A stretch of DNA of 55,716 bases from Mizugakiibacter sediminis (GTDB taxonomy: Bacteria > Pseudomonadota > Gammaproteobacteria > Xanthomonadales > Rhodanobacteraceae). The stretch lies in the NCBI RefSeq assembly GCF_000953855.2, contig NZ_DF970209.1, positions 4,203-59,918 on the forward strand, in the 5' to 3' direction. Below the pieces are notes generated by a model that was not told where the DNA came from, made no database searches, and was given only the letters and a program-made list of their open reading frames with translations. This document shows positions 1-55,716 of this stretch, in pieces. A program made the translations under genes and the position numbers. Numbering within the stretch: the first letter of the stretch is position 1; every line of letters starts with the position of its first letter.

Positions 1-294
1 CGCGCCGACTACGAGGCGATGATGGACGAGGACTTCTGGGAAGTCGGCGCCTCCGGCAAGCGCTACAGCCGCGAGTTCGTGCTGGCGGTGCTGGAGGAGC
101 GCCGGCGCAATCCCGTCGAGGAGCGCTGGGAGACGCGCGACTTCCATTGCCGCGCGCTCGGCGCGGACACCTATCTGCTCACCTACACCCTGCGCCAGGA
201 CGCGCGCCTGACGCGGCGCGCGACGGTGTGGCGGCGCGCGCCGCAGGGCTGGAAGATCGTCTACCACCAGGGCACGCTGGTGCAGGAGGCGTGA
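1..294 (+). CDS. DUF4440-like (NTF2 fold) protein, 5' end missing
   Basis: The reading frame is open to the window edge (Arg-Ala-Asp-Tyr-Glu-Ala precede the first Met), so only the C-terminal 97 or so residues are visible. The pattern of an acidic loop (DEDFWEVGASGK), a central Arg/Glu-rich helix and a closing two-strand hairpin (ATVWRRAPQGWKIVYHQGT) resembles small DUF4440/SnoaL-like proteins of the NTF2 fold. Many of these have no assigned reaction. The Trp-Lys-Ile-Val-Tyr-His ending is typical of the family. It lies 106 nt upstream of tsaB on the same strand with no clear terminator between. Function is unknown, and the family call rests on a partial sequence. Confidence 0.55.
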   Translation, partial: RADYEAMMDEDFWEVGASGKRYSREFVLAVLEERRRNPVEERWETRDFHCRALGADTYLLTYTLRQDARLTRRATVWRRAPQGWKIVYHQGTLVQEA

Positions 295-400
295 GCGCGG
301 CGTGCCGCGGACCGCTGTCCCGCGGACGCCACGTTCGCGCCTCGTGCGCGCCCGCCGTCGCTGCTGTCATGGCGCCATCGCGGATGCGACAATCGCGCCC

Positions 401-1093
401 ATGAACCTGCTCGCCATCGAGACCTCCACCGAAGCCTGTTCCGTGGCGCTGCTGCGCGGCGAGATGCTGCACGAGCGCAGCGAGCTGGCGCCGCGCCGTC
501 ACGCCGAGCTGGTGCTGCCGATGGCGGAAGCCGTGCTGGCGGAGGCCGGTCTGGCGCGCACGCAGCTCGACGGCATCGCCTTCGGTCGCGGTCCCGGCGC
601 CTTCACCGGCGTGCGGCTGGCGGTGTCGGTGGCGCAGGGACTGGCGCTGGCGCTGGACCTGCCGGTGGTGGCGGTGTCCTCGCTGGAAGCGCTGGCGCTG
701 GAGACGCCCGACGACGACGCGGCGATCCTCGCCGTGATCGACGCGCGCATGGGCGAGGTCTATGCCGGCGCCTACCGCCGCACGCGCGATGCCGCGCTGC
801 TGCGGGCGCTTGCCGGGGAAAGCGTCGGAACCGCCGATGCGCTGGCGCTGCCCGCCGCCGCGGCGTGGAACGTGGTCGGCACCGGCTGGGACGCGTATCG
901 CGATGCGTTGGCCGCGCGCCTGCCGGCGCCGCCGCGCTGGGCGGAAGCGGAACGCTATCCGCAGGCGCGCCATGTCGCGCGTCTCGCCGCGCCGCGACTG
1001 GCGGCGGGGCAGGGCGTGCCGGCGGAACAGGCCTTGCCGGTCTACCTGCGCGACAAGGTCGCGCTGACGCTGGCGGAGCAGCCGCGCGCCTGA
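401..1093 (+). CDS. tsaB: tRNA threonylcarbamoyladenosine biosynthesis protein TsaB
   Basis: 230 residues, the usual TsaB length. TsaB is the non-catalytic ASKHA-fold partner that dimerises with TsaD in the TsaBDE complex, which places threonylcarbamoyl on A37 of ANN-decoding tRNAs in the cytoplasm. The N-terminus MNLLAIETSTEACSVAL is the ASKHA phosphate-1-like motif seen in TsaB/TsaD. The signature GRGPGAFTGVRLAV (about residues 63-76) is diagnostic. An upstream in-frame start exists at 302, but the added residues are low-complexity Arg/Ala and unlike the family, so the ATG at 401 was chosen. The next gene is convergent, so tsaB is the last gene of its unit. Confidence 0.93.
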   Translation: MNLLAIETSTEACSVALLRGEMLHERSELAPRRHAELVLPMAEAVLAEAGLARTQLDGIAFGRGPGAFTGVRLAVSVAQGLALALDLPVVAVSSLEALALETPDDDAAILAVIDARMGEVYAGAYRRTRDAALLRALAGESVGTADALALPAAAAWNVVGTGWDAYRDALAARLPAPPRWAEAERYPQARHVARLAAPRLAAGQGVPAEQALPVYLRDKVALTLAEQPRA

Positions 1094-1124
1094 GGCGCGT
1101 TCCGTGGGCCGGGCCAGCCTACGT

Positions 1125-2210
1125 TCAGAGCTGGCCCATCGCGTACTGCACGCCGAGGCTGCTCAGCGCCACCGCCGCCCACACGCCGAGGCCGAGCAGG
1201 ATCGGCCGCGCGCCGGTGGCCGCCATGCGGCGCAGGTCGGCGGACAGGCCGATCGCCGTCAGCGCCATCACGATCAGGCCCTCCGCGGCCGTGTGCAGCC
1301 CCGGCAGCCACGCCGCCGGCACCAGGCCCAGCGTGCGCGCGCCCGAGGCTGCCACGAACCACAGGATGAACCAGGGAAACACGCGGCGGAGGCGGAAGTC
1401 GGATGGGCCGCGCTTGCGCTCGCGCCAGGCGACCAGCATCGCCAGCGCCAGGCAGATCGGCACGATCAGCGTGGCGCGCGTCAGCTTGACGATGGTGGCG
1501 TAGTCGCCCGCGGCGTGGCTGTAGCTGTAGCCGGCGGCGACCACCGAGGAGGTGTCGTTGATCGCCGTGCCCGCCCACAGGCCGAAGCCGAGGTCGGACA
1601 GGTGCAGCAGGTGGCCGAGCGCGGGGAACAGCAGCACGGCGACCAGGTTGAACAGGAAGATCGTCGAGATCGCGAACGCGGTGTCGTGCTCGTCCGGCCT
1701 GACGATCGGCGTCACCGCGGCGATCGCCGAGCCGCCGCAGATCGCCGTGCCGACGCCGATCAGCAGCCTGAGGTCGTCGCGCACGCGCAGCGCGCGGCCG
1801 AGCGCCCACGCGGCGACGAACGCGGCGGTGATCGTCGCCGCCGTCACCGACAGCGAGTGCAGGCCGGTGCGCGCCACCTGGCCCAGGCCGAGGCCGAAGC
1901 CCAGCGCGACGATCGACGCCTGCAGCACCTGCCTGGAGGCGTAGCGGATGCCGGGCAGGAACGCCGCGCCCGGCGCGCGCAGCGTGCGCACGGCGATGCC
2001 GAGCACGATGCCGATCACCGGAGCGCCGATCAGCGGCGCCGCCTTGCCCAGCGCCAGCGCGACCGCGGCGACTGCGCCGGCGAGCAGCAGGCCGGGCGCG
2101 TGCGTGCGCAGCCAGGCGCCGGATGCGCGGCGGGCGGCCGCGGCGGCAGGGCCGCCGGCGATCGCGGCGGCGTCGGCGGCTTCGGGCTGCGGATGGCGGC
2201 GGGAATGCAT
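1125..2210 (-). CDS. YeiH-family (UPF0324) putative anion/sulfate exporter
   Basis: 361 residues with about ten hydrophobic segments. The first strong one is near residues 38-56 (LLLAGAVAAVALALG). UPF0324/PSE family hallmarks are GTAICGGSAIAA, the motif AGTAINDTSSVVAAG in the middle, and a C-terminal GLSADLRRM. Homologues are inner-membrane proteins called putative sulfate exporters; the substrate is not proven. A GGAGG ribosome binding site sits 7-8 nt before the ATG at 2210. The gene is divergent from a LysR regulator whose homologue YeiE controls yeiH in enterics, so the pairing supports the family call. Its 3' end faces tsaB with a 31-nt gap. Confidence 0.82.
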   Translation of the reverse strand: MHSRRHPQPEAADAAAIAGGPAAAAARRASGAWLRTHAPGLLLAGAVAAVALALGKAAPLIGAPVIGIVLGIAVRTLRAPGAAFLPGIRYASRQVLQASIVALGFGLGLGQVARTGLHSLSVTAATITAAFVAAWALGRALRVRDDLRLLIGVGTAICGGSAIAAVTPIVRPDEHDTAFAISTIFLFNLVAVLLFPALGHLLHLSDLGFGLWAGTAINDTSSVVAAGYSYSHAAGDYATIVKLTRATLIVPICLALAMLVAWRERKRGPSDFRLRRVFPWFILWFVAASGARTLGLVPAAWLPGLHTAAEGLIVMALTAIGLSADLRRMAATGARPILLGLGVWAAVALSSLGVQYAMGQL

Positions 2211-2270
2211 GCGGGAGCCTCCTCGGACTGGCGTATCGTGGGCCGCGGCCTAAAATAAGGAAAGTCGATT

Positions 2271-2308
2271 TTCATGATCTTGTGCATAATGAACGCTGAT
2301 GATCAGCG
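2271..2308. promoter_or_regulatory. Divergent yeiH/lysR control region with two inverted repeats
   Basis: The 88-nt gap between yeiH and the LysR gene is unusually AT-rich for this genome. It holds TTCAT (2271-2275) and ATGAA (2289-2293) separated by 13 nt, close to the T-N11-A layout of LysR operators. A second palindrome, CGCTGAT-g-ATCAGCG (2294-2308), covers the LysR start codon itself. CATAAT at 2285-2290 could be the rightward -10, which would make the lysR transcript nearly leaderless. All of this is inference from pattern. Confidence 0.4.
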
Positions 2309-3225
2309 TCAGCCCGCGCCAGCTCGAGGTGTTCGTCGCCGTCGCCGCCGCCGGTTCGGTGCGCGGCGCCGGCGAGCGCCTGCACATGACGCAGCCGGCG
2401 GCGAGCATGGCGCTGGCCGAACTGGAACGGCTGCTGGGCGCGCGCCTGTTCGACCGCGAACGCCGACGCCTGCGTCTGAACGAACGCGGCCGCGAGCTGT
2501 TGCCGCTGGCGCAGGAGGTGCTGGAGCGCCTCGGCGAAGTCGAGCGCCGCGCCGCCGCGCGGCCGCAGGCGCTGGCGGGCGAGCTGCGCATCGGCGCCAG
2601 CAACACGGTCGGCAATTACCTGGTCGGCGACCTGCTGGGCGGCTTCGTCGGCGCGCATCCGCAGGTGGCGCTGCACCTCACCGTCGCCAACACCGAGGCG
2701 ATCGTCGCCGGCGTGCTCGGCTTCGCGCTCGACGTCGGCTGCGTGGAGGGGCCGGCGGCGCATCCGGACCTGGAGCTGCTGTCGTGGCGCGACGACGCGC
2801 TGGCGGTGTGCGTGCGCCCGGATCACCCGCTGGCCCGGCGGCGCCGGCTGGCGCCGCGCGATTTCGCCGGCGCGCGCTGGATCCTGCGCGAACGCGGCTC
2901 GGCGACGCGCGCGCTGGTCGAGCGCGCGCTGGCCGAGCTGCCGCCGGGCGAGACCGTGCTGGAGCTGGGGCAGAGCGAGGCGATCAAGCAGGCGGTGATC
3001 GCCGGCCTCGGCATCGCCTGCCTGCCGCGCGCGGCGATCGGCGATGCGGTCGCCGCCGGCCGGCTGGTCGCGCTGCGCACGCCGTTCCTGCAGCTCACCC
3101 GCAAGCTGGCGTTCGCGCTGCATCGCGCCAAGTATCGCGGGCCGTTGCTGCAGGCGTTTCTGGCCGGGGTGATGCCGGCCACGCCGCCGCGCGCGCGGCT
3201 GACGCTGCCGCTCAGACGCCGTTGA
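2299..3225 (+). CDS. LysR-family transcriptional regulator (YeiE-like)
   Basis: 308 residues. The N-terminal winged helix (about 1-65) contains the LysR signature MTQPAASMALAELERLLGARLFDRERRRLRLNERG spread over residues 30-66. The periplasmic-binding-protein-like effector domain follows (about 95-290), beginning ELRIGASNTVGNYLVGDLL. The start MISVSPRQLEVFVAV is the normal LysR beginning. The gene is divergent from the YeiH-type transporter, so it probably regulates that gene and itself. Its 3' end overlaps the convergent ptsI by 14 nt. The ligand is not predictable; the YeiE assignment comes mainly from context. Confidence 0.85.
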   Translation: MISVSPRQLEVFVAVAAAGSVRGAGERLHMTQPAASMALAELERLLGARLFDRERRRLRLNERGRELLPLAQEVLERLGEVERRAAARPQALAGELRIGASNTVGNYLVGDLLGGFVGAHPQVALHLTVANTEAIVAGVLGFALDVGCVEGPAAHPDLELLSWRDDALAVCVRPDHPLARRRRLAPRDFAGARWILRERGSATRALVERALAELPPGETVLELGQSEAIKQAVIAGLGIACLPRAAIGDAVAAGRLVALRTPFLQLTRKLAFALHRAKYRGPLLQAFLAGVMPATPPRARLTLPLRRR

Positions 3226-4945
3226 TGGCGTCGAGGATGGCCTCGACTTCGCCGCGCGTGGCCGCGCGCAGCAGCCGCGGCGCCAGCGCGCGCAGCTCGC
3301 CGCAGTGCAGGCCGGCGACGCGGTCGCGCACGGCGAGGATCTGGCCGGTGTGCATGCTGAATTCCTGCAGCCCCAGCGCCAGCAGCAGCGGCGTGAAGCG
3401 CACGTCGCCGGCGATCTCGCCGCACAGGCTGACCGGCTTGCGCGCCCGCCGGCCGGCCCCGATCACGTGCGCGATCAGGCGCAGCAGCGCCGGGTGCAGC
3501 GGGTCGTACAGCGCGCCCAGCGCGTCGTTGTTGCGGTCGGCGGCGAGCACGTACTGGGCGAGGTCGTTGGTGCCGATGGCGACGAAGTCGGCGTGCGCCA
3601 GCAGCGCGCGCACGCCGATCGCCGCGGCGGGCACTTCGATCATCGCGCCGATCTCGATGTGCTCGGCGATCTCGTAGCCCTCGCCGCGCAGGTCGCGCGC
3701 GCACAGGCCGGCCAGCGTGCGCACCGCCTCGAGCTCGTCGGCGCTGCTGACCATCGGCACCAGCACGCGCACCGGGCCGTAGCACGACGCGCGCAGGATC
3801 GCGCGGAGCTGCGTGGCGAAGACCGCCGGGCGGCGCAGCGACAGGCGCACGCCGCGCACGCCCAGCGCCGGGTTCCGCTCGGCCATCAGGGCGAGGCCGG
3901 TGGCGTCGGCCTTGTCGGCGCCGAGGTCGAGCGTGCGGATGGTGACCGGCAGGCCGCCCATGCCCAGCACCAGGTCGCGGTAGGCCGCGTACTGTTCTTC
4001 CTCGTCGGGCAGCGCGTTGCGCATCAGGAACAGGAACTCGGTGCGGTACAGGCCGACGCCGGCGCTGCCTAGCGCGCGCGCCTTGGCGATCTCCTCGGGC
4101 AGCTCGGCGTTGGCGAACAGGCGCACCTCGTGGCCGTCGCGGGTGAGCGTGCGCGCGCCGGCCAGCGCGGCCAGGCGCTGGCCCTCGCGCGCGGCGTCGC
4201 GCTGCCAGGCGCGATAGCGCGCGAGGTCCTGCGCGGTCGGATGGACGATCGCCTCGCCATGCTCGCCGTCGACCAGCACCAGGTCGTCGTCCTGGATCTC
4301 GGTCAGCGCCTGGTGCGCGCCGACCAGCATCGGCAGGCGCAGGCTGCGCGCCAGGATCGCGCTGTGCGAATAGGGGCTGCCCGAGGTGGCGACCATGCCG
4401 AGCAGACCGTGGCGCGACAGGTGCGCGAGCTCGGCCGGGGCGATGTTGTCGGAGACCAGGATCTCGCCGACGCGCGCGGCCAGCTTGCGTTCCTCGCGGC
4501 TGGTCTGGCGCAGCAGCGCGCCGTGCACGCGCGCGATCACGTGGTCGATATCCTCGCGGCGGCTGCGCAGGTAGGGGTCGTCCATCGACTCGAACACGGC
4601 GACCAGGCGGTCGCGCTGCGCCTTCAGCGCGGCGCCGGCGCGGTAGCGGCCCTTGCGGATCAGGTCCTTCAGGCCGGCGATGAGTTCGGGATCGGACAGC
4701 AGCATGCTGTGCGCGTCGATGAACTCGCCGACCTCGCGCGCCAGCGCGCCGTGCAGCTTCTCGCGCAGTTCGTTCAGTTCGGCGCGTGCGGCCGCCAGCG
4801 CCTCGTCGAGGCGCTTGACCTCCGCCTCGACCTCGTCGGCGCCGAGCGGGCGCTCGTCGATCACGAACTGGCTGGGCTGCACCAGGCGCGCGCGGCCGAG
4901 CGCCATGCCGCGCGAGGCGATCGTGCCGGTCAGCACGCGGCGCAT
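3212..4945 (-). CDS. ptsI: Phosphoenolpyruvate-protein phosphotransferase (PTS enzyme I)
   Basis: 577 residues, matching EI (575 in E. coli). EI takes phosphate from PEP onto a histidine and passes it to HPr. Order: HPr-binding/helical domain, phospho-His domain, PEP-binding TIM barrel. The active-site His is H194 in SGSPYSHSAILARS, and the essential barrel Cys is C508 in SLCGEIAGD. The PEP-binding segments GLYRTEFLFL, GVRGVRLSL and GTNDLAQY are present. The region before the active His departs from the textbook GGRTSH (Gly-Arg-Thr replaced by Ser-Pro-Tyr). Last gene of the leftward cluster, 27 nt after ptsH. No PTS permease lies nearby, so the role is probably regulatory. Confidence 0.95.
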   Translation of the reverse strand: MRRVLTGTIASRGMALGRARLVQPSQFVIDERPLGADEVEAEVKRLDEALAAARAELNELREKLHGALAREVGEFIDAHSMLLSDPELIAGLKDLIRKGRYRAGAALKAQRDRLVAVFESMDDPYLRSRREDIDHVIARVHGALLRQTSREERKLAARVGEILVSDNIAPAELAHLSRHGLLGMVATSGSPYSHSAILARSLRLPMLVGAHQALTEIQDDDLVLVDGEHGEAIVHPTAQDLARYRAWQRDAAREGQRLAALAGARTLTRDGHEVRLFANAELPEEIAKARALGSAGVGLYRTEFLFLMRNALPDEEEQYAAYRDLVLGMGGLPVTIRTLDLGADKADATGLALMAERNPALGVRGVRLSLRRPAVFATQLRAILRASCYGPVRVLVPMVSSADELEAVRTLAGLCARDLRGEGYEIAEHIEIGAMIEVPAAAIGVRALLAHADFVAIGTNDLAQYVLAADRNNDALGALYDPLHPALLRLIAHVIGAGRRARKPVSLCGEIAGDVRFTPLLLALGLQEFSMHTGQILAVRDRVAGLHCGELRALAPRLLRAATRGEVEAILDAINGV

Positions 4946-4972
4946 GAAGCACCCGTCGCGAGTCCCGCCATC

Positions 4973-5242
4973 TCAAGTACCCTCGTCGAACTTGCGCTGG
5001 AACAGGTCGACCACCGCGGCCAGCGCTTCGGCCTCGTCGGGGCCGTCGGCGCGCACGGTCAGCGGCGTGCCCAGCCCGGCCGCCAGCATCATCACGCCCA
5101 TGATGCTCTTGGCGTTGACCTCGCGGCCCTTGCAGACCAGTTGCACCGCCGACTTGAAGCCGTGGGTGAGCTGCACCAGCTTGGCCGAGGCGCGCGCGTG
5201 CAGGCCGAGCCGGTTGGAGACGACGATGTCCTGTTCAAGCAT
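4973..5242 (-). CDS. ptsH: HPr phosphocarrier protein
   Basis: 89 residues. HPr relays phosphate from EI to EIIA proteins. The EI-dependent site is H15 in NRLGLHARAS and the regulatory serine is S46 in NAKSIMGVMML. That serine is the substrate of HPr kinase, which is encoded in the same cluster (hprK), so both phosphorylation routes appear intact. The start overlaps the 3' end of the EIIA gene by 8 nt, implying translational coupling. Similar to NPr/HPr proteins of Xanthomonadales and beta-proteobacteria. Confidence 0.96.
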   Translation of the reverse strand: MLEQDIVVSNRLGLHARASAKLVQLTHGFKSAVQLVCKGREVNAKSIMGVMMLAAGLGTPLTVRADGPDEAEALAAVVDLFQRKFDEGT

Positions 5243-5627
5243 GGTCGACGAAGATGCCTCCGCGCCCGCCGCTGGCGGCGATCTCGACCAGCTCGGCGAG
5301 CGGCTTGTCGGCGTAGTTCAGCACGCGCAGCAGCATCGGCAGGTTGAGGCCGGACACGCAGCGCACGTTGGCGCCGAGGCCGCCGAGCTTGTGGGCGATG
5401 TTGCACGGCGTGGCGCCGTAAAGGTCGGTCAGCGTCAGCACGCCGTCGCCGCTGTCCAGCGCGCGCGCGTGCTGGGCGGCGGTGGCGAGCATCTGCGCCG
5501 GGTCGGCGGACGCCGGCACCTCGACGGTGTCGACGCGCAGCGGCAGTTGCGCCATCACGTGGCGCGCGGCGGCGACCAGCGCCGGCCCGACGTCCTCGTG
5601 GGTCATCAGCAGCACGCCGACGCTCAT
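5235..5627 (-). CDS. PTS EIIA component, mannose/fructose (EIIA-Man) type
   Basis: 130 residues of the EIIA-Man fold. The phospho-accepting His is H10 in LLMTHEDVG, and the second conserved block TLTDLYGATPCNIA is present (about residues 65-78). In permease systems this domain feeds EIIB, but no IIB, IIC or IID gene is visible here. As in other proteobacteria with the hprK-rapZ-EIIA-HPr-EI arrangement, it probably acts as a phosphate sink or sensor. It lies 49 nt after rapZ and overlaps ptsH by 8 nt. Confidence 0.9.
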   Translation of the reverse strand: MSVGVLLMTHEDVGPALVAAARHVMAQLPLRVDTVEVPASADPAQMLATAAQHARALDSGDGVLTLTDLYGATPCNIAHKLGGLGANVRCVSGLNLPMLLRVLNYADKPLAELVEIAASGGRGGIFVDHA

Positions 5628-5676
5628 GGCACGGCGGCTCCGGCCGCGAAAAGGGCGGACGAGGGACGTAGCATGT

Positions 5677-6600
5677 TCATTCCAGCTCGCGGTGGAAGGT
5701 CAGCACCTGGCGGTGCGAGCTGCGGAAGCGCTCGGCGAGGCGCTCGGCCAGGTACACCGAGCGGTGGCGGCCGCCGGTGCAGCCGATGGAGACGGTGACG
5801 TAGCTGCGGTCCTCGCTCTCGAAGCGCGGCAGCCAGGTGTCCAGCATGCGCTCGATGTCGGCGAGGAACTGCCCGACCAGTGGCTGGCTCTCGAGGTATT
5901 CGCGCACCGGCGCGTCCTTGCCGGACAGCGGGCGCAGCTTCGGATCCCAGTGCGGATTCGGCAGGCAGCGCGCGTCGAAGACGAAGTCGGCGTCGGCCGG
6001 CAGGCCGCGCTTGAAGGCGAACGACTCGAACAGCACGGTCATCTCGCCGCCGGCGAGGCCGAACTCGGTGGCGATCAGCCGGCGCAGCTGGTGCACGTTG
6101 AGGTCGCTGGAGTCGATCACGCGGTCGGCGATCGCCGACAGCGGGCGCAGCAGCTTGCGCTCCAGCGCGATCGCGTCCTGCAGCGACAGGCCCTCGGTCG
6201 ACAGCGGATGGCGCCGGCGCGTTTCCGAGTAGCGCTTGATCAGCACGTCGTCGCGCGTGTCGAGGAACACCAGGTCGATCTTCACGCCCTCGCCGGCGAG
6301 GTGCGAGAGCACGCCGGGCATGCGTTCGAGGTCGGCGCTGCGGTTGCGCACGTCGACGCCGACGGCGATGCGCGTGTGCGGGCCGCGACCCTCGCTGATC
6401 GCCGCGACCAGTTGCGGCATCAGCGCCGCCGGCAGGTTGTCGACGCAGTAGAACTCGAGGTCCTCGAGCGCGCGCAGGGCCACGGTCTTGCCGCCGCCGG
6501 ACATGCCGCTCAGCACGATCAGGCGCGTGTCGCTGCCGTGCGCCACCGGCGGCGGTCGGCGGCGGTCGCGTCGGGGCGGGACGTGGGCTTCGTCTTGCAT
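5677..6600 (-). CDS. rapZ: RapZ (YvcJ-type) nucleotide-binding RNase adapter protein
   Basis: 307 residues. The N-terminal P-loop is GMSGGGKT (residues 32-39) and the C-terminal block SIGCTGGRHRSVYLAERLA matches the family. RapZ in enterics binds glucosamine-6-phosphate and guides RNase E to the sRNA GlmZ. Whether that RNA circuit exists here is unknown. An Arg/Pro-rich stretch of about 24 residues precedes the first strand, so the true start could be slightly further in. Only 4 nt separate it from hprK, which suggests translational coupling. Confidence 0.93.
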   Translation of the reverse strand: MQDEAHVPPRRDRRRPPPVAHGSDTRLIVLSGMSGGGKTVALRALEDLEFYCVDNLPAALMPQLVAAISEGRGPHTRIAVGVDVRNRSADLERMPGVLSHLAGEGVKIDLVFLDTRDDVLIKRYSETRRRHPLSTEGLSLQDAIALERKLLRPLSAIADRVIDSSDLNVHQLRRLIATEFGLAGGEMTVLFESFAFKRGLPADADFVFDARCLPNPHWDPKLRPLSGKDAPVREYLESQPLVGQFLADIERMLDTWLPRFESEDRSYVTVSIGCTGGRHRSVYLAERLAERFRSSHRQVLTFHRELE

Positions 6601-6604
6601 GGCG

Positions 6605-7558
6605 TCACCAGGGCGGCAGGCGGCGCAACTGGTGCGCCTGGCGGTCGATGAAGGTCTGCGCGGGGTCGATGCCCTTGCTCTTCAGCATGTGGCTGCGCAC
6701 GGCGGCCTCGACCAGCACGGCGAGGTTGCGGCCGGAGGCGACCGGGATGGTGATCATCGGCACGCGCACGTCCAGCACCTCGCGGTAGCCGACGTCGCCG
6801 GTCAGGCGCTTCAGCGCGTCGGCGTCGTCGGTCCATTCCTTGAGCGGCTTCAGGTGCACGATCAGGCGCAGGTACTTCGACGGCTTGACCGCGGTGTGGC
6901 CGAACATCTCGCGCACGTTCAGCACGCCGAGGCCGCGCACCTCCAGAAGATCGCGCAGCATGTCCGGGCAGGTGCCGTCGATCACGTCGGGGGCGATCTG
7001 GGTGAACTCGGGCGCGTCGTCGGCGACCAGGCGGTGGCCGCGCGTGATCAGCTCCAGCGCCAGCTCGCTCTTGCCGGTGCCGGACTCGCCGGTGATCAGC
7101 ACGCCGATCGAGTGCACCTCCATGAACACGCCGTGCAGCACGACCTGCTTGGCCAGACTGCGCGCCAGGTGGTACTGCAGGTAGGTCAGCAGCTCGTGGC
7201 CGCGCTTGGCGCTGATCCACAGCGGCGTGTCGGTTTCCTCGGCCGCCTCGCGCAGGTCGGCGGGCACGGCCTGGTCCTTGGTGACCAGCAGCGCGGTCGG
7301 CCGCGCCTGCACGATCTTCTGCACCGTCTCCCAGCGCTGCCGCGAGTCCAGGCCGTCGAGGTAGTTCAGCTCCTCGGTGCCGATGATCTGCACCTTGTTC
7401 GGGTAGATCACGTTGAGGTAGCCGACCAGCGACGGCCGCCGCGACTCGGATTCCTTCGGCTCGAGCGCGCGCGTCTCGCCGCGCGCGCCGGCCACCCAGC
7501 GCAGGGCCAGGCGTTCGTGCACGCCTTCGAAGAGCTGTCGCGCGGTGAGTCGGTCCAA
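6605..7558 (-). CDS. hprK: HPr kinase/phosphorylase
   Basis: 317 residues. HprK phosphorylates and dephosphorylates Ser46 of HPr. The N-terminal domain (about 1-130) begins [14 protein letters not shown]. The catalytic domain has the P-loop GESGTGKS (157-164), followed by GHRLVADD, and the HprK signature [11 protein letters not shown]. The start codon at 7558 is TTG; it was chosen because the family N-terminus begins right there. HprK is absent from enterics but typical of Xanthomonadales, Neisseria and alpha-proteobacteria. It sits 61 nt downstream of ptsN. Confidence 0.95.
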
Positions 7559-7619
7559 GGCTCGCGGTTCCGGGCAGGGGCCAGCGGGCGCCGCGCCGGC
7601 CGTTCCGGAGCGGAGAGCG

Positions 7620-8075
7620 TCAGCCGCGGCGTGCGCTCCATTGTGCCAGTTCGCCGCGCAGGGCGCCCGCGTCGGGCGCGACGCGCAGGCGCGCGCACAG
7701 CCCGGGATCGGCGAAGGCTTCGGCGAGTTCGGCCAGCAGCTCGAGATGGCGGCCGGTGAACTGCACGGGCACCACCAGCGCGGCGACCAGATCGACGGGC
7801 CGGCCGTCGTCGGCGCCCCAGGCGATCGGCGTGGCGAGGCGGAACAGGCCGCCCACCGGGCTGGCCAGCGCGTCGCAGCGGCCGTGCGGCAGGGCGGCGC
7901 CGGCGCCCAGCGCGGTGCCGCCCATGGCCTCGCGCTCGGTCAGCGCTTCCAGCACGCCCAAGGCGACATCGCCCGGCGCGATGCGCCGGGCGATCTCTTC
8001 GAACAAACGATGCTTGCTGCCTGTGCGCAGCCCGGCGGCGACGGCGTCCGGGCCGAGCAGGTCGATGAACCGCAT
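7620..8075 (-). CDS. ptsN: Nitrogen-regulatory PTS EIIA protein (PtsN)
   Basis: 151 residues, fructose-type EIIA fold. The phosphorylation site is H64 in GAALPHGR, preceded by the family motif [13 protein letters not shown]. PtsN receives phosphate through EI-HPr (or their Ntr paralogues) and in other bacteria controls potassium transport and stress responses by protein contact. It lies between hpf and hprK, 14 nt after hpf, the conserved rpoN-hpf-ptsN order. Confidence 0.93.
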
Positions 8076-8089
8076 CCCTGCGCGCCGCC

Positions 8090-8410
8090 TCAGCCCAGGC
8101 GCGCGGCCAGCGCTTCCTTGGCGCGGTGGCTGGTGACCTTTTCCTTGTGCTTGCGCAACTGCGCGACCAGCTTGTCGACCAGGCCGTCGATGGCGGCGTA
8201 CATGTCGGCGGCGTTCGCCACCGCATGCAGCACGCGGCCGGCGGCGGCCAGCGTGCCGTCGGCACGGTGCTCCAGCTTTTCCACGGTGAGGACGATGTTC
8301 AGCGAGGTGAGGTTGTCGAAATGGCGCCCGAGGCGCTCCATCCGCGTCTGCACGTAGTCGCGCAGCGCCGGCGTGACTTCAACCTGGTGGCCGCTGATCT
8401 GGATCTGCAT
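8090..8410 (-). CDS. hpf: Ribosome hibernation promoting factor, short form
   Basis: 106 residues, the short HPF/YhbH type without the long C-terminal dimerisation domain. The start MQIQISGHQVEVTPALRDYV and the segment DMYAAIDGLVDKLVAQLRKHKEK are family hallmarks. The protein binds the 30S decoding region and, with RMF, promotes 100S ribosome dimers in stationary phase. The ribosome binding site is strong (AGGAGG, 6 nt before the ATG). It follows rpoN after a 123-nt spacer that holds a very stable hairpin, so its expression may be partly separate from rpoN. Confidence 0.95.
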   Translation of the reverse strand: MQIQISGHQVEVTPALRDYVQTRMERLGRHFDNLTSLNIVLTVEKLEHRADGTLAAAGRVLHAVANAADMYAAIDGLVDKLVAQLRKHKEKVTSHRAKEALAARLG

Positions 8411-8458
8411 AACCGCCTCCTACTGCTTTCGTGGCGCCGCGTCGCCGCGGCGGTGGCC

Positions 8459-8482
8459 GGCGCGCCGCCCCTGCGGCGCGCC
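8459..8482. repeat. Perfect 10-bp stem-loop between rpoN and hpf
   Basis: GGCGCGCCGC and GCGGCGCGCC form a perfect stem with a 4-nt loop in the 123-nt gap between the rpoN stop and the hpf start. No T-run follows on the leftward strand, so it is not a classical terminator. It could stabilise or delimit the upstream mRNA, or be a plain intergenic palindrome. Confidence 0.55.
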
Positions 8483-8533
8483 GTTGGCTGATGGTGTGAG
8501 CCGGGTCGCGTGCCGGAAGTTCCTCCGTGCCGT

Positions 8534-9973
8534 TCAGCTTGCGCGCATGCGCTCGCTGGAGCTGGGGATGCGCAGCGCCTCGCGGTACTTGGCGACGGTG
8601 CGCCGCGCGACCTGGATGCCGCGCCGGTGCAGTTCCTCGGCCAGCGCCTGGTCGGAGAACGGCTGGCGGCGGTTTTCGTCGGCGACCAGCTTGCGGATCA
8701 TCGCCTGGATCGCCGTGGCCGAGGCGCTGCCGCCGTCGTCGGTGGAGACGCCGCTGGAGAAGAAATACTTGAACTCGAAGGTGCCGCGCGGCGTGTGCAG
8801 GTACTTGCGCGTGGTCACGCGCGAGATCGTCGACTCGTGCATGCCGACCTGTTCGGCGACCTCGCGCAGCACCAGCGGCTTCATCGCCTCCGGACCGTAT
8901 TCGAGGAACGCGCTCTGCGCGCGCACGATCGCTTCGGCGACCTTGAGCAGGGTGTCGGCGCGCGCCTTCAGGCTCTTCAGCAGCCAGCGCGCCTCCTGCA
9001 GCTGGCCGCGCAGGTAGGCGGCGTCCTCGCGGCGCGCGCGCGCGATCAGCGAGCAGTAGTGTTGGTTGACGGCGAGGCGCGGCTGCGAGCCGGGGCTGAG
9101 CGAGACGCGCCAGCGGCCGTCCGCCTTCCAGGCGTAGGCGTCGGGGGTGACGTACTCGACCGGCGCGGGATTGAGCGCCGCGCCGGGGCGCGGGTCGAGG
9201 CTGCGGATCAGCGCGGCGGCGACCGCGACGTCGCCGTCGTCGGCGTGCAGGCGTCGCGCGAGGCGCGCCAGATCCTGCTTGGCCAGCAGTTCGAGCTCGC
9301 CGGCGACGATCTGCTGCGCCAGCGCGCGGCCCTCGGTCGCGGGCTCCATCAGCTCGAGCTGCACGGCGAGGCAGTCGCGCAGGTCGAGGCTGGCCACGCC
9401 GACCGGGTCGAAGCGCTGCACGCGATGGCGCACCGCCTCGATCTCTTCCATCGTCACCGGGAACAGCGGAGCGAGCGCGGTGGCGACCGGCTCCAGGCCC
9501 TCGCGCAGATAGCCGTCCTCGTCCAGCGCGTCGATCAGCGCGGTGGCGATCGCGCGGTCGCGCTCGGACATCGGCGTCAGGTTGAGCTGCCACAGCAGGT
9601 GTTCGCGCAGGCCTTCCGGCGCGGCGTCCTGCGCCTCCAGCGCATCGTCGTCGCCGTTGCCGCCGCTGCCGGGGTAGCTCGGGTCGAGGGCGAACTCGGG
9701 TTCGGCGTCCCAGTTCTCGCTGGACTCGGCGCTGGCCTCGGCCGGCGCAGGGGCTTCCTCGGCGCGCTCGCCCGGTCCGGCTTCACCGTCGGCGCCCGCG
9801 GCCGCGCCGTCGCCCGCCTCGTCGGCGAACTCGAGCATCGGATTGGATTCGACCATCTGCCGCAGCTCGGTCTCCAGCTCGAGCTGGGACAGCTGCAGGA
9901 GCCGGATCGCCTGCTGCAGTTGCGGAGTCAGCGCGAGCTGCTGATGGAGTCGGAGCTGGAGTCCCGGTTTCAT
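8534..9973 (-). CDS. rpoN: RNA polymerase sigma-54 factor
   Basis: 479 residues. Region I is Gln/Leu-rich (QQLALTPQLQQAIRLLQLSQ, residues 11-30). An acidic, Ala/Glu-rich linker (about 55-125) is region II. The core-binding domain follows, then the helix-turn-helix LREVAEQVGMHESTISRVT and the RpoN box ARRTVAKYREALRIP near the C-terminus. Sigma-54 directs polymerase to -24/-12 promoters with enhancer-binding activators. No activator gene is in this window. It lies 89 nt downstream of lptB; a weak -10-like TAGCAT precedes it on the leftward strand. Confidence 0.97.
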   Translation of the reverse strand: MKPGLQLRLHQQLALTPQLQQAIRLLQLSQLELETELRQMVESNPMLEFADEAGDGAAAGADGEAGPGERAEEAPAPAEASAESSENWDAEPEFALDPSYPGSGGNGDDDALEAQDAAPEGLREHLLWQLNLTPMSERDRAIATALIDALDEDGYLREGLEPVATALAPLFPVTMEEIEAVRHRVQRFDPVGVASLDLRDCLAVQLELMEPATEGRALAQQIVAGELELLAKQDLARLARRLHADDGDVAVAAALIRSLDPRPGAALNPAPVEYVTPDAYAWKADGRWRVSLSPGSQPRLAVNQHYCSLIARARREDAAYLRGQLQEARWLLKSLKARADTLLKVAEAIVRAQSAFLEYGPEAMKPLVLREVAEQVGMHESTISRVTTRKYLHTPRGTFEFKYFFSSGVSTDDGGSASATAIQAMIRKLVADENRRQPFSDQALAEELHRRGIQVARRTVAKYREALRIPSSSERMRAS

Positions 9974-10062
9974 GCGAAAGCTGCCGGATGACGCCAGGAC
10001 GATGCTACCCCCGGGCGGGGCGAGCGGCTAGGGGGAGACGGCGAACGGCTTCACGACGGCGG

Positions 10063-10782
10063 TCACAGCTTGAATTCGCGGCCGAGGTAGACCTCGCGCA
10101 CCTTCTCGTCGGCGAGGATGTGCGCCGGGGTGCCGCGCGACAGCACCTCGCCCTCGTTCAGGATGTAGGCGCGGTCGCAGATGCCGAGCGTTTCGCGCAC
10201 GTTGTGGTCGGTGATCAGCACGCCGATGCGGCGTTCCTTCAGGTGGCGCACGATGCGCTGGATCTCGCCGACCGAGATCGGGTCGACGCCGGCGAAGGGC
10301 TCGTCCAGCAGCATGTAGCGCGGCCGCGCGGCCAGCGCGCGCGCGATCTCGACGCGGCGGCGCTCGCCGCCGGACAGGCTGACGCCCTTCTGGTCGGCGA
10401 TGTGCGAGATCTTCAGCTCGTCCAGCAGGCCTTCCAGCTCGCGGTCGCGGGCGCGGCCGTCCAGGCCCTCGCGCAGCTCCAGCACGGCGAGGATGTTCTC
10501 GGCCACGGTGAGACGGCGGAACACCGACGGCTCCTGCGGCAGGTAGCCGATGCCGAGCCGCGCGCGCGCGTGCATCGGCAGGCCGGTGATGTCCTGCTTG
10601 TCGAGGGTGATGCGGCCGGCGTCGGCCTCGATCAGGCCGACCACCATGTAGAAGCAGGTGGTCTTGCCGGCACCGTTCGGGCCGAGCAGGCCGACCACCT
10701 CGCCCTGCTTGATGTCGAAGCCGAAGTCGCGCACCACCTGGCGCGCGCGGAAGCGCTTCCGCAGACCTTTGGCGGCGAGCAT
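10063..10782 (-). CDS. lptB: Lipopolysaccharide export ATPase LptB
   Basis: 239 residues, the ATPase of the LptB2FGC inner-membrane extractor. Walker A is GPNGAGKTT (about 34-42), the ABC signature is [15 protein letters not shown], and Walker B is [14 protein letters not shown]. It is followed by the switch His in [10 protein letters not shown]. The last residues GREFKL match the LptB ending. It begins 3 nt after lptA, in the conserved lptC-lptA-lptB-rpoN order. Confidence 0.97.
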
Positions 10783-10785
10783 GGC

Positions 10786-11409
10786 TTAGCGCGGCTGGCC
10801 GGACGGGCCGGTGCTGCCGGCGGCGGGCGCCGCCGTCGAGGAGGCCGGCGCCGGCGCGGCCGGGGCGGCCGCGGCGGGCGCCGCCGCCGGCTTCTTCTTC
10901 GGCTGCAGGATCATGTGCACGCGCCCTTCGGCGCCGCCTTCGCCGCTGACCTCGCCGCTGTCGGTGTTGTAGACCAGGCGCGCGCCGTGGTACTCGCCCT
11001 TGCCGGTCTGCACGATGCTGGCGTTGCCGGTCAGGATCACCGTGTTGGCGCTGACGCGGTAATCGATGGTGTCGGCGTGGCCGTACATCATCGAGCCGTC
11101 GTCCAGTTTCTGCTGCACCTTGGCCGGGCTGCCGGTCAGCACGGCGCGGTCGATGGCGTCGTTCGGGTCGAAGTAGCCGGTGGCGGCGTCGCCGTCGGCG
11201 ACGAAACTGCCCTGGGTCATGTGCACGGCGACCGCATAGGTCACCTTGTCGCCTTGGCGGCCGCTGAACTTCTGCGCGTCGATGCTGACCGGCTGGTCGG
11301 CATCGCTCTTCAGCGCGAACGCCGGCGTCACGGCGGCAAGGCCGGCCGCGAGCAGCGCCAGCTCAGCGATCCTGCGCACGCCTGCGGGGCGTGAACTGGG
11401 AGTGGACAT
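10786..11409 (-). CDS. lptA: Lipopolysaccharide transport periplasmic protein LptA
   Basis: 207 residues. A signal peptide runs to about residue 32 (ending TPAFA-LK). The OstA/LptA beta-jellyroll repeats follow: QPVSIDAQKFSGRQGDKVTY, then IDYRVSANTVILTGNASI, with YHGARLVYNTDSGEVSGEG. LptA bridges LptC and LptD across the periplasm. The C-terminal 37 residues are an Ala/Pro/Lys low-complexity tail that most LptA proteins lack. The start lies inside lptC (47-nt overlap), so the two are probably translationally coupled. Confidence 0.93.
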   Translation of the reverse strand: MSTPSSRPAGVRRIAELALLAAGLAAVTPAFALKSDADQPVSIDAQKFSGRQGDKVTYAVAVHMTQGSFVADGDAATGYFDPNDAIDRAVLTGSPAKVQQKLDDGSMMYGHADTIDYRVSANTVILTGNASIVQTGKGEYHGARLVYNTDSGEVSGEGGAEGRVHMILQPKKKPAAAPAAAAPAAPAPASSTAAPAAGSTGPSGQPR

Positions 11410-11947
11410 GGGAGAGCAGCTCCATTTCGTGCGTGTCGAGGTTGGCGCGCATGCCGATGCCGCGCGTCATGCTGCCGGGCTGCCGGATCAGGGTCGGCGC
11501 GTCGGTGGCGACCCGGTTCTCGTCCAGCCAGGCGGTCAGGTCGGAAGTATGCACTTCCGCGGCGCTCGCCTGCGCGGTCGGCGTGCGCTGCATGTCGACC
11601 TTGCCGAGCAGCTTCATCAGGTTGCCGTCGGCGCTGACCCAGCCGTATTCCGAGGCGCCGTGCCAGTCGGCGCCGTCCTTGCCGGGCATGAAGAAGCGCG
11701 GCGCGTTGATGTACAGCGAATCGTCGCCCTCGCGGCGCGCCAGGTAGGGCGCGTCGACGCGCAGGCTGAGCCGGCCGTTCTCGTCGAGCGCGTTCATGGT
11801 GAAATCGTTGAGCGTGTAGGCGGAGCGCGGCGGTCCGACCATCTCGCTCGGACGCGGCGGCGGGCGCAGCCACCACACCAGCAGCTGGCTGACCGCGGCC
11901 GCGAGCAGCAGCGCGGCGAAGACGAGCGTCCGGCGCCGTTCGATCAC
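11363..11947 (-). CDS. lptC: Lipopolysaccharide export protein LptC
   Basis: 194 residues from a GTG start at 11947. One transmembrane helix lies near the N-terminus (TLVFAALLLAAAVSQLLVWW), followed by a periplasmic jellyroll domain. The motifs MNALDENGRLSLRVDAP and a closing MRANLDTHEMELLSHVHSQF are LptC/DUF1239 features. It takes LPS from LptBFG and hands it to LptA. The start was chosen because GTG overlaps the kdsC stop as GTGA, and the resulting length equals the family norm; longer starts in this frame would run through kdsC. Confidence 0.9.
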   Translation of the reverse strand: MIERRRTLVFAALLLAAAVSQLLVWWLRPPPRPSEMVGPPRSAYTLNDFTMNALDENGRLSLRVDAPYLARREGDDSLYINAPRFFMPGKDGADWHGASEYGWVSADGNLMKLLGKVDMQRTPTAQASAAEVHTSDLTAWLDENRVATDAPTLIRQPGSMTRGIGMRANLDTHEMELLSHVHSQFTPRRRAQDR

Positions 11948-12492
11948 AGCCACTGGTCCAGTTCCGCCTCGGCGCGGCCGTGCGCGGCCAGCAGCAGATC
12001 GCAGACCTCGCGCACCGCGCCGTCGCCGCCGCGGCGCTGCGTGCGCCAGTGCGCGCGCGCCGCCACCCAGGGGTGCGCGTTGGCCACGGCGATGCCGAGC
12101 CCGGCCAGGCGCATCGCCGCGAGGTCGGGGAGATCGTCGCCGACGAAGGCGCTCTGCTCGGGACCGAGGTGCAGCGCGCGCAGCACGCGCTCCAGGCAGG
12201 CGCGCTTGTCGGCCTGGCCCTGGTAGACGTGGACCAGGCCGAGTTCCTCGGCGCGCAGCGCGACGGTGTGGCTGACGCGCGCGGTGACGATCGCCACCTC
12301 GATGCCGTGGGCGCGCAGGCGTTTCAGGCCGAGGCCGTCCTGCACGCTGAACGCCTTCAGCTCGCGGCCGTCCTCGCTGTACCACAGGCGACCGTCGGTG
12401 AGCGTGCCGTCGACATCGAATGCGGCCAGCTTCACCCGCGCGGCGCGCGCGCGGATGTCCTCGGGCATGTCGGCGAGCGGGCTGTAGGGCAT
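11944..12492 (-). CDS. kdsC: 3-deoxy-D-manno-octulosonate 8-phosphate phosphatase KdsC
   Basis: 182 residues, a HAD phosphatase of the C0 class without a cap. The nucleophile motif is FDVDGTLTDG (D26, D28) and motif IV is FVGDDLPDLAAM. The enzyme removes phosphate from Kdo-8-P in the pathway to Kdo for LPS inner core. It lies 149 nt after kdsD; that gap contains a heptad-periodic inverted repeat. Four nucleotides overlap with lptC. Confidence 0.96.
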   Translation of the reverse strand: MPYSPLADMPEDIRARAARVKLAAFDVDGTLTDGRLWYSEDGRELKAFSVQDGLGLKRLRAHGIEVAIVTARVSHTVALRAEELGLVHVYQGQADKRACLERVLRALHLGPEQSAFVGDDLPDLAAMRLAGLGIAVANAHPWVAARAHWRTQRRGGDGAVREVCDLLLAAHGRAEAELDQWL

Positions 12493-12532
12493 GGGCGCGT
12501 GGGGCGGCGTGGCGGTCGGGAAGGGGGTGAAA

Positions 12533-12598
12533 CGTCAAGGGTCAAAAGTCGAAGGGGGCGGCGACGTCTGTGCTTCGATCGACTGTTGACCTTTGACG
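12533..12598. repeat. Heptad-periodic inverted repeat between kdsD and kdsC
   Basis: Left arm 12533-12554 contains units GTCAAGG, GTCAAAA, GTCGAAG in strict 7-nt phase. The right arm (about 12573-12598) ends GTTGACC TTTGACG, the reverse complement of the same unit. The arms can pair imperfectly around a short GC-rich loop. Related units recur at 16928-16948. The element lies inside the kdsD-kdsC transcription unit. Confidence 0.7.
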
Positions 12599-12641
12599 GC
12601 TATGCGCGGCCGGGCCGGGGAAGCGACGTCCCGCCCCGCGC

Positions 12642-13670
12642 TCATACGACCTTGGCGCGCAGCAGGTCGTGGATGTTCAGCGCGCCGACCACGCGGCGCT
12701 CGCCGTCGACCACCAGCAGCGAGTGGATCTTGTAGGTCTCCATCAGCTGCGCGGCTTCGGCGGCCAGCTTGTCCGGCGCGATCGACTTCGGGTTGCGCGT
12801 CATCAGTTCGGCGACGCGCACGCCGCGCAGATCGACCTGGTGGTCGTCCAGCGTGCGGCGCAGGTCGCCGTCGGTGTAGACGCCGAGCAGGCGGTCGTCG
12901 GCGTCGACCACGGCGGTCATGCCGAGGCCCTTGCGGCTCATCTCCACCAGCGCTTCGGTCAGGCTGGCGTCGGCGCGCACCTTGGGCACCTTGTCGCCGG
13001 TGTGCATGATGTCGGCGATGCGCAGCAGCAGGCGGCGGCCCAGGCTGCCGGCGGGGTGCGAGCGGGCGAAGTCCTCGGCGGTGAAGCCGCGCGCCTCCAG
13101 CAGCGCGATGGCCAGCGCGTCGCCCATCACCAGCGCCGCGGTGGTGCTGGCGGTGGGCGCCAGCCCCAGCGGGCAGGCTTCCGCGGGCACGCTGACGTCG
13201 AGGTGCAGGTCGGCCTGGCGCGCCAGCGAGGAGCCGGGGTTGCCGGTCATCGCGATCAGCGGGATGCCCTGGCGCTTGATCACCGGCAGGATGGTCAGCA
13301 GTTCGTCGGTCTCGCCGGAGTTGCTGAGCGCCAGCACCACGTCCTTGTCGGTGATCATGCCGAGATCGCCGTGGCTGGCCTCGCCCGGATGGACGAAGAA
13401 CGCCGGCGTGCCGGTCGAGGCCAGGGTGGCGGCGATCTTGCGGCCGATGTGGCCGGACTTGCCCATGCCGGTGACGACGATCCGCCCCGGGCAGGCCAGC
13501 ATCATGCCGCAGGCGCGGATGAATTCGGCCTCGATGCGCTTCTCCAGCACGGCGATGGCCAGCGCCTCGATCGCGATCACGCCGCGCGCGGTGCGCGTGA
13601 TCGCTTCCGCGTCGAGCAGGGGCGACGGGGCGGACAGGTCGATCTCGGCATTCACGGTGGCGGCGTCCAT
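12642..13670 (-). CDS. kdsD: Arabinose-5-phosphate isomerase KdsD
   Basis: 342 residues. An N-terminal SIS domain (about 45-180; motif VTGMGKSGHIGRKIAATLASTG and SNSGETDE) is followed by two CBS domains (about 215-340). It converts ribulose-5-phosphate to arabinose-5-phosphate, the first committed step to Kdo. The catalytic-site HPGEASHGDLGM segment is present. It is the first gene of the leftward kds-lpt-rpoN-PTS cluster and is divergent from ibaG. The N-terminal 20 residues are less conserved, so the exact start is slightly uncertain. Confidence 0.95.
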   Translation of the reverse strand: MDAATVNAEIDLSAPSPLLDAEAITRTARGVIAIEALAIAVLEKRIEAEFIRACGMMLACPGRIVVTGMGKSGHIGRKIAATLASTGTPAFFVHPGEASHGDLGMITDKDVVLALSNSGETDELLTILPVIKRQGIPLIAMTGNPGSSLARQADLHLDVSVPAEACPLGLAPTASTTAALVMGDALAIALLEARGFTAEDFARSHPAGSLGRRLLLRIADIMHTGDKVPKVRADASLTEALVEMSRKGLGMTAVVDADDRLLGVYTDGDLRRTLDDHQVDLRGVRVAELMTRNPKSIAPDKLAAEAAQLMETYKIHSLLVVDGERRVVGALNIHDLLRAKVV

Positions 13671-13751
13671 CGGCGAAGAACGGTCGGCAGGAGGAAGTGC
13701 GGGCGGTGTCGTTCCTGCGCCCGGGGATTTCCATTAACATTCCCTATCCTC

Positions 13752-13757
13752 ATTGTA
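13752..13757 (-). promoter_or_regulatory. Candidate -10 element for the kdsD cluster
   Basis: TACAAT on the leftward strand, in the 149-nt gap between kdsD and ibaG, about 82 nt before the kdsD ATG. The surrounding AT content is higher than average. A convincing -35 at 17 nt is not seen, so support is moderate at best. Confidence 0.35.
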
Positions 13758-13819
13758 GCCTCTGAACGGCAGCCAAAGGCGGCCGTCGGGCCGCTCCCGT
13801 CCGGAAACCCCCTGTGCCC

Positions 13820-15344
<1,525 letters not shown>

Positions 15345-15355
15345 GGGCGTGCGCG

Positions 15356-15470
15356 GTCGTCTGCGCGCAGGTTCCTACAGGCCTGCGGGGGGAGCGCGTG
15401 CTCGCGACCGAGAGACGTGGCGGGCGGGGCGGGAAAGAGGCCCGGGTCGCCCGCACGCAGGCTCCTACGG
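15356..15470. repeat. Cluster of three GTAGGAGC-type short intergenic repeats
   Basis: Two leftward copies, 15356-15380 and 15446-15470 (20 of 25 positions identical to each other), and one rightward copy at 15391-15410 fill the murA-DUF3108 spacer. In leftward sense each reads like GTAGGA(G/A)CCTGCG followed by GCGACC or GACGACC. The second copy supplies the TAG stop codon of the DUF3108 gene. Related copies occur at 26952-26976 and 26998-27018. This resembles REP-like elements common in Xanthomonadales and pseudomonads. Confidence 0.65.
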
Positions 15471-16175
15471 CGCCGCGTAGCTCACCAATTTGAGCGTGAT
15501 GCCGTCGTCGCCGGCGATTTCCACCGGCACCGGGAAGCGCTGCGGCACGTACCACGAGTGCACGGTCTTGCCGTCGTCGCGGCGTTCGACGCGCTCGGCG
15601 GTGAAACGGCCGGCGGGCACCTGCACCGGCTCGCTGCCGGTGACCGCGAAGTGCTGCACCTCGATGCGGTCCTTGACCGCCACCGGCACGGCGATCTGCT
15701 TCGCGCCCGCGCGCAGCGCCGCGGCGACCGCCAGCGTGGCGGCGTGGCGGTCGACCGCGCCGGGCGCGGCGGCGTAGTCCCAGCGGCCCTTGCCTTCCCG
15801 CACGGCGATGCGGCCGGCCTGCCAGTCGAAATGCGCGGTGCGCGAGCGCTGCTTGAAGCCGCCTTGCTGCTCGTAGCGGTAGTCGAGGCTCTGCGGACGG
15901 CCGTCCGGCCCCCACTGCAACGTGGAGATTTCCAGCGCGCTCAGCCCGAGCAGCGCGGCGAGGCCGTCGGTGCCCCGGGTTTCGGTGCGGTAGATCCAGC
16001 GGCCGTCGCCATCGCTGCGCAGACTCATCGTGGCCTCGCCGATCGCGGCGCCGTCGCGTTCGACCTGGTAGCGCGCGGTGAAGGCGGGCAGCGGCGCGGC
16101 GGCGGCCGTCGCGGCGGCGCCGGCCAGCGCCAGCAGCAGGGCGTGCAGGGCGAGGCGGAAGGATGGGGGTTTCAT
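15465..16175 (-). CDS. DUF3108 secreted protein
   Basis: 236 residues. The signal peptide runs through about residue 27 ([19 protein letters not shown]). The mature part matches DUF3108: [21 protein letters not shown], then [20 protein letters not shown], and a closing [21 protein letters not shown]. These periplasmic beta-rich proteins have no established function. In this lineage they often follow purN, as here (37 nt downstream of purN). The stop codon is donated by an intergenic repeat copy, so the C-terminus may have been shaped by repeat insertion. Confidence 0.88.
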
Positions 16176-16212
16176 GGCGCCGCAGTCTGCCGCGGCCCGG
16201 CTGAACGCGCGC

Positions 16213-16884
16213 TCACGCCGCGGCGGCCAGCGCCCCGTCCGCCTGCAACTGCAGCGGCGCGCGCAGCGGACGGCCGTCCAGCCACGGGCCGTCCGCGCCG
16301 AGTCCCAGCCGGCCGGCGGCGATCAGCGCGACGCTGGCGACCAGCAGGCGATGTTCCAGCGGCAGCAGGCGCGCGGCCAGCGTCTCCGGCGTGTCGCCGG
16401 CGGCGACGGCGATGCGCGCCTGCGCGACCACCGGGCCGCCGTCCAGCTCGGCGGTGACGAAGTGCACGCTGCTGCCGTGCTCGGCGTCGCCCGCCTCCAG
16501 CACGCGCCGGTGCGTGTGCAGGCCGCGGTACTTCGGCAGCAACGAGGGGTGGATGTTGAGCATGCGGCCGTGCCAGGGCGCGACCGCGTCGGCGTCGAGG
16601 ATGCGCATGAAACCGGCCAGCACGACCAACGCCGGCCTGGTCGCGGCGATGCGCGCGAACAGGTCGAGGTCGTAGTCGCGCCGGCTGGCGTAGCCGCGCG
16701 GGTCCAGCGCCAGGGTGGGGATGCCGTGCGCCTCGGCGATGCGCAGCGCGCGCGCGTCGGCCTTGTCGCTCGCCACCAGCGTGAAGGCGACCGGCAGCGC
16801 GCCGGCGCGCTGCGCCTCGATCAGCGCGGCGAGGTTGCTGCCGCGCCCGGAGGCGAGCACGGCGATGGGGTAGGCGGCGGACAT
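16213..16884 (-). CDS. purN: Phosphoribosylglycinamide formyltransferase PurN
   Basis: 223 residues. The formyltransferase motifs are VLASGRGSNLAALIEA at the start, the catalytic Asn-Ile-His-Pro-Ser-Leu-Leu-Pro block (MLNIHPSLLPKYRG), and the catalytic Asp in FVTAELDGGPVVAQA. It formylates GAR with 10-formyl-THF, step 3 of purine synthesis. The start MSAAYPIAVLASG at 16884 was preferred because the upstream extension has no family similarity. It follows purM by 86 nt, a spacer with a heptad repeat. Confidence 0.95.
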   Translation of the reverse strand: MSAAYPIAVLASGRGSNLAALIEAQRAGALPVAFTLVASDKADARALRIAEAHGIPTLALDPRGYASRRDYDLDLFARIAATRPALVVLAGFMRILDADAVAPWHGRMLNIHPSLLPKYRGLHTHRRVLEAGDAEHGSSVHFVTAELDGGPVVAQARIAVAAGDTPETLAARLLPLEHRLLVASVALIAAGRLGLGADGPWLDGRPLRAPLQLQADGALAAAA

Positions 16885-16927
16885 GCGTGGAGGAGCGAAG
16901 GTCGAGCGTCGCGGTTCGGGACGAAGG

Positions 16928-16948
16928 TTTGACCTTTGACTTTTGACG
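16928..16948. repeat. Triple heptad TTTGACN between purM and purN
   Basis: Three exact-phase 7-nt units, TTTGACC, TTTGACT and TTTGACG, lie between purM and purN. On the leftward strand they read GTCAAAA, GTCAAAG, GGTCAAA-type units and are flanked by a direct repeat CCTTCGTC. The same unit makes the arms of the 12533-12598 element. No protein site or function is implied by the sequence alone. Confidence 0.7.
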
Positions 16949-16970
16949 AAGGCCGCCGCACCGGGCGTAT

Positions 16971-18008
16971 TCACGCGATGTGCACGCGCTCGGTGCCGCG
17001 CGCCGGCACGATCTCGCCGATCTGCCGCGCGGCGAGGCCGAGCGCCTGCAGCGCGGCCAGCGTGGCGGAGGCCTGTTCGCGCGCGACGATCACCGTGTAG
17101 CCGATGCCGCAGTTGAACGTGCGCCACATCTCCTCGCGCGGCACGTTGCCCTCGCGCATCAGCCAGTCGAACACCGGCGGCAGCGTCCAGCTCGCGCTGT
17201 CCAGGGCGATGCCGAGGCGATCCGGCACCACGCGGATGATGTTTTCCTTGAGGCCGCCGCCGGTGATGTGCGCCATGCCTTTCACCGGCACCTGCCGCAT
17301 CAGCTGCAGGACCGGCTTGACGTAGATGGTGGTCGGCGCCATCAGCGCGTCGGCCAGGGTGGTGCCGCCGAGGTCGAGGTCGAACGGCTTGCCGGCGCGT
17401 TCGACGATCCTGCGGATCAGCGAATAGCCGTTCGAGTGCGGGCCGCTGGAGGCGATGCCAAGGATGGCGTCGCCGGCGGCGATCGTCGCGCCGTCGATCA
17501 GCGCGGCCTTCTCCACCGCGCCGACGCAGAAGCCGGCGAGGTCGTACTCGCCGGGCGGATACATGTCGGGCATCTCCGCCGTCTCGCCGCCGATCAGCGC
17601 GCAGCCGGCCAGCTCGCAGCCCTTGGCGATGCCGCCGACCACGGCGACCGTGGTGTCGACGTCCAGCTTGCCGGTGGCGAAGTAGTCGAGGAAGAACAGC
17701 GGTTCCGCGCCTTGCACCAGCACGTCGTTGACGCACATGCCGACCAGGTCGATGCCGATGGTGTCGTGGCGGCCGAGCGTCTGCGCCAGCTTCAGCTTGG
17801 TGCCGACGCCGTCGGTGCCGGACACCAGCACGGGTTCTTGGTAGCGCCCGGCCAGCTCGAACAGCGCGCCGAAGCCGCCCAGGCCCGCCATCACCTCCTT
17901 GCGGAAGGTGCGCGCGACCAGCGGTTTGATGCGTTCGACCACGGCGTTGCCGGCGTCGATGTCGACGCCCGCGGCGCGGTAGGTGAGGGATTCCTTCTCG
18001 GCGGACAT
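16971..18008 (-). CDS. purM: Phosphoribosylformylglycinamidine cyclo-ligase PurM
   Basis: 345 residues, equal to E. coli PurM. The start [21 protein letters not shown] was chosen: it matches the family N-terminus, and a -10-like TATCAT on this strand (18037-18042) lies inside the longer alternative. Family blocks: [37 protein letters not shown], and [11 protein letters not shown]. The enzyme makes AIR from FGAM with ATP, step 5 of purine synthesis. purM-purN is a conserved operon. Confidence 0.97.
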
Positions 18009-18095
18009 GGCGCGGCACCGGCGGAGCGAGCCGCACATGATAGACGTTCGTGCCGCGATTGGGCAGACTGCGGGCGGATTTGCGAGGTTTCACGC

Positions 18096-19094
18096 ATGAT
18101 GCGCCCCCTGAGCCTGCTTGCCGCCCTGTTGTTGCTGACGACGACGGCGCTGCCGCTGCGCGCCGCCGAGGATCCCGGCCTGTACGACGGCGAGGCGCCG
18201 GTGGCCGACACCTCCGACGCCCAGCGCGACCAGGCTTTCGACGCGGCCCTGGCGCAGGTGCTGGTCAAGCTGAGCGGCGACCGCGACGTCGCCGTGCGAC
18301 CGGGCGTCGCCGACGCGCTGGCGCAGGCCTCGACGCTGGTGCAGCAGTACCAGTACCGCAAGGACGCGGCGACGGGCGCGCTGCGGCTCGAAGCGCACTT
18401 CGATCCGGCGGCGGTGCGGCGGCTGGCCGGCAGCCTCAAGCTGGCGGTCTGGCCGGGGCCGCGGCCGCCGGTGCTGGCGGCGATCCGCGGCGCGGACGGC
18501 GCGCTGCTGGACGCGCAGCAGGCGGCGCCGCTGGTGCAGGCCGGCGTCGAACGCGGCCTGCGCTTCGCGTTCCCCGCCGGCACCGACGTGCCGGACGCGG
18601 CGGCGCTGTCGGCGGGCGACGAGGGCGCGCTGGCGCGCGTCGCGCGCGACTACCGCACCGGGCTGGTGCTGATCGGCACGCTGGGCGCCAACAACGCCGC
18701 CTGGATCCTGGTCGGCGGCGGCACGCCGCAGCGCTGGCAGGACAGCGGCAACCCCGCATCGCTGCTGGCGAATGCCGGCGAGGCCGCCGCCGACCGGCTG
18801 ATCCCGCGCTTCGCCGTCGCGCCGGCGGGCGCCGGCGGCAGCGGCGGCAGCGCGACGCTGTGGGTGTCCGGCATCCAGTCGTCCGCCGATTTCGCGGCGA
18901 TGCTGGCGCAGTTGCGCCAGGACGCGCAGGTGCGCGGCGCGGTGCCGGTCGCGGCGCAGGGCGACGGCGTGCTGCTGCAGGTGCGCTTCGAGGGCGACCT
19001 CGCCGGCATGCTCGGCGACCTCGCCGCCAGCGGACGCATGCTGCCGGCCGCGGCGCACCCGGGTGCGGACGCGGCGCTGCGCTGGCTGCGCTGA
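18096..19094 (+). CDS. DUF2066 secreted protein
   Basis: 332 residues, start at the ATG pair 18096/18099. A signal peptide ends about residue 23 (TTALPLRA-AED). The N-terminal half matches DUF2066: YDGEAPVADTSDAQRDQAFDAAL, then QVLVKLSGDRDVA. Members are found in gammaproteobacteria, commonly next to purM or hda, and have no known function. A Gly/Ala/Ser linker near residue 245 separates a second, less conserved half. It is divergent from purM and precedes the CDP-alcohol phosphatidyltransferase gene by 11 nt, so these genes likely form one transcript. Confidence 0.85.
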   Translation: MMRPLSLLAALLLLTTTALPLRAAEDPGLYDGEAPVADTSDAQRDQAFDAALAQVLVKLSGDRDVAVRPGVADALAQASTLVQQYQYRKDAATGALRLEAHFDPAAVRRLAGSLKLAVWPGPRPPVLAAIRGADGALLDAQQAAPLVQAGVERGLRFAFPAGTDVPDAAALSAGDEGALARVARDYRTGLVLIGTLGANNAAWILVGGGTPQRWQDSGNPASLLANAGEAAADRLIPRFAVAPAGAGGSGGSATLWVSGIQSSADFAAMLAQLRQDAQVRGAVPVAAQGDGVLLQVRFEGDLAGMLGDLAASGRMLPAAAHPGADAALRWLR

Positions 19095-19105
19095 GGAGGC
19101 GCCGC

Positions 19106-19702
19106 ATGACCGGGCGCACGCCCGCCTCGGCCGCCGCCGGCGCCTCGCCGCTGCGCCATCTGCCCAACCTGATCACGCTGCTGCGCATCCTGCTGGTGCT
19201 GCCGCTGGGCTGGTGCCTGCTCGAACGCCGCTTCGACGTCGCGCTGGCGCTGGCCGCGGTCGCCGGCGGCTCCGACGCGCTGGACGGCTTCCTCGCGCGC
19301 CACTACGGCTGGCGCAGCCGGCTCGGCGGCCTGCTCGATCCGGCCGCCGACAAGCTGCTGCTGGCGACCTGCTTCCTCGGCCTCAGCATGGTCGGCAGCG
19401 TGCCGTGGGCGCTGACCCTGCTGGTGCTGGGGCGCGACGTGGCGATCGTCGCCGGCGCGCTGGCCTGGCAGCGCCTGTTCGGCGCGCTGGAGGCGCAGCC
19501 GACGCTGCTGTCGAAGTTCACCACGCTGGCGCAGATCCTGTACGTGCTGGCGATGCTGCTGGAACTGGACGGCATCGCCGCGCTGGCGCTGGCGCCGCTG
19601 CGCTGGGCCGTGGTCGCGCTGACCGTCGCCAGCGGCGTGGACTACGTGTTGCGCTGGTCGCTGAAGGCGCGGCGGCTGCGCCGCGAAGGAGGGCGCGGAT
19701 GA
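19106..19702 (+). CDS. CDP-alcohol phosphatidyltransferase family protein
   Basis: 198 residues, about six membrane helices. The metal-binding signature D-x2-D-G-x2-A-R-x8-G-x3-D-x3-D is complete: SDALDGFLARHYG, then LGGLLDPAADK (about residues 58-86). Such enzymes join CDP-diacylglycerol to an alcohol. The closest named relative is PgsA (phosphatidylglycerophosphate synthase), but the family is broad and a second, true PgsA may exist elsewhere. A GAGGAG ribosome binding site lies just before the ATG. The stop overlaps the next gene as ATGA. Confidence 0.85.
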   Translation: MTGRTPASAAAGASPLRHLPNLITLLRILLVLPLGWCLLERRFDVALALAAVAGGSDALDGFLARHYGWRSRLGGLLDPAADKLLLATCFLGLSMVGSVPWALTLLVLGRDVAIVAGALAWQRLFGALEAQPTLLSKFTTLAQILYVLAMLLELDGIAALALAPLRWAVVALTVASGVDYVLRWSLKARRLRREGGRG

Positions 19703-20886
19703 GGACCCGGACTGCCGGAAGCTGGCAATGGCCGATCGCGGCGCTGGCCGCCGGCTGGCTGCTGTATCTGCTGGCGCCGGTGCTGACGCCGTTCGTGCTG
19801 GCGGCGATGTTCGCCTACTTCTGCGATCCGCTGGTCGACCGCATGGAACGCCTGCGCATGAGCCGCACCTTCGCGGTCAGCCTGGTGTTCGTGGCGATGG
19901 TCATGGCGCTGGTGCTGGCGCTGCTGTGGCTGGTGCCGTTCGTCGAGCGCCAGTTGACGAGTTTCCTCGGCCAGTTGCCGGCCTGGTACGCCTGGTTCCA
20001 GCTGCACGCGGCGCCGTGGCTGCAGGAACACCTCGGCGTGTCGACGACGGTGTTCGATCCGCAGCAGCTGGTCGCCGCGCTGCAGGCCCATCTGAAGGAA
20101 GCCGGCGGCGCCGCCGCCAACGTGATCGCCAAGGTGTCGAAGTCCGGCCTGGCGCTGGTGCTGTGGCTGACGCACGTGGTGGTGGTGCCGGTGGCAGGCT
20201 TCTACCTGCTGCGCGACTGGGACCTGCTGGTCGCGCGCGTGCACGAGCTGCTGCCGCGCCGCATCGAGCCGGTGGTGGCGCGCCTGGCGCGCGAGTCGGA
20301 CGAGGTGCTGGGCGCGTTCCTGCGCGGCCAGCTGGCGGTGATGGTGGTGCTGGGCACGCTCTACGCGCTGGGCTTGTGGGCGGTGGGCATCGGCATCGGC
20401 CCGTTGATCGGCATGATCGCCGGGCTGATCAGCTTCGTGCCGTATCTCGGCGCGATCGTCGGCGTGTCGATGGGCGTGATCGCCGCGCTGGTGCAGTACC
20501 AGGACTGGCTGCACGTCGCGCTGGTGCTGGGCGTGTTCGGCATCGGCCAGACCCTGGAAGGCTACGTGCTGGTGCCGAAGCTGGTCGGCGAGAAGATCGG
20601 CCTGCATCCGGTGGTGGTGATCTTCGCCATCCTCGCCGGCGGCCAGCTGTTCGGCTTCCTCGGCGTGCTGCTGGCGCTGCCGGCGGCGGCGGTGATCAAG
20701 GTCGTGCTGCGTTACCTGCACGAGCGCTACCGCGACAGCGCGCTGTACGCCGAGCGGCGTCCGCATGCCGCGCCGGGCGACGTCGGCCTGGCGGTCGGCG
20801 CGCGGCCCGCGTCCAACGCGCCGGCGGCGGAGGCGATGCGCGCCGCCGCGGACACGCGCGATCCTCCCTCGGCCCCGGATTGCTGA
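19699..20886 (+). CDS. AI-2E family (PerM/UPF0118) membrane protein
   Basis: 395 residues with about seven membrane segments. Family features are the N-terminal pair of helices (LLYLLAPVLTPFVLAAMFAYF), a long amphipathic region, then GFYLLRDWDLLVARVHELLP and the glycine-rich GLISFVPYLGAIVGVSMGV. Family members were linked to autoinducer-2 or sodium export, but most have no proven substrate. The C-terminal 50 residues are a polar, Ala-rich cytoplasmic tail. It overlaps the gene before (ATGA) and after (TGATG), indicating translational coupling with hda. Confidence 0.88.
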   Translation: MRTRTAGSWQWPIAALAAGWLLYLLAPVLTPFVLAAMFAYFCDPLVDRMERLRMSRTFAVSLVFVAMVMALVLALLWLVPFVERQLTSFLGQLPAWYAWFQLHAAPWLQEHLGVSTTVFDPQQLVAALQAHLKEAGGAAANVIAKVSKSGLALVLWLTHVVVVPVAGFYLLRDWDLLVARVHELLPRRIEPVVARLARESDEVLGAFLRGQLAVMVVLGTLYALGLWAVGIGIGPLIGMIAGLISFVPYLGAIVGVSMGVIAALVQYQDWLHVALVLGVFGIGQTLEGYVLVPKLVGEKIGLHPVVVIFAILAGGQLFGFLGVLLALPAAAVIKVVLRYLHERYRDSALYAERRPHAAPGDVGLAVGARPASNAPAAEAMRAAADTRDPPSAPDC

Positions 20887-21581
20887 TGGACCAGTTGCCG
20901 CTTTCCCTGCGCTGGCCGCGTCAGCAGCGCTTCGAGCACTTCGCGCCCGGCGCCAACGCCGCGGCGCTGGCGCTGCTGCAGCGCGCCGCGCGCGAGGACG
21001 ACGCGCCCTGGGTGGTGCTCGCCGGCCCCGCTTCCAGCGGCAAGACGCACCTGCTGGTCGCCGCCTGCCAGGCGGCGTCGGAAGCCGGCCGCAGCGCGCA
21101 GTACCTGCCGCTGGCCGGCCTGCGCGGTCCGCGCGAGGCGGCGATCCGCGGCGTCGCCGGCAGCGCGCTGATCGCGCTGGACGACCTGCAGGCGATCGCC
21201 GGCGACCGCGCCGCCGAGCACGCGCTGTTCGACCTCTACAACCGCTGTCGCGCGGAAGGCGCGACGTTGCTGTTCGCCGCCGACGCGCCGCCGGCGCAGC
21301 TCGCGCTCACCCTGCCGGACCTGCGCTCGCGCCTCGGCGCCTGCACGCTGGCGCCGCTGAAGCCGCTGGACGACGCCGAGCGCCGCGCCGTGCTGCGCGC
21401 TCGCGCCGCCGCGCGCGGCATCGAGCTGGACGACGCCGTGCTCGACTGGCTGTTCGCCCGCCACGCCCGCGACCTCGGCGCGCTGACCGCGCTGCTGGAC
21501 CGCCTCGACAGCGCCTCGCTCGCCGCCCAGCGCCGCATCACCGTGCCGTTCCTGCGCGAGCTGCTGGCGCGCGAAGGCTGA
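20886..21581 (+). CDS. hda: DnaA regulatory inactivator Hda
   Basis: 231 residues. The N-terminus MDQLPLSLRWP contains a beta-clamp binding motif (QLPLSL), as in Hda. The AAA+ domain has the P-loop GPASSGKTHLL (about 46-56), Walker B ALDDLQAIAG, and a sensor 2 helix near RHARDLGALTALLDRLD. It lacks the DnaA DNA-binding domain. With clamp-loaded DNA, Hda stimulates ATP hydrolysis by DnaA and limits re-initiation. The start codon overlaps the AI-2E stop by one base. Confidence 0.9.
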   Translation: MDQLPLSLRWPRQQRFEHFAPGANAAALALLQRAAREDDAPWVVLAGPASSGKTHLLVAACQAASEAGRSAQYLPLAGLRGPREAAIRGVAGSALIALDDLQAIAGDRAAEHALFDLYNRCRAEGATLLFAADAPPAQLALTLPDLRSRLGACTLAPLKPLDDAERRAVLRARAAARGIELDDAVLDWLFARHARDLGALTALLDRLDSASLAAQRRITVPFLRELLAREG

Positions 21582-21629
21582 GCGCGGCTCCGTCGTCAGG
21601 TCCAGACCACGGGTGCATGCGGCGTCCGC

Positions 21630-22055
21630 TCACTCTTCTTCTACCAGACCTTTCCGCACCGCCCGCGCCTGGTCGGCGAAGATCGCCATCGCCGTGCGCA
21701 TGCGCAGGAAGCCGAGCCTGGCGTAGAAGCCTTCCTTGCCGGGGTTGGCGCACAGGATGATCTTGCGGTGGCCCGCGGCGAGTTCCTTCAGCTTGGTGAT
21801 GATGGCGCGGCCGAGGCCGGTGCCCTGGCGATCGGGATGCACGGCGACGTCGCAGAGGCAGGCGCAATCGCGGCCGTCGGCGAGCGCGCGGCCGGCGCCG
21901 ACCAACCGGCCGCCGTCGAAGACGAAGCACTTGTAGCGGCTGTTGGCGAAGACCACCTGCAGGTCTTCCGGCTCCTTCTCGCCCAGCGGCGCGATGCGGT
22001 AGAGGTTCGACAGCTCGTGCCAGTCGATCGCCGCGTCTTCATATATCCACTGCAT
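21630..22055 (-). CDS. GNAT-family N-acetyltransferase
   Basis: 141 residues. Acetyl-CoA binding motif A is visible as CDVAVHPDRQGTGLGRAII (Arg/Gln-x-x-Gly-x-Gly/Ala), followed by NPGKEGFYARLGF, the usual motif B. The start MQWIYEDAAIDWHELSNLYRIAPLG resembles single-domain GNATs whose substrate is unknown. The 3' end meets hda convergently with a 48-nt gap. A REP-like hairpin (22074-22100) sits 18 nt upstream of the start. Confidence 0.85.
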   Translation of the reverse strand: MQWIYEDAAIDWHELSNLYRIAPLGEKEPEDLQVVFANSRYKCFVFDGGRLVGAGRALADGRDCACLCDVAVHPDRQGTGLGRAIITKLKELAAGHRKIILCANPGKEGFYARLGFLRMRTAMAIFADQARAVRKGLVEEE

Positions 22056-22073
22056 GGGTCAACTCCGGTGCAG

Positions 22074-22100
22074 GGTAGAACCCGCATCGCGGGTTCCACC
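22074..22100. repeat. REP-like hairpin, GGyGGAAC family
   Basis: Arms GGTAGAACCCGC (22074-22085) and GCGGGTTCCACC (22089-22100), 11 of 12 pairs, with a 3-nt loop ATC. It lies between the GNAT gene and murU. The same palindrome type, with a 3-nt loop and TTCC(A/G)CC ending, recurs at 47334-47364, 47393-47419 and in variant form at 51684-51741. Confidence 0.7.
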
Positions 22101-22124
22101 GTCAATGCGTGCCGACAGATCCGC

Positions 22125-22847
22125 TCAGGCCGACGCCGCGCCCGCGCACAACCGCGCGTCCAGTTCGGCCAGCCGCTCGGGCGTGCCGACGTCGCTCCAG
22201 GCGCCGTGGTGGTGCTGGCCGGCGAGGGCGCCGCGCGCGGCGGCGGCGTACAGCAGCGGCGCCAGCTTGAAACGCGGCGGCGTCGCCTCGGCGCCGGGCG
22301 CGTCGCCGATCACCGCGCGCCAGCCGTCCAGCAGCTGCGGCCGGTACACGCCGATGCCGGCGAAGGTGAGGCGCGAGGCGCCGTCGGCGCGCACGCGGCC
22401 GCTCGCGTCCAGGGCGAAGTCGCCGCGCGCGTGGTGCGCGGGGTTGTCGACCAGCAGCAGGTGGGCGAGGCCGTCCGGCGCGTCGGGCAGGGCGGCGAAA
22501 TCGAAGTCGGTCCAGATGTCGCCGTTGACGGCGAGGAACGGCGCCTCGCCCAGCAGCGGCAGCGCGTTCAGCAGGCCGCCGCCGGTCTCCAGCGGCTCGT
22601 CGCCCTCGTGCACGAAGTGCAGGCGCAGGCCCCAGCGCGCGCCGTCGCCCAGCGCCTCGGGAAACTGCGTGGCAAGGTGCGCGGTGTTGATCGCCACGTC
22701 GCGCACGCCGCAGGCGGCCAGCTTCTCCAGGTGCCACTCGATCAGGCGCTTGCCGCCGGCGGCGAGCAGCGGCTTGGGCGTGCGCTCGCTCAACGGCCGC
22801 ATGCGCTCGCCGCGGCCGGCGGCGAAGATCAGCGCGCGACGGATCAT
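22125..22847 (-). CDS. murU: MurNAc-1-phosphate uridylyltransferase MurU
   Basis: 240 residues, nucleotidyltransferase fold. The signature is FAAGRGERMRPLSERTPKPLL, split at the usual N-terminal loop (residues 8-28). Further motifs are NTAHLA, GGGLLNALPLLG, NGDIWTDFD and HHGAWSDVGTPERL at the end. In Pseudomonas putida, MurU converts MurNAc-1-phosphate to UDP-MurNAc, following AmgK. The stop and the AmgK gene lie in the same order here, and the amgK stop overlaps the murU start (ATGA), which strongly supports the pair. A generic glucose-1-phosphate nucleotidyltransferase is the alternative. Confidence 0.8.
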   Translation of the reverse strand: MIRRALIFAAGRGERMRPLSERTPKPLLAAGGKRLIEWHLEKLAACGVRDVAINTAHLATQFPEALGDGARWGLRLHFVHEGDEPLETGGGLLNALPLLGEAPFLAVNGDIWTDFDFAALPDAPDGLAHLLLVDNPAHHARGDFALDASGRVRADGASRLTFAGIGVYRPQLLDGWRAVIGDAPGAEATPPRFKLAPLLYAAAARGALAGQHHHGAWSDVGTPERLAELDARLCAGAASA

Positions 22848-23884
22848 CGCGCGGCACCGGCGGCGGCGGCCTCGTCGCGCGGCCGGGTCAGGTCGCGGCC
22901 GCCGATTGCGCGTTCCAGCAGCGCGAGCAGGTCGGCGAATTCCGCGTAGCGCGCGCCGACCGAGCGCACGTAGTGCCAGACCAGCGGCAGGTCGCCGAGG
23001 TAGCCGCGCTTGCCGTCGCGGTACCACAGGCGGCAGAAGATGCCGAGCACCTTGAGGTGGCGCTGCAGGCCCATCAGGTCGAACCAGCGGCGGAAGCGCG
23101 CGGCATCGACCGTGGCGTCGATCAGCCCGGCGTGGCGCAGGCGTTCGCGGAAACCTTCGCGCCACGCCTCCACGCGCGCTTCGTCCCAGGCGATGTAGCA
23201 GTCGCGCAGCAGCGAGACCAGGTCGTAGGTGACGGCGCCGACCACGCCGTCCTGGAAGTCGATCACGCCGGGGTTGTCCTCGGCGACGATCAGCAGGTTG
23301 CGGCTGTGGTAGTCGCGGTGCACGAACGCGCGCGGCTGCGCCAGCGCGCTGTCGGCGAGACGGCGGAACGCCAGCTCGATCACGTCCCACTGCTCGCAGG
23401 ACGGCGTGAAGCCGAGGTGGCGCTGCAGGAACCAGGCGGGCAGCAGCTCCATCTCGGCGATCAGGCGGTTGGCGTCGTAAGGCGGCAGGCCGGCGACGTC
23501 GACGCGCGTCTGCATGCGCAGCAGCGCGTCCAGGGCATCGCCGTACAGCGCGTCGACCGAATGCTCGTCCAGCGCCGGCAGGTAGGTGCGCGTGCCGAGG
23601 TCCTCCAGCAGCAGGAACCCCTGCGCCGCGTCCTCGGCGTACACCGCCGGCGCATGCACGCCGGCCGCGCGCAGGCGACGCGCGATGTCCAGCCACGGCC
23701 GTACGTCCTCCTTGTCGGGCGGCGCATCCATCACGATCAGCGTGCGCGCGCCGCTGGCGAGGCGCCAGTAGCTGCGGAAGCTGGCGTCGTCGGAGGCGCG
23801 TTCGAGCCTGGCGGCGGGATCGCCGGCGGCGGAGCGGGCCCAGGCGAGGCGGACGGCGGCGCGGTCGTGGGTCGGGGCGTGCAT
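22844..23884 (-). CDS. amgK: AmgK-type N-acetylmuramate/N-acetylglucosamine kinase
   Basis: 346 residues, aminoglycoside phosphotransferase (APH) fold. The catalytic loop is [11 protein letters not shown] (about residues 200-210) and the metal-binding block is [10 protein letters not shown]. The N-terminal segment [14 protein letters not shown] resembles AmgK. AmgK phosphorylates the anomeric position of MurNAc and GlcNAc in the cell-wall recycling bypass that avoids MurQ. Tight coupling to murU supports this over a generic APH assignment. Start at MHAPTHDR (23884); the longer frame upstream runs into the divergent cysD promoter region. Confidence 0.83.
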
Positions 23885-24048
23885 GGCGGTATCCTGAGCG
23901 ACGCGCAAGCTTAACCTCCGGCGGCAGCGCCAGCGAGGCGGCGCGCAGGCGGGCCGAATCGCGCTATCCTCCTCGCGTTCCGCCGCCACGTACGCCCTGC
24001 CGGGATCGGCCGTGGAACGGCGCCGGCCAGCACAGACCAACGACGGAC

Positions 24049-24969
24049 GTGAGCATCCAGACCGAGGCCCTGCGCCTCTCGCAACTCGACCGCCTGGAGG
24101 CGGAGAGCATCCATATCCTGCGCGAAGTGGCGGCGGAGTTCCGCAACCCCGTGCTGCTGTATTCGATCGGCAAGGACTCCTCGGTGCTGCTGCACCTGCT
24201 GCTGAAGGCGTTCCGGCCGGCGCGGCCGCCGATCCCGCTGCTGCACATCGACACCACCTGGAAGTTCCGCGAGATGATCGCCTTCCGCGACCGTCGCGCG
24301 GCCGAGACCGGCGTCGACCTGCGCGTGCACATCAACGAGGAAGGCGTGCGCCAGGGCATCGGCCCGTTCACCCACGGCGCCACCGTGCACACCGACGTGA
24401 TGAAGACGCAGGCGCTGAAACAGGCGCTGGACAAGTACGGCTTCGACGCGGCGATCGGCGGCGCGCGCCGCGACGAGGAGAAGTCGCGCGCCAAGGAGCG
24501 CATCTTCTCTTTCCGCAGCGCGCAGCACCGCTGGGACCCGCGCAACCAGCGCCCGGAGCTGTGGAATCTGTACAACGCGCGCATCCGCCAGGGCGAGAGC
24601 GTGCGCGTGTTCCCGCTGTCGAACTGGACCGAGCTCGATGTCTGGCTGTACATCTGGCGCGAGAAGATCCCGGTGGTGCCGCTGTACTTCGCCGCCGAGC
24701 GGCCGGTGGTGGAGCGCGACGGCGCGTTGATCATGGTCGACGACGAGCGCATGCCGCTCAGGCCCGGCGAGACGCCGATGCTGAAGCGCGTGCGCTTCCG
24801 CACGCTCGGCTGCTATCCGCTGACCGGCGCGATCGAGTCCGCGGCGGAAACGCTGGAGGCGGTAATCGAGGAGATGCTGACCACGCGCAGCTCCGAGCGC
24901 CAGGGCCGCGTGATCGACCACGATCCGAGCGCGTCGATGGAGCGCAAGAAGCAGGAGGGCTATTTCTGA
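24049..24969 (+). CDS. cysD: Sulfate adenylyltransferase subunit 2 (CysD)
   Basis: 306 residues, close to E. coli CysD (302). The start codon is GTG. The PP-loop [17 protein letters not shown] (about 43-59) and the motifs [35 protein letters not shown] and [18 protein letters not shown] (C-terminal) are diagnostic. CysD makes adenosine 5'-phosphosulfate from ATP and sulfate, driven by the GTPase CysN. The stop overlaps cysNC as TGATG. It is divergent from amgK across a 164-nt gap in which I see no strong promoter. Confidence 0.97.
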
Positions 24970-26879
24970 TGACGGTCACGCCCGAACGTCACGCCGCGCT
25001 GGCCGCCTATCTGCGCAAGCACGAAGGCCGCGACCAGCTGCGCTTCATCACCTGCGGCAGCGTCGACGACGGCAAGAGCACGCTGCTCGGTCGCCTGCTC
25101 TACGACACCAAGCTGCTGTTCGACGACCAGCTCGCCGCGCTGGCGCGCGACAGCAAGCGCCACGGCACGCAGGGCGACGCGCTGGATTTCGCCCTCCTGC
25201 TCGACGGCCTCGAGGCCGAGCGCGAGCAGGGCATCACCATCGACGTGGCCTACCGCTTCTTCGGCACCGACAAGCGCGGTTTCATCGTCGCCGACTGCCC
25301 GGGCCACGAGCAGTACACGCGCAACATGGCCACCGGCGCCTCCACCGCCGAGCTGGCGGTGGTGCTGGTCGACGCGCGCAAGGGCGTGCTGACGCAGACG
25401 CGCCGGCACACCTGGATCTGCGCGCTGTTCGGCATCCGCCACGTGGTACTGGCGGTGAACAAGATGGACCTGGTCGATTACGACCGCTCGCGCTTCGAGG
25501 CGATCGCCGCCGAATACACCGCGCTCGCCTACGCGCTCGGCATCGCCGACGCCACCTGCATCCCGCTGTCGGCGCTTTGCGGCGACAACGTCACCGCGCG
25601 CTCGCCGCGCATGCCGTGGTACGAGGGGCCGAGCCTGCTGGAGCATCTGGAGACGGTGCGCGTCGAGCGCGCGACGGGCGGCACCGGCTTCCGCCTGCCG
25701 GTGCAGTGGGTCAACCGCCCCGACCACGGTTTCCGCGGCTACGCCGGCACGGTGGCGCAGGGGCGCATCGCCGTGGGCGCGGAGATCGTCGCGCTGCCGG
25801 GCGGGCGGCGTTCGCGCATCGCGCGCATCATCGGCCCGGACGGCGACCTCGAAGTCGCCGCCGCCGGCCAGGCGGTGACGCTGACGCTGGCGGACGAGCT
25901 CGACATCGCCCGCGGCGACGTGATCGCCGACGCCGCGCATCCGCCGCAGGTCGCCGACCAGTTCGCCTGCAGGCTGCTGTGGATGGGCGACGCGCCGCTG
26001 CTGCCGGGGCGTCCGTACTGGCTGAAGATCGGCGCGCGCACCGTCGGCGCGCAGGTCACCGAGATCCGCCACAAGATCGACGTCAACACGCAGGCCGAGC
26101 TGGCCGCCAAGCGGCTCGAGCTCAACGAAGTGGCGCAGTGCAACCTCAGCCTGGACCAGCCGGTCGCGTTCGAACCCTACGCCGAGAACCGCACGCTGGG
26201 CGGCTTCATCCTGATCGACCGCCAGAGCAACGCCACCGTCGCCGGCGGCACGCTCGACTTCGCCCTGCGCCGCGCCGGCAACGTGCACTGGCAGCACATC
26301 GACGTCGACAAGGCGGCACGCGCCACGATCAAGGGGCAGAAGCCCTGCTGCCTGTGGTTCACCGGCTTGTCCGGCTCGGGCAAGTCGACCATCGCCAACC
26401 TGGTCGAACGGCGCCTGCACGCGCTCGGCTACCACACCTACATCCTCGACGGCGACAACGTGCGCCACGGCCTCAACCGCGACCTCGGCTTCACCGACGA
26501 GGACCGCGTCGAGAACATCCGCCGCGTCGCCGAGGTGGCGAAGCTGATGGTCGACGCCGGCCTGATCGTGCTGGTGTCGTTCATCAGTCCGTTCCGCAGC
26601 GAGCGGCGCATGGCGCGCGCGCTGTTCGGCGAGGGCGAGTTCCTCGAGGTGTTCGTCGACACGCCGCTGGCCGAGTGCGAACGCCGCGATCCCAAGGGTC
26701 TGTACCGCCGCGCGCGCGCCGGCCAGATCAGCAACTTCACCGGCATCGATTCGCCGTACGAGGCGCCGGAAGCGCCGGAGATCACCCTGCGCACCGTCGA
26801 GGCCGAAGCCGGCGCGCTGGCGCAGCGGCTGGTCGAGCGGGTGCTGAGCTTCGAGCCGGCGCACGGGCGGGAGGCGTGA
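24969..26879 (+). CDS. cysNC: Bifunctional sulfate adenylyltransferase GTPase / APS kinase (CysN-CysC fusion)
   Basis: 636 residues, a fused enzyme. Residues 1-440 or so are the CysN GTPase: G1 GSVDDGKST (30-38), DCPGH, NKMD; then beta-barrel domains. From about residue 440 the CysC domain begins: P-loop [11 protein letters not shown] (about 464-474), [15 protein letters not shown], and the CysC closing block with [23 protein letters not shown]. It activates sulfate to APS and then phosphorylates APS to PAPS. The fused form is typical of Xanthomonadales and pseudomonads. Confidence 0.97.
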
Positions 26880-26889
26880 GACGGGAGGC

Positions 26890-27056
26890 GGAAATGGGAG
26901 ATGGGAAGTAGGGAGTCGGAAAGCGTCGCCTGACGGCTACCTCGCATCTCCGGTCGCGAGCGCGCCCGCTCCTGCGACGGGCCACGGAACGGCCGCAGGC
27001 GCCTGCGTGCAGGCGACCCATGCCTTCCGGCCTCCGATCCCCTGTCCCCGTCTCCC
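26890..27056. repeat. Composite intergenic element: inverted heptad arrays around two REP-like copies
   Basis: Five strict 7-nt units of the form GGRRNNN run from 26890 to 26924. Five more in the opposite sense (CCYYNN on this strand) run from 27022 to 27056. The two arrays can pair imperfectly. Between them are two GTAGGAGC-family repeats, 26952-26976 and 26998-27018. The block lies between cysNC and the suf promoter and ends 5 nt before the -35 of the Rrf2 gene. Confidence 0.65.
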
Positions 27057-27061
27057 GGACA

Positions 27062-27105
27062 TTGACCTCCCCGTCGCCAATCAGTACCATTTTGGTACTT
27101 ATTGG
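27062..27105 (+). promoter_or_regulatory. suf promoter with long palindromic operator
   Basis: A -35 of TTGACC (27062-27067) and a -10-like TACCAT (27085-27090) are 17 nt apart. Over the -10 lies an inverted repeat with 12-bp arms: CCAATCAGTACC (27077-27088), 5-nt spacer, GGTACTTATTGG (27094-27105), 11 of 12 pairs matching. The ATG of the Rrf2 regulator follows at 27115. The layout fits autorepression by the Rrf2 protein. The operator assignment is inference; the promoter spacing and symmetry are direct. Confidence 0.65.
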
Positions 27106-27114
27106 ACCGCCCCC

Positions 27115-27555
27115 ATGCTCCGCGTCAGCCGCCTCACCGATTACGCCACCGTGGTGATGACCTGCCTGGCCAGTACGCCGGGGACGGTGCTGTCGGCGAT
27201 GCAGATCGCCGAGGACACGCGTCTGGAGATGCCGACGGTCAGCAAGCTGCTGAAGCAACTGGCCCACGCCGGCCTGGTCGAGTCGTTCCGCGGCGCCAGC
27301 GGCGGTTATCGCCTGGCGCGGCCAGCCGGCGCAATCACCGTCGCCGAGATCGTCGAGGCGATGGAGGGGCCGCTCGGCATGACCGAATGCGGCGCCAGTC
27401 CCGGTTCCTGCGAGCGCGAGGGCCACTGCAGCGTGCGCGGCAACTGGCAGCGCATCAATGTCGCCGTCGCCGCCGCGCTGCGCGCGGTGACCCTGGCCGA
27501 CATGCTGGCGCCGACCCACGCACGCGGCGCGGCGCGCCCCGTCGCGACCGCATGA
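27115..27555 (+). CDS. Rrf2-family regulator of the SUF system
   Basis: 146 residues. The Rrf2 winged helix is clear: [20 protein letters not shown], then the recognition helix region [34 protein letters not shown] split across residues 44-77. Three cysteines (in [22 protein letters not shown]) form the expected Fe-S ligand cluster. These Xanthomonad-type suf regulators repress the suf operon when loaded with a cluster. The stop overlaps an alternative sufB ATG (ATGA). It is the first gene of the suf operon, directly behind the palindromic operator. Confidence 0.9.
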
Positions 27556-27563
27556 GGAAGACC

Positions 27564-29045
<1,482 letters not shown>

Positions 29046-29100
29046 CGCATTTCCCTTCTCCGCCTCGGGGAAGCAAGGCGGGGCGGCCCGAGCGCGAAGC

Positions 29101-29144
29101 GCGCAGCCGCGGTGACGACAGGCAAGGCGGCTCCGCGGCTGCGC
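29101..29144. repeat. Perfect 12-bp inverted repeat between sufB and sufC
   Basis: GCGCAGCCGCGG (29101-29112) and CCGCGGCTGCGC (29133-29144) are exact reverse complements with a 20-nt loop. A weaker hairpin (CCGCCT at 29060, AGGCGG at 29076) precedes it in the same 128-nt spacer. No T-run follows, so it is not a classical terminator. It could mark an mRNA processing or stability boundary. Confidence 0.7.
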
Positions 29145-29173
29145 AGCCCGGTCCGCCCAACGGTGGAAACAAC

Positions 29174-29937
<764 letters not shown>

Positions 29938-29941
<4 letters not shown>

Positions 29942-31266
29942 GCAGCCCGTTCGTGCAGGCGATGGTCGACGCCGCGGCGCTCGCGCGCCTGCCGGGCAGC
30001 GGCATCGCCTGGCTGGACGCGGCGCGCCGCGAGAGCCTGGTGGCGTTCGCCGCCGCCGGGCTGCCGCCGCCGCGCGGCGTGGAGGCCTGGCGCTACACCT
30101 CGCTGCGGCCGCTGGAGCAGCGCCGTTTCGCGCTGGGCGATGCGCATGCCGCCGCGCGCGCGGTCGATGCGGCGGCGTGGGCGCTGCCCGGCGTGGACGG
30201 CCCGCGCATGGTGTTCGTCAACGGCGCCTTCCGCGCCGACCTGTCGGCGCTGGACGCGCTGCCCGCCGGCCTGACCCTGCTGCCGCTGTCGCGCGCGCTG
30301 GCCGAGGACGCCGAGCCGCTGCGCTTCTTCCTGAGCCGCATGTACCGCGCGCGCGGCGACGCCTTCGCCAGCCTGAACAGTGCGCTGGCCGCCGACGGCG
30401 CGGTGCTGCGCGTGGCCCCCGGCGCGCGCGTCGCCGCGCCGGTGCACCTGGTCTTCGTCGGCGCGCCGGCCGAGGCGGAGCTGGCCTGGCACGCGCGCTG
30501 CCTGATCGAACTGGGCGAGGGCGCCGAACTCGAGCTGGTCGAGCATCACGCCGCGGCCGGCGCCGCGCCGCATTTCGGCAACCTGCTGGCCGACTACGTG
30601 CTGCGCGAACGCGCGCGGCTGGGACTGGCCGTGCTGCAGGACGGCGCCGCCGCCGCCACGCTGTTCCGCCGCGCCGAGTTGCGCCTGGACGCGGCGGCGA
30701 CGGCGACGCTGCACGCGCTGGAACTGGGCGGCGCGCTGGTGCGTCACGAAGTGCACGCCAGCCTGGACGGCGACGGCGCGCGCTTCGACACGCGCGGCGT
30801 GTTCGCCGTGCGCGGCCGCCAGCACGTCGACACCCGCCTGCACGTCGAGCACCGCGGCCGCGACACCGCCGGCGACGCGCTGTGGCGCGGCATCGCCGAC
30901 GAACGCGCGCGCGGCGTGTTCCAGGGCACGATCGTGGTGGCGCGCGGCGCCGACGGCGCCGATGCTCGTCTCGGCAACAAGAACCTGCTGCTGTCGCCGC
31001 AGGCCGAGATCGACACCAAGCCGGTGCTGGAGATCCACGCCGACGAAGTGAAGGCCAGCCACGGCGCCACCGTCGGCCAGTTGGACGAACGTTCGCTGTT
31101 CTACCTGCGTTCGCGCGGCGTGCCGCTGGCCGCGGCGCGTTCGCTGCTGACCTACGCATTCTGCCGCGCCGCGCTGGATTCGCTGCCCAATGCGCCGCTG
31201 GCCGAGCACCTCGGCGCGTGTCTGCTGGCGCGGCTGCCGATCCGCAGCGAGGAGACGCCACCGTGA
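29938..31266 (+). CDS. sufD: Fe-S cluster assembly protein SufD
   Basis: 442 residues. It matches SufD in its right-handed beta-helix and C-terminal helical domain: SFDTRGVF-type turn (ARFDTRGVFAVRGRQHVDT), FQGTIVVARGADGADARLGN, LLSPQAEIDTKPVLEIHADE and VKASHGATVGQLDERSLFYL (ending with the conserved His used in the SufB-SufD interface). The N-terminal part WRYTSLRPL is also typical. It overlaps sufC (ATGA) and sufS (GTGA), consistent with one coupled operon. Confidence 0.95.
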
Positions 31267-32510
31267 CCGCCCGCGCCCTGCCCATCGAAGCGCCGCTCGA
31301 CCCGCAGCGCATCCGTGCCGATTTCCCGCTGCTGGCGCGCAGCGTGCACGGCAAGCCGCTGGTGTACTTCGACAACGCCAACACCGGCCAGAAGCCGGCC
31401 GCGGTGATCGAAGCCACGTCCACGTTCTACCGCGAGCACAACGCCAACGTCTCCCGCGCCGTGCACCAGCTCGGCGAGGAGGCCACCGCCGCCTACGAGG
31501 CGGCGCGCGACAAGCTGGCGCGCTTCATCGGCGCGCCGTCGCGCGACGAGATCGTGTTCACCTCCGGCACCACCCAGGCGATCAACCTGGTTGCCTACAG
31601 CTTCGCGCTGCCGCGGCTCGAACCCGGCGACGCCATCCTGGTCACGCAGATGGAGCACCACGCCAACATCGTGCCGTGGCAGCTGGTCTGCGCGCGCACG
31701 GGGGCGAAGCTGAAGGCGGCGCCGATCGCCGAGTCCGGCGAGCTGATCGTCGAGAAGTTCGTCGAGATGCTGACGCCGGAGGTGAAGCTCGCCGGGGTGG
31801 TGCACGTCTCCAACGTGCTCGGCACGGTCAACCCGGTCGCCGAACTGGCGCGCGAATGCCGCCGGCGCGGCATCCCGCTGCTGGTCGACGGCTCGCAGGC
31901 CTGCCCGCACATGCCGGTGGACGTGGCGGCGCTGGGCTGCGACTTCTACGCGCTCACCGGCCACAAGATGTTCGGCCCGACCGGCACCGGCGCGCTGTGG
32001 GCCAGGCGCGAGCATCTCGAATCGATGCCGCCGTTCTTCGGCGGCGGCGAGATGATCCGCCGGGTCAGCTTCGAGGGCACCACCTTCGCCGACCCGCCGC
32101 ACAAGTTCGAGGCGGGCACGCCCAACATCGCCGGCGTGGTCGGCCTGGGCGCGGCGATCGACTACCTCGAAGGCGTCGGCATGCGGCGCATCGCCGCCTA
32201 CGAGCGCGAACTGCTCGCCTACGCCGACGCGGCGCTGGCGCGGGTCGAGGGCCTGCGCGTGTTCGGCACGGCCGCGCGCAAGGCGGCGGTGATCTCCTTC
32301 CTGGTCGAGGGCGCGCACGCGCACGACCTCGCCACGCTGCTCGACCACGAGGGCGTGGCGGTGCGCTCCGGCCATCACTGCGCGCATCCGCTGATGCAGT
32401 TCTACGGCGTGCCGGCCACCGCGCGCGCCTCGCTGGCCTTCTACAACACCCGCGAGGAGGTCGACCGCTTCGTCGAGGCGCTGCAGCGCGTGCGCAAGCT
32501 GCTGCGCTGA
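31263..32510 (+). CDS. sufS: Cysteine desulfurase SufS
   Basis: 415 residues from a GTG start that overlaps the sufD stop. Type II cysteine desulfurase: PLP-binding lysine K235 in YALTGHKMFGPTG; active-site Cys C373 in VRSGHHCAHP. Substrate-binding blocks SRAVHQLGEEATAAYEA and FTSGTTQAINLVAYS are intact. It provides sulfur to SufU, encoded next. A 101-nt spacer separates sufS from sufU. Confidence 0.97.
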   Translation: MTARALPIEAPLDPQRIRADFPLLARSVHGKPLVYFDNANTGQKPAAVIEATSTFYREHNANVSRAVHQLGEEATAAYEAARDKLARFIGAPSRDEIVFTSGTTQAINLVAYSFALPRLEPGDAILVTQMEHHANIVPWQLVCARTGAKLKAAPIAESGELIVEKFVEMLTPEVKLAGVVHVSNVLGTVNPVAELARECRRRGIPLLVDGSQACPHMPVDVAALGCDFYALTGHKMFGPTGTGALWARREHLESMPPFFGGGEMIRRVSFEGTTFADPPHKFEAGTPNIAGVVGLGAAIDYLEGVGMRRIAAYERELLAYADAALARVEGLRVFGTAARKAAVISFLVEGAHAHDLATLLDHEGVAVRSGHHCAHPLMQFYGVPATARASLAFYNTREEVDRFVEALQRVRKLLR

Positions 32511-32611
32511 GCGCGGCCGCGGCGCCCGCGCGCTGCGGCAGCGATTTCCGCGGCGCCGTTCCGCCTCTACACTCTTTTCTCGCGCCCCTCCACTCGTTTC
32601 CCGCGGCACCC

Positions 32612-33061
32612 ATGAGCGCCTCCGACCTCTACCGCGACCTCGTGCTGGAGCACAACCGCAGCCCGCGCGGCTTCGGTTCGCTGCCGACCCGCACGCACGC
32701 GGCCGAGGGCGACAATCCGCTGTGCGGCGACCACCTGCGCATCGAGCTGGCGGTGGACGCCGCCGGCCGCGTGCGGGACTTCGCCTTCAGCGGCCAGTCC
32801 TGCGCGATCACCACCGCCACCGCCTCGCTGCTGGGCGAGCGCGTGCGCGGCCTGGACGCGGCGGCGATCGCCGAGCTGGAGGCGCGTTTCGCCCGCCTGG
32901 TGCGCGGCGAATGCGCGGCCGATCCCGCTCTGGACGGCCTGAACGCGCTGGCCGAGCTGCGCGCCTATCCGGCGCGGCGCAAGTGCGCGCTGCTGCCGTG
33001 GGCGACGCTGGCCGCGGCGCTGCGCGGCACCCCTCACGCCACCACCGAAGCCAACGCATGA
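32612..33061 (+). CDS. sufU: SufU-type sulfur acceptor protein
   Basis: 149 residues, IscU-fold. The zinc and sulfur-accepting ligands are present: C38 and D40 in NPLCGD, C64 in SGQSCAI, C125 in ARRKCALLPW. The insertion between the last two Cys blocks is the SufU type rather than IscU. SufU accepts persulfide from SufS, as in Firmicutes and in Xanthomonadales. This operon has SufU and no visible sufE or sufA. It overlaps the following GNAT gene (ATGA). Confidence 0.93.
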   Translation: MSASDLYRDLVLEHNRSPRGFGSLPTRTHAAEGDNPLCGDHLRIELAVDAAGRVRDFAFSGQSCAITTATASLLGERVRGLDAAAIAELEARFARLVRGECAADPALDGLNALAELRAYPARRKCALLPWATLAAALRGTPHATTEANA

Positions 33062-33603
33062 GCGCGAACCCGACGTTCCGTTTCGCCGAGCCGGCCGACG
33101 TGCCGGCGATCGTCGCCCTGGTCGAATCCGCCTACCGCGGCGACGCCAGCCGCGCCGGCTGGACCACCGAGGCCGACCTGCTGGACGGCCAGCGCACTTC
33201 CGCGGCCGACCTGCTGCCGCTGCTGCGCCCGCCGCACAGCCGCGTGCTGCTGGCCGAGCGCGGCGGCGAGCTGCTCGCCTGCGCGCACCTCGAGCGGCAG
33301 GGCGAGGCGGCCTATTTCGGCATGTTCTCGGTGCGGCCGACGCTGCAGGGCGGCGGCGTCGGCAAGGCCGTGCTGGCCGAAGCGGAGCGGTTCGCGCGCA
33401 GTGAGTGGGGTTGCCGCGAGATGCAGATGGCGGTGATCGACCTGCGCACGGAACTGCTCGCCTGGTACGAGCGCCGCGGCTACCGGCGCACCGGCATCTT
33501 CAAGCCGTTTCCCTACGGCGATGCGCGCTTCGGCATCCCGAAGCGCGACGATCTGCGTTTCGAGCTGCTGGTGAAGCCGCTGCCGGCGGAGCGCGCCGCA
33601 TGA
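33058..33603 (+). CDS. GNAT-family N-acetyltransferase within the suf operon
   Basis: 181 residues. GNAT fold: the acetyl-CoA loop is VRPTLQGGGVGKAVLAEAE (Gln-Gly-Gly-Gly-Val-Gly), the C-terminal Tyr-containing block is LLAWYERRGYRRTGIF. The start MSANPTFRFAEPADVPAIVALVESAYRG is standard. It is coupled by ATGA overlaps on both sides, to sufU and to the Rieske gene, so it is expressed with the Fe-S assembly genes. Its substrate is unknown; nothing in the sequence points to a particular partner. Confidence 0.88.
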   Translation: MSANPTFRFAEPADVPAIVALVESAYRGDASRAGWTTEADLLDGQRTSAADLLPLLRPPHSRVLLAERGGELLACAHLERQGEAAYFGMFSVRPTLQGGGVGKAVLAEAERFARSEWGCREMQMAVIDLRTELLAWYERRGYRRTGIFKPFPYGDARFGIPKRDDLRFELLVKPLPAERAA

Positions 33604-33914
33604 GCGGCTGGGTGCGCGTCTGCGCGCGCGGCGAGCTGCTGCCGGGCGAATTCAAGGTGGTCTACGACGGCGACACGCTGATCGCCGTGTTCAACATCGA
33701 CGGCGACCTGTACGCGGTCGAGGACGTGTGCACGCACGACGGCGGCGAGCTGACCGGCGGCGAACTGCACGGCTACGAGGTGGAGTGCCCGCGCCACGGC
33801 GCGCGCTTCGACGTGCGCACCGGCGAGGCGCTGTGCGCGCCCGCCTACGCGCCCACGGCCAGCTTTCCGGTCAAGGTCGAGGACGGCGTGATCTACACGC
33901 GCGACGACCGCTAG
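33600..33914 (+). CDS. Small Rieske-type [2Fe-2S] ferredoxin
   Basis: 104 residues. The Rieske cluster ligands are C44/H46 in VCTHDGGE and C63/H66 in CPRHGARF, in the correct order and spacing. The protein matches the ferredoxin subunit group of non-heme iron oxygenases, but there is no oxygenase gene beside it. In this lineage such a ferredoxin is often the last gene of the suf operon, perhaps as an electron donor or cluster acceptor. Its TAG stop overlaps the convergent kinase gene's TAG stop in CTAG (33911-33914). Confidence 0.92.
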   Translation: MSGWVRVCARGELLPGEFKVVYDGDTLIAVFNIDGDLYAVEDVCTHDGGELTGGELHGYEVECPRHGARFDVRTGEALCAPAYAPTASFPVKVEDGVIYTRDDR

Positions 33915-35299
33915 ACGCCGGGCGACGTCGGCAGGCGCACTTCGACGCGCAGGCCGCGGCCGCCGCTGCCGTTGCCGAAACGCACCCGGCCGCCGTGGTG
34001 CGCGGCGATCTCGCGCACGATCGCCAGGCCGAGCCCGCTGCCCTCGCGCAGCGTGCCGGGCACGCGGAAGAAGCGTTCGCCGAGCCGCGCCTGCAGTTCG
34101 GCCGGTACGCCGGGGCCGTCGTCCTCGACCCACAGCGTGGCGGCGTCCGCGTCGGCTTCCACGCCCACGGTGACCTGGCCGCCGTCGCGGCCGTAGCGCA
34201 TCGCGTTGTCGACCAGGTTGCACAGCATCTCGCGCAGCAGCACGGCGTCGCCGCGCAACGGCACGCCGCCGTCGGGACCGAGGTAGCCGAGGTCGATCTG
34301 CTGCGCCAGCGCCTCCGGCACGCGCTCGGCGACGCAGTCGCGCGCCAGCGCGGCCAGGTCGAGCGGCGCGGCGGCGAGCAGGGCCGGCTCGTGCGCCTGC
34401 GTGCGCGCCAGCGCCAGCAACTGGCCGGCGGCGCGGCCGGCGCCCTCGGCCAGACGTACGACGTGGCCCAGCGCTTCGCGCACGGTTTCCGGGCGCGGAT
34501 CGGCGAGCGCGCGTTCGGCCTGCAGGCGCAGCCCCGCCAGCGGCGTGCGCAGCTGGTGCGCGGCGTCGGCGATGAAGCGCTCCTGCAGGCGCACCATCTC
34601 GCGCAGGCGCATCAGCAGCACGTCGATGGTGCGCGTCAGCGGCAGGACTTCCACCGGCACGCCGGCGGTGTCCAGCGGAGCCAGGTCGCGCGGATGGCGT
34701 GCGCCGACCTGCGCCACCAGCGGATCGAGCAGCCGCAGGCCGCGGCCGATCGACAGCCAGACCACGCCCAGCGCGAGCAGCACCAGCGCCAGTTCGATCG
34801 GCAGCGTGCCGAGCAGGATCTCGCGCGTGAGCTGCTGCCGCTTGTGCAGCGTCTCGGCGACGGAAACGACGATGCGGTCGCCGGGCTCGTCCGCGGCGAA
34901 CGCCACCGTGGCCATGCGCATGGCGTGCCTGCCGATGCGGATGTCGTCGAACACGGCGCGGTCGGCGCCCGCCGGCAGCGCGGCCGGCGTCGGCAGCTCG
35001 GCGTTGCCGGACAGCAGGCCGTGGCGCAGGCTGCGCACCGCGAACAGGCTGCGGTCCTCGCTGTCGAATTCGATCAGCAGCCGCGCCTGCGGGTTCAGCT
35101 CGTTGCGGGCGGCGCCGCTCTGCGCCAGCCGTTGCAGGGCGCGCGCCGAGTCGAGCAGCCAGCGGTCGTAGACGCGGCCGGCATAGCGCAGCGCCAGCCC
35201 GTAGGCGACCAGCGCGCCGATCGCGAGGATCAGGAACAGCGGCGGCGCCAGCAGCAGCAGCAGGCGCCGGCGCAGGCTGGGGGCGTCAGCGGACGCCAT
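33911..35299 (-). CDS. Sensor histidine kinase (TctE/QseC-like)
   Basis: 462 residues. One transmembrane helix near 12-36, a periplasmic domain (about 40-160), a second helix (about 162-184), a HAMP-like linker and a HisKA domain with H248 in DAAHQLRTPLAGLRL. The HATPase domain has LCNLVDNAMRY (N-box), EDDGPGV and GSGLGLAI (G-boxes). The organisation resembles TctE and QseC, whose ligands vary. It lies 23 nt downstream of the response regulator gene, so the two form one unit and one signalling pair. Confidence 0.93.
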   Translation of the reverse strand: MASADAPSLRRRLLLLLAPPLFLILAIGALVAYGLALRYAGRVYDRWLLDSARALQRLAQSGAARNELNPQARLLIEFDSEDRSLFAVRSLRHGLLSGNAELPTPAALPAGADRAVFDDIRIGRHAMRMATVAFAADEPGDRIVVSVAETLHKRQQLTREILLGTLPIELALVLLALGVVWLSIGRGLRLLDPLVAQVGARHPRDLAPLDTAGVPVEVLPLTRTIDVLLMRLREMVRLQERFIADAAHQLRTPLAGLRLQAERALADPRPETVREALGHVVRLAEGAGRAAGQLLALARTQAHEPALLAAAPLDLAALARDCVAERVPEALAQQIDLGYLGPDGGVPLRGDAVLLREMLCNLVDNAMRYGRDGGQVTVGVEADADAATLWVEDDGPGVPAELQARLGERFFRVPGTLREGSGLGLAIVREIAAHHGGRVRFGNGSGGRGLRVEVRLPTSPGV

Positions 35300-35322
35300 C
35301 GGCGCACTCCGCGTCGCGGCGT

Positions 35323-35994
35323 TCAGTCATCGCCGGCTTCCAGCAGGTAGCCGAGCCCGCGCACGGTGCGCACGCGCGCGCCGCAACCTTCCAGCTTGCG
35401 GCGCAGGCGGTGGATGCTGATGTCGAGACCGTTGTCGGTGAGCGTGGTGTCCCAGCTGCACAGCGCCTCGATCAGCGCGGCGCGGCTGACCACGCGGTCG
35501 CGGCGCGTCGCCAGCGCTTCCACCAGGCCGAACTCGCGCGCGGTCAGCTCCAGGGGAATGCCGTCGACGCTGGCGCGGCGTCCGGCCAGGTCGATGTGCA
35601 GGCGGCCGATCACCAGCTCGGGCGCGCCCTGGCTGGCGCGCCGCCGCTGCAGCGCGCGCACGCGCGCCGTCAGTTCGGCCAGGGCGAACGGCTTGACCAG
35701 GTAGTCGTCGGCGCCGAGGTCGAGCGTCTCCACGCGCTCGCGCAAGGCGTCGCGCGCGGTGATCACCAGCACCGGCACGGTGTCGCCGCGCTGGCGCAGG
35801 CGGCGCAGCAGGCCGGCGCCGTCGCTGTCCGGCAGGCCGAGATCGAGCAGCAGCAGGTCGTAGGGGTGGTCGCGCAGCGCGTGCTCGGCGTCGCGGCCGC
35901 GCGCGAGGCTGTCCACCGCGTGCCCGGCCTGGGTCAGCGCCGCGCTCACGGCACCCGCGATCGCCGCGTCGTCTTCCACCACCAGCACTCGCAT
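35323..35994 (-). CDS. OmpR-family response regulator
   Basis: 223 residues. Receiver domain with phosphoacceptor D51 in LLLLDLGLPDSDG, acidic pocket residues EDD (7-9), and Lys in LVKPFALAEL (conserved switch). The winged-helix DNA-binding domain covers about 130-220, ending with YLLEAGDD. Partner of the adjacent kinase. Target genes cannot be told from sequence. The gene starts the leftward pair, and the 161-nt upstream gap contains an orphan plus-strand terminator. Confidence 0.94.
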   Translation of the reverse strand: MRVLVVEDDAAIAGAVSAALTQAGHAVDSLARGRDAEHALRDHPYDLLLLDLGLPDSDGAGLLRRLRQRGDTVPVLVITARDALRERVETLDLGADDYLVKPFALAELTARVRALQRRRASQGAPELVIGRLHIDLAGRRASVDGIPLELTAREFGLVEALATRRDRVVSRAALIEALCSWDTTLTDNGLDISIHRLRRKLEGCGARVRTVRGLGYLLEAGDD

Positions 35995-36102
35995 GATCGT
36001 CTCCGTCCGGCGGACGCCGGTTGCACTAAAGCGTAGCCGCTCCGGCAGCGGTGGCAGCGAAAGGCTGCGGAAAGCCGCGCACCCTAGCTTGGCATCCGTT
36101 CA

Positions 36103-36156
36103 GGGCGCCGGTCTCGCGCCCCCTCACGCCCGTGCGCCCCTGCACGGGCTTTTTTT
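36103..36156 (+). ncRNA. Candidate small RNA 3' end, with orphan rightward terminator
   Basis: Within the gap between the response regulator and the HutD-like gene, both leftward, lie two hairpins in rightward sense: GGGCGC...GCGCCC (36103-36121) and GCCCGTGC...GCACGGGC (36128-36149). The second is followed directly by seven T (36150-36156). No plus-strand coding gene ends here; the nearest, the Rieske gene, stops 2.2 kb away. The 5' end is not determinable; I see no strong promoter. A short RNA transcribed from near 36030-36095 is one explanation. Confidence 0.35.
36128..36156 (+). terminator. Intrinsic terminator, rightward, with no upstream plus-strand gene
   Basis: An 8-bp perfect GC-rich stem with a 6-nt loop and a run of seven T on the plus strand. 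On the minus strand the hairpin is preceded by A and followed by GTGAGG, so it would not stop leftward transcripts of the neighbouring genes. The T-run overlaps the stop codon of the HutD-like gene on the other strand. Confidence 0.75.
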
Positions 36157-36740
36157 CAGCGTTCGACCGGCGCGTCCGCGGCCAGCCGGGCCAGCACGAT
36201 CTCGCCGTTTCCCTCCAGCATGGCACGCTCGCCGGCATCGCGGGTGAAGGCCGCCCAGGCGGGCGCGTTGACCTCCAGCGCCAGGACCGCATTCGCGCTG
36301 CGCAGCGTTGCCCGGCCCGCCACCGGGTAGACGAACCAGCGCTCGCCGGGGCCGGCGAACAGCAGCATCGAGCCCAGCAGCGGCCGCGCCAGCAGTTCGC
36401 CGCGCGCGCCGTCGCGCAAGGCCAGGCTGAACACGCGGGTGGGATCGGCGTGCGGCGCGACCCGCGCCGGATCGCCGGCGGCGAGGCGCGCGACGCCGAG
36501 GCGCGGCACGCGCCGTTCGCGCGGCGCCTCGCCCAGCAGGAGATCCGCATCCAGCGGCACCAGCAGGCGTCCGGCGTCGGTGGGGCCGGCGCAGGGCGCG
36601 CCGGGATCGGCGCGCGTCATCGCCAGCCGCCAGCGCCAGGCGGCGGCGTCGGGGCCGGCGGCGAACACGGTGTCGACGCCGCCGTCGGCGCGCACGGCCG
36701 CGCGGATGTCGGCGCGGGCGATCGCCGCGAGGCGCGCCAT
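36156..36740 (-). CDS. HutD/Ves-like cupin protein (divergent)
   Basis: 194 residues. The order of motifs resembles the HutD/Ves family, though weakly: WRWRLAMTRAD (compare RWRVSIAEVA in the paralogue at 37809), then RLLVPLDADLLL, a central MLLFAGPGERWFVYPVAGRATL, and a final GNGEIVLARLA. It lacks the family's GPTRDFN block. It lies one base after the DUF3147 gene. The second, better HutD relative lies two genes away. Function unknown; the family call is tentative. Confidence 0.4.
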   Translation of the reverse strand: MARLAAIARADIRAAVRADGGVDTVFAAGPDAAAWRWRLAMTRADPGAPCAGPTDAGRLLVPLDADLLLGEAPRERRVPRLGVARLAAGDPARVAPHADPTRVFSLALRDGARGELLARPLLGSMLLFAGPGERWFVYPVAGRATLRSANAVLALEVNAPAWAAFTRDAGERAMLEGNGEIVLARLAADAPVER

Positions 36741-36741
36741 G

Positions 36742-37086
36742 TCAGCGTCCGAACACGGCCGCCAGCCGCAGGCCGGCCGCGTAGGCGAGCAGGGTGGCGG
36801 CGGTCGCGCCGGTCAGGCTCCAGCCGAAGCCGACGCCGGCGCGCAGCAGCAGCGGCAGCACCACGAACAGCGCCAGCGACGGCAGCACCAGCCAGAGGAT
36901 GTCCAGCGAGAAGGCGGCGAGGCGGGCGGGGTCGTGCGTGTCGCGCCACAGCCACAGCATCGCCAGCAGCGAGGTCAGCGGCAGCGAGGCCAGCAGCGCC
37001 CCCGCCAGCGTGGAGCGGCGCGCCGCCTCGGAGGCGCCGGCGATCAGCAGCGCGGAGATCACGGTTTTCAGCAGGAACTGGGCCAT
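36742..37086 (-). CDS. DUF3147 small membrane protein
   Basis: 114 residues, four hydrophobic segments. Start MAQFLLKTVISALLIAGASEAARRSTLAGA matches DUF3147 proteins, and the next segment LLASLPLTSLLAMLWLWRDT is the family hallmark. The inner membrane location is clear, but the function of the family is not established. The start at 37086 was chosen because the longer frame lacks membrane character. It precedes the HutD-like gene by one base. Confidence 0.85.
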   Translation of the reverse strand: MAQFLLKTVISALLIAGASEAARRSTLAGALLASLPLTSLLAMLWLWRDTHDPARLAAFSLDILWLVLPSLALFVVLPLLLRAGVGFGWSLTGATAATLLAYAAGLRLAAVFGR

Positions 37087-37205
37087 GCGGACTCCCGGCG
37101 ATGCGCGCTTGCGCGCGGAGGGCCACAGTTTGCGTGCGGGGATGGCGCAGCGGAAGCCGCGAACGCCCGCCGGCGGCGGCCGACACGGGCGCTGCGCGGG
37201 GACGT

Positions 37206-37757
37206 TCAGCGTTCCGTGGCGTGGTGCGGCGGGTAGTAGGCGTAGACCTGCACCGGCGCGCCGAGGAAGTCGACTTGGTCGACCAGCTGGCCGCCGAGGC
37301 GCTGCGCGACCTTGGCCGCCGATGCGTTGCCGGGACGCACCAGACTGACCACGCGCGGCGCGTGCAGGGTGCCGAAAGCGAAGGCCAATACGGCGCGGCT
37401 GGCCTCGGTGGCGTAGCCGCGGTGGCGATGCTCGGGTTTCAGCATCCAGCCCAGCTCGATGTCGGGCCAGCCTTCCGGGCGCATCAGCCCGGCGCGGCCG
37501 ACGAAGGCGCCGTCGGTCTTGCGCTCCAGCGCCCACATGCCGTAGCCGCGCAGTTGCCAGTGGCCGAGTAGCATGGCCAGCGAGCGCCAGGCGTTCATGC
37601 GGTCCAGCGGCTGGCCGTCGCCGATCCAGCGGGTGCTCTCGGGGTCGGCCAGCATCGCCGCGTAGGCGTCGAAATGGCCTTCGTTGAAGGCGACCAGGCG
37701 CAGGCGCTCGGTCTCCAGGACAGGAATGTCCGGCATGGCGTTGGCGGGACGGGACAT
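37206..37757 (-). CDS. RimJ/RimL-type GNAT acetyltransferase
   Basis: 183 residues. Start block VLETERLRLVAFNEGHFDAYAAM is typical of RimJ/RimL relatives. The CoA-binding block is HRGYATEASRAVLAFAFG, followed by VRPGNASAAKVAQRLGG, the usual Asn of the family. The ATG at 37757 was preferred over a GTG at 37766. Several ribosomal proteins and metabolites are substrates in the family, so the target is unknown. Confidence 0.87.
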   Translation of the reverse strand: MSRPANAMPDIPVLETERLRLVAFNEGHFDAYAAMLADPESTRWIGDGQPLDRMNAWRSLAMLLGHWQLRGYGMWALERKTDGAFVGRAGLMRPEGWPDIELGWMLKPEHRHRGYATEASRAVLAFAFGTLHAPRVVSLVRPGNASAAKVAQRLGGQLVDQVDFLGAPVQVYAYYPPHHATER

Positions 37758-37808
37758 CGACCCCACCCTGAGGCGGTCAAAAAAGGAATTGTCGCACCGC
37801 CCGGGCCG

Positions 37809-38405
37809 TCACGGAAGCGCGGCGAACCGGACCAGGATCGCCGTGCCGGCGCCCGCCAGGACCAGCGGCCGGGCACGGGCCGCCGCGATCCGCAGCGAAT
37901 CGCCGCCGTGGAGGCGGGCGGTTTCGTCGCCGGCGCGCGCCTCGACCTCGCCGTCCAGCAGGTGCAGCAGCCATTCGACGCCGGGACCGGCGGCCGCTGC
38001 GGGCAATGCCGCCAGCGGCCCGGCGGCGACCGTCATCCGCACGGCGTCGCGGCGGGCCATGGCGTTGAAGTCGCGGGTGGGACCGCCCAGCAGGCGTGCG
38101 GTCACGGCGGCCTCGCCGGGAAAGCGGGCGGCATCCAGGCGTCGCGCCAGCGTCACCGGCGCGGCGTCGGCGAAGTCGAGGCGCATGCCGTTGCCTTCCA
38201 GCAGCAGCAGTTCGCGGTCGACGCCGGGGAACGGCGAGAACGGCCCGTCGGCGGCGACCTCGGCGATGCTGACGCGCCAGCGGAATGCGGCCGCGGCATC
38301 GGCGTCGCCGGGCGGATCGCGGGCCAGCTCGGTGGTCCAGCCGGCGCCGTTCTTCCAGCGCGTGCGGCGGTAGTCGGCCGCGGTCAGGCGGGTGAGCAGG
38401 GCCAC
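37809..38405 (-). CDS. HutD/Ves-family cupin protein
   Basis: 198 residues, GTG start. It matches HutD/Ves (DUF886): TRLTAADYRRTRWKNGAGWT at the start (residues 5-24), RWRVSIAEVAADGPFSPFPG, LLLLEGNGMRL, then LLGGPTRDFNAMARR, and GDSLRIAA. HutD is found in histidine-utilisation operons in pseudomonads, and Ves is induced by cold in E. coli; the biochemical role is not settled. No hut genes are in the window. Four nucleotides separate it from the SET gene upstream. Confidence 0.88.
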   Translation of the reverse strand: MALLTRLTAADYRRTRWKNGAGWTTELARDPPGDADAAAAFRWRVSIAEVAADGPFSPFPGVDRELLLLEGNGMRLDFADAAPVTLARRLDAARFPGEAAVTARLLGGPTRDFNAMARRDAVRMTVAAGPLAALPAAAAGPGVEWLLHLLDGEVEARAGDETARLHGGDSLRIAAARARPLVLAGAGTAILVRFAALP

Positions 38406-38409
38406 GGCT

Positions 38410-38871
38410 TCAGCCGAGCAGGGCCAGCAACTGCGCGGTGGTGCGGCGCAGGCTTTCGTCCCAGCCGAAGCCGACGATCGGCTGGCCGCTGGCGGCGTCG
38501 CGGAAGTCTTCCTCCTGGCCGGGGGCCAGCAGGTGGCGGTAGTCGACGGTGATCTCGGTGCCGGCGGGAAGGTCGTCGGCGGCGAAGATGAAGCCGAGGT
38601 GCCACAGCGCGGTGGGCGTGAAGCTGTGGTTGACGTAGCACTCGTCCGGCCAGTCCGGCGACAGCGTGTAGCGGTCCTCGAACCAACGCACCGAGGTGTG
38701 CAGCAGCGCGGCCAGTTCGGGGCGCGCCGTGATCTCGTCGAAGGCGTAGGTGCGGTCGATCGCGTCCGGCGCGACCACGATGCGCCCGCGGCGCACGGCC
38801 TCCTCGAGGAACAGGCCCTTGCCGGCGCCGGGGATGGTGGAGGCGTCGATGCGGTAGCGCGGCAGGATCAT
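38410..38871 (-). CDS. Small SET-domain protein
   Basis: 153 residues. The SET core is visible: GAGKGLFLEEAVRRGRIV (the N-terminal SET strand), ECYVNHSFTPTALWHLGFI (the NHS motif that lines the cofactor site) and DLPAGTEITVDYRHLL (the closing Tyr block). SET proteins are lysine methyltransferases in eukaryotes; bacterial members vary and many are unassigned. The pre-SET and post-SET zinc-binding Cys clusters are absent. It is the first gene of a leftward run with the HutD-like genes. Confidence 0.75.
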   Translation of the reverse strand: MILPRYRIDASTIPGAGKGLFLEEAVRRGRIVVAPDAIDRTYAFDEITARPELAALLHTSVRWFEDRYTLSPDWPDECYVNHSFTPTALWHLGFIFAADDLPAGTEITVDYRHLLAPGQEEDFRDAASGQPIVGFGWDESLRRTTAQLLALLG

Positions 38872-38931
38872 GCGGTGCGGGGGCAGCGGCGAAGGCGCGC
38901 GAGTGTAGCGCAGTGCGGCAACGCCGATGCA

Positions 38932-38966
38932 GGCGGGAGCGGCGCCGCGCAGCGCGCGCTCCCGCC
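38932..38966. repeat. GC-rich stem-loop downstream of the ComEA-like gene
   Basis: GGCGGGAGC (38932-38940) pairs exactly with GCTCCCGCC (38958-38966) around a 17-nt GC-rich loop. It lies 8 nt beyond the ComEA-like stop, between it and the SET gene, both leftward. There is no T-run, so it is not a standard intrinsic terminator on either strand. It is related in appearance to other short palindromes of this window. Confidence 0.55.
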
Positions 38967-38973
38967 GCAGGGT

Positions 38974-39303
38974 TCAGCGGCTGGCCGCGGCGCGGGTGGC
39001 CTTGGCGGGCGCGCCGGCCGCGGCCGGCTTGGCCGGCGCGCTGCCGCCGTTCAGGCGGATCGCGTCGCGGTTGCGTTCCAGCGTGCGCGGGCCGATGCCC
39101 TTGATCTGCGCGAGCTGGTCGGCGCTCTTGAACGGGCCGTGCGCCTCGCGCCAGGCGACGATCGCCTGCGCCTTGCTGAAGCCGATGCCGTCCAGCGACT
39201 TGGCGATGGTGGCGGCGTCGGCGTGGTTGACGTCGACCGGCGTGGCGGCGGACGCGGGCAGGGCGAAGGCGAGCGAGAGCAGCAGGGCGGCGAAGGTCTT
39301 CAT
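38974..39303 (-). CDS. ComEA-like helix-hairpin-helix protein
   Basis: 109 residues. Signal peptide MKTFAALLLSLAFALPASAA, then the HhH pair: VDVNHADAATIAKSLDGIGFSK (first hairpin) and ADQLAQIKGIGPRTLERNRDAI (second hairpin). A Lys/Ala/Pro tail follows. ComEA proteins bind double-stranded DNA in the periplasm during uptake. In this short form it may act alone. The start MKTFAALL was preferred to an upstream ATG because of the signal peptide. Confidence 0.85.
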   Translation of the reverse strand: MKTFAALLLSLAFALPASAATPVDVNHADAATIAKSLDGIGFSKAQAIVAWREAHGPFKSADQLAQIKGIGPRTLERNRDAIRLNGGSAPAKPAAAGAPAKATRAAASR

Positions 39304-39422
39304 GACGATGGTCTCCATGGCGATGCGGCGCGGCTTGCGCCGTGGCGGAAACAGTACGCACGCGCCCGCGGCGCCGCTGCCGGTCGCGGGCGGCGCGGCG
39401 TGTCCGCAGCCGGCGCGCGGCG

Positions 39423-39457
39423 CTGTCGGAATGGTCCGACAGGCGGCCTGCTAGAAT
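39423..39457 (+). promoter_or_regulatory. Perfect palindrome adjoining a -10-like element before the M20 gene
   Basis: CTGTCGGA (39423-39430) and TCCGACAG (39435-39442) are exact reverse complements with a 4-nt spacer. TAGAAT at 39452-39457 is a good -10 hexamer, starting 10 nt after the palindrome; the -35 position falls inside the palindrome. The M20 ATG follows at 39495. This looks like an operator covering the -35. The regulator is unknown. Confidence 0.5.
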
Positions 39458-39494
39458 CGCGCCTTTGCGCCGCGACGCGACAGAGGAATCGTGC

Positions 39495-40988
39495 ATGGAT
39501 ACCGCCAGACTGCAAGCGTTCGTCGGCGGGATGTGGGACGACGAGGTCGTGCCGCAGCTCGTCGAGTACATCCGCATCCCGAACAAGTCGCCGATGTTCG
39601 ACGCGCAGTGGCTCGAGCACGGCTACATGGACGACGCGGTGAAGCTGATGGAGCGCTGGGCGCGCGCCAAGCTGGCGAACGTCGCCGGCGCCAGGCTCGA
39701 GGTGGTGCGTCTCGAGGGCCGCACGCCGCTGATCTTCATCGAGGTGCCGGCGCACGGCTTCGCCGGCGACGACTGCGTGCTGCTGTACGGCCATCTCGAC
39801 AAGCAGCCGGAGATGACCGGCTGGAGCGACGGCCTCGGCCCGTGGACGCCGGTGCTGAAGGGCGACAAGCTGTACGGCCGCGGCGGCGCCGACGACGGCT
39901 ACGCGCTGTTCGGTTCGCTGTCGGCGCTGCTGGCGCTGCGCGAGCAGGGCGTTGCGCACGCGCGTTGCGTGGTGCTGATCGAGGCCTGCGAGGAATCCGG
40001 CAGCTACGACCTGCCTTACTACGTCGACCACTTGGCCGCGCGCATCGGCAAGCCTTCGCTGGTGGTGTGCCTGGATTCCGGCTGCGGCAACTACGGCCAG
40101 CTGTGGCTGACCACTTCGCTGCGCGGCATGACCGGCGGCAACCTCAGGGTCAACGTGCTGCAGGAAGGCGTGCATTCAGGCGACGCTTCCGGCGTGGTCG
40201 CCGACAGCTTCCGCCTGCTGCGCGCCTTGGTTTCGCGTCTGGAGGACGAGGCCACCGGCGCGATCAAGCCGCGCGAGCTGTACGTCGAGATCCCCGCGCA
40301 GCGCGTCGAGCAGGCCAAGCGTTCCGCCGAGGTGCTGGGCACGGCGGTGTACGACAAGTTCCCGTTCGTGCCCGGCATGCGCCCGGTGGCCGACGACCTC
40401 GCCGAGCTGGTGCTGAACCGCACCTGGCGCCCGCAGCTCGCGGTGACCGGCGTCGACGGCCTGCCGCCGCTTTCCAGCGCCGGCAACGTGCTGCGCCCGC
40501 AGACCGCGGTCAAGCTCAGCCTGCGCCTGCCGCCGACGCTGGACGGCGTCAAGGCCGGCGAGTTCGTCAAGCGCCTGCTGGAAGCGGACCCGCCGTACGG
40601 GGCGAAGGTGACTTTCGAACTGGAGAAGGCCTCGACCGGCTGGAACGCGCCGCAGCTTTCGCCCTGGCTCGAGGCCGCCGTCGCCGACGCCTCGCAGCGC
40701 GCGTTCGGCGCGCCGGCGGCGTACATGGGCGAGGGCGGCACGATCCCGTTCATGGGCATGCTGGGCGAGAAGTTCCCCGGCGCGCAGTTCCTGATCACCG
40801 GCGTGCTCGGCCCGCACTCCAACGCGCACGGCCCCAACGAATTCCTGCACGTGCCGACCGGCAAGCGCGTGTCGATGGTGGTGGCGCAGGTGGTGGCGAA
40901 GCACGCCGAGGCCAGCGCCCAGGGCCTCACCCAAGGCGTCGCCGCGCAGGCCGGCCACGCGCAGATGGGCGACCACGGCTGCTGCTGA
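39495..40988 (+). CDS. M20-family metallopeptidase (dipeptidase/carnosinase-like)
   Basis: 497 residues. Metal ligands: H100 and D102 in LLYGHLDKQP, the bridging D133 in GRGGADDGY, the catalytic/ligand E166-E167 in EACEESGS, D in CLDSGCGN and the final His in GPHSNAHGPNEF. The dimerisation domain lies between about 220 and 390. No signal peptide, so cytoplasmic. It resembles M20 dipeptidases related to carnosinase and CNDP. The C-terminus ends in an unusual Gly-Asp-His-Gly-Cys-Cys. The exact substrate cannot be told. Confidence 0.92.
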   Translation: MDTARLQAFVGGMWDDEVVPQLVEYIRIPNKSPMFDAQWLEHGYMDDAVKLMERWARAKLANVAGARLEVVRLEGRTPLIFIEVPAHGFAGDDCVLLYGHLDKQPEMTGWSDGLGPWTPVLKGDKLYGRGGADDGYALFGSLSALLALREQGVAHARCVVLIEACEESGSYDLPYYVDHLAARIGKPSLVVCLDSGCGNYGQLWLTTSLRGMTGGNLRVNVLQEGVHSGDASGVVADSFRLLRALVSRLEDEATGAIKPRELYVEIPAQRVEQAKRSAEVLGTAVYDKFPFVPGMRPVADDLAELVLNRTWRPQLAVTGVDGLPPLSSAGNVLRPQTAVKLSLRLPPTLDGVKAGEFVKRLLEADPPYGAKVTFELEKASTGWNAPQLSPWLEAAVADASQRAFGAPAAYMGEGGTIPFMGMLGEKFPGAQFLITGVLGPHSNAHGPNEFLHVPTGKRVSMVVAQVVAKHAEASAQGLTQGVAAQAGHAQMGDHGCC

Positions 40989-41080
40989 ACGCGCGCACCG
41001 CTTGCGCCCGCGCGAAGGCTGCCGCGGGGTGAAGCGCCGGGCGATGTTCCGCAAGACGCTGCGCGGCGGCGCGTGAATCC

Positions 41081-41980
41081 TCAACGGTGCCCGCGCGGCC
41101 GCGGCGGCAGCGTGCGCAGGTAGGCCCACAGCGCCGCCAGTTCGGTGTCGCTCATCCGCGACAGGTTGCGCCACGGCATGAACGGATCGAGCGCGGTGCC
41201 GTCCGGGCGTTTGCCGGTGCGCAGCGTGCGCGCGAAATCCGCCTCGCTCCACCGGCCGAGGCCGGTGGCCGGGTCCGGCGTCAGGTTGGCGGCCTTGGGG
41301 AAGCTCGGCGGCAGGCCGGGGATGGCGCCGCCGGAGAAATGCTCGCCGTGGCAGCCGATGCAGGCGCTGGCGAGGTAGCGGCCGTACGCCGCGGTGGGTT
41401 CGGCCGCCACCGCCGCCGCGTGCGGCGCGTGCTGGTCGATCAGCCGCGCCTCCAGCAGGTTGGGCATGCGCCCGAACGCGAACAGCGCGCGTCCGGCCGG
41501 GCCGACGCGTGCCGGCGGCACGTCGCGGTCCACCGGCGGGACCTGCCGCGCCCAGGCGATCAGCGCGGCGGTGTCGGCGTCGCTCAGGTTGGCGAAGTCG
41601 CGGATCGGCATGAACAGCAGCGGGCGGCCGTCCGGGGCGACGCCGTGGCGGATCGCGCGCTCCCAGTCGGCGACGCCCAGCGTGGCGCCGATGCCGCCGC
41701 GGCCGCGCGTCAGGTTGGGGCCGGCGAGGCGGCCGATCGCCGGCACGTCCACCTCGACGTGGCCGCCGAGGTCGGGGCCGTGGCAGATGCGGCAGCCGCG
41801 CGTGGTGGCGATGTGTTCGCCCTGCGCCAGGCTGGCGGCGTCGGTGGGCAGGGCGAGCGGCGGTTCGTCGATCGCGTAGCGCTGGCCGAGCGCCGCGGCG
41901 CTGCGGATCCAGACGAAACCGGCCAAGGCGACGATGACGACGAGCAGGGCGACCAGCGCCCGCAGCAGCCAGCGTTTCAT
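41081..41980 (-). CDS. Membrane-anchored diheme cytochrome c
   Basis: 299 residues. An N-terminal transmembrane helix (about 8-27: ALVALLVVIVALAGFVW) is followed by two cytochrome c domains. Heme sites are C63-x2-C66-H67 in GCRICH and C207-x2-C210-H211 in ACIGCH. Candidate axial Met residues are in LLFMPIRDF and LDPFMPWRNLS. Such two-heme proteins pass electrons in the periplasm; a redox partner enzyme is not encoded adjacent. The start MKRWLLRA was chosen to place the helix at the N-terminus. Confidence 0.93.
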   Translation of the reverse strand: MKRWLLRALVALLVVIVALAGFVWIRSAAALGQRYAIDEPPLALPTDAASLAQGEHIATTRGCRICHGPDLGGHVEVDVPAIGRLAGPNLTRGRGGIGATLGVADWERAIRHGVAPDGRPLLFMPIRDFANLSDADTAALIAWARQVPPVDRDVPPARVGPAGRALFAFGRMPNLLEARLIDQHAPHAAAVAAEPTAAYGRYLASACIGCHGEHFSGGAIPGLPPSFPKAANLTPDPATGLGRWSEADFARTLRTGKRPDGTALDPFMPWRNLSRMSDTELAALWAYLRTLPPRPRGHR

Positions 41981-42066
41981 GACGTGCCCCTCCGCGCTCC
42001 CCGCGCGCAGCGCCATGGTATAGGCCGGCGGCCGGGCCGACGTCCAGTGCCGGCGGCGGTCGCGGG

Positions 42067-42095
42067 TTGAACTCATCGGGATGTGCGACTATCTA
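42067..42095 (+). promoter_or_regulatory. Sigma-70 type promoter of the rhomboid gene
   Basis: TTGAAC (42067-42072) and TATCTA (42090-42095) are separated by exactly 17 nt. Predicted transcription start near 42102, giving a leader of about 90 nt before the rhomboid ATG at 42194. The leader is very GC-rich with internal palindromes. It lies in the 213-nt gap between the divergent cytochrome c and rhomboid genes. Confidence 0.55.
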
Positions 42096-42193
42096 ACCGA
42101 CTTCCGCGCGGCGCCGTCGCCGGCGCCCGGGCCGGCGGCGCACGCGCGCCGGCCCTGCGCCACCCCGTTTCCTTTCCATCACCGGTAAGCCCG

Positions 42194-42850
42194 ATGCCCT
42201 TCGACCTGCCCCCGATGACGCGCGCGCTGCTGATCGCGAACGTCGGCGTCTACCTGCTGCAGATGTTCACCGGCCAACTGCTGGTGGTGCACTTCGCGCT
42301 GTGGCCGCTCGGCCCCGACCAGCTGGTCGGCTTCACCGCCGACGGCGCGCCGATCACGGTGGGCTTCCGCCTGTGGCAGCTCGTCACCTACGCGTTCATG
42401 CACGGCGGGCTGTCGCACCTGTTCTTCAACATGCTCGCGCTGTTCATGTTCGGCGGGCAGATCGAGCGGCTGTTCGGCGAGCGCCACTTCATCGTCTACT
42501 ACTTCGTCTGCGTGCTGATGGCCGCGGTCGCGCAGCTCGCGGTGATCCACTGGTTCACCGGCGGCTATTACCCGACGCTGGGCGCTTCCGGCGGCGTCTT
42601 CGGCCTGCTGCTGGCGTTCGGCATGATGTATCCGCAGGCGCGCATCATCTCGCTGTACATGCCGATCCCGCTGCCGGCCTGGATCGTGGTGATCGGCTAC
42701 ATGGCGCTGGAACTGTTCCTCGGCGTCACCGGCACGCAGGCGGGCGTGGCGCATTTCGCCCACCTGGGCGGCGCGCTCGGCGGCTACGTGCTGATCCAGT
42801 ACTGGCGCGGCCGCCTGCCGATCAAGCCGAAGCGCGTCCTGATGCGCTGA
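42194..42850 (+). CDS. Rhomboid-family intramembrane serine protease
   Basis: 218 residues, six membrane segments. The catalytic serine is S132 in TLGASGGVFGLLL and the catalytic histidine is H190 in AHFAHLGGALGG. The oxyanion-region motif HGGLSHLFFNM is intact. Rhomboids cut membrane proteins within or near the bilayer. The start MPFDLPPMTRALLIANV was chosen because a longer frame adds a non-membrane, low-complexity Arg/Ala stretch. The gene's substrate is unknown; it is convergent with the beta-CASP nuclease gene. Confidence 0.92.
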   Translation: MPFDLPPMTRALLIANVGVYLLQMFTGQLLVVHFALWPLGPDQLVGFTADGAPITVGFRLWQLVTYAFMHGGLSHLFFNMLALFMFGGQIERLFGERHFIVYYFVCVLMAAVAQLAVIHWFTGGYYPTLGASGGVFGLLLAFGMMYPQARIISLYMPIPLPAWIVVIGYMALELFLGVTGTQAGVAHFAHLGGALGGYVLIQYWRGRLPIKPKRVLMR

Positions 42851-42880
42851 GCGCGGCGCCGCGGCGCGCCCGTCGGGCGC

Positions 42881-44260
42881 TCAGACCTCCAGCGTCATGC
42901 CCGGCTCGCTGAGCGCGGGCGCGACGCCGTAGCGCTGGCGCAGCTTCTCCGCCAGCGCGTTGCGCGCGGGATTCTCGCCGTGCACCAGGCACACCGGCGG
43001 GCGGCCGTCGAAGCCGCCGTACCAGTCGAGCAGGCCGGCCTGGTCGATGTGCGCGGAGAGGCCGCCGATGGTGTGGCGCATCGCTTCGACGCGGATCGTC
43101 TCGCCGAACAACTGCACCGTCTGCGCGCCGTCGACCAGGCGCCGGCCGAGCGTGCCGGCGGCCTGGTAGCCGACGAAGATCACGTGCGCATTGCGCTTGC
43201 CGAGGTTGTAGAACAGGTGGTGGCGGATGCGCCCGCCGTTGCACATGCCGGAGCCGGCGATGATGATCGCGCCGCTGCTCACGCGGTTGATCGCCTTCGA
43301 CTGCGCGGTGTCCACGGTGAGATGCAGGTTGGGTAGCTGGAACGGCTTCAGCTTGCCGCTCCACAGGCGCTTGGCGGCTTCGTCGAACAGCGCGTCGAAG
43401 CGCTCGTAGACGCCGATCACCTTCGTCGCCATCGGGCTGTCGAGGAAGATGTGGAACTGCGCCAGCCCCCACTCCTCGTGGTAGCGCGCGAACCAGTACA
43501 GCAGCTCCTGCGTGCGGCCGACGGCGAACGCCGGGATCAGCACGTTGCCGCCGCCGGCGCGCGCATGGCGGAACACTTCGCCCAGTTCGGTCACCGTGTC
43601 CGCGCGCGAGCGGTGGTTGCGGTCGCCGTAGGTCGCTTCCATCAGCACCAGATCGGCCTGGGCGATGCGCGCGGGGTCGCGCATGATCGGCGCGCCGCGC
43701 ATGCCGAGGTCGCCGGTGTAGACCAGCTTGCGCGTGCGGCCGCCCTCGTCCGCGGCCAGCTCGACGATCGACGAGCCGAGGATGTGCCCGGCGTCCTGCA
43801 GGGTCAGGCGCACGCCGGGCAGGATCTCGCGCGTGGCGGCGTAGGGCAGGGGGCGCAGCAGGCGCAGCGCGCGGCGCACGTCGTCGAGGTCGTATAGCGG
43901 CTCGGCGTGCGGCTGGCCGTGGCGGTGCGCCCATTCGGCGTCGTGCGCGGCCAGCGTGGCCGCGTCCTCGAGCATGATCGGCGCCAGCGCGGCGGTGGCC
44001 TCGTGCACGTAGACGGGGCCCGCGTAGCCGCGCTTGACCAGCAGCGGCAGGCGGCCGAGGTGGTCGATGTGCGCGTGGCTCAGCGCCACCGCGTCGATCG
44101 CGCCGACGTCGAAGGGGAAGGGCGCGCGGTTGCGGCGGTCCTCGTCGGGTTCGCCCTGGATCATGCCGCAGTCGAACAGCACGCGCCGGCCGTTGGCGTG
44201 GACGAGATGGCAGGAGCCGGTGACCTCGCCGCCCGCCGCTCCATGGAATTCGACTCGCAT
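42881..44260 (-). CDS. Metallo-beta-lactamase fold nuclease with beta-CASP domain
   Basis: 459 residues. HxHxDH motif is SHAHIDHLG (H62, H64, D66, H67). A beta-CASP insertion follows, with the later blocks VLMEATYGDRNHR, IPAFAVGRTQELLYWF, SGMCNGGRIRHHLF and the C-terminal HIDQAGLLDWYGG. These are the CPSF-73/RNase J-like RNA-processing family members. The bacterial YsgF/Ysh-type group acts on RNA, but the substrate here is not known. The start at 44260 (MRVEFHGAAGGEVTG) agrees with the family N-terminus. Confidence 0.9.
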   Translation of the reverse strand: MRVEFHGAAGGEVTGSCHLVHANGRRVLFDCGMIQGEPDEDRRNRAPFPFDVGAIDAVALSHAHIDHLGRLPLLVKRGYAGPVYVHEATAALAPIMLEDAATLAAHDAEWAHRHGQPHAEPLYDLDDVRRALRLLRPLPYAATREILPGVRLTLQDAGHILGSSIVELAADEGGRTRKLVYTGDLGMRGAPIMRDPARIAQADLVLMEATYGDRNHRSRADTVTELGEVFRHARAGGGNVLIPAFAVGRTQELLYWFARYHEEWGLAQFHIFLDSPMATKVIGVYERFDALFDEAAKRLWSGKLKPFQLPNLHLTVDTAQSKAINRVSSGAIIIAGSGMCNGGRIRHHLFYNLGKRNAHVIFVGYQAAGTLGRRLVDGAQTVQLFGETIRVEAMRHTIGGLSAHIDQAGLLDWYGGFDGRPPVCLVHGENPARNALAEKLRQRYGVAPALSEPGMTLEV

Positions 44261-44334
44261 CGCGCCGCTCCCGCGAAAACCGCCGGCATTATGCGCCGCT
44301 GGCGCCGCCGCGCGCCTGCGGCAAGAATGCGCGG

Positions 44335-44907
44335 ATGGCCGCCGTGCCGCTCCGCTGTTTTCTCGCGCTGGATCCCGATCCCGCCACGCTGGACGCGCTC
44401 GCCGCGCTGCAGGGGCGCCTGCGCGGCGGCCGGCGCACGCAACCCGGCGTGCGCTGGACCGCCCCGGCGCAGCAGCACCTGACCCTGCGCTTCTTCGGTG
44501 CCGCCAGCGAGGCGCAGGCGCGGGCCTTGGGAGAGGCGCTGCCGGCGCTGGCGATCGCGGCGCCGACGCTGGCCGGCTGCGGCCTGGCGTTGTGGCCACA
44601 TGCGCGCCAGCCGCGCGTGCTGGTGCTGCGGCTGGCGACGCCGCCGGCGCTGCGCCATCTGGCCGAGCGCGCGGAAGCGCTGGCGCGCGCGCAGGGTTTC
44701 GGCGCCGAGCGGCGCGCATTTCGCGCGCACGTCACGCTGGCGCGGCTGGGGCCGCAGGCGCGGCCGCCGGCGCCGGATCCCGAGGCGGCGCTGCCGGCCT
44801 GCCGGTTCGAGGCGTTGACGCTGTACGCCAGCACCCTGACCGCGGAGGGGGCGCTGTACACCGTATTGCAGCGCGCGTGGCTGCCGGTTGCGGCGGCCGG
44901 CCCCTGA
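44335..44907 (+). CDS. thpR: RNA 2',3'-cyclic phosphodiesterase ThpR
   Basis: 190 residues, 2H phosphoesterase fold. Two HxTx motifs are present: HLTL (H48) and HVTL (H132). Both are required for catalysis. ThpR hydrolyses 2',3'-cyclic phosphate ends and can join 2',5'-linked ends in vitro. The start MAAVPLRCFLALDPDP is typical (ALD strand). It is divergent from the nuclease gene, with a 74-nt gap. Confidence 0.9.
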   Translation: MAAVPLRCFLALDPDPATLDALAALQGRLRGGRRTQPGVRWTAPAQQHLTLRFFGAASEAQARALGEALPALAIAAPTLAGCGLALWPHARQPRVLVLRLATPPALRHLAERAEALARAQGFGAERRAFRAHVTLARLGPQARPPAPDPEAALPACRFEALTLYASTLTAEGALYTVLQRAWLPVAAAGP

Positions 44908-45042
44908 CCTTCGACACTGTCAGCCGTCCGTGCGGCCGCCTAGGCTCGGCGCGGCGGCAGCGTGCGAGCGTCCTCCCCGTGCCGCGGCCGGTTCAGACGC
45001 CCGCCCCCGCGGGCTCGCTTCCCATCTGACGAGGAAACACGG

Positions 45043-47142
45043 ATGAAACTGACTGCGATGAAGCCGCTGGCGCTGGCCGTGGCGCTGGCGTTCGGTCTGG
45101 GCGGCTGCGCGACCACCCAGGCGCCGGCCAAGGACACCGGCAAGAGCGCGGCCGTCGCCGCGGCGCCGGCCCACCAGGCGTTCGACGTGAGCGAGCTCGG
45201 CGATCCCGCCACCGCCTGCACCGACTTCAACGGCTTCGTCAACGCCAAGTGGGTGGCGGCCAACCCGATTCCCGCCGACCGCGTGCGCTGGGGCGCGTTC
45301 GACGCGCTGCAGGAGAAGAGCCTGGAGACGCAGCACGCCATCGTCGAGGAAGCGGCGAAGCGCGCCGCCAGCGCGCAGCCGGGCTCGATCGAGCAGAAGG
45401 TCGGCTGGTTCTACGCCGCCGGCATGGACGAGGCGGCCATCAACCGCGCCGGCTTCGATCCGATCAAGCCGGAACTGGCGAAGATCGACGCGCTGAAATC
45501 GCGCAAGGACATCGTCGCCTATCTCGACGACAGCTTCGCGCGCGGCCAGGGCGGCCTGTTCCAGTTCGGCTCCGGCGCCGACTTCAAGAACTCCTCGATG
45601 CAGATCGCCTACGCCTACCAGGGCGGTCTCGGCCTGCCGACCAGGGACTACTACTTCAAGAAGGACTACGCCAAGCTGCGCGAGCAGTACGTCACGCACA
45701 TCGCCAGGATGCTCGAGCTGACCGGCGTGCCGGCCGCCGAGGCGGCGAAGCAGGCCAAGCAGGTGATGGCGTTCGAAACCGCGCTCGCCAAGGCCTCGCT
45801 GGCGCCGGTCGACCTGCGCAAGCCGGAGAACCAGTACCACTTCGTCAGCTTCGCCGAGGCCGACAAGCTGACCCCCGGCTTCTCCTGGCAGAAGTTCTTC
45901 GCCGCGCAGGGCCTCGAGGCCGGCAAGGGCTTCTCGCTGTCGCAGCCGGCGTTCTTCACCGAGGTCGGCAGGCTGCTGAAGAGTGCGCCCGCCTCGCAGT
46001 GGCGCGCCTACCTGCGCTACCACGTCATCGAGGGCGCGGCGCCGTACCTGTCCGATCCGTTCGTGCAGGAGAACTTCGCGTTCTACGCGCAGACCCTGCA
46101 GGGCCAGAAGGAGATGAAGCCGCGCTGGAAGCGCGTGCTCGGCGCCACCAACGAAGGCATGGGCATGGCGCTCGGCGAGCTCTACGTCGCCAAGACCTTC
46201 CCGCCGGAGGCCAAGCAGCAGGCGCTGGTGCTGGTGAACAACCTGCGCGATGCGCTGAAGGCGCGCATCGAGAAGCTCGACTGGATGAGCGACGCAACCA
46301 AGCAGAAGGCGCTGGAGAAGTGGAGCACCTTCCTGCCGAAGATCGGCTATCCGGACAAGTGGCGCGACTGGTCCGGTTTGAACGTCACGCCGGACAACTA
46401 CTACGCCAACGCGATGGCGGCGGCCAAGTTCAACTACGACTACGACCTGTCGAAGGTCGGCAAGCCGACCGACCGCCTGGAGTGGGGCATGACGCCGCAG
46501 ACGGTCAACGCCTACTACAACCCGACCGACAACACGGTGAACTTCCCGGCCGCGATCCTGCAGCCGCCATTCTTCGACCCCAAGGCCGACGACGCCATCA
46601 ACTACGGCGGCATCGGCGCGGTGATCGGCCACGAGATGACCCACGGCTACGACGACGAGGGCAGCCAGTTCGACGCCGAGGGCAACAACGCCAACTGGTG
46701 GACCAAGGACGACCGCGCCAAGTTCGACGCGCGCGCGAAGAAGCTGGTCGAGCAGTTCAACGGCTACGCGCCGCTGGCCGACAAGCCCGACCTGCGCGTC
46801 AACGGCCAGCTCACGCTCGGCGAGAACATCGCCGACCTGGGCGGCCTGAACGTCGCCTACGACGCGCTGCAGATGGCGCTGGCGAAGAAGCCGCAGGAAG
46901 CGGACGCGAAGATCGACGGCTACACCGAGGATCAGCGCTTCTTCCTCAACTGGGCGCGCGTGTGGCGCGGCGACATCCGCGAGCAGGCGCAGATCGTGCG
47001 CCTCAACACCGACCCGCACGCGCCGGCCAAGTTCCGCGCGATCGGCGCGCCCTCCAACATGCCCGCCTTCGCCCAGGCGTTCCAGTGCAAGGCCGGCGAT
47101 CCGATGGTGCGTTCCGGCGACACGCAGGTGAAGATCTGGTAA
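45043..47142 (+). CDS. M13-family (neprilysin-like) metallopeptidase, lipoprotein
   Basis: 699 residues. Lipoprotein signal: MKLTAMKPLALAVALAFGLG-GC with C22 as the lipid anchor site. The peptidase motif HEMTH lies at 530-534 with the third zinc ligand E594 in GENIADLGG, the standard neprilysin arrangement. The conserved NAYYNPTDNTVNFPAAIL and the final VRSGDTQVKIW blocks are intact. The ribosome binding site is GAGGAAA. Such peptidases trim peptides in the periplasm. Start MKLTAMK was preferred to an upstream start that adds a low-complexity Arg/Pro stretch. Confidence 0.94.
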   Translation: MKLTAMKPLALAVALAFGLGGCATTQAPAKDTGKSAAVAAAPAHQAFDVSELGDPATACTDFNGFVNAKWVAANPIPADRVRWGAFDALQEKSLETQHAIVEEAAKRAASAQPGSIEQKVGWFYAAGMDEAAINRAGFDPIKPELAKIDALKSRKDIVAYLDDSFARGQGGLFQFGSGADFKNSSMQIAYAYQGGLGLPTRDYYFKKDYAKLREQYVTHIARMLELTGVPAAEAAKQAKQVMAFETALAKASLAPVDLRKPENQYHFVSFAEADKLTPGFSWQKFFAAQGLEAGKGFSLSQPAFFTEVGRLLKSAPASQWRAYLRYHVIEGAAPYLSDPFVQENFAFYAQTLQGQKEMKPRWKRVLGATNEGMGMALGELYVAKTFPPEAKQQALVLVNNLRDALKARIEKLDWMSDATKQKALEKWSTFLPKIGYPDKWRDWSGLNVTPDNYYANAMAAAKFNYDYDLSKVGKPTDRLEWGMTPQTVNAYYNPTDNTVNFPAAILQPPFFDPKADDAINYGGIGAVIGHEMTHGYDDEGSQFDAEGNNANWWTKDDRAKFDARAKKLVEQFNGYAPLADKPDLRVNGQLTLGENIADLGGLNVAYDALQMALAKKPQEADAKIDGYTEDQRFFLNWARVWRGDIREQAQIVRLNTDPHAPAKFRAIGAPSNMPAFAQAFQCKAGDPMVRSGDTQVKIW

Positions 47143-47172
47143 CGCCGCCTCGGCGTCGTATCGCAGCGACGG

Positions 47173-47204
47173 AGGGCGCGGCGCGAGCGGCGCCCTCTTC
47201 GTTT
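47173..47204 (+). terminator. Candidate rho-independent terminator after the M13 gene
   Basis: Stem AGGGCGC (47173-47179) and GCGCCCT (47190-47196), 7 bp, with a 10-nt loop, followed by CTTCGTTT. It lies 31 nt after the M13 stop. The T-tract is weak, so termination may be modest. Confidence 0.5.
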
Positions 47205-47333
47205 GCGCGGTGCGTGCGCAGTGCGCCCCATGCGAGTGGGAGTGAGGCGTGCCATGCTGTGAAGCCTGCATCGCTTCCCCTCCCCCAACGGAGAGAGCGC
47301 AGGGTGAGGCGGACGCGGGCGAAGCTCGTGCAG

Positions 47334-47419
47334 GGCGGAATCGCCGCGCAGCGGCGCTTCCGCCTCGATGCGGCGCCCGCGGTCGGGCCAGCGGCGGAAA
47401 CCGCTGCGCGGGTTCCGCC
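47334..47419. repeat. Two REP-like hairpins in the M13 - secreted protein spacer
   Basis: The 325-nt stretch 47143-47467 has no gene. It holds the terminator candidate above and two hairpins of the GGCGGAA type: 47334-47364 (14-bp arms, 13 matches, loop GCA) and 47393-47419 (12-bp arms, 11 matches, loop TGC). Together they make a nested inverted block, CAGGGCGGAA at 47331 and TTCCGCCCTG at 47413. The same palindrome family occurs at 22074 and 51684. I see nothing else there. Confidence 0.75.
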
Positions 47420-47467
47420 CTGCGGGCTTGCGCCCGTTTGAGTTGGCGCGGACCACCCCATCCGCTG

Positions 47468-48706
47468 TCAGCGCACGAGCGCACCGGTGTACGGATTCCA
47501 GCCTCGCGCGGCCAGCGCCGCCCACGCGGTCGCGCCGAGGTGCGGCCAGTGGTAGTAGCGGAAGTCGTCGGTGGGGCTCGTTGGCGTGAGCGCGAGCCCG
47601 GTGCTGAGGCGCGCCTGCGGCGTGGCGTAGAGCAGCCCGCCCGCGCTGAAGTCGCCGGCAAGGCCGCGCAGCAGGTGTGCAGCGTCGTCGTGGCGGCCGA
47701 CCACGCGATAGGCGAGCGCGCCCTGCGCGGTGCCCTCCACCCACACGCCATCGCGGTCCTCGCTGAAGTCGAAGCCGCCGGCGACGCCGTGCACGCGCTC
47801 GGCGTAGGCCAGCGCGCGCCGCCACGCCGGCGGCGCATCCGGCAGCAGCAGCGCCCAGAACTGCGCGTCCAGCGCGGACGTCGAACGATTGGGCGTGACG
47901 CCGTCGGGCGCGGTGCCGGTGAGGAAGTGGCCGCTGGCGGCGTCCCACTGCGCGTCGACGAAGGCGCGCGCCGCGCGCGCCTGCGCGCCCCAAGGGCCGG
48001 CGGGATCGCGCCGCGCCAGCCGGGCGAAGGCGGCGGCGAGGTCGAGGTTGTGTTCGGTCGCCTTCCAGGTGAGCGCCTGCGGATGGTCGTCGAAACCGTA
48101 GACGCCGCCGCCGAAACCGCCGGCGCCGGTCGCGCTGCGCGCGTTGGCGACCACCCACGCGCCCAGCCGGCGCGCGGCGTCGATCCAGCGCGCGTCGCCG
48201 TCGTGCTCGGCCAGGGTCAGCAGTGCCAGCATGGTCCAGGCGACGTTGCCGGTGGCGGTGCCCATCTGGTAGCCGTCTTCCAGCCAACGCCGCTGCGCCG
48301 CGTCCCACCAGCCGTTCGGCAGCGGCGCGCCTTCGACCGCGCCGGCGCGGTAGGCGTTGCGCAACCGCGAGTCGCTGCGCGCGGCGGCGGCGAGCGCGGC
48401 GCCGATGCGTTCGGCTTGCGCCGGCCGTCCGCAGGCGACCAGGGCGATCGTCGCCAGCGCGTTGTCGTAGGTGAACGCGGCGGCGGCCAGCGCCGGTTCG
48501 CGCGACGGCCCCCGGCCGGCTTCGTCGTCGTAGCTGCGCAGCAGCAGCGGGCCGCGGCCCGGCACCGCGTCGACGCGCGCGTCGAGGGCGCCGCAGGCGC
48601 GCGCGGCGAGCGCCTGCGCCGGATCATCGGCCGGTGCCGCGCCGGCGTTCATCGACACCGTCGCGGCCAGAAGCAGCGTCAGCGTCTTGTGCCTGAAGCC
48701 CGGCAT
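47468..48706 (-). CDS. Secreted protein of unknown function, helical-barrel glycosidase-like
   Basis: 412 residues from 48706; a signal peptide ends about residue 24 (SMNAGAA-PADD). The mature protein is rich in Trp, Tyr and Asp and shows a repeating helix pattern with motifs such as SYDDEAGRGPSREPALAAAAFT, AFTYDNALATIALV, QMGTATGNVAWTMLAL, TEHNLDLAAAF and YYHWPHLGATAWAAL. The spaced Tyr-Asp-Asn and Glu-His-Asn motifs recall (alpha/alpha)6-toroid carbohydrate-active enzymes and related terpenoid-toroid proteins. I cannot assign a substrate or a catalytic pair with confidence. Convergent with the M13 gene. Confidence 0.5.
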   Translation of the reverse strand: MPGFRHKTLTLLLAATVSMNAGAAPADDPAQALAARACGALDARVDAVPGRGPLLLRSYDDEAGRGPSREPALAAAAFTYDNALATIALVACGRPAQAERIGAALAAAARSDSRLRNAYRAGAVEGAPLPNGWWDAAQRRWLEDGYQMGTATGNVAWTMLALLTLAEHDGDARWIDAARRLGAWVVANARSATGAGGFGGGVYGFDDHPQALTWKATEHNLDLAAAFARLARRDPAGPWGAQARAARAFVDAQWDAASGHFLTGTAPDGVTPNRSTSALDAQFWALLLPDAPPAWRRALAYAERVHGVAGGFDFSEDRDGVWVEGTAQGALAYRVVGRHDDAAHLLRGLAGDFSAGGLLYATPQARLSTGLALTPTSPTDDFRYYHWPHLGATAWAALAARGWNPYTGALVR

Positions 48707-48770
48707 GGCGGCTTCGTCTCCCGTGGTTCGCGGGACCAAGCCTGACATACGCGCACGTCGCTTGCCCGCT

Positions 48771-48799
48771 TTGCGCGCCTTTGCCGGCCGGCGGATAAT
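48771..48799 (+). promoter_or_regulatory. Candidate sigma-70 promoter of rapA
   Basis: TTGCGC (48771-48776) and GATAAT (48794-48799) are 17 nt apart in the gap before rapA. Predicted transcription start is near 48806, giving a leader of about 20 nt. The -10 is good, the -35 matches at three or four positions. Confidence 0.45.
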
Positions 48800-48827
48800 C
48801 CGCGACCCGCCTCTTTCGCCGCGCTCG

Positions 48828-51674
48828 ATGAACTTCGTCCCTGGTCAACGATGGATCTCCAACGCTGAACCCGAGCTTGGCCTCGGCACCGTGCTGCGCG
48901 TCGAGGGCCGCGGCGTGCAGGTGCTGTTCGCCAAGTCCGGCGTGCTGCGCCAGTACGCCGCGCAGAACGCGCCGCTGGTGCGCGCCGAGTTCCGCGTCGG
49001 CCAGCGCGTCGCCGGCAAGGGGCTGTCGTTCCTCGTCGAGCGCGTGGAGATGCGCGACGGCCTGCTGGTCTACACCGGCGAGGGCCGCGAGCTGGCCGAG
49101 GGCCAGCTCGACGACGAGCAGGCGGTGTCGCAGGCCGACGACCGCCTGATCTCCGGCCGCGTCGACCGTCCCGACCAGTTCGATTTCCGCGTGCAGGCGC
49201 TGGCGCGCCGCGCCGAGGCGCAGCGCTCGCCGGCCTGGGGGCTGGGCAGCGCGCGCATCGACCTGATCCCGCACCAGTTGCGCGTGGTCGAGGTGGCCGC
49301 CTCGCGGCGTCCTCCGCGCGTGCTGCTGGCCGACGAGGTGGGGCTCGGCAAGACCATCGAGGCCGGCCTGCTGATCGCGCGCCTGATCGCCACCGGCCGC
49401 GCCGGGCGCGTGCTGGTGCTGCTGCCGCCGACCCTGGTCACGCAGTGGTTCGTCGAGCTGCTGCGCCGCTTCAACCTGCAGTTCGCCATCTTCGACGAGG
49501 AGCGCTGCGAGGCGATCGAGGTCAACGACTCCGGCCGCAATCCGTTCGAGGACGAGCAGCTGGTGATCGCCGACTTCGCCTTCCTCGAAGCCTCGCCGCG
49601 GCGCGCGGAGCAGTTGCTGGATGCGCGCTGGGACCTCCTGGTGGTCGACGAGGCGCACCACCTCGCCTGGACGCCGCAGGCCGCCAGCGCGCCGTACGCG
49701 CTGGTCGAGCGCCTTGCCGCGGCTACGCCCGGCGTGGTGCTGCTGACCGCCACGCCGGAACAGCTCGGCCGCAGCGGCCACTTCGCGCGCCTGCGCCTGC
49801 TCGATCCGGCGCGTTACCGCGATCTCGACGCCTATCTCGCCGAGGCCGACGGCTATCTCACGCTGTCGCGCATCGCCGAGAAGCTCGGCGCCGGCGCGCC
49901 GCTGGACGCGGACGAGCGCGCCACGCTGGCCGAGCGCTTCGCCGGCGACGCGCCGCTGCTCGAGACGCTGGCCGCCTATCCGCAGGCGACCGGCAGCGGC
50001 GAGGCGCTGATCGACGCATTGATCGACCGCCACGGCACCGGCCGCGTGATGTTCCGCAACCGTCGCGCGGTGGTCGGCGGCTTCCCGCGGCGCGTGCCCG
50101 CGCTCGACGTGCTGGACGGCGGCGCGCTCAGCGAGGACGAACGCCAGCAGTTGCTCGCCGAATTCCACGCCGACATCCAGCAGCCCACGCCGGCGCTCGA
50201 CCACGACTACGCGCGCGATCCGCGCCTGCCCTGGCTGACGGCGCTGCTGGACGCGCATCCGCAGGACAAGTTCCTGCTGATCTGCCGCAGCCAGGCCAAG
50301 GTGCTGGCGCTGGAGGAGGCGCTGCGCACGCGCAGCGGCGTCAAGCTGGCGCGCTTCCACGAGGGCCTCGGCATCGTGCAGCGCGACCGCAACGCCGCGT
50401 TTTTCGCCGAAGCCGACGGCGCGCGCCTGCTGCTGTGCTCCGAGATCGGCTCGGAGGGCCGCAACTTCCAGTTCGCGCACCGGCTGATCCTGTGGGATCT
50501 GCCGCTCGATCCCGACCTGCTGGAGCAGCGCATCGGCCGCCTCGACCGCATCGGCCAGCGCCGCGACATCGTGATCCACGCCGCGGTGTTCGCCGGCACC
50601 GCGCAGCATGCGCTGCTGCGCTGGTTCGACGAAGGCGTAGGCGTGTTCCGCGACAGCCCGGCCGACGGCCGCGAGCTGCTGCGCCGTTTCGGCGCCACGG
50701 TGGCCGAACTGGCAGCGGCGCATGCGCACGGCGGCGACACGCCCGACCAGGAGCTCGAGGTGTTGATCGCCGAGACCGCCGCCGCGCACGCCGAGCTGTC
50801 CGCGCTGGTGCACCAGGGCCGCGACCGCCTGCTGGAGCTGGCCGCCGCGCGCGAGGCGCGCGCGGAGACGCTGCGCCACGCGCTCGCCGCCGACGATGCC
50901 GACCTCGCGCGCGACGCCTTCATCGGCGAGCTGTTCGAGCAGTTCGGCGTGCATGCCGAGGATCTGGGTGGGCGCACCGTGCTGCTTGATCCCGAGTACG
51001 TCGCCACCGACGCGTTCCCCGGCCTGAAGGACGGCCCGCGCCAGGCCACCTTCGAGCGCGCCGTGGCGCTGGCGCGCGAGGACCTGCCGCTGCTGCGCCT
51101 GGATCATCCGATGGTCGCCGGCGCGCTCGACCTGCTGCTGGAAGGCGAGCAGGGCAACGCTGCGTTCCTGGTCGACGACGCGCTGCCGCCGCGCAGCGCC
51201 GTGCTCGAATGCGTGTTCGTGCTGGAATGCGTGGCCGACCGCCGGCTCGGCGTCGAGCGCTTCCTGCCGCCGCTGCCGCTGCGCATCGCCGTCGACACCC
51301 GCCTCGCCGTGCGCACGGACTTCGCGCCCAGCCCGAGCGCGTTGCGCCGCGCCGGCGACCGGCCGGTGGACGTGCCACGCTACCGCAAGTACCTCGCCAA
51401 GCTGGTGCCGCCCATGCTGGAGCGCGGCGAGCGCGAGGCGCGCGAACGCGCGGCCGTCGAGATCGCCCGCGCCACGGCCGAGGCCGCGCGCGCGCTCGGC
51501 GCCGAGCACGAACGCCTGCGGGCGCTGCAGCGCGTCAACCCCGCCGTGCGCGCCGACGAAGTGCAGGCCGTCGAGCACGAATTGCAGGCGCTGCGCGAGG
51601 CCATGACCAAGGCGCGCCCGCGCCTCGACGCCGTGCGCTTCGTTTGCAGTGCCGACTTCCTGGCGCTGCGCTGA
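48828..51674 (+). CDS. rapA: RNA polymerase-associated SWI2/SNF2 ATPase RapA
   Basis: 948 residues, near E. coli RapA (968). N-terminal Tudor-like region MNFVPGQRWISNAEPELGLG, helicase Walker A in LLADEVGLGKTIEAG (Gly-Leu-Gly-Lys-Thr 172-176), DEAH in LLVVDEAHH, motif VI in EQRIGRLDRIGQRRDIVIH. The C-terminal half has the RapA-specific domain. RapA binds RNA polymerase and releases it from tight complexes to allow recycling. The start at 48828 agrees with the family and a promoter 30-60 nt upstream. Confidence 0.97.
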   Translation: MNFVPGQRWISNAEPELGLGTVLRVEGRGVQVLFAKSGVLRQYAAQNAPLVRAEFRVGQRVAGKGLSFLVERVEMRDGLLVYTGEGRELAEGQLDDEQAVSQADDRLISGRVDRPDQFDFRVQALARRAEAQRSPAWGLGSARIDLIPHQLRVVEVAASRRPPRVLLADEVGLGKTIEAGLLIARLIATGRAGRVLVLLPPTLVTQWFVELLRRFNLQFAIFDEERCEAIEVNDSGRNPFEDEQLVIADFAFLEASPRRAEQLLDARWDLLVVDEAHHLAWTPQAASAPYALVERLAAATPGVVLLTATPEQLGRSGHFARLRLLDPARYRDLDAYLAEADGYLTLSRIAEKLGAGAPLDADERATLAERFAGDAPLLETLAAYPQATGSGEALIDALIDRHGTGRVMFRNRRAVVGGFPRRVPALDVLDGGALSEDERQQLLAEFHADIQQPTPALDHDYARDPRLPWLTALLDAHPQDKFLLICRSQAKVLALEEALRTRSGVKLARFHEGLGIVQRDRNAAFFAEADGARLLLCSEIGSEGRNFQFAHRLILWDLPLDPDLLEQRIGRLDRIGQRRDIVIHAAVFAGTAQHALLRWFDEGVGVFRDSPADGRELLRRFGATVAELAAAHAHGGDTPDQELEVLIAETAAAHAELSALVHQGRDRLLELAAAREARAETLRHALAADDADLARDAFIGELFEQFGVHAEDLGGRTVLLDPEYVATDAFPGLKDGPRQATFERAVALAREDLPLLRLDHPMVAGALDLLLEGEQGNAAFLVDDALPPRSAVLECVFVLECVADRRLGVERFLPPLPLRIAVDTRLAVRTDFAPSPSALRRAGDRPVDVPRYRKYLAKLVPPMLERGEREARERAAVEIARATAEAARALGAEHERLRALQRVNPAVRADEVQAVEHELQALREAMTKARPRLDAVRFVCSADFLALR

Positions 51675-51683
51675 GCGTCCCGA

Positions 51684-51741
51684 GAAGCCGCGTCGCGGCT
51701 TCCGCCCTGCGTAGGGTGGAACCGCTGACGCCGGTTCCGCC
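51684..51741. repeat. Paired REP-like hairpins between rapA and the M14 gene
   Basis: Hairpin one: GAAGCCGC (51684-51691) with GCGGCTTC (51695-51702), loop GTC. Hairpin two: GGTGGAACCG (51715-51724) with CGGTTCCGCC (51732-51741), 9 of 10 pairs, 7-nt loop. They lie in the 68-nt convergent gap between rapA and the M14 gene, two nucleotides short of the M14 stop. They could act as a two-way transcription boundary. Confidence 0.7.
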
Positions 51742-51742
51742 G

Positions 51743-53536
51743 TCACTCCGCCGCGCGCGCCTTCGCCAGCGCGGCGGCGTCGAGGCGCAGCACCGGGTAC
51801 AGGCCGACGCGCTGCGCGGCCTTCCACGGCGAGCGGTCGTAGAACCAGGCGAGACGCGCGGCCGGATTGCCGGCGAAAGCGGCATCGTCGCGCAGCTTCG
51901 CCTCGAATTCGGCGCGCAACGCCGGGTCCTGCGCCAGCATCTCGCGGGCGAGCGCTTCCGCGACGCGCGGTTCGGCGTATTCGTGCTGCTGGAAGATGGC
52001 GTCGAAACAGCCCCAGGCCAGCAGCGAGTCCGGCGCCTGCGGTTCCAGCAGTTCGACGGCGACGTTGGCGGCGCGCTGGTCCAGCGGCACCAGCACCGCG
52101 CCGGGCGCCAGCGTCGCCGTGGTGCGCTCGGGCGCGAGGTCGAAACGCTCCAGCATCAGGTGGCCCTCGAACGGCTGCGTCGCCCACTGCGGATGCGTCA
52201 GGCGGTAGGCGTCGGCGTCCAGCGTCAGCGGCTTCGCCAGGCGTTCGTAGCGGATGCCGTGCGCGTCGAGGCGTTCGATCGCGGCGGTCCACTCCGCGGG
52301 AATCAGGTAGGCCGCGGGCGGCGTCGCGCCGATCGCCGGCGCGAGGTCGCGCCACCACGGCACGGTGTAGGTCCTGGGGCGCCTGGGGTCGTAGCGCACC
52401 CACAGGTCGCCGGAGATCGCGCTGCGCTGCTGCGTGAACGCATAGCCTTTCAGCGTGATCGTGGTCGGCGGTTCGGCGAGTTCGAAGGTCAGCGGCACGC
52501 GCGCATCGGGTTTTGCGGCGCGTGCGATCGTGGCGGCGTCGGCGCGCGTGACCGCTTGGCGCAGCGCCGCGGGGTCGGCGGCGACGCGCTCCAGCATCAG
52601 TTCGACCATGTCGTAGCTGGCGCGCACGCGCGTCGCGTAGTCCTTCAGCATGTGCGTCTCGATCAGCAGCGCGGGGCGGTTCTGCAGCGCGGCGTAGCCG
52701 GTGGAGAAACGCGGGCCGGAGCCGAAGTTGACGATGCCTTTGGTGATGTCGCGGCCGTCCTTCAGCTCGAGGTAGGGCGAGGCGAGGTGGCCGCGGCGCT
52801 CGAAGCGCGGCAGCACGGCGTCCAGCGCGGCGCGCTGCCAGGCATCGACGGCGGGATCGAGCTTGTGCGGGTCTTCGGTGTACCAGGTCAGGTCGTAGCG
52901 GTAGTCGGCGCCGTCGGTGGTGTGCACGTCGATCAGCAGGTCCGGCAGCCAGGCGTTCCACAGCGAAAGCCACGCGCGCATCTCCGGCGCGTCGGCCTTG
53001 ACGTAGTCGCGGTTGAGGTTGAGGTTCTGCGCGGTGGCGCGGAAGCCCATCGCCTCGGGGCCGTTCTGGTTGATGCGGTTGTACGGGCTGGTGCGCGCGT
53101 GGCCGTCGACGTTGAACACCGGGATGTACAGCAGTACCACGCGGTCGAGCAGGTGCGGGTACGCGTGCCGGACCGCGAGGTCGCGCAGCAGGGCGAGGCC
53201 GGCGTCCTTGCCCTCGATCTCGCCGGCATGGATGCCGGCCTGCACCAGCACCACCGCCTTGCCCCTGGCGCGCGCGGCTTCCGGGGTGAAGCTGCCGTCG
53301 GCGGAGGCGACCACGGCTTCCAGCGGCCGGCCCTGCGGCGTGGTGCCGAACCGCACCAGGCGCAGCGTGGCCGGCGCGGCCTCGGCCAGGCGCTGCAGGT
53401 AGGCGCGCGTCGCCGCGCCGTCCGGCGTGCTGCGGTAATGCGCGGCCTCGGCGGGCGTGGTCCAGTCGGCGCGGTCGGCGGCGGCGGCGAGCGCGGGCGC
53501 GAGGATCAGCCAGGACAGCAGCACGGGTGCGCGCAT
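51743..53536 (-). CDS. Secreted M14-family zinc carboxypeptidase
   Basis: 597 residues. Signal peptide to about residue 20 (LSWLILAPALAAAA). Zinc ligands H103 and E106 in IHAGEIEGK and H205 in IDVHTTDG, with catalytic Glu E293 in LLIETHMLKDY. The substrate-binding NLNRDYVKADAPEM block (about 173-186) is present. The C-terminal 200 residues are a beta-rich extension. Secreted M14 enzymes remove C-terminal residues. The ribosome binding site GGAGG directly follows a terminator-like hairpin. Confidence 0.93.
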   Translation of the reverse strand: MRAPVLLSWLILAPALAAAADRADWTTPAEAAHYRSTPDGAATRAYLQRLAEAAPATLRLVRFGTTPQGRPLEAVVASADGSFTPEAARARGKAVVLVQAGIHAGEIEGKDAGLALLRDLAVRHAYPHLLDRVVLLYIPVFNVDGHARTSPYNRINQNGPEAMGFRATAQNLNLNRDYVKADAPEMRAWLSLWNAWLPDLLIDVHTTDGADYRYDLTWYTEDPHKLDPAVDAWQRAALDAVLPRFERRGHLASPYLELKDGRDITKGIVNFGSGPRFSTGYAALQNRPALLIETHMLKDYATRVRASYDMVELMLERVAADPAALRQAVTRADAATIARAAKPDARVPLTFELAEPPTTITLKGYAFTQQRSAISGDLWVRYDPRRPRTYTVPWWRDLAPAIGATPPAAYLIPAEWTAAIERLDAHGIRYERLAKPLTLDADAYRLTHPQWATQPFEGHLMLERFDLAPERTTATLAPGAVLVPLDQRAANVAVELLEPQAPDSLLAWGCFDAIFQQHEYAEPRVAEALAREMLAQDPALRAEFEAKLRDDAAFAGNPAARLAWFYDRSPWKAAQRVGLYPVLRLDAAALAKARAAE

Positions 53537-53550
53537 GGGGCCTCCACGAA

Positions 53551-53576
53551 AGAAAAAGGCCGGCGGAACCGGCCTT
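53551..53576 (-). terminator. Leftward intrinsic terminator, just before the M14 start
   Basis: Perfect stem AAGGCCGG / CCGGCCTT (8 bp) with a 5-nt loop. On the leftward strand it is followed by TTTTTCTTTC. The M14 ribosome binding site follows within about 10 nt and the ATG at 53536. It would end transcripts of the DUF502 gene (stop at 53691), but it also lies in any M14 transcript that starts upstream. Confidence 0.8.
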
Positions 53577-53690
53577 GAGAGGTGCGTTGCCCGAGAAGAG
53601 GCAGCGGCACTGTAGCGGCTGCGGCGGGCCGGCGACTGTGCCGGAGGACACGGTCCGCGCGGTTCGCGTGCGGAATCGCCCCGGGGAGCG

Positions 53691-54341
53691 TCAGCCGGCG
53701 CCGCGCCCGGCCGGCGCCGGCACGTTCTCGGGCACCACCGCGCCCGCGGACAGGATGAAGGCCATCGCCTGGTCGACGCTCCAGGCGGTCGCCGTCAATT
53801 GCTCGGTGGGCACCACTTCCAGATAGCCGCCGGTGGGGTTGGGCGTGGTCGGCACGTAGACGGCGGCCATCTCGCGGCCCTGCTCGTCGCGGAAGGTGCG
53901 GGTGACGAAACCGACCGCCTTCAGCGGCGCCGCGGGGAAATCCAGCAGCACCACGCGCTGCGTGCCCGACGGTTTGGTGCTCAGCACGCTCATCAGCTTC
54001 TTCGCGCCGCCGTAGATGGTGTGCACCATCGGGATGCGCTCCATCACGCGGTCGAGGCCGGCGAGGATGCGCTTGCCGAACACGCGCGAGGACAGGAAGC
54101 CCAGCGCGTACAGGAACAGCAGCGTGGCGACCAGCGCCAGCAGCGGCAGCAGCCAGCTGTGGCCCAGCGCCTCGCGCAGCGGCGGCGAGGCGACGTTCAG
54201 CAGTGCGGCGACCAGCGGCGCGCCGACGCCGGCGAGCAGACCGAAGATGAACTTGAACACCAGCCAGGTCACCCACAGCGGAATGAAGGTGAGCAGGCCG
54301 GTGATCAGATAGCGCTGGATGCGCAGCGAACGCAGGTTCAT
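53691..54341 (-). CDS. DUF502 membrane protein
   Basis: 216 residues. Two N-terminal membrane helices: LITGLLTFIPLWVTWLVFKF and SWLLPLLALVATLLFLYALG; the DUF502 hallmarks IPMVHTIYGGAKKLMSVL and VVLLDFPAAPLKAVGFVT follow, then the VPTTPNPTGGYLEVVP block. Function is not established; members sit in the inner membrane in many proteobacteria. Start at 54341 (MNLRSLRIQRYL); the stop of the SUMF1-like gene overlaps it as ATGA, so the two are coupled. Confidence 0.9.
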   Translation of the reverse strand: MNLRSLRIQRYLITGLLTFIPLWVTWLVFKFIFGLLAGVGAPLVAALLNVASPPLREALGHSWLLPLLALVATLLFLYALGFLSSRVFGKRILAGLDRVMERIPMVHTIYGGAKKLMSVLSTKPSGTQRVVLLDFPAAPLKAVGFVTRTFRDEQGREMAAVYVPTTPNPTGGYLEVVPTEQLTATAWSVDQAMAFILSAGAVVPENVPAPAGRGAG

Positions 54342-55716
54342 GGCGCGGCGGGGGGCGGCGGCAGGTGATCGGCGTCGACCTCGCGCAGCACGCGGAAGCC
54401 GACCGTGGTGTAGCCCATGTCCGGCGCGGCGTCGCCGCGGTGCTGCAGGTTGCCGTCGCCGTTGCCGTCGCGCCAGGACAGCCCGCGGTACCAGCGGCCC
54501 ACGCAACGCGTGTCGTCCTCGAACAGGCGGCGCAGCGCGCTGCCGCGCGCGCAGTCGGCGGTCCACTCGCTGGCGTTGCCGAGCAGGTCGTACACGCCGA
54601 GGTCGGAGGCGGCGAAGTGCGCGACGGGGGCGGTGTGCGGGAAGCCGTCGCCGCAGGCGAAGTGGTCGCCGCGGCGGCCCTCGCGGCTGGCGTCGGCGAC
54701 GTCGCCCAGCATGCAGGGGTTGCCGCTGCCGACGCCGCGGGCGACGTGCAGCCACTCGCGTTCGGTGGGCAGGCGGTAGCGCTGGCCGGTGCGCTGGCTC
54801 AGCCAGCGCGTGTAGGCGAGCGCGTCGCGCCAGCTCACGCACACCGCGGGATGATCGTTGGTCTGCGCGAAACCGGGGTCGTCCCAGGCGTAACGGCGCA
54901 GGCGCGAGAACGGGTTGAGCGGTTCCACGCAGCTGCCGGCGGCGTGGCCGGTGGCGCGCACGAACGCGGCGTACTGGCCGCGCGTGACCTCGGTGCGGCC
55001 GATCGCGTAGGCGTGGTCGATGCGGTCGCCGTCCCAGGCCGCCGGCACGAACACCATCGCCGGCCCGCCGGCGTCGGCGAACACCGTGCCGGGCTTGGGC
55101 ACGCGCGCGATCAGCTCGGCGAGGCCCTCGGCCTGGGCCGGCGCGCCGGGCTTGCCGCGCATCGCCGCGACCAGCGGCGCCAGGTCGTCGAGGCGGTCGC
55201 GGTCGAGCGCGCGCACGGCGTCGTTCACCGCGGCGGTGGCGGCGTCGCCGACACCGGCCTCGAACGCGTGCCAGCCCGGCTTGCCGCGCAGGCGACCCTG
55301 GTCGGCCAGGCGCTGCGCCTGTTCGTACAGCTCGCCGGCGGCGCCGCCTTCGCCGTCCTGCACCAGTTGCACGATGCGCTTGCCGAGCGCGTCGATCACG
55401 CCGAGCAGGCCGGCCTGCGCCTCGGCATTGCCGGGATAGGCGCGCAGCACGGCGAGGAAGCGTTCGGCGGCGTTGGCGCCGAGCGGCGCGACCAGCTTGC
55501 CCTTGGCCAGCAGGGCGTTGCCCTCGCGCAGCAGGGCGTCCATGGTCTCGGCGCCGAGCGCGGCTTCGGCGGGCGGAGTCGTCGCGGAGGCCGCGGGCAG
55601 GTCCGCCGCCGGCGCTTCGACCCGTGGCGCCGGCGGGAGCGCCGTCGTGGCGGCGGCGATGGGAGCCGGCGCGGGCGCGGCCGCCGGCGGCGCATGCGCC
55701 ACGCGTGCCAGCGCGG
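54338..55716 (-). CDS. SUMF1-fold (formylglycine-generating-enzyme-like) protein, 5' end missing
   Basis: At least 454 residues visible; the frame stays open to the window edge, so the N-terminus is missing. N-terminal: Ala/Pro low-complexity (residues 1-50), then a helical segment with Ala-rich repeats (about 50-205). C-terminal about 215-445 is a SUMF1 domain: AYAIGRTEVTRGQYAAFVRATG, AVCVSWRDALAYTRWLSQRTG, YRLPTEREWLHVARG, LLGNASEWTADC. The last block TTVGFRVLR lacks the two-Cys pair expected for a true formylglycine-generating enzyme. A structural or carbohydrate/peptide-binding role is more likely. Confidence 0.85.
   Translation of the reverse strand, partial: ALARVAHAPPAAAPAPAPIAAATTALPPAPRVEAPAADLPAASATTPPAEAALGAETMDALLREGNALLAKGKLVAPLGANAAERFLAVLRAYPGNAEAQAGLLGVIDALGKRIVQLVQDGEGGAAGELYEQAQRLADQGRLRGKPGWHAFEAGVGDAATAAVNDAVRALDRDRLDDLAPLVAAMRGKPGAPAQAEGLAELIARVPKPGTVFADAGGPAMVFVPAAWDGDRIDHAYAIGRTEVTRGQYAAFVRATGHAAGSCVEPLNPFSRLRRYAWDDPGFAQTNDHPAVCVSWRDALAYTRWLSQRTGQRYRLPTEREWLHVARGVGSGNPCMLGDVADASREGRRGDHFACGDGFPHTAPVAHFAASDLGVYDLLGNASEWTADCARGSALRRLFEDDTRCVGRWYRGLSWRDGNGDGNLQHRGDAAPDMGYTTVGFRVLREVDADHLPPPPAAP

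Follow-up and report, generated by a model that had tools for sequence, protein, structure and literature searches.

A predicted small RNA gene with a putative response-regulator promoter, divergent from a QseB/PmrA-like two-component system in Mizugakiibacter sediminis

In the window, the stretch of 55,716 nucleotides of Mizugakiibacter sediminis DNA analysed here, the segment 36097-36156 is probably a small RNA gene which reads rightward and is divergent from the genes of a QseB/PmrA-like two-component system. By sequence prediction, it has a promoter and a terminator of its own, lies between genes and holds no open reading frame, which are the attributes of a bacterial small RNA gene. An unannotated small RNA had been suggested at this place by a sequence-only reading which started from the terminator, and it appears to be the best reading of the locus, the terminator, the 5' hairpin and a promoter-like element all being kept in the sister genome. 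Its activator is probably a QseB/PmrA-like response regulator, which would make it a counterpart of the csRNAs of streptococci that CiaR activates. The features of the locus are collected in Table 1. The within-genus comparison comprises two genomes, that of the window (G000) and its sister (G001).

Table 1. Features at and around the predicted small RNA gene (window positions).
Feature	Position	Strand	Remarks
QseC/PmrB-like sensor histidine kinase	33911..35299	-	cognate partner by position
QseB/PmrA-like OmpR-family response regulator	35323..35994	-	divergent from the RNA; best profile scores PmrA, QseB
Predicted response-regulator box	36059..36076	+	GAAAG-N6-GAAAGCC, direct repeat, half-sites 11 bp apart; identical in G001
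Predicted -10	36085..36090	+	TAGCTT, 8 nt after GAAAGCC; TAGCGT in G001, same spacing
Predicted small RNA, about 60 nt	36097..36156	+	start from the -10 (+/-2 nt), end from the T-run
5' hairpin	36103..36121	+	6-bp stem GGGCGC/GCGCCC, loop CGGTCTC
Unpaired linker	36122..36127	+	CCTCAC, by fold prediction
Terminator hairpin	36128..36149	+	stem GCCCGTGC/GCACGGGC (36128-36135 / 36142-36149), 8 bp perfect, 6-nt loop GCCCCT
Terminator T-run	36150..36156	+	T7; T9 in G001
HutD-like protein gene	36156..36740	-	Pfam HutD 26.2 bits, cut-off 25; stop codon abuts the T-run

The site at 36128-36156 has the form of an intrinsic (Rho-independent) terminator, a GC-rich hairpin followed directly by a T run. The perfect 8-bp stem with a seven-T tail, which had been described as pointing rightward, was borne out by a strict scan of both strands (perfect stem of at least 7 pairs with at least 5 G/C, loop of 3-8 nt and at least 6 T), where it was the only site of the window, and no site was returned in 40 order-1 simulated windows. 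A lenient scan with default settings also gave this site alone between 33000 and 39000; since 1.4 sites are expected there by chance, it is the strict test that carries weight. Across the entire genome of G000 the word GGGC-N-TTTTTT has only three occurrences. The genes on either side run leftward, as had been stated and as the layout of open reading frames confirms.

The predicted transcript begins at about 36097, 7 nt after the conserved -10. The sequence-only reading had considered a 5' end between 36020 and 36095 possible, which is slightly early. Folding of 36097-36156 gave a z of -3.4, and longer segments scored less (-2.1 for 36060-36156 and -1.2 for 36020-36156). With two hairpins and the T-run, the segment agrees with the earlier description of the end of a structured RNA. 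The second hairpin announced just before the terminator is indeed present, with a stem of 6 bp, and taken by itself it is weak evidence: when 31-nt stretches of the window are drawn at random, about 9% hold an equally good hairpin, and in sequence of 73% GC, as found around it, a 6-bp hairpin is ordinary. Fold prediction leaves the 5' tail, the loop of the 5' hairpin, the CCUCAC linker and the GCCCCU loop of the RNA single-stranded.

It is very improbable, in our opinion, that what ends at 36156 is instead a longer plus-strand transcript or a small-protein gene. An 84-codon plus-strand open reading frame (35993-36247) does span the region, and in G001 a GTG placed shortly before the predicted start of the RNA begins a frame of 28 codons, which is still open where the tested stretch ends. 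Nevertheless the 84-codon frame runs past the terminator, and the one ATG, GTG or TTG found in 36091-36156 opens only 8 codons inside the terminator. Moreover the closest gene on the plus strand, Rieske-type by eye, ends at 33914, the 2.2 kb upstream that had been given for it.

Upstream of the predicted RNA, G000 and G001 have in common the pattern GAAAGGC-N4-GAAAGCC-N8-TAGCKT. Judged against the csRNA promoter recipe in PMC3091779, this is the geometry of an OmpR-family-activated promoter, in which a direct repeat with an 11-bp period takes the place of the -35, at about 10 bp upstream of the -10. A hexamer-N5-hexamer arrangement with the same 11-bp half-site period is also described for the HP1043 sites in PMC8345958. 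The bare repeat GAAAG-N6-GAAAGCC has one exact match in each of the two genomes, and a reversed control is equally frequent. When the repeat without the -10 was searched in 147 family genomes the enrichment was weak, with 76 among the matches listed against about 54 for the control, both being hand counts.

The composite of box and -10 gave 38 matches in 197 family genomes against 1 for the reversed control. These matches fall in 35 genomes and in 4 of 26 genera: 2 in this genus, 13 in g10, 14 in g17 and 9 in g24, the composite being present in 13 of the 18 g10 genomes, 14 of the 16 g17 genomes and 6 of the 16 g24 genomes. No exact match was found in the 22 other genera of this search. The pattern was drawn from this locus (genus g1) and from g10 before testing, so g17 and g24 are independent cases; as sites within a genus share ancestry, the 38 matches amount to a handful of independent cases.

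Thirty of the matches were inspected as loci, 6 of them in g24. Outside this genus the composite mostly precedes protein genes. Of the 13 matches of g10, 11 proved on verification to stand ahead of the orthologous response regulator. In g17 all 14 precede one and the same alpha/beta hydrolase gene, identified by a Pfam scan of one copy. Four of the 6 inspected g24 matches stand before a gene for an MtnX-like phosphatase, the other 2 preceding frames of no assigned family. At the verified sites of these three genera the box reads GAAAG...GAAAGCC toward the downstream gene, with the -10 following 8 nt on.

Within G000 and G001, allowing up to 2 mismatches in the composite gave 17 matches against 4 for the control; the genomic context was viewed for 8 of the 17, and the others may be due to chance. 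The promoter of the predicted RNA is the sole perfect match in each genome. In both genomes a site with 1 mismatch stands before a paralogous QseB/PmrA-like regulator (L324 and L325, at about position 1500), with 28-29 nt between the end of the -10 and the start codon. Having its own box and -10, this paralogue is likely to be autoregulated, as judged from the sequence. A gene for a PAP2 phosphatase also has the site in G001, with 1 mismatch and thus tied with the paralogue site, and in G000, with 2. A further site of G000, again with 2 mismatches, precedes a gene for an alpha/beta hydrolase that shares 64% identity with the g17 protein.

What ties the predicted box to the regulators is adjacency, with regulator genes beside it in this genus, in g10 and at the paralogue. 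Since regulator genes recur as neighbours of the box without having been selected for, the box is the predicted site of this regulator subfamily. The adjacent response regulator has its best scores with the models of PmrA and QseB, short of the cut-off in both cases. A published QseB site, which is CTTAAN4CTTAG in PMC10714720, differs from the GAAAG box both in half-site and in spacing.

The orthologous regulator was found at E below 1e-80 in 99 of 147 family genomes. A first scan for the box used 91 upstream regions, which represent 86 different orthologues, 4 paralogues and one genome counted twice (L063 and L188). Nine of these regions, 2 of this genus and 7 of g10, matched in at least 11 of the 12 positions, with 0 in 1820 mononucleotide shuffles; at the regulator locus the box is therefore not family-wide. 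The divergent neighbour of the regulator was also recorded. In L063 and L188, both from the one genome of Frateuria terrea, it is a gene for a PAP2-type phosphatase; these are 2 of the 91 regions, and the idea that PAP2 is the usual divergent neighbour was rejected. In the genus of the window the PAP2 homologue is located elsewhere, yet carries the regulator box. What lies divergent from the regulator in other genera, L044-L053 among them, often looks like a gene for a PepSY-type membrane protein (by eye), which in these regions is preceded by GCGAGTGATTCTCATTTGTG, a sequence which we take to resemble a Fur box.

The box could also serve the leftward response-regulator gene by autoregulation, in which case the rightward -10 would be fortuitous and the rightward RNA incidental. 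The box does lie between the two start sites, and in g10 it precedes the orthologous regulator gene. Nevertheless the verified boxes of g10, g17 and g24, and that of the paralogue with its one mismatch, read toward the gene that they precede, with the -10 placed 8 nt further on, whereas at the RNA locus the box is oriented toward the RNA and away from the regulator. We regard this explanation as quite unlikely, and prefer a promoter that would drive the small RNA.

In G001 both hairpins are found at the same place, followed by T9 and with CCCCT in the terminator loop (TTCCCCT). The terminator stem shows one compensatory pair (T-A to C-G) and has lost its eighth pair. The 5' hairpin has five of its six pairs identical, the sixth being unformed, and no covariation. 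With these five pairs invariant and a single compensatory pair in the terminator, the covariation is thin.

The block aligned by blastn with contig 36 of G001 (32611-36156) ends exactly at the last T, and the alignment resumes at 37208. The HutD-like gene, which lies outside the RNA gene, and the 114-aa gene that follows it are both absent from this syntenic contig by tblastn (best E 0.012 and 1.6, respectively). As the alignment stops at 36156 and the genes to the right differ, the terminator belongs to the regulator side. The window thus holds at 36156-37086, directly after the terminator, two leftward genes, HutD-like and PRK09272-type, which the syntenic contig of G001 does not have; judging from the alignment, this is an insertion or a loss exactly at the T-run.

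Beyond the genus the element was sought by several means. A DNA similarity search of 147 family genomes recovered the own genome clearly and G001 with an E of 0.0055, and short matches in other genera had E values similar to or better than that of G001. We regard these short matches as due to chance, and the G001 homologue is recognisable by synteny alone. In 299 genomes of the order, at an E of 1e-4, only the own genome was matched. A run of at least 6 T within 400 nt upstream of the regulator was present in 2 of the 91 regions, both of this genus, and in none of other genera. Conservation of the stem and T-run in relatives, which the sequence-only reading had named as a test, was thus found in G001, and at this locus it did not extend outside the genus in the 91 regions.

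A covariance model built from the two sequences (R1) had matches at E of 1 or below in 83 of 197 genomes, the two of this genus included, and outside the genus the matches went down to an E of 1.3e-8. Eighteen of the best outside matches were inspected, and they are other terminators with a C-loop, or hairpins within coding sequence, at loci unrelated to this one; a wider homologous RNA family is for this reason not claimed and was rejected for now. Rfam 15 at the gathering threshold gave no match in the whole window, nor in 14 further loci. The best permissive match in 35990-36200 scored 16.9 bits against a threshold of 50, which places the RNA outside all Rfam 15 families. The likeness to anti-hemB (RF02837; 15.3 bits, gathering score 49.5) and to Betaproteobacteria_toxic_sRNA (RF02278; 16.9 bits against 50) amounts mainly to a GC stem with a T-run after it, and membership in either was rejected.

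Among 24 terminator-like sites collected from 347 kb (the window and a further sample), the terminator of the predicted RNA is the only one with CCCC in the loop. The CCCC is kept in the G001 terminator. Two further terminators of G000 outside this sample have the loops CCCGC and GAAA, and unpaired CCCC is absent from the four remaining strong GGGC-N-T6 sites found in G000 and G001, although one of these, in G001, has a C-rich loop. Since the CCCC loop occurs in both species and is absent from the other 23 sites, we infer that it may pair with G-rich translation starts in the manner of sX13.

Other terminators with C-rich loops occur in the genomes analysed. One in G001 (G001:C10:111298; L253, at about position 1500) has the loop CCCACCC and T7, comes after C-rich sequence and lies between leftward frames and a rightward frame (UspA-like by eye); it is another small-RNA candidate. 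Four loci of the genera g10 and g17 (L208, L209, L212 and L221, at about 1440-1560) share a similar sequence that ends in a C-loop terminator, with TTCCCAAGGTTGCCGAGAGGCACC in L208 and L212, 1-2 letters off in L209 and looser in L221. This shared element has no match in Rfam and is a candidate for a conserved small RNA.

The sequence-only reading had offered as alternative a barrier to antisense transcription. The terminator would then be a guard against spurious transcripts that run rightward from the promoter of the divergent regulator; it would shield the leftward genes from antisense transcription, and the short RNA would have no function of its own. It stands 3' of leftward genes in both genomes though those genes differ, and the sequence of the RNA is only moderately conserved between G000 and G001, which would suit such a role. 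However, the guard leaves a dedicated promoter element unexplained: the box and -10 point at the terminator, and no copy elsewhere in either genome matches as well. Moreover the position of the 5' hairpin and the CCCC loop are kept, and the other sampled terminator-like sites are without such loops. We consider the guard unlikely, and the small RNA gene remains the preferred reading.

The csRNAs of Streptococcus, which depend on CiaRH, were found by a hexamer-N5-hexamer-N10-(-10) geometry and then a terminator (PMC3091779). The likeness consists of the response-regulator promoter geometry with a terminator downstream, a short RNA (with two stem-loops in many csRNAs) and an unpaired stretch complementary to Shine-Dalgarno sequences. 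The RNA described here differs in belonging to another phylum and another regulator, with GAAAG in place of TTTAAG half-sites, in having one perfect site per genome, and in carrying its pairing stretch mainly in the terminator loop. With half-sites other than TTTAAG-N5-TTTAAG and a regulator that is best on PmrA/QseB models, it is not a CiaR-dependent csRNA in the sense of that text; the likeness is taken as an analogy and no homology is claimed.

The small RNA sX13 of Xanthomonas, a member of a related bacterial family, acts through its C-rich loops to repress mRNAs that carry G-rich motifs close to the start codon (PMC3771888). Both are strongly structured small RNAs with C-rich loops (CCCC/CCCCC). 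The same paper gives sX13 as 115 nt long, with three stem-loops bearing C-rich loops and a position beside polA, whereas the RNA predicted here has about 60 nt, two hairpins, one CCCC loop and a position beside a two-component system. Length, number of hairpins and neighbourhood thus separate it from sX13 as described there.

The following mechanism is suggested. The phosphorylated QseB/PmrA-like regulator, be it the adjacent one, the paralogue or both, would bind the direct repeat. Once bound, the active regulator would replace the missing -35 contact, by analogy with the csRNAs, and activate the promoter to give the RNA of about 60 nt. Less certainly, the CCCCU of the terminator loop, and perhaps CCUC in the linker, might pair with G-rich Shine-Dalgarno regions, and such pairing might repress the target mRNAs, by which the two-component system would gain a post-transcriptional repressing arm.

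We would tentatively suggest that this genus recruited the box of the two-component system for a small RNA with a C-loop, driven from the best-matching regulator site of the genome; elsewhere in the family the system appears to control its own gene as well as genes for hydrolases or phosphatases. A csRNA-like output would then have evolved independently in Gammaproteobacteria. In the open-access literature, no small RNA tied to a QseB/PmrA-like system in Rhodanobacteraceae was found among the matches listed. The analysis thus provides a testable regulator site, a promoter geometry and a predicted small RNA for a two-component system of this family. Should the C-loop work in the proposed way, streptococci and this group would each have evolved, separately, short structured RNAs that are under response regulators of this type and target Shine-Dalgarno regions.
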